IMG/VR virus record: IMGVR_UViG_3300046721_000016 | Location: 1-20,160 of that record | DNA: 20,160 nucleotides | Reading direction: 5' to 3' (one strand) | Origin: a virus | Shown here: piece by piece, positions 1 to 20,160 of the stretch | Numbering within the stretch: position 1 is the stretch's first letter | Layout: every line of letters starts with the position of its first letter | Program-made: the position numbers and the translations under genes | The notes under the pieces: model-generated | The model's input: the letters and a program-made list of their open reading frames with translations, nothing else | The model's database searches: none | Told to the model about the DNA's origin: nothing

Positions 1-43
1 GTCCCCATTTCATTTTCTATAGACCTTGAGTTTTTCCCGTTTA

Positions 44-103
44 CGCAGGTCACAGGCTTAAGTCGAACACCAGACCCCTCGCCAAGCATAAAACCGCAGG
101 TCA
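44..103 (+). repeat. Direct repeat CGCAGGTCA (two copies)
   Basis: The 9-mer CGCAGGTCA occurs at 44-52 and again at 95-103, 51 bases apart. The first copy continues as CAGGC and the second as GAGCG. The second copy is part of the CGC-AGGTCAGA-GCG hairpin. A 9-mer repeated in 200 bases is only weakly significant alone; it gains interest from the related motif at 5831-5844. Confidence 0.4.
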
Positions 104-113
104 GAGCGTCCCT

Positions 114-164
114 GTTCTAATCATCTTGTCGAACAACCACTCGAAAATCTGAAGTGATTAGGGC
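114..164 (+). other. Foldable leader segment
   Basis: CTAATCA at 117-123 pairs perfectly with TGATTAG at 155-161. The stem can be extended outward by two G-U pairs and a G-C pair (114/164). A small TTGT-CGA-ACAA hairpin (126-136) sits inside. The span is too short for a tRNA and lacks a T-arm. It may be a structured 5' leader of the module; the fold is read by eye and not energy-tested. Confidence 0.35.
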
Positions 165-260
165 CTTTCCCCGCAACATGATTGGACCCAATTAAGCCTT
201 TAAATAATGGCGGCAACAATGACCTGGAACCCGTATAAACTCTTTAGGAGGCTGATCAGC

Positions 261-560
261 ATGGGCAGACTCAGCGATGATCCACGTCCGAAGCCTCATC
301 AGTCTATGGGGATCATGACACCCGCGACAAAGAAGGTCAAAGAAGTCGTGGCCACGGTCGTAAAGAGGGTTTGGCGGGCCTGTGATAGGTGCGGATATTC
401 CGAAGTTGACGGAAAGCCCATCTCTCACGCTAAATACCAGATCGAGGTTCCGGGTGGCGACCTGTATTTCTGCGGCCACCACTTCCGAGAATACTCCGCG
501 ACGTTTCTAACTGAGGGTTATCCGATCCACGATATTCGAGAGAAGGTAGCTGCCAAGTGA
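261..560 (+). CDS. Small zinc-binding protein, DUF7455-like
   Basis: A 99-aa protein. I choose the ATG at 261 because AGGAGG at 246-251 lies 9 bases upstream, a near-ideal ribosome binding site. The in-frame ATG at 207 (117 aa) has no such site. The second half has CDRCG, about 30 residues of beta-like sequence, then FCGHH, giving a C-x2-C ... C-x-H-H set of likely zinc ligands, followed by a G-x-x-IHD ending. This pattern matches the small actinobacterial family DUF7455 as I know it (CDRCG...LFC.HH). Its function is unknown. The N-terminal third is basic and probably flexible. Its stop overlaps the GTG start of the Pup gene by four bases, so the two are probably co-translated. Family match is fairly secure; any role, such as protein or nucleic-acid binding, is a guess. 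Confidence 0.75.
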   Translation: MGRLSDDPRPKPHQSMGIMTPATKKVKEVVATVVKRVWRACDRCGYSEVDGKPISHAKYQIEVPGGDLYFCGHHFREYSATFLTEGYPIHDIREKVAAK

Positions 561-730
561 AAGAGCAGAAGAACAAATCTACTTCCAAGAACAGCGACGA
601 AACCGAGGAAACTTCGGTCCCAGCTCCCAAGGAATTTGACATAGACGCAATCCTTGACGAGATCGATGAAGTTCTTGAAGAAAACGCAGAAGAATTCGTT
701 CGCAGCTACGTGCAGAAGGGTGGCCAGTAA
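557..730 (+). CDS. pup: Phage-encoded Pup, prokaryotic ubiquitin-like protein
   Basis: A 57-aa protein read from the GTG at 557, which overlaps the preceding stop (GTGA). AGAAGG at 541-546 lies 10 bases upstream. The C-terminal half (residues 32-57) reads ILDEIDEVLEEN then AEEFVRSYVQKGGQ. It is almost identical to mycobacterial Pup, which ends LLDEIDDVLEEN, AEDFVRAYVQKGGQ. In known Pup, this amphipathic helix binds the coiled coils of the proteasomal ATPase Mpa/ARC. The ligase PafA joins the C-terminal residue, after Dop converts Gln to Glu, to lysines on targets. Residues 1-31 are polar, Lys/Glu/Ser/Thr-rich and probably disordered, as in Pup. Length is slightly under the usual 60-70 aa. The next gene starts on the last base of the stop (TAATG). 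No PafA, Dop or proteasome gene is visible, so host enzymes would be needed. Identity is secure; the role in infection is unknown. Confidence 0.95.
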   Translation: MKEQKNKSTSKNSDETEETSVPAPKEFDIDAILDEIDEVLEENAEEFVRSYVQKGGQ

Positions 731-1008
731 TGGAGCCCGGACAAGTCGAACAAGGTGTCAGAACTACCATGACCGAGTGGGGAATTCTCGAACCCACGGG
801 CGCATGGGAAGTGATGGCGATCAATCTAGCTCAGGTTCTCGACGGAACTAACGCCACTTTCAAGATGAGTGGTGACGCTAAGTACGGCAAGGATGACAAA
901 GTGGCAGTAGCCAGCGTTAACAGGGAGCTTAGGCTCACTCTGGAAAAGGTCGAGGCCATGCCACGCGCCAAAACAGACGATAAAGAGTCGCTAGAGAACA
1001 AATATTGA
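730..1008 (+). CDS. Putative terminase small subunit
   Basis: A 92-aa protein whose ATG shares one base with the Pup stop. An AAGGGTGG stretch 8-15 bases upstream can serve as ribosome binding site. It starts MEPGQVEQGVRTTM, has a helix around AWEVMAINLAQVLDG, and then VAVASVNRELRLTLEKVEAM. The pattern 'helix, LA..LD, polar loop, VA...RELR.TL' resembles small proteins called terminase small subunits in actinophages. The position just before an HNH endonuclease and the large terminase fits this. In that role it would recognise packaging-site DNA and direct the large subunit to it. No helix-turn-helix is obvious, so the call rests on pattern and place. The alternative is an uncharacterised small phage protein. 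Confidence 0.5.
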   Translation: MEPGQVEQGVRTTMTEWGILEPTGAWEVMAINLAQVLDGTNATFKMSGDAKYGKDDKVAVASVNRELRLTLEKVEAMPRAKTDDKESLENKY

Positions 1009-1009
1009 T

Positions 1010-1240
1010 ATGCCGAACGGGCACTATTGCAGCCCGGAATATCAGCGTAACAAGAAGAAAATGGTTTACCATGCTTGGCGTCACCAGCTCCCTTGCTGGC
1101 TCTGCCTTAAACCATTTCGATACAAGGGCGACATCACCGCCGACCACGTTATCCCGATATTCCAGGGTGGCACACATGCTTACGACAATCTGAAACCGGC
1201 TCATGACCTGTGTAATTCAACCAGGGTTTATGAACCTTAA
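1010..1240 (+). CDS. HNH endonuclease
   Basis: A 76-aa compact HNH nuclease starting one base after the previous stop. The zinc-knuckle cysteines CWLC are near residues 29-32. The catalytic beta-beta-alpha motif reads ADHVIPIFQGG, then NLKPAHDLCNSTR: His of DHV, Asn of the NL segment and the final His/Asn residues. Small HNH proteins beside the terminase are common in HK97-type phages. In HK97 and related phages they help the large terminase cut packaging sites. The second zinc pair is incomplete, with only one Cys visible in the last segment. No strong ribosome binding site precedes it, so it probably relies on coupling to the upstream gene. It probably acts in the packaging complex and is less likely to be a homing enzyme. 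Confidence 0.9.
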   Translation: MPNGHYCSPEYQRNKKKMVYHAWRHQLPCWLCLKPFRYKGDITADHVIPIFQGGTHAYDNLKPAHDLCNSTRVYEP

Positions 1241-1261
1241 CTAACGTTAGTAAGGAAGACT

Positions 1262-2908
1262 ATGGCGCTAATTGGCGACCAGCGCCCCCGCCTATACCAT
1301 ATCCCAGTATCTCATAATCTGGATGCAGGCAACGACGCTGTTGATTATGCAAAGCAGCACGGCCTGGATCTGGACGACTGGCAAAGGTGGTCACTTCGAC
1401 ACATGCTGGCCAGGGATGCCGATGGGCTATGGTCTGCGTTTGAAGTTAAGCTTACTGTACCGAGGCAGAATGGTAAAGGCTCGATTTACGAAGCTAGGGA
1501 ACTGTTCGGCCTATTCTGCATTAAGTCTGACCGGCTTCTGATCCACACCGCGCACGAACACAAAACTGCTAGCGAACATTATCAGCGCGTGTGGCGTATC
1601 ATCGAAAACAACAACGATTTGTTCATGCAAATCGGTCGTCACTCGTCAGCTTATGGCCGCGAGTTTATCGAAACAAAACCAAAGCCCACCATTATCATTG
1701 GTTCAGGTGGCAAGCATGTCCGTGAAGATGCGCGAAAGCGACTCATCTTTATTGCACGTAGCGCTGGTTCCGGTCGAGGATTCACCGGAGATATGATCGC
1801 CTACGATGAGGATATGATTTTGGATGCGGGGAAAATCGGAGCTTCGCTCCCTTCCCTTTCAGCACGACCAAACCCCCAAGTAATTTACGCTGGTTCCGCA
1901 GGCATGAAAACTTCTACGCAGGCCGCTAAGGTCAGGCGCCGAGGGCTTGCAGGCACCAGCGATAGCCTGCTATACATTGAGTATTCGGCAGACATATGTG
2001 ACGAATACTGTGAATTTGATTGCGATAAGCATGATGATCCTGACAGTGAAGAGGCAGTAGCCAGGGCTAACCCCGGTTACGGTATTCGCATCACTAAGCG
2101 CTTTATCGAAAAGGAACGCGATGCGTTCGAGGGTGATGAACCTGAATGGTGGCGCGAACGTCTAGGCGTCGGACAGTGGCCTGCTGATTCCGAAGGCTGG
2201 GCAGTTATCCCCGAGAAATGGTGGAAGCTCACTAAGGATAAGAGGGCTGAACCAGAGCGCGTAATGCGCCCGGTCTTCGCGATTGACATTGCGTTCGACC
2301 GTAGCTGTGCTGCTATTTCCGTAGCAGGATTCCGAGGTTCTGATAATCGAACTGGAATTCAGATCATCGAGTTCAAGGCTGGCACTGGCTGGCTTCTTGC
2401 TCGAATTAAAGAGATCAACGACAGGTGGAAGCCTATCAGGTGGATCATCGATAAGCGTGCCCCGGCAGGTTCGCTGATCACCGACATGGAAAAGGCAGCA
2501 ATTCCGGTAGAGACGTTGCAGGCTTCACAAGTCGCGCACGCTTCCGGGCTGATGTACGACGCATTCAGGGACGATACCTTGAGGCATTATGGTCAGGCTA
2601 GCTGGCGTACTGCTATCGCGGGCGCGGAATGGCGAAAGCTTAGCGAGTCGCGGGCATTCGATCGTGTTAACGCCGGATCAGAACAAGCGCCGCTGATGGC
2701 CGCAGCATTCGCGCATTGGGGCTTTATGGAATTTGGCGACGAAGGCGACTACGATGCTGCCGATTCCGTTTACTTCAACCTGTCACGGGTTATTCAAATG
2801 TACCGAGCAGGACATTACGGTCTGGAAGATATCCGCCGTCTTTACGAAAGAGGAATTATTGATGAGGATGACCTGGAAGCCTTGGCCGAAAAGGGCATCA
2901 CTATCTAA
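1262..2908 (+). CDS. Terminase large subunit
   Basis: A 548-aa packaging motor that pumps DNA into the prohead and cuts it. The ATPase half has a Walker A-type loop, VPRQNGKGS, at residues 66-74. The Walker B strand is MIAYDED at 178-184, and the coupling motif GSAG is at 211-214. The nuclease half starts with FAIDIAFDRS around 339-348, whose Asp residues are the usual metal ligands; a second acidic strand is RWIIDKR near 410. Length is normal for the Terminase_1/HK97-like group. AAGGAAG at 1252-1258 precedes the ATG. A 12-base palindrome (1240-1251) fills most of the gap from the HNH gene. The 3' end overlaps a small membrane-protein gene that starts at 2862 in another frame. Confidence 0.95.
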   Translation: MALIGDQRPRLYHIPVSHNLDAGNDAVDYAKQHGLDLDDWQRWSLRHMLARDADGLWSAFEVKLTVPRQNGKGSIYEARELFGLFCIKSDRLLIHTAHEHKTASEHYQRVWRIIENNNDLFMQIGRHSSAYGREFIETKPKPTIIIGSGGKHVREDARKRLIFIARSAGSGRGFTGDMIAYDEDMILDAGKIGASLPSLSARPNPQVIYAGSAGMKTSTQAAKVRRRGLAGTSDSLLYIEYSADICDEYCEFDCDKHDDPDSEEAVARANPGYGIRITKRFIEKERDAFEGDEPEWWRERLGVGQWPADSEGWAVIPEKWWKLTKDKRAEPERVMRPVFAIDIAFDRSCAAISVAGFRGSDNRTGIQIIEFKAGTGWLLARIKEINDRWKPIRWIIDKRAPAGSLITDMEKAAIPVETLQASQVAHASGLMYDAFRDDTLRHYGQASWRTAIAGAEWRKLSESRAFDRVNAGSEQAPLMAAAFAHWGFMEFGDEGDYDAADSVYFNLSRVIQMYRAGHYGLEDIRRLYERGIIDEDDLEALAEKGITI

Positions 2909-3179
2909 AGCCCGTAAGATCGGCTCAGAGTTTTTCTTTCGTGCTTGTAAGATTGGCGGGGCAGTTTCCGTCCGCACTTGGAAATTCGCTAGCGCCACTG
3001 GCGTACGTGGCGGCGCAATAACAAAGGATTTTTTCGCTCGAAGGTTTAACGGTGCCGCAATTCTGGTAACCGTTGGCGCTGCAATTGTCTCCCTCAGTGT
3101 AGCAGCTATTTACCGCCCGGCTGGTGGTATCTTGTGGGGACTGTTTATCATTCTGGCTGCTATTGACATGAGGCGATGA
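2862..3179 (+). CDS. Small basic membrane protein
   Basis: A 105-aa protein that starts inside the terminase gene, in another frame, and ends just before the portal gene. I choose the ATG at 2862 because AAAGAGGA (2847-2854) lies 7 bases upstream; earlier in-frame starts lack such a site. Residues 1-62 are rich in Lys and Arg (for instance KPWPKR and KARK). They are followed by two hydrophobic stretches at about 65-83 and 88-102, split by RPAGG, and an MRR end. This suggests one or two membrane spans with a positively charged cytoplasmic N-terminus. I do not recognise a family. A membrane protein between terminase and portal is unusual; a role in lysis, membrane-linked assembly or exclusion would be a guess. 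Confidence 0.7.
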   Translation: MRMTWKPWPKRASLSKARKIGSEFFFRACKIGGAVSVRTWKFASATGVRGGAITKDFFARRFNGAAILVTVGAAIVSLSVAAIYRPAGGILWGLFIILAAIDMRR

Positions 3180-3180
3180 T

Positions 3181-4497
3181 ATGGGACTAGTTTTCCGTAG
3201 TAAAGAAGAACGAGGTTCGCTTGGAACTGGCGTAAGCACGAGTCCGCTGTATGGAATTTCTTCATCTTCGGACCTGATTCCTCGCAGAATCTATAACCAG
3301 GGTTCTAGTGGCGGGGCACCCGTCACACTTGATACCGCTATGCGTAACTCCGCAGTCTGGGCTGCGATCCGAATCAGGGCCGACCTTATTTCGACGTTGC
3401 CTTGGCGAGTTTACAGCGAGCTTAATCTACCTGATGCTAAGGTGCCTTACAAGATCGATGCATCTCCCACACCACTCATGAGTGGAATTGATTTCATTCA
3501 CTTCCTGTATTCGAGTCAGGTAGAGCTGGACCGAACGGGTAATGCTATCGGGATTATTAATCAGTGGGATGAACGTACCAGGACACCGGCAGAAATTGAA
3601 CTGGTGCCGAGTTCATCGGTGGTTATCAGTGCTAAGGGCATGAATATCACCAGCTACCGGATTAACGGCATTGAGTTTGATCCGAAATTTATCTGGCATG
3701 AAAAGCAGTACACTGTTGCGGGCCTGCCTGTTGGCCTAAGTCCCGTTACGTACGCTGCTTACACGTTGGGCCAGTACAACTCCATTCAGGAATTTGCCAC
3801 TGAGTTCTTTACATCAGGGCAGGGACCACGCGCCAGCTTGCAGAATACCCAGAAGAAGATTAACGATAAAGAAGCGGCTATTGTCGCTGAATCGTGGCGT
3901 GCATCGCAGTCGATGGATGAACCTTTCATTCATGGCAATGACTGGGAATATACGCTTCTGTCTGCGCAAGGTGCATCTAATGACTGGATCGAGGGCGCAA
4001 AGCTTAACAGCGTTGACGTTGCCAGGTTCTTTAACGTTCCTGCTGACATGATTGACGCAATTATCTCGGGTGGATCTCACATCACCTATTCCAATATCAT
4101 TCAGCGAAACCTGCAATTCCTGGTCATGCATCTGGGGCCGACAATTACCCGCCGCGAGTCAAAGCTAACTGACATTCTTCCGCGTCCGAGGTTCTTTGAA
4201 TTCGACACCGACTACCTGATGCGAATGGACCCGGTAACCAGGGCTGAATGGGTTAAGACTCAGATCGATTCCCGTGCAATTACAGTCACCGAGGCACGCG
4301 CCGTATTCGGCCGCGACCCAGCAACCGACACTGACTACGAAGAATACTTCAAGGCAGGACTTGTCCACGGTAAGGCATCGGCTATGTTGCCGGGCGACCC
4401 GGAAGACCCGAATGTTAATCCTGCAATCGGCAACCAAATCGACACTGGTGGGGATAAGAAGAATCCACCGCCACCGCCTAGCGGCTCCACTCCATAA
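3181..4497 (+). CDS. Portal protein, HK97 family
   Basis: A 438-aa portal protein, the dodecameric ring at the head vertex through which DNA enters and leaves. The family signature is AMRNSAVWAAIRIRADLISTLP around residues 53-74, followed by WRVY. Next come the SPTPLMSG and 'LDRTGNA' segments and a C-terminal clip/crown part with FFNVPADMIDAI and 'QRNLQFLVMHLGPTITR'. These match the Phage_portal family (PF04860). Length is normal. The last residues are proline-rich (KKNPPPPPSGSTP) and probably flexible. It starts one base after the membrane-protein stop, and the protease gene follows after 28 bases. Confidence 0.95.
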   Translation: MGLVFRSKEERGSLGTGVSTSPLYGISSSSDLIPRRIYNQGSSGGAPVTLDTAMRNSAVWAAIRIRADLISTLPWRVYSELNLPDAKVPYKIDASPTPLMSGIDFIHFLYSSQVELDRTGNAIGIINQWDERTRTPAEIELVPSSSVVISAKGMNITSYRINGIEFDPKFIWHEKQYTVAGLPVGLSPVTYAAYTLGQYNSIQEFATEFFTSGQGPRASLQNTQKKINDKEAAIVAESWRASQSMDEPFIHGNDWEYTLLSAQGASNDWIEGAKLNSVDVARFFNVPADMIDAIISGGSHITYSNIIQRNLQFLVMHLGPTITRRESKLTDILPRPRFFEFDTDYLMRMDPVTRAEWVKTQIDSRAITVTEARAVFGRDPATDTDYEEYFKAGLVHGKASAMLPGDPEDPNVNPAIGNQIDTGGDKKNPPPPPSGSTP

Positions 4498-4525
4498 TGA
4501 GCCACGGTGAAAGGAAACAATTTAC

Positions 4526-5740
4526 ATGGCTACTATTGATTTTAGTACGTGGGACGTTAACAAGGCGTGGGCGGCAGGCGCAAGCTCCGATGATCCCGCA
4601 GCATTTTACCAGGGGATTTGCGCAGCTAGGAAAGCAGGCGACCCGAAGAACCGGGACTCCTACGATCTTCCTTACCGCTATTCTCCGTCGAGTCCCCCTA
4701 ATGCCGCTGGCGTAAGGGCTGCGCTATCGATGCTTTCTACAACAGACGGACTTAAGAATAGGTCCGAAGCACAGGCAACGCTTAACGGTCTTTTCGAGCA
4801 GATTCAAACTGCGGAAAAGGGTCGTAGTGGCGCTCTTGACGATATGCGTAACTACAGGCTAGAGCATCGGCAGGAAGTTCCGGGCGGCGAGCTTCGTCGC
4901 AGGGGATTCCCGTCCGAAATGCGCGGCAAGTACACTAAGCAGGATGGCCGATCTGTCTACGAGGTTGAAGGGTACGCGACTATTTACAATCGCGGTTACG
5001 AAATGTGGGATATGGCCGGTCCGTATATGGAAGTAGTTGACCAGCATTCCCTAGACCGTTCTCTCGCGCAGACTCCCGATGTAGCGTTCTTGGTGAATCA
5101 CCTAGGCGTCGCAATGGCGCGGTCGAGGTCCCGTAATGGTAACCCGACTCTGGTCCTTCGCAGTGATACTACAGGTATGCATATCCAGAGCTGGCTGAAT
5201 GCCGAGAGGCAGGACGTTAAGGATCTGGCATCTGCCATTGACGACGGAATTGTCGATGAGATGTCCTTTGCATTCCGCATTGAGGATCATGTCTGGGATG
5301 AGGATTACACGCAGCTTACACTAAAGCAGCTTAACATTAATCGCGGTGACGTTTCCGCAGTTAACTTCGGGGCTAATCCGTTTACCAGCATTGCAGCTCG
5401 TGCTGCTGACTGGCTGGAAGATCTCGAACATATGCCGGAAGTTGTCGTTCGTGAGGCTTTCAACAGGCTGCATAGGCGCGGCGATGCCATGGTACTCGTT
5501 CCTGAAATTCGGGAAGCGGCAGAGATCGTGATTAAGCGCAATGCAGAAATGTTCGCCAATGTCGCAAAGGCACATTCAGATGCCCAGCGCGTTCTGGACG
5601 AAGCGGAAGAAGAACTTGCGTCGGCTCCTAAGCCTACTAATACTCGTTCGGCTGCCGCAGCGATGCGCGAACTTAAGGCGATTAACAAGAATTATCGTGC
5701 ACAGCTAGACCAGCTTGAACGATCCGCCGAACTTGACTAA
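4526..5740 (+). CDS. Capsid maturation (prohead) protease with extra domains
   Basis: A 404-aa protein preceded by a strong AAAGGAAA ribosome binding site. Residues about 135-292 form an HK97-type prohead serine protease domain (PF04586): YEVEGYATIYNRGY at the start, the likely catalytic His in FLVNHLG (His192), the likely catalytic Ser in DEMSFAF (Ser247), then RGDVSAVNFGANP. It would cleave scaffold and capsid N-terminal segments during head maturation. Residues 1-95 are an added domain with a 'DPKNRDSYDLPYR ... GVRAALSML' pattern. I have seen similar segments fused to phage proteases and related proteins; their role is unclear. Residues about 330-404 are Ala/Glu/Arg-rich and coiled-coil-like, possibly a scaffold-like tail. 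The structured non-coding region lies directly downstream. Confidence 0.9.
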   Translation: MATIDFSTWDVNKAWAAGASSDDPAAFYQGICAARKAGDPKNRDSYDLPYRYSPSSPPNAAGVRAALSMLSTTDGLKNRSEAQATLNGLFEQIQTAEKGRSGALDDMRNYRLEHRQEVPGGELRRRGFPSEMRGKYTKQDGRSVYEVEGYATIYNRGYEMWDMAGPYMEVVDQHSLDRSLAQTPDVAFLVNHLGVAMARSRSRNGNPTLVLRSDTTGMHIQSWLNAERQDVKDLASAIDDGIVDEMSFAFRIEDHVWDEDYTQLTLKQLNINRGDVSAVNFGANPFTSIAARAADWLEDLEHMPEVVVREAFNRLHRRGDAMVLVPEIREAAEIVIKRNAEMFANVAKAHSDAQRVLDEAEEELASAPKPTNTRSAAAAMRELKAINKNYRAQLDQLERSAELD

Positions 5741-5745
5741 TTTTA

Positions 5746-5844
5746 AAGTGGCAATCAGACCGCTTATTTATTGACGGTAATCAGACCGTCTTCCGGTGCA
5801 GATCACACCGGCTCTCCGAACGGACATACACGCAAATCAGAGCG
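5746..5844 (+). repeat. Four hairpins with ATCAGA-type loops
   Basis: ATCAGACCG occurs at 5754-5762 and 5780-5788, ATCACACCG at 5802-5810 and ATCAGAGCG at 5836-5844. In each case the last bases form the 3' arm of a hairpin with a different 5' arm: AAGTGG, GACGGT, CCGGTG and CGC. Pairing is kept while the stem sequence changes, and the loop sequence is mostly conserved. This is the pattern expected for an RNA protein-binding or regulatory element. The third hairpin departs from the rule, with loop CAGATCA. Confidence 0.55.
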
Positions 5845-5859
5845 AATGCGCGTTCAATC

Positions 5860-5886
5860 CCTTAATAGGCAAAAGGCTTATTAAGG
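5860..5886 (+). terminator. Strong hairpin 34 bases before the capsid start
   Basis: CCTTAATAGGC (5860-5870) pairs with GCTTATTAAGG (5876-5886) across an AAAAG loop. All 11 pairs form, one of them G-U. The next bases are TTTAATT, only a weak U-tract. It could be a partial terminator or attenuator, an RNase processing site, or a 5' stabiliser of the capsid mRNA. The fold is clear; the role is uncertain. Confidence 0.4.
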
Positions 5887-5919
5887 TTTAATTCCAAATT
5901 ACGGAAGGTATTCGCTCTT

Positions 5920-7374
5920 ATGAATATTAAGGAACTTGTCGCTTCCATGGAGATTGAGCTGGAAGCGGCTCAGCAGCGGGAAATGCGCGCCCGCAAGGAG
6001 ATGGAGCTTATTCTGGCTACCACTCAGCAGGAAATGCGCACCGACCTGACTAACGATGAGGATGTACGCTTTGACTCGCTCAAGGAAACCGTACAGAATT
6101 CTCGCGTTGATCAGGCGTCCATTCAGCGTAAGCTGGCTAAGGCACGTCAGGTACAGGCTGATGAAGCTCGTACCGATGATGACCTGACCCATGCTACTAC
6201 GCCTGCGGGACTTCCGCAGCGTGACGCTACAACTCAGCGTGCCAGCGTAAGCGTCGGCCACGAGGAAACCACTTATCACAAGGGCAATGACCCGACTGGT
6301 AAGATGTTCCTGAATGACGTTGTTCGCCAGTTCACGACTAACGACGCTCGCGCCGGTGGTCGTCTACAGCAGCACATGCGCGAGGAACAGATTAATCGCG
6401 CCAATGCGGGTATGGAACTGCGTGTCGGTGAAGTCGGAACTTCGGCTTTCTCCGGTCTGGTTGTTCCCCAGTACCTCATTGACATGGTTGCACCGGCAGT
6501 TGCCAACCTGCGTCCATTCGCAGATATGTGTAACTCGCATCCTCTGCCTGCTTCGGGTATGTCGCTGAACATCTCGCGTATTACAACCGCTTCGGGTACC
6601 GCACTACAGGCATCAGAATCTACCGCCGTCCAGGCAACGCCTATGGACGATACTCTGCTGACCTTCAATGTGCAGACTGCTGCTGGACAGCAGACTATTT
6701 CACGCCAGGCAATTGAGCGTGGAACTGGTATTGAAGACGTTGTTATGCAGGATCTTTTCCGTCAGTACGCAACTAGCCTTGACAGCACTCTGCTGAACCA
6801 GGCTTCTACTGGTCTTGACGCAGTGGGTAACGCTACTACTGCCATTACCGTAGCAGACGTGCCGACGATTTATTCCGCGATTATGGGTGCGGCATCTCAG
6901 AGTGACACCGCTACTCGCGGGCTGGCGCATCCGACTCACGTCGTTATGCACCCTCGCCGCTGGTTCTGGCTTCAGTCGCTTCTGACTAGCACCTGGCCTG
7001 TGTTTACTCAGCCAGGCATCGAGCCTGCTGCCCAGGCTGCGGGTGCTAATAAGGCTACTCCGTATAACCAGGGTATGAGTGGTGTCATGCCTAATGGTAT
7101 GCAGGTTGTAACCGACGCGAACGTGACTACTGTTGCTCTTGCCGGTGCCCCTACGGGTGGTACCCAGGACCACATTTTCGTGGTTCCGCAGCAGGAATGT
7201 CACCTTTGGGAAGATGCCGGGGCTCCTGTTTACATCAGGGCTGAACAGCCTGCGGCAGCATCTCTTGGAGTGCTCCTAGTTGTGTACGGTTACTTCGCCT
7301 ACACTTACCAGCGTTACGGGCTGGCAATTCAGAAGATCAACGGTTCTGCCCTGGCAGCACCTTCGGGATTCTAA
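5920..7374 (+). CDS. Major capsid protein, HK97 fold
   Basis: A 484-aa major head protein. Residues 1-95 are a charged helical region (MNIKELVASMEIELEAAQQR...), the typical delta/scaffold domain removed by the protease in HK97-like phages. From about residue 120, the sequence follows the Phage_capsid family: FLNDVVRQFTTND, GLVVPQYLIDMVAP, 'RPFADMCNSHPLP', DDTLLTFNVQTAAGQQTISRQAIERG, VMHPRRWFWLQSLL and a C-terminal strand ending YGLAIQKINGSA. Conservation at AGQQ.ISRQA..RG is characteristic of this group. Its ribosome binding site is GGAAGG, 11 bases upstream. Placement after the portal and protease confirms the call. Structured non-coding regions lie on both sides, so this highly expressed gene may have its own control and mRNA processing. 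Confidence 0.93.
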   Translation: MNIKELVASMEIELEAAQQREMRARKEMELILATTQQEMRTDLTNDEDVRFDSLKETVQNSRVDQASIQRKLAKARQVQADEARTDDDLTHATTPAGLPQRDATTQRASVSVGHEETTYHKGNDPTGKMFLNDVVRQFTTNDARAGGRLQQHMREEQINRANAGMELRVGEVGTSAFSGLVVPQYLIDMVAPAVANLRPFADMCNSHPLPASGMSLNISRITTASGTALQASESTAVQATPMDDTLLTFNVQTAAGQQTISRQAIERGTGIEDVVMQDLFRQYATSLDSTLLNQASTGLDAVGNATTAITVADVPTIYSAIMGAASQSDTATRGLAHPTHVVMHPRRWFWLQSLLTSTWPVFTQPGIEPAAQAAGANKATPYNQGMSGVMPNGMQVVTDANVTTVALAGAPTGGTQDHIFVVPQQECHLWEDAGAPVYIRAEQPAAASLGVLLVVYGYFAYTYQRYGLAIQKINGSALAAPSGF

Positions 7375-7456
7375 GTTGTATTTTGATTCTTGGAATCATT
7401 CGGTTGTGCTGGGATTCGTTCCAGCATTTCCGTGTGGCTCAAAGAATTGAGACGTT
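7375..7456 (+). promoter_or_regulatory. Three hairpins after the capsid gene
   Basis: TGATTC/GAATCA (7384-7398, loop TTG), TGCTGG/CCAGCA (7407-7426, 8-base loop GATTCGTT) and CTCAA/TTGAG (7438-7451, loop AGAA) follow one another directly. All stems pair perfectly. None is followed by a good U-tract, so they are poor terminators. The last ends five bases before the next ATG and includes the only SD-like GAG, so it may reduce translation of the downstream gene. Together they may end or stabilise the capsid mRNA. Confidence 0.5.
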
Positions 7457-7981
7457 ATGAAAATCATGTTTTGTTATGCTGATGTTCCCGATGCTAGATC
7501 GGCCGCAGCAATTCTCAAGTACGCATCTCAAGCAGAATTCGTAGAAACTCCTGGCCTATTCGGATACAACGAAGCTATCGCATCCCGGTGGGGCCAAGAC
7601 GATCTAGTCGTTATCGAGGGTGACAAAGAAATCACCTCAGACACAACACCATCCTTTGAGAATTGCGATGAACCGTGGTGCAGCTACGGCTATTACAATT
7701 ACCCGGAACCTTACCGAGCTTATTGCAGTACAGGTCTTGGGTGTACTAAGTTCTCTCTCGCTTTGCAGCGAGGGATCGATGTATCAACATTTTTCCGGCG
7801 TGACCTGCCAGGAATGATTTGCCCCGATTGTAACGGAGCCGGTTGCTGGCGGTACCTGGATACACGAATAGCATTCGCAATTCTCGCTAGCTGTATTACA
7901 TTCTCGCCACACGTTCACGGTGAAGTTATTCACCACCATACATATTCGCCCGATTGGGCAATTCTAAGAGGCTTGGAATAA
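7457..7981 (+). CDS. Possible glycosyltransferase-like protein
   Basis: A 174-aa protein with an alpha/beta-looking N-terminal half ending in a strand with DDLVVIEGDKEI (residues about 49-60). This lies where family A glycosyltransferases carry acidic metal-binding residues. It continues with CDEPWCSYGYY and STGLGCTKFSLALQR. It then has a CPDCNGAGC cysteine cluster (about 122-130) and a His-rich end (HVHGEVIHHH, about 154-163). The 'acidic strand, C.EPWC.YPY, GLGCT+F...L, H.H...H' order resembles a family of short actinophage proteins that I associate with glycosyltransferase-like folds. No function is proven. The ribosome binding site is weak and sits in a hairpin. Its place after the capsid gene would fit modification of virion proteins. 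Confidence 0.45.
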   Translation: MKIMFCYADVPDARSAAAILKYASQAEFVETPGLFGYNEAIASRWGQDDLVVIEGDKEITSDTTPSFENCDEPWCSYGYYNYPEPYRAYCSTGLGCTKFSLALQRGIDVSTFFRRDLPGMICPDCNGAGCWRYLDTRIAFAILASCITFSPHVHGEVIHHHTYSPDWAILRGLE

Positions 7982-8021
7982 CCAGGCCAAATTCAAGATG
8001 ATGTCTCGAAAGGACGACTAG

Positions 8022-8525
8022 ATGACCGCTTACACAGACAACCTTTACGAAAAGTGGCTAGAGATGACACTTTTCGGAAACCCATCTGTAAACAATCCTG
8101 GCAAGTTCGCGGAGATTGTGCAGTTCCTTAGCCTGAATTCCATTACGCCGACTAACACCGGATTCCCTACCGCGTTCGTTCTGGGTACCGGACAGGCAAC
8201 TAACGCAGATACGACCAATACTTGGGATTCAGGTCTAGCAGAGCCAAAGACCACACCCGTACTTGTGCGAGTCGTAACAACTATTGGAGCTACCCCAACT
8301 TGCACCTATACCATTAACGGGTCTAATGATAACTCGTCTTTCGCCCCGCTTAACTATGCGGATATCGGATCACTGGGTACCGTTACTGCTGCACCGTTTG
8401 TGATTACCACTGCGACTACCGCAGTAAAGATGATTCCGGTCGGCCAGCGATACCGATACATCAAGGTCACGTACTCTCTGAACACGAACGTAACTAACTC
8501 TGCCGATCTACTCAAGCTAGGTTAA
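8022..8525 (+). CDS. Putative virion decoration protein
   Basis: A 167-aa protein with a good AAAGGA ribosome binding site. The first 30 residues look helical (MTAYTDNLYEKWLEMTLFG). The rest is beta-rich, with Thr, Asn and Val: TPVLVRVVTTIGATPTCTYT, 'INGSNDNSSF', then RYRYIKVTYSLNTNVTNSAD. The last segment has the alternating look of a beta-sandwich edge, as in phage decoration and fibre proteins. I do not recognise a named family. Being the first of several similar small beta proteins after the capsid gene suggests a surface protein of the head. It could also be a tail or baseplate component; the virion-protein role is inferred. Confidence 0.55.
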   Translation: MTAYTDNLYEKWLEMTLFGNPSVNNPGKFAEIVQFLSLNSITPTNTGFPTAFVLGTGQATNADTTNTWDSGLAEPKTTPVLVRVVTTIGATPTCTYTINGSNDNSSFAPLNYADIGSLGTVTAAPFVITTATTAVKMIPVGQRYRYIKVTYSLNTNVTNSADLLKLG

Positions 8526-8555
8526 TGGCGACATTAACCGTTAAGGATAATTAAC

Positions 8556-8843
8556 ATGGCAAACGAAGACCCGCGCATCGCGCCGCTACGACGCAAGCTC
8601 GAAGCCACTCAGGAGCCCGCTAAGAAGGCAGAACTTGCCGTGGTACTCCGAGGGCTAGGATTCGATCCTGACGCCGCAGATGAAGTCTCAGCGGCTCCCA
8701 AGGGGCGCTCAGCTCCTAAGCGTGAGACTACCGAAGACACTAGGACCAAGGACCCTGACGCTAAGGCACGTCCCGCACGTCCAGCAGCTAAGCCAGCCAC
8801 AAAGGCAGCCGCTCCGAAGACCGTAGACAAGGGTGGCAAGTAA
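8556..8843 (+). CDS. Lys/Ala/Pro-rich small protein
   Basis: A 95-aa protein of unknown function. Residues 1-42 look folded and helical (PRIAPLRRKLEATQEPAKKAELAVVLRGLGFDPD), with a short hairpin of helices. The remainder is low-complexity, basic and proline/alanine-rich (for instance ARPARPAAKPATKAAAPK), and probably disordered. TAAGGA lies upstream. The stop overlaps the next start (TAATG). Such proteins in head modules sometimes bind capsid or DNA, but nothing here proves it. Confidence 0.7.
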   Translation: MANEDPRIAPLRRKLEATQEPAKKAELAVVLRGLGFDPDAADEVSAAPKGRSAPKRETTEDTRTKDPDAKARPARPAAKPATKAAAPKTVDKGGK

Positions 8844-9016
8844 TGCCAGCAACGACACCTCCAAAGGGCAGGCCGACGCCTAAGCGCGATGATCAGCGCA
8901 GAAATCGCAGGCGAGGATTGCCGCATGAGGAACAGCCAGTAGACGAACCTATTATGGATATCGTCGGCTCTGGCAGTATTACGCTTCCGTCGATTTCCGC
9001 AAGTAAGGATGAATAA
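8843..9016 (+). CDS. Very small basic protein
   Basis: A 57-aa protein starting with ATG at 8843, inside the TAATG overlap, and ending at 9016 in another TAATG overlap. AAGGGTGG upstream is a usable ribosome binding site. The first half is proline- and arginine-rich (PPKGRPTPKRDDQRRNRRRG) and the second acidic then hydrophobic (EEQPVDEPIMDIVGSGSITLP). No family is recognised. Coupling at both ends and the good ribosome binding site support a real gene despite its size. Confidence 0.65.
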   Translation: MPATTPPKGRPTPKRDDQRRNRRRGLPHEEQPVDEPIMDIVGSGSITLPSISASKDE

Positions 9017-9519
9017 TGACACTACCTCTTGATAGTACGGACAAAATTCATTCCGTCTATAAGGACGATGGAACTTTTAAGGTTCTGACTGATGGGCATC
9101 CTTCGGTTCCAGCGGGATTTACGGAACTTGTTTTTAATCAGGCTGGGCCTATAGGACCACAAGGCAATACTGGCCCCGCAGGCTCAACAGGACCAACGGG
9201 TGCAACGGGTCCTCAAGGTGATGTGGGTCCAGCAGGACCCGGCTATCATCTTGAATGGAAATTCGAGAGTTCTTATTCTCCGTATATCCCCGCAGGACAA
9301 CAGCGAACATGGTTTTACCAGGCTGATATAGATACTAATACTGCCTGGGTCATAACCGGGGTTAGCTATTGGAATCTGTATGGGTCGCCACCTTCCCCAA
9401 TTTCGATGAGTCATGTTCAAACCGCAGCTTATATTATTGAGCTTTTTGCGACTAATGCTACAGACTCCGAAGTTCAAGTCGGTGCGGGTATCACTAGTGT
9501 GCGACTTGTTGCTGAATAA
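9016..9519 (+). CDS. Collagen-like virion protein
   Basis: A 167-aa protein with three parts. Residues 1-40 are a small head (MTLPLDSTDKIHSVYKDDGT...). Residues about 41-75 are a Gly-x-y collagen-like run of about 11 triplets (GPIGPQGNTGPAGSTG, then GPTGATGPQGDVGPAGP). The C-terminal 90 residues are beta-rich and aromatic and probably form the trimer knob. Collagen-like stalks in phage proteins form trimers in tail fibres, head fibres and side fibres. Here the gene lies between capsid and connector genes, which favours a head-associated fibre, but this is inference. Its start overlaps the preceding stop. Confidence 0.75.
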   Translation: MTLPLDSTDKIHSVYKDDGTFKVLTDGHPSVPAGFTELVFNQAGPIGPQGNTGPAGSTGPTGATGPQGDVGPAGPGYHLEWKFESSYSPYIPAGQQRTWFYQADIDTNTAWVITGVSYWNLYGSPPSPISMSHVQTAAYIIELFATNATDSEVQVGAGITSVRLVAE

Positions 9520-9547
9520 TTTATTGAAACTTGAAAGGACAAAATAA

Positions 9548-9985
9548 ATGACAGCATTTTTCGGCTCTGGCGCAAGCAATGCCATGCGAGCAGCACTAGA
9601 TGCAATTAAGGCACTACCTGCTAGCGGTCACTTGCTCGTAACCAACCAGTCAGCGGCAACTTCCGATCCAAATAGTACAATTCCTTCGGGCGCTGCGGTT
9701 CTAGCAGACTTCACAATTACGTCATTCGGCGCGGACTCTACGGCCGGAACTTGGGCGGGGTTGAACGTAACAGAAACTTGTACTGCTACCTTTTCCGCTT
9801 CTACGGTAACTGCGTTGCAGACTGGAACAGCCGCATCAGCCTGGATCACTAACGCCGGTAAGACCGTGTGTTACTTCACTTGTTCGGTTGGTACATCTGC
9901 CACGGACATTATTTTCAACTCCGTTGCATTCAGCTCTGGTGCTAACATCACGCTTTCCAGCTTCACGCTTGTAATGCCACAGTAA
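9548..9985 (+). CDS. Putative beta-rich virion protein
   Basis: A 145-aa protein after a GAAAGGACA ribosome binding site. A short helical start (ASNAMRAALDAIKAL) is followed by Thr/Ser/Ala-rich strands. A conserved-looking end reads GTAASAWITNAGKTVCYFTC, then SVAFSSGANITLSSFTLVMP. The ending 'NS..FSSGA.ITLSSFT..MP' occurs in small phage structural proteins that I recognise only as hypothetical. It is probably exposed on the virion, but its exact place is unknown. It sits among similar beta proteins with short gaps. Confidence 0.6.
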   Translation: MTAFFGSGASNAMRAALDAIKALPASGHLLVTNQSAATSDPNSTIPSGAAVLADFTITSFGADSTAGTWAGLNVTETCTATFSASTVTALQTGTAASAWITNAGKTVCYFTCSVGTSATDIIFNSVAFSSGANITLSSFTLVMPQ

Positions 9986-9995
9986 GGGGATTTAT

Positions 9996-10568
9996 ATGTC
10001 TGGTTACAAGCCTATTGGCACCGAACTTCTGTTTGCTACCTACTCTGCGGCTACTGTCAGTACGCCCACGGCGGGAGCGGCTACAATTACGGCAGGGTGG
10101 CCAGCTATTATTATCCAAGCCGGGTACATGAGTAACGTAGGGGACTGGACTAGTAGTCTTAAGTGGAAGATGGGCGGATTTATGACTGCTACGGCTACGG
10201 TGCCTACGTGGTCGTTCGGCCTAGCTATTTCCACATCTAACACGTTCTCGGCGGCTACTCCGCTGGCAACCGCTACTCTAGCTTCAACTCCTACTGCTGG
10301 GTCTTGGTCTTGGAAGATGGAAGCGGAAATTGGACTTCGTACTTTGGGCGGACCTGGCACGACTTCTACTCTCGTATGTCATGCGGCTGTTGACGGAGGG
10401 GCATTTGCGGCGAACCTGCAAACGTCTCCTGCTGGCTCCGGTAATGCTCTGATCACCACCTACGATAAGAACATTAACTACTGGCTGTGGCCTTACCTTA
10501 CGCTAAGCGCGGCTACGGCAGCGAATACCGTAACAGCCCAGTATGGTAAGCTTTATGGTGAGAACTAA
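9996..10568 (+). CDS. Putative virion protein, Thr/Ala-rich
   Basis: A 190-aa protein with a TAAGGGG ribosome binding site. It is rich in Ala, Thr, Ser and Trp. Alternating strands run through it: FATYSAATVSTPTAGAATIT, 'WTSSLKWKMGGFMTATATVP', SWSWKMEAEIGLRT and NYWLWPYLTLSAA. The pattern fits a single large beta-sandwich, such as phage decoration or receptor-binding domains. I do not recognise a family. The stop overlaps the next ATG, so it is probably made in step with the following protein. Confidence 0.6.
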   Translation: MSGYKPIGTELLFATYSAATVSTPTAGAATITAGWPAIIIQAGYMSNVGDWTSSLKWKMGGFMTATATVPTWSFGLAISTSNTFSAATPLATATLASTPTAGSWSWKMEAEIGLRTLGGPGTTSTLVCHAAVDGGAFAANLQTSPAGSGNALITTYDKNINYWLWPYLTLSAATAANTVTAQYGKLYGEN

Positions 10569-10939
10569 TGGCGGGTACGCTTAACATTCCGCTCACAACC
10601 CTGCCAACCGGGACCTTTGAATTCGGCCCGGCATCGGTAGCGGACCCTGATTCTGTGGCGGTACTGACAATTGACAGGACAGTAGCTAACGGCTTCAATG
10701 CTAAGACTACTGCAACTACCTGCCAGATTGCCGTTCACCAGTCTAATGATGCCGGGGCTACGTGGAATTTGCTAGCGTCTGCTACATTTCCTGGGGGCGT
10801 CTCAAGTAATCATGCAGGTCAGATTAATTTGAGCGCTATTGGCGTACGGTTCTGGCCGGGCACTGGTCGTCTAACACGAGCAGAGGTAATCATTGGCGGT
10901 ACATCAGTAGCTATTCAGGGTACGCTCACCGTTAGCTAA
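10568..10939 (+). CDS. Putative small beta-sandwich virion protein
   Basis: A 123-aa protein, TAATG-coupled to the gene before it. The strands read LNIPLTTLPTGTFEFGPASV, 'VAVLTIDRTVANG', CQIAVHQSNDAGATWNLLAS, ATFPGG and RAEVIIGGTSVAIQGTLTVS. The 'IAVHQSNDAGATWNLL' segment resembles carbohydrate-binding or BNR-like strands seen in phage surface proteins. No catalytic residues are evident. It is probably another exposed head or tail protein. The call rests on composition and context only. Confidence 0.55.
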   Translation: MAGTLNIPLTTLPTGTFEFGPASVADPDSVAVLTIDRTVANGFNAKTTATTCQIAVHQSNDAGATWNLLASATFPGGVSSNHAGQINLSAIGVRFWPGTGRLTRAEVIIGGTSVAIQGTLTVS

Positions 10940-10959
10940 TAACAGGGAGGGCAGTGCTC

Positions 10960-13272
10960 GTGGCAGTTACCTATGATGCCGTAGGACCCGGCGCAACGGG
11001 CAAGGCGTGGACTACCAGCCCCGGTACCTGGGTGCATGTCAATAACGGCAATGCTATTATCGTCGCCCTCACAATCTTTACTGGAGGCGCTAATACCGTC
11101 ACAGGGGTTACCTATGGCGGGGTTTCGCTAAACCTGCTAGGCTATCAGACTAGTGACGGTGGCGGTGCCGGTGGCGTCGTCTTCTACGGGTTGGCTGGAC
11201 CCACAGTTCCTACAGGCAGTAACACGGTTTCAGTCTCGACTTCCGAAGCTAATAACCACAATGGCGGTTCAATCAGCCTTGCCGGGGTTGGCTCTTTCGG
11301 AACGCTTACCAGCACGCAGGGTACTGGCGTAACCTCACTCACGGTTTCCGTGCCAGGAACCACGTCCGGTGGAATGATTGTCACGGCGGTTTGCTCTGGT
11401 AGTATCGGAACTTATTCAGGTACAAACAGCGTTACGATTCGGTGGCAGCTCAGCAGTTCTAGTAGTAGTGGTGCTGACAACGGAACTGAAGGTACTGTAG
11501 CTTCTGCGGGGGGCGCTCAGACGGTAGGTTTCAGTAGTACCGCTTCGGGCGATGACTGGGGAATTGTTGCAGTTGAGGCACTGCCTTCTGCTGGTGGTAC
11601 CAGCACTGTTATGCCCCAGCAACGTTTCAGAAAGTCTAGGGGCAGGAATAACCAGCGCCGACGCCAGCAAGTTATGCAGGTCGGTGCCGCTTCGGCAGAC
11701 GTTACTGGCACGGGAAGTTCTGCGACTAAAAAGCCTGCCGCTTCCGGCACTGGCACAGAAGAATTCGCAGCTACCGGCGCACCTCGCGCTAAGAAGCCTG
11801 CTGCGAGCGGTACGGGAGTTGAGCAATTTACAGCTACCGGCAGTTCTTCGATAAAGAAGCCCGCTGCATCTGGTACAGGCATCGAAGAATTCACCGCTAC
11901 GGGCGCACCTCGCGCTAAGAAGCCTGCGGCCAATGGAACTGGAACTAACTTCTGGGCTACTGGCAGTTCTTCGATAAAGAAGCCCGCTGCATCTGGTAGC
12001 GGGACTGAGACATTTACAGCGACAGGTTCATCGAACGTTAAGAAGCCAACAGCAGCCGGAACTGGAACAAACTTCTGGGGTTCTGGTAGTTCAAACGTTA
12101 AGAAGCCTGCGGCTAATGGAACAGGCGTAGAAGTATTCACCGCGACGGGTGCTCCGCGTGCTAAGAAGCCCGCAGCTAATGGCACTGGTACGATCTTTAA
12201 CGGTTCAGGCAGCGTAAGCATTAAGAAGCCTGCGGCTAGCGGCACGGGTACAGAAACATTTACCGCTACAGGTTCGTCAAATGTAAAGAAGCCTAGCGCT
12301 TCTGGCACTGGTTCAATTCCAGGCATTTCGGGAACTGGCAGCGCGAGCATTAAGAAGCCTGCCGCATCTGGTACAGGCGTCGAGGCGTTCACGGCGACAG
12401 GTTCGTCTAACGTCAAGAAGCCTAGCGCTTCTGGAACAGGTACAAACTTCTGGGCTACGGGCAGTTCGGCACTCAAGAAGCCTGCTGCGTCGGGTACCGG
12501 CGTCGAAACCTTTACCGCAAACGGTAGTAGTTCTATCAAGAAAATTGCTGCGAGCGGTACCGGGACTAACACTCCCGCAGGATTCACGGGTACCGGCCAG
12601 ATTACCTGTAAAAAGATTAACGTTTCTGGTGCTGGCGTCGAAGTCTACACGGCTACCGCAGCCGTTAACGCGAAGAAGCCTGTAATTTCGGGCACTGGCT
12701 CGATTCCGGGCAACTCTGCTACTGGCAGCGCGACGGTCAAGAAGCCTAGCGCAAGCGGTACAGGTTTGGCTGGTGCTATCGGCAGCGGTTCTGCCACTGT
12801 TAAGAAGCCAGCCGCTAACGGTACGGGCGTTGAGCAGTTTACTGCAACTGGGAGTAGCAGGGCTAAGAAGCCTGCTGCGAACGGAACAGGCAACGCGGGC
12901 GGGCTGGCCGGAACTGGTTCGGTAACAGCTAAGAAGCCTGCGCCTCATGGTACGGGCAGCGAATCCTGGTCTGGTGCTGGCGGCGTTATCGTCAAAAAGG
13001 TTACATTGCTGGCTAGCGGATCTCAGCAGTTCTTGGGTTCTGGTAGTGCGAGGCTTAACAAGCCGCAAATCTCCGCGATTTCACTGTCGTTTGGAACAGG
13101 CACACAGGGGGTTGTTCATCCCTATCATGCAATTGTTGCAGGCAGTGGTGAAAAGGGCGCAACTGTAACCCACGGTGCTAAATCCCATACGACCGTGACC
13201 GAAACAGATAAGGCAAGGGGCGCTGTGTCCGGTAAAGTTAAGACATCGAGTAAGGTAGCGGGTGAGACATAA
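10960..13272 (+). CDS. Large KKP-repeat virion protein
   Basis: A 770-aa protein. I prefer the GTG at 10960 over the one at 10954 because AGGGAGG (10944-10950) is then 9 bases away instead of 3. Residues 1-205 form a beta-rich domain (MAVTYDAVGPGATGKAWTTS...). A basic linker follows, with FRKSRGRNNQRRRQQ. From about residue 245 to 700 there are about 20-22 units of 17-22 residues, each built as 'TGSSsiKKPAASGTG' plus a variable 3-8 residues such as TNFWA or VETFTA. The last 70 residues are non-repetitive. Such repeats probably form a long beta fibre or stalk with regularly spaced lysine pairs. Similar GTG-rich repeats occur in actinophage minor virion proteins. Location suggests a head fibre; a tail role is possible. 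Confidence 0.75.
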   Translation: MAVTYDAVGPGATGKAWTTSPGTWVHVNNGNAIIVALTIFTGGANTVTGVTYGGVSLNLLGYQTSDGGGAGGVVFYGLAGPTVPTGSNTVSVSTSEANNHNGGSISLAGVGSFGTLTSTQGTGVTSLTVSVPGTTSGGMIVTAVCSGSIGTYSGTNSVTIRWQLSSSSSSGADNGTEGTVASAGGAQTVGFSSTASGDDWGIVAVEALPSAGGTSTVMPQQRFRKSRGRNNQRRRQQVMQVGAASADVTGTGSSATKKPAASGTGTEEFAATGAPRAKKPAASGTGVEQFTATGSSSIKKPAASGTGIEEFTATGAPRAKKPAANGTGTNFWATGSSSIKKPAASGSGTETFTATGSSNVKKPTAAGTGTNFWGSGSSNVKKPAANGTGVEVFTATGAPRAKKPAANGTGTIFNGSGSVSIKKPAASGTGTETFTATGSSNVKKPSASGTGSIPGISGTGSASIKKPAASGTGVEAFTATGSSNVKKPSASGTGTNFWATGSSALKKPAASGTGVETFTANGSSSIKKIAASGTGTNTPAGFTGTGQITCKKINVSGAGVEVYTATAAVNAKKPVISGTGSIPGNSATGSATVKKPSASGTGLAGAIGSGSATVKKPAANGTGVEQFTATGSSRAKKPAANGTGNAGGLAGTGSVTAKKPAPHGTGSESWSGAGGVIVKKVTLLASGSQQFLGSGSARLNKPQISAISLSFGTGTQGVVHPYHAIVAGSGEKGATVTHGAKSHTTVTETDKARGAVSGKVKTSSKVAGET
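11701..13060 (+). repeat. Coding tandem repeats (KKP units)
   Basis: About 20-22 repeats of 51-66 bases encode the KKP units. Most copies differ at synonymous sites, but some are almost identical. A 37-base stretch is identical at 11839-11875 and 11962-11998, 123 bases apart. Other copies sharing GCACCTCGCGCTAAGAAGCC lie near 11780 and 11907. This points to past unit duplication or slippage and possible length variation between related phages. Confidence 0.85.
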
Positions 13273-14111
13273 TGGCAGCAATCGAAACGGGAGAATCCTA
13301 TACTTCCACTTTTGTTCTAACGGACGTAAGCGGGAACTATATCGATGCTACGGTTACGCTCACCGTTACCTTGCCTAATCAGACAACCGCGACGCCAAGC
13401 ATTACGCATGACAGCTTGGGTCACTACCACGTCGATTACACATTGGCGCTGGAAGGGTTGTATAAATTCCAGTGGACTTCAACTGGGCCGTCTACCTCTA
13501 AGACTGACTATGTTCCCGTTGTTTCATTCAGGTCTGTCGTAAGTATCGATGACGTTAAGGCGTTTATCAACTTCGGCAGTTCTACGTCCAACGAAAAGGA
13601 ATCCTTGCTACGTCAGGTCATGATGGCAGTAACGGAAATGATTGAAGAAGTGGTAGGCACTTGTGTCATCCGAACCTTTACTAACGAAAGGGTTCCCGGC
13701 GGATATACCGCAATGGTATTGAAGCTGTCGCACGGGCCATTGCTTAGCGATACTTCGCTTACTTCACTCAGCTCCGTCAGAATTAACGGGCCTACGTGGA
13801 CTCAGGCCAATAACGATTTCATTGTTTATCCAGATAGCGCCACGGTCGAGCTGCAATCTCAGCAGCCGTTCTATTACGGACCGTGGAAAGCAACCTACAC
13901 AGCGGGGCGAGCGGTGATCTCACAGAAGATTCAGCTTGCCGCGCTTGAGATTTGCTACGATATGTGGTCCACTCAGCGGCCTTATGGTGCGGATCAGCTT
14001 GAGCCCGGACCTAACGAAACTGCTAACTGGGAAGTTCTGGTCAATACGTACAAGATCCCGCCGCACGCTATGGCGATGCTGTCGGGTGAGGAAAGGCCAG
14101 GGTTCCGCTAA
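13272..14111 (+). CDS. Head-to-tail adaptor with N-terminal beta domain
   Basis: A 279-aa connector protein that would sit under the portal ring. Residues about 90-279 look like the gp6/adaptor family: VSIDDVKAFINFGSSTSNEK, then LRQVMMAVTEMIEEVVGTCV, a central strand region (VRINGPTW, VYPDSATVELQS), and helices KIQLAALEICYDMWSTQRP and 'IPPHAMAMLSGEERPGFR'. Residues 1-88 are extra: a beta-sandwich-like region with YTSTFVLTDVSGNYIDATVT and 'GLYKFQWTSTGPS', as in Ig-like or bacterial invasion-type domains. Such fusions are seen in Streptomyces-type phages. It overlaps the KKP protein stop and the next start (TAATG at both ends). Confidence 0.8.
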   Translation: MAAIETGESYTSTFVLTDVSGNYIDATVTLTVTLPNQTTATPSITHDSLGHYHVDYTLALEGLYKFQWTSTGPSTSKTDYVPVVSFRSVVSIDDVKAFINFGSSTSNEKESLLRQVMMAVTEMIEEVVGTCVIRTFTNERVPGGYTAMVLKLSHGPLLSDTSLTSLSSVRINGPTWTQANNDFIVYPDSATVELQSQQPFYYGPWKATYTAGRAVISQKIQLAALEICYDMWSTQRPYGADQLEPGPNETANWEVLVNTYKIPPHAMAMLSGEERPGFR

Positions 14112-14587
14112 TGCCATCATTGCATTCTACGGCTATTGACGACGTAATTGTGTGGCTTGTTTCAACCCTTGATACGGCGCTAACCTATCCGGTATTTGAC
14201 GGGCCTCCTACAAGTTTGCCTGATAGGGATCAAATTAAGTTTGTAGTAATCGGGGCAGAAACACCATTGGAAACTGGCGAGGAAGCTGCCCCGGTTAACG
14301 CCGCAAACATGAGTCAGGTTTACAAGGGCCTGGGCGGTAAAATTCGTGAAGAAGAAATGAATATCAACTGTGTGGCGGTTGGCAAGACCACCACAATTGC
14401 AGCGGCGAGAGCTTTGGCGGTAGGCGTTATTGACAACGTATCTACAAATCTTGGTTTTCATCCCGGCACACTCGATACCTGGAACGCTCTAGTTTCGGAT
14501 GTTGTCGATACACGATCATTGAATGTACCTGGTGGCGCAGTGGTACAAATGCAATTCGTTATTACTGTTCGCGCCAATCTATCGTAA
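14111..14587 (+). CDS. Tail terminator / head-tail completion protein
   Basis: A 158-aa protein coupled to the adaptor. It opens with a helix (AIDDVIVWLVSTLDTAL) and a PVFDGPPTSLPDRDQIKFVV segment. The 'VFDGPP...DRDQ..VVIG' pattern is typical of actinophage tail terminator proteins. The central strand has INCVAVGKTTTIAAARALAV, and the end is VVQMQFVITVRANLS. It would cap the tail tube at the head-proximal end. Gene order (adaptor, this, small protein, major tail protein) supports the call. Exact assignment as terminator versus stopper is inferred. Confidence 0.75.
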   Translation: MPSLHSTAIDDVIVWLVSTLDTALTYPVFDGPPTSLPDRDQIKFVVIGAETPLETGEEAAPVNAANMSQVYKGLGGKIREEEMNINCVAVGKTTTIAAARALAVGVIDNVSTNLGFHPGTLDTWNALVSDVVDTRSLNVPGGAVVQMQFVITVRANLS

Positions 14588-14599
14588 AGGATTTACATA

Positions 14600-14812
14600 A
14601 TGCTAAAGCGTTATATCGGCCACCAGAGTCCGGTTTCGATCGTTCTCAACGGTGAAGATTTTGGGTATGTTGAAACTGGCGATTCAGTCGCGGTTCCTGA
14701 CGACCTGGCTAACTCCCTTTCCTGGCCCGAAGCCAACTGGGAAGATGGTGCTGCTAAGTCCAGCACTAAGGGAACGACTGACACTAAGAATGATGGAAAG
14801 AGTGATAAGTAA
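14600..14812 (+). CDS. Small beta-barrel-like protein before the tail tube gene
   Basis: A 70-aa protein with AAAGGA upstream. The first 45 residues look like a small beta barrel: SPVSIVLNGEDFGYVETGDSV, 'VPDDLANSLSWPEANWEDG'. The rest is polar and disordered (KSSTKGTTDTKNDGKSDK). Small proteins with 'V.V.L.G..F..V..GD.V.VPD.LA..L' and a W-rich end are common at this place in actinophages. They are usually left as hypothetical. A role as tail or connector accessory is inferred. Stop overlaps the next start. Confidence 0.7.
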   Translation: MLKRYIGHQSPVSIVLNGEDFGYVETGDSVAVPDDLANSLSWPEANWEDGAAKSSTKGTTDTKNDGKSDK

Positions 14813-15855
14813 TGGCTACCGGATCAGGGCTTGATGCCCAGCTAGGTACAAAAACCGAAGTTACGGTCGGTACCGTTCTTGCACCCGACCACTTCTATAC
14901 ATTTAATAGCGCAGAACTGGCCTTTGACCCGACCTATCTGGACGGCGATGGCATTAGGGCAACTAAGACTTTCAAGTCTGTTAACCAGGTTGCTATTTCC
15001 CGAAAGGCTGCCTCGGGTAAGATCGAACTACCATTCATGTTTAAGGGAATGTCTTGGTGGATGCAGCATGTTCTAGGTAGCACTCAGGCACTAGCAGTCG
15101 TTCCCGCTGGTACTCTTGCCTTTGAAGCATACTTTACGCCGGGCGGTCTGCGCGGTAAGTCCTTCTCGGCCCAGCTTGGTAAGCCAGAACCTATTACGGG
15201 AACTGTCCAGCCGTTCAACTACAATGGCTGCAAGGTTACCGACTGGGAAATTGCTTTTGAGGATAATGCTAACACCTTGCTGTCGATGTCTGTTGACGCA
15301 TGGAATGAAGCAACCACTCCTGCTCTTTCGGCGGCTACGTATATCGCGAATAACCAGTTGTTCAACTTTGGTCATGTGTCCCTGTTTGAACTAGGCGGAA
15401 CCTTTACCACTGCTGCGGGTAAGACTTCTGTAGCGAGCGCGACGCCGGTAACGTCGGTAGTCAGTAAGCTTTCCCTCGCGGGTAAGAACACGCTGTCAAC
15501 CGAGCGGTATGGATTGGGTAATGCGGGAATTAAGAAGGAACAATTCCAGGTAGACTTTACAGGTATTACCGGGACGTTTGAAGCTGAATACAACGAGTCA
15601 GAATTCCAGGCAGCTTTCCGGGCGGGTACTACTACCGGGATGCATATTAAGTGCGTGAGTCCTAACTTTATCGAGAGCGCTACTCCCTACACGCTGGAAA
15701 TCCATATTCCGACCGTGAAGATTACTAAGGCACCGGCCACCGTTTCAGGTCCCGGGCTAGTATCTGTCTCGGGAGAATTCATGGTTTACGACCCTGATGA
15801 CGGCAGCAACCCGCCTATTCAGATTCACATTATTAGCTCTGACACGACACTGTAA
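14812..15855 (+). CDS. Major tail protein
   Basis: A 347-aa tail tube subunit. It opens MATGSGLDAQLGTKTEVTVG, a typical tube start, followed by VLAPDHFYTFNSAELAFDPT. Later there is KAASGKIELPFMFKGMSWWM, 'VTDWEIAFEDNANTLLSMSV', FQVDFTGITGTFEAEYNESE and a C-terminal strand GLVSVSGEFMVYDPDDGSNP. Length and position, just before the frameshifting chaperone pair, match. It is a larger form than lambda gpV (about 246 aa) and may include an extra surface domain. It is coupled to the small upstream gene (TAATG), and a hairpin follows its stop. Confidence 0.88.
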   Translation: MATGSGLDAQLGTKTEVTVGTVLAPDHFYTFNSAELAFDPTYLDGDGIRATKTFKSVNQVAISRKAASGKIELPFMFKGMSWWMQHVLGSTQALAVVPAGTLAFEAYFTPGGLRGKSFSAQLGKPEPITGTVQPFNYNGCKVTDWEIAFEDNANTLLSMSVDAWNEATTPALSAATYIANNQLFNFGHVSLFELGGTFTTAAGKTSVASATPVTSVVSKLSLAGKNTLSTERYGLGNAGIKKEQFQVDFTGITGTFEAEYNESEFQAAFRAGTTTGMHIKCVSPNFIESATPYTLEIHIPTVKITKAPATVSGPGLVSVSGEFMVYDPDDGSNPPIQIHIISSDTTL

Positions 15856-15859
15856 GGAC

Positions 15860-15885
15860 GGGGGCAGTACGTAGTTGCTGCCCTC
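15860..15885 (+). terminator. Hairpin after the major tail gene
   Basis: GGGGGCAG... pairs with CTGCCCTC: eight pairs, one of them G-U, join 15860-15867 to 15878-15885 around a 10-base loop. There is no following U-tract, so it is not a clear rho-independent terminator. It may partly limit read-through or stabilise the abundant tail-tube mRNA upstream of the chaperone gene, which is needed in lower amounts. Confidence 0.4.
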
Positions 15886-15911
15886 TAAGCACCAGAAAGG
15901 ACTACGAGGTT

Positions 15912-16250
15912 ATGCCTCTAGTAACAATCAGGGATTGCCTGAATTGCGAGATTGACCACGAATGGCTTTTTGAGTCGATGACTCTTAAAGAGCTGCGAGT
16001 GATTAAGAAGCTGACCGGAATGGGCCAGAGGGCCTTTGCCGAAGCTGGCGATGAGGGCGACCCTGAAGCTCTTGCGGCGCTGATCTACGTACTGCATAAG
16101 CGGGATAGGATTAACATTCCGTTTGACGATGTAGATCTGGACTTTACGAAGTTCACAATGGAACCGACAGAACAGGAGCTTAAGGAACTGGCAGCCGTAG
16201 AAGAAAACGCGGATGAGGACCCAAAAGTAGAGAACGTGAATGGCCTCTAA
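15912..16250 (+). CDS. Tail assembly chaperone, short form (gpG-like)
   Basis: A 112-aa protein made without frameshifting, with GAAAGGACTACGAGG upstream as ribosome binding site. It has an N-terminal strand segment (LVTIRDCLNCEIDHEWLFES), then MTLKELRVIKKLTGMGQRAF and EALAALIYVLHKR, and an acidic C-terminus (EPTEQELKELAAVEENADED). The mix of short size, acid tail, position after the major tail gene and a slippery site near the end is characteristic of gpG-type chaperones. They bind the tape measure protein during tail assembly and are absent from the finished virion. The segment 'MTLKELRVIKKLTG' is typical of this group in actinophages. Confidence 0.85.
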   Translation: MPLVTIRDCLNCEIDHEWLFESMTLKELRVIKKLTGMGQRAFAEAGDEGDPEALAALIYVLHKRDRINIPFDDVDLDFTKFTMEPTEQELKELAAVEENADEDPKVENVNGL

Positions 16251-16408
16251 AAAAGGGTGGGCTAGAAGCCCAGGTTCTGAGTTACGCGGCCGACATCTGG
16301 TCCATATTCGGAGTTAACATTCTGGATATCTGGGAGTTGCCCGCTAACGTCTTCTTCGGGATGACACAGCAGGTCGATCACCAGCGGAGAGAGGCGAAGA
16401 AAAAGTAA
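15912..16408 (+). CDS. Tail assembly chaperone, frameshifted long form (gpGT-like)
   Basis: The long form is made by a -1 shift at CCCAAAA (16220-16226), read C CCA AAA in the zero frame. The next codon is then AGT at 16226. The -1 frame is closed upstream by TGA at 16214, so the shift must happen after it, and it stays open to TAA at 16406-16408. The product is about 165 aa: 105 from the first frame plus 60 new residues containing 'GGLEAQVLSYAADIW', GVNILDIWELPANVFFGMTQ and a basic REAKKK end. In lambda, the equivalent ratio of G to GT controls tail length and tape-measure folding. The next ATG overlaps its stop. Confidence 0.85.
16220..16226 (+). promoter_or_regulatory. -1 ribosomal frameshift site CCCAAAA
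   Basis: CCCAAAA fits the X XXY YYZ rule: in-frame codons CCA AAA can re-pair as CCC AAA after a one-base slip. It is the only heptamer of this type between the TGA closing the -1 frame (16214) and the zero-frame stop (16248). A later A-run, 16249-16254, lies past that stop. I see no certain stimulating hairpin just downstream. Confidence 0.8.
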
Positions 16409-16758
16409 TGAAATCTCTAGTAGAATACATTAAGGCTGGTGCGGAAGTTACCGCTAATGCCGCTCGCCTCTATGCCGGTGTCTGGTCTAAGCGAATGCCC
16501 CGCGCTACTCGCGTACACGTCGAGGGCAATAACGTGTCTGTGCAAACTGAAAGTCGTATTGCGCCACAGTCCCGCGCATTTCAGGGTGGCATTCGTCACC
16601 CGCTGAACTACCCTAGTCAGACTATGGGCGGGGAAAGGCACTGGGCATCTACGCCTAAGCGGCCTTACATGACGTGGGCTTGGCGCGATACAAAGCATGA
16701 CATGGAAAAGCAAATGGCCAAATGGGCTGAAGATCTGGCGAAGGAGAAACTGGGATGA
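16408..16758 (+). CDS. Small protein between chaperones and tape measure, gp10-like
   Basis: A 116-aa protein coupled at both ends: ATG overlaps the chaperone long-form stop, and its TGA overlaps the tape-measure ATG (ATGA). It starts with a helix (MKSLVEYIKAGAEVTANAAR), has 'RATRVHVEGNNVSVQTES' strands, and then AFQGGIRHPLNYPSQ and RPYMTWAWRDTKHDM. The 'RHPL....W....P+PYM..A' stretch recalls HK97 gp10-type connector proteins, which normally lie in the head-tail region. The likeness is limited. It may be a tail-completion protein or a tape-measure partner. Confidence 0.55.
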   Translation: MKSLVEYIKAGAEVTANAARLYAGVWSKRMPRATRVHVEGNNVSVQTESRIAPQSRAFQGGIRHPLNYPSQTMGGERHWASTPKRPYMTWAWRDTKHDMEKQMAKWAEDLAKEKLG

Positions 16759-19700
16759 GCGAACAGGCTAACGTAGTTCTCCGCTTTTTCACGAAGGGAG
16801 ATAATTCTGTCTCGGCTATTATGGACAAGATCTCTCTGAAAAAGAAGGAACTGTCCAAGCCTGTTACTGTCCCTATCGACGCCGATGGTAAGCCCGCCAC
16901 GATCACTATGGATAAGATCAAGGCGGAAGCTGACGCGCTGAACAAGAGGCGTGCAGAATTCGCAATTGACGCTAACGACAACGCGGCTAAGGCCAAGCTT
17001 CTTGCTATTGACATGCGCCTTGACAAGCTTAACAAGTACCTGGCCCGACCAGGCGTTGAACTACAAGGGCTTGATAGTACGCTGCTAGGAATTTACCGAA
17101 TTAACGCAGCACTAGATAAGGTCAACGGAAAGACATCTACCGCCACTGTCAAGGTTAAGACTGACAATGATTCCATCTCCCGATTTCTCGGCGGTGGTAA
17201 GGGCGGTAAGGGTGGCGGTGGCGCATTCTCTGGACCGTTCACAGGTATTAGCGGTGTCGGTGCTGGCGGTAGTGCTGCGGCGATCGAGGCTTTGACTAGC
17301 CCGGTCGGTGCTGGTGCTGCGGCTCTTGCCCTGCCATTTATTGGTACGGGTGTCGGTGGTGCTGCACTGGGTGCTCTCGGTACGGGCCTAGCAGGACTAG
17401 GAATTGCCGGTGGTCTAGGCGCTGGGCAGAGTAATCCGAAGGATGCTGCTGCGGCGAATGATACATTGCACGCCGCATCGCTCAGGGTTATTGCCGATCA
17501 GGCAAAACTTAATGCATTGCAGACTAGCGGAAAGGCTACAACTGCACAGCTAGCGTCGGCTCAGGCCGCGCTGGCAAGTGCCCGTGCGTCAAAGACTGGC
17601 GCTCAGGAAAAGGTTGCCGATCTCGGACCGCCTATGAGCAAGCAGACTCTTGCGGCTCAGGCAGCATTTAAGACTCTGGCCACTAACGCTAAGAAGAGTC
17701 TCCAAACTATCGGTGTGTCCTTTGCACCTGTGATGTCTACCATTTTCAAGGCTGCTAATGTAACCCTCGGGGCACTCACTCCTGTATTCGCTGCGGCAGA
17801 AAAGACTATCTCTGGACCATTCCAGCAGGTAGGCACAATTCTCGCAACCTCACTAGCTTCACCTTCTGTCGTAACGGCAGTTAAGGGGCTGGCCACATCG
17901 TTTGGTGAATTCCTCAAGGGATTCGCCCCGCAGATTCCCGGCATTGTTAACGCAATTGCTAACGGGATTAATGGAATGGCCACGGCCTTTACGGATCACC
18001 CTGGTTTGATTAAGGGAATGGGAAGCGTTCTCGCCTTCCTGCTTAAAATTCCTGGCTTTGTGGCGGGCGCGGTTGGTTCTCTGACTCGCGTTACCGCCTG
18101 GCTTATTGGCGGTCTGCCTCATGCGGTGTCGATTGGTCTTGATGCAGCACGCGGATTCTTCATCAACGTAGGCCATGATATCGAAGCCGTCTGGGATGGT
18201 GTTTGGAAAAATCTAAAGAGCGCTACCGACACGGGAGCAGGATTCCTTAGTTCTTTCTGGACTACTATCACCGGGCCTTTTAGGGCCGGTTACAATTTCG
18301 TAATCGGTATCTTTGAGAGCATCAAGAATTTCATCACTACGAATTTCGATGCGTGGTGGGCCGCAAACGGTGAAGCAGTTATTGCCGTTTGGAATGGCAT
18401 CTGGATTAGGGTTAAGGAAATTGCCACAACTATTTGGAATGGTATCATACTCGCCGCGCAAGGGTTCTTTGGCGCACTTGCAATTATCTTCCAAACTGGG
18501 AAGACTATCATCCTCGGACTCTGGGGTGCTATCTGGCCTATTGTAAAGGCTATTTTCCAGGCAGCTTGGACTGTTATCACTACCGCCGCACAGGCCGGAT
18601 GGGTGATTATCAAAACGGTTTTCCAGGTCGGATCGGCAGTAGTGCTGGCGATTTGGCAGGCCGCTTGGGCAGTTATTAAACTGGTTTTCCAGCAGGCATG
18701 GGCGCTAATCCGTACCGTTATGAAAATCGGATGGGATATTATCGTCGGCCTATTCACCACAGCTCTAAACCTCCTGACAGGACGTTGGGGTGCAGCGTGG
18801 AATAGCATCCGAAATATGTTCATTCAGATTTGGAATGCAATGCGGTCCTTCTTGCAGGGCACAATGACCCGAATGTGGAATACAATTGTGTCCGTTTGGA
18901 ATACCGTAATTGCTTTCTTCCGTACAGTACCGGGTAAAATCCTGAATGCTATCGGCAGCCTTGCTACTTTGCTGCTACAGGTCGGCCGGAATGTTATCGG
19001 CGGTCTGTTCAACGGTATTAGGGATGCTCTTTCTAATGTCAAGGACTGGGTTAGCCGCAATATTTTCCACCCTATCCTCGACGCAGTTAAGAATTTGTTC
19101 GGAATTAGTTCGCCGTCAACGGTTATGGCTGGAATTGGTGGCCACCTTATTAGCGGTCTGATCAAGGGCTTGATTAGCAGTGATCCTCGTAAGTTTGTTA
19201 CAAAGGTTTTCGGCAGCTTGCCAAAGGCGCTGGGTGCAATTGTTGGTAAGGGCTTGGTGGCTCTATCACACTTGCCCGCTAAGGCGATGAAGGTGCTTGG
19301 GACTCTGGGCGGAAAGATCGGCGGATTCTTTGCTAAGCTATTTGGTGGCGGTGGAGGCGGTGGCGTAGGTCAGTGGATGGGCGTTGTATTGCAGGCGCTC
19401 GCATTGAACGGACTTCCCGCGTCCCTTGCCGGTCAGGTATTGCGGCAGATTGCTACCGAATCTGGCGGAAATCCCAATGCCATTAACCTTACAGACATTA
19501 ATGCTCAGCACGGAGATCCTTCGCGTGGTCTGTTGCAGACCATTGGTAGCACTTTTATGGCTTATCATGTGGCGGGAACTAGTAGTAATATATATGACCC
19601 GCTAGCCAATGTAGCTGCCGCTATCAATTATGCCCGTCACGTTTATGGCCCGACACTTATGAGTGGTTCTGGTGGCCTTGGTTCTGGTCACGGATATGCT

Positions 19701-20160
19701 ATGGGAACAAGTGGAGCTGCAAGCGGATGGGCTGTTGTCGGTGAACGCGGACCTGAAATGGTTCTGTTCAACGGCGGCGAAACAGTTGTGCCTAATGGTG
19801 GTATGACAGGATATGCTAAGGGAACACCATCGGCGGAAATTAACGCAGGTGTTTCTTTGTACCTCAAGTACATTCATGGTGATCTGCTAACAGTTGCGAA
19901 ACTGCACAGTTCTCAGATTACATTCTTGAAGGATATCTCCAAGTATTACAAGGGTTCGACTGCTAAGCGTCTTGACGATACTGTCAACAAGCAGACTAAG
20001 GCAATGATCGCGGCAGCAAATCAGCTATCGACATTGCAAAAGAACTTCGCTGCGGCACAGTCTTACGCGGGCACAGTCAAATCTAACGCTGTTGGATTTG
20101 CATCCCTGTCTAACGTAGACCTGAATTCTGGGCTGGGTATCGCAGGAGGTCTAAGCAATA
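16755..20160 (+). CDS. Tape measure protein with lytic transglycosylase domain (partial)
   Basis: Open from the ATG at 16755 to the window end (more than 1,135 residues; C-terminus lies outside). The start is a charged helical region (MSEQANVVLRFFTKGDNSVS). A glycine-rich hydrophobic segment follows at about 150-230 (GGGKGGKGGGGAFSG...). From about 490 to 740 there are Trp-rich helical repeats of the 'IWNGIW', 'FQAAWTVI' and 'IWNAMRSF' type. An SLT-like domain lies at about 880-970: IATESGGNPNAINLTDINA, then GLLQTIGSTFMAYH, 'NIYDPLANVAAAINYA'. Glu902 (ATESGG) is the likely catalytic acid, for cutting peptidoglycan during DNA entry. VGERGPEMVLFNGGETVVPN follows, a common tape-measure motif. 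Length sets tail length; by about 1.5 angstrom per residue the tail exceeds 170 nm. Confidence 0.93.
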   Translation, partial: MSEQANVVLRFFTKGDNSVSAIMDKISLKKKELSKPVTVPIDADGKPATITMDKIKAEADALNKRRAEFAIDANDNAAKAKLLAIDMRLDKLNKYLARPGVELQGLDSTLLGIYRINAALDKVNGKTSTATVKVKTDNDSISRFLGGGKGGKGGGGAFSGPFTGISGVGAGGSAAAIEALTSPVGAGAAALALPFIGTGVGGAALGALGTGLAGLGIAGGLGAGQSNPKDAAAANDTLHAASLRVIADQAKLNALQTSGKATTAQLASAQAALASARASKTGAQEKVADLGPPMSKQTLAAQAAFKTLATNAKKSLQTIGVSFAPVMSTIFKAANVTLGALTPVFAAAEKTISGPFQQVGTILATSLASPSVVTAVKGLATSFGEFLKGFAPQIPGIVNAIANGINGMATAFTDHPGLIKGMGSVLAFLLKIPGFVAGAVGSLTRVTAWLIGGLPHAVSIGLDAARGFFINVGHDIEAVWDGVWKNLKSATDTGAGFLSSFWTTITGPFRAGYNFVIGIFESIKNFITTNFDAWWAANGEAVIAVWNGIWIRVKEIATTIWNGIILAAQGFFGALAIIFQTGKTIILGLWGAIWPIVKAIFQAAWTVITTAAQAGWVIIKTVFQVGSAVVLAIWQAAWAVIKLVFQQAWALIRTVMKIGWDIIVGLFTTALNLLTGRWGAAWNSIRNMFIQIWNAMRSFLQGTMTRMWNTIVSVWNTVIAFFRTVPGKILNAIGSLATLLLQVGRNVIGGLFNGIRDALSNVKDWVSRNIFHPILDAVKNLFGISSPSTVMAGIGGHLISGLIKGLISSDPRKFVTKVFGSLPKALGAIVGKGLVALSHLPAKAMKVLGTLGGKIGGFFAKLFGGGGGGGVGQWMGVVLQALALNGLPASLAGQVLRQIATESGGNPNAINLTDINAQHGDPSRGLLQTIGSTFMAYHVAGTSSNIYDPLANVAAAINYARHVYGPTLMSGSGGLGSGHGYAMGTSGAASGWAVVGERGPEMVLFNGGETVVPNGGMTGYAKGTPSAEINAGVSLYLKYIHGDLLTVAKLHSSQITFLKDISKYYKGSTAKRLDDTVNKQTKAMIAAANQLSTLQKNFAAAQSYAGTVKSNAVGFASLSNVDLNSGLGIAGGLSN

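Follow-up and report, generated by a model that had tools for sequence, protein, structure and literature searches.

The capsid locus and its relatives

The window analysed here, meaning the whole 20,160-base stretch of an IMG/VR virus record, has the gene content of a tailed dsDNA phage. The terminase (1262-2908) and portal (3181-4497) genes are followed by that of the prohead (capsid maturation) protease (4526-5740, + strand; Pfam PF04586 Peptidase_S78; PHROG head maturation protease) and, after a gap of 179 bases, by the major capsid protein (MCP) gene (5920-7374, + strand; PHROG 2263, E 6e-53; Pfam PF25209 Phage_capsid_4). The HK97 gp5 profile matches the window MCP weakly (E ~0.007), and the AlphaFold model of the protein has a mean pLDDT of 49.8 and was used for its confident N-terminal helices only. 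Head-tail and then tail genes lie downstream. A 174-aa ORF with a CPDCNGAGC motif directly 3' of the MCP gene (7457-7981) is found in the closest relatives only and has no match in Pfam or PHROG. In the tail region, a 772-aa ORF (10954-13272) encodes a degenerate repeat protein with many ~20-codon repeats (GTG...ATGSSxxKKPAASGTG), which are visible as direct DNA repeats too.

Relatives were collected by MCP searches, which found first 43 and later 80 loci in viral contigs; GTDB genomes contributed 48. Those with names are nearly all actinobacterial (Streptomyces, Frankia, Amycolatopsis, Spongiactinospora, Micromonosporaceae and others). The window's own clade has MCP identities of 74-100%, and the farther hairpin-bearing relatives ~40-56%. 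Neither the leader nor the whole window gave a match as a DNA query against phage records. By a sequence-only comparison of neighbouring genes, terminase, portal, protease and MCP are the only genes common to the hairpin-bearing loci within reach.

Tandem hairpins upstream of the MCP gene

An earlier sequence-only reading had placed four hairpins at 5746-5844, between the protease and MCP genes. We find all four at these positions on the + strand, and all are present in the minimum-energy fold of the window. H1 (5746-5765) is AAGTGG-CAATCAGA-CCGCTT, or AAGUGG-CAAUCAGA-CCGCUU as RNA. H2 (5773-5790) can be written GACGGT-AATCAG-ACCGTC or, equally, GACGG-UAAUCAGA-CCGUC. H3 (5793-5811), CCGGUG-CAGAUCA-CACCGG, carries a 7-nt loop variant, NNGAUCA. 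H4 has the core CGC-AAATCAGA-GCG (5831-5844; RNA loop AAAUCAGA) and an outer stem, CAU/AUG plus GAACG/CGUUC (5818-5855), that is an alternative to a long-range helix described below; it is also part of the minimum-energy folds of two relatives, L007 and L010.

Three elements were absent from the earlier reading, namely a fifth hairpin in the same gap (H5, CCUUAAUA...UAUUAAGG, 5860-5886, + strand), a hairpin within the coding sequence of the protease, in its 3' part (H0, 5569-5584, + strand), and a segment at 5910-5917 that is complementary to 5840-5847. H0, GGCA-CATTCAGA-TGCC, belongs to the same loop family and turned up in an unbiased scan. It is found at the same place in L003, L004, L007, L009, L010 and L011 (loop CAYUCAGA), and the stem of its counterpart in L055/L056 covaries (CCGGC/GCCGG versus CTGGC/GCCAG).

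In the seven sequences of the window's clade, 97.1% of the cells pair. H1, H2 and H3 are paired in 100% of cells, with compensatory changes at four of the six pairs in both H1 and H3 and one compensated pair in H2. The H1 stem AAGUGG/CCGCUU is replaced by CCGAUGA/UCAUCGG in L012, and the H3 stem CCGGUG/CACCGG by UGCUGGUA/UACCAGCA or AUUGGCG/CGCCAAU in relatives, among which the H3 loop reads CAGAUCA, AUGAUCA or CUGAUCA. The core of H4 is invariant and its outer stem has a compensated pair (AU/GC/GU). In H5, 94.6% of cells are paired, with compensatory change at one pair. Kissing of the H3 loop (GAUC) with other loops was considered and rejected, the loop CAGAUCA of the window and L007 being without the needed UGAU.

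Conservation of loops and covariation of stems

The folding energy of the region is mildly unusual (z -1.75 for 5720-5870 and -2.1 for 5741-5850), and a z of about -2 is weak as proof by itself. At least three hairpins with a stem length of at least 5 occurred in 290 of 5,000 shuffled sequences. None of 10,000 dinucleotide shuffles contained three 8-nt loops that share a core and are each closed by a stem of at least three pairs; the maximum was two. The shared loop is thus the unusual part, since shuffled sequences yield such hairpins but never three same-core loops.

The sequence-only reading had taken different stems around a kept loop as a sign of selection on RNA structure, and comparison with relatives strongly supports this. 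In the window's clade the loops are kept and 11 pairs are compensated, against 3.5 after shuffling and 0-2 with the partner strand slid. The covariation score of 44 aligned family hairpins, 0.68, exceeds those of the shuffled (0.19) and slid (0.05-0.18) controls; these 44 were chosen as stem-flanked, so that the clade covariation and the following motif count are the less biased tests. Occurrences of the motif NANUCANA were counted without preselecting stems, a stem being at least three pairs. On the sense strand of the leaders, 79 of 94 occurrences (in 23 kb) sit on stems, versus 18 of 170 (in 887 kb) elsewhere; the minus strand of the leaders has seven occurrences, none on a stem. The density of the motif is ~20-fold higher in leaders than elsewhere. 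The hairpin element is a sense-strand specific RNA element.

These data also bear on the weakest alternative, that of a packaging, recombination or replication site read as DNA. Inverted repeats occur in DNA too, but the G-U-compatible steps in the stems (UG/UA in H1; CG/UG/UA in H3), the sense-strand specificity and the attachment to one gene make such a reading most improbable. A CRISPR/SRU-type decoy was rejected because the stems vary freely.

Distribution of the hairpin family

The consensus loop of the family is N-A-N-U-C-A-N-A, and C-A-G-A-Y-S-N-C in one large, well-supported Streptomyces/Frankia-type clade. Hairpins are arranged in tandem on unrelated stems, three or four in the window leader and two to five across the family. 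In the MCP tree, at least one hairpin precedes 69 of the 87 genes of one clade (at least two in 50), and none of the 28 members outside that clade has one. The sequence-only reading had suggested a search for the family in other intergenic regions of the genome. When 22 whole records (up to 96 kb) were scanned with a covariance model, nearly all matches at E<0.05 lay at the MCP leader, in records of 60-96 kb too; the L071 record has one weaker match ~130 bases from its leader match. H0, inside the protease gene, is a related hairpin beyond the leader. The element is one of the RNA strand, with two to five tandem hairpins, conserved loops and covarying stems, and it has one genomic place, before the MCP gene.

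Further apparent loop codes on paired stems were seen in L113 (GGCCUAUGAU/GGGCUUUGAU), L087 (CAGAGCAGA, twice), L079 (AGCUCACA, twice), L104 (CGAUCAGC) and L061 (CACCUCUGA).

Complementarity between hairpins and the ribosome-binding site

The MCP gene has a Shine-Dalgarno (SD)-like GGAAGG at 5903-5908 (+ strand), 12 bases before the start codon. The spacer between the two contains AUUCGCUC (5910-5917, + strand), which is complementary over 8 bp to GAGCGAAU (5840-5847, + strand) in all seven sequences of the window's clade. The 5' strand overlaps the 3' half of H4, and H5 lies between both strands. The predicted helix would cover the spacer before the start codon and compete with H4; being invariant in the seven sequences, it is without covariation of its own. 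RNAalifold prefers this helix over H4 on the clade, and single-sequence folds pick either, the two folds differing by about -1 to +8 kcal/mol. In the model, the SD is only slightly more or less accessible in one state than in the other, and in the window the difference is opposite in sign (0.11 versus 0.18). The start codon of the window also lies within a local hairpin, GGUAUUC-GCUCUUAU-GAAUAUU (5907-5928), and a start-codon hairpin is seen in many type-B prophage leaders as well (CGAGC-CAUGAC-GCUCG).

The complementarity is more extensive in relatives. In L003, L004, L005, L009 and L011, 12 bases that include the H4 loop, AUCAGAGCGAAU, are complementary to AUUCGCUCUGAU, which extends into the start codon; L012 retains 10 of the 12 bases and the window the 8-bp core. 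Compared with shuffled sequences, the hairpin-to-start duplex has p 0.005-0.02 in these six relatives and is not significant in the window itself (p 0.134). In the CAGAUC clade, CGAUCUACCGG beside the SD is complementary, with one mismatch, to the 5' half of the hairpins (CCGGCAGAUCG), and L071 has a perfect 9-mer complement, CCGGCAGUC/GACUGCCGG. For such complements, only 27.5% of the hairpin-bearing leaders reach p<0.05 against shuffles, these being related leaders and not independent. Many leaders, then, have near the SD or start codon a segment that matches part of a hairpin and its loop by complementarity, and the predicted pairing at the ribosome-binding site (RBS) would exclude the hairpin and vice versa.

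The RBS-side segment follows the loop type: AGAUC goes with GAUCU in 14 cases, AGAUG with CAUCU in nine, and UCA loops with UGACU/UCUGA in 11. True cross-matches are absent, as the four apparent ones are in leaders with both loop types; in addition, a UCA-type match occurs in one of the AGAUC leaders. About half of the hairpin-bearing leaders have a recognisable RBS-side complement and the other half are without one; for this reason, and because the sequences are related, the evidence from the tracking of loop and anti-loop segments is good but not independent. A riboswitch-like platform would have two folds that exclude each other, with the RBS covered in one; here both are predicted and close in energy, and the complementarity tracks the loop type.

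Hairpins with another loop in mycobacteriophages

The same design with another loop was seen in mycobacteriophages, the MCPs of which are ~27-31% identical. Nine of the ten records inspected (Pound, Baka, Lucky2013, MiaZeal, Ariel, ThreeRngTarjay, Typha, Bipper and WXIN; loci L045, L047, L048 and L185-L190) have two hairpins before the MCP gene with the loop UGGCACU on different stems, such as CCCC/GGGG, AACCCUC/GAGGGUU, CCCCCUUU/AAAGGGGG and UCGUCG/CGACGG. The one record of the ten without them is prophiGD43A-5 (L046). Downstream segments complementary to these hairpins are significant in Typha (p 0.002), Bipper (p 0.016) and Pound (p 0.03), but not in Lucky2013 and WXIN. The capsid leaders of cluster J mycobacteriophages share with the window's family the identical-loop hairpins on varying stems before the MCP gene, and differ in the loop itself. 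The cluster J genome paper describes introns, and its text contains neither 'hairpin' nor 'stem-loop' (PMC3706429). The annotated MCP start of Baka, MiaZeal and Ariel directly follows the hairpins or is close to them; as it precedes the start used in Pound and Lucky2013, the annotation may have been placed too far upstream.

A putative translational switch for capsid synthesis

The stretch 5741-5919 is probably, though far from certainly, a structured mRNA leader that would act in cis as a translational switch for the MCP gene, with loops that are read by a protein. Of the two roles offered in the sequence-only reading, control of capsid production is the better supported, by the position upstream of the MCP gene and by the anti-loop segments that track the loops; mRNA decay explains the conserved loop less well. 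In the proposed mechanism, binding of the protein would stabilise the hairpins and so alter how readily ribosomes reach the MCP start, and the several hairpin copies may allow cooperative or graded binding. We slightly prefer a scheme in which the bound state frees the RBS, because the alternative helix consumes the last hairpin; repression would be the alternative.

A device made of RNA only, in which the loops pair with the RBS-side segment (as a thermosensor, by kinetic switching during transcription, or by a translational coupling that senses ribosomes as they leave the protease gene) and no protein ligand takes part, would account for the anti-loop segments that track the loop type and for two folds so close in energy. 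The location of H0 inside the protease gene is also compatible with it, as translating ribosomes would open this hairpin. However, the loops are kept in lineages without the complement (L093, L122, L018 and L073), and two to five copies exceed what a single RBS segment could bind by pairing. It is for these reasons that we take the loops to be read by a protein, and we regard the RNA-only device as unlikely.

Less likely still is a role in mRNA processing or stability, in which the array would protect or mature the 5' end of the MCP mRNA (through RNase III/E/J sites and barriers) and raise expression far above that of the neighbours. The site, between a protease gene of low need and the most-needed virion protein, and the stable stems would suit such a role. 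For a barrier or dsRNA cleavage site, however, stems are what is required, and neither an invariant UCA loop on stems of free sequence nor the anti-loop segments would be explained.

Control of transcription, by antitermination (put-/boxB-like) or attenuation, with RNA polymerase or an N-like protein as the reader of the hairpins, is in our view improbable. Sites of the boxB type have fixed loops and free stems, which the hairpins here resemble. But the element is found midway through the late operon, essentially only before the MCP gene, and the anti-segments are at the RBS; moreover, no U-run follows any of the loop hairpins H1-H4, as read from the sequence, so that the GC-rich hairpin plus U-run of an intrinsic terminator or attenuator is absent.

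If the leader is a protein-read translational switch, the reader is most likely phage-encoded, and could be the MCP, the protease or another late protein; that the loop codes differ between phage lineages points the same way. On trees of 61 proteins, the loop class changes four times for the protease and five times for the MCP; a quick portal tree also gave five changes, and these numbers are too similar to single out a partner. The marginal difference comes from L060, L068 and L098, where the loop type sides with the protease gene upstream and not with the MCP, which argues weakly against the MCP as the ligand. As the leader lies between the protease and MCP genes, linkage alone could give the congruence of loop classes. 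More tentatively, and with well below even likelihood, we propose that in HK97-type tailed phages the MCP (with its N-terminal scaffold helices) or the protease is itself the sequence-specific RNA-binding reader that flips the switch at the MCP start, coupling shell-protein synthesis to assembly, and that its recognition has diverged among actinobacteriophages into several loop codes (UCANA, CAGAYSNC and UGGCACU).

Relation to known RNA operators

A tailed dsDNA phage has to produce capsid subunits by the hundred for each head and to match their amount to those of protease, portal and scaffold; to our knowledge translational operators for capsid proportioning are well known only in RNA phages. 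The scaffolding protein of P22, a capsid-assembly protein of a tailed dsDNA phage, is autoregulated post-transcriptionally, as we propose for the capsid protein here; we know of no RNA element of such a kind in that system.

The element would act like the known hairpin operators (T4 gene 43; MS2, Qbeta), yet shares their defining features only in part. With the coat protein operators of MS2 and Qbeta it has in common a small hairpin with fixed loop residues, a stem that is free if paired (as the covariation counts indicate), several operator-like hairpins, a virion protein as the possible ligand and translational control as the proposed outcome. In MS2/Qbeta the replicase start codon is part of the operator, and the gene repressed by the coat protein is thus not its own (PMC10610835). 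The window hairpins, in contrast, precede the capsid gene itself, number two to five in tandem in this family and belong to a tailed dsDNA phage with an HK97-type capsid; the start codon is not contained in a loop hairpin, as these end ~75 bases before the MCP start at 5920. The autoregulatory operator of T4/RB69 gene 43, also from a dsDNA phage, is a single hairpin bound by DNA polymerase (PMC3014915). In both systems a hairpin with a conserved loop precedes the RBS of the gene under control (here, proposed control), whereas the loop differs and the array and the anti-loop segment are features of the window only.

Rfam 15 at the gathering cut-off gave no match in the whole window, 12 related loci and eight more, and a permissive scan returned chance-level snoRNA and lncRNA matches only. 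Our search of the literature (open-licence papers) found no description of such capsid leaders. If our interpretation is correct, the hairpins form an RNA family that is dedicated to the capsid gene, widespread among actinobacterial phages and not yet listed, and that may yield new orthogonal RNA-protein pairs. The family would include culturable mycobacteriophages and Streptomyces prophages, and the proposal is thus directly testable.

Other candidate capsid leaders

A different, very conserved structured leader was seen ~110 bases upstream of the MCP start in L136, L137, L139-L149, L151, L152, L154, L156 and L160, which are Streptomyces, Nonomuraea, Thermomonospora and related prophages with MCPs ~41-50% identical. 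Its alignment (A4) gives a branched fold with a CCAYCC/GGRUGG arm that shows compensatory changes, and it is a second candidate for a capsid-leader RNA; there was no Rfam match in the two loci scanned. Lastly, a repeated leader, CCGGARC...CGGARC...CACCACC, lies upstream of the MCP gene in other distant relatives (L023, L030, L031, L033, L035-L038 and L040), and may be a further capsid-leader element.
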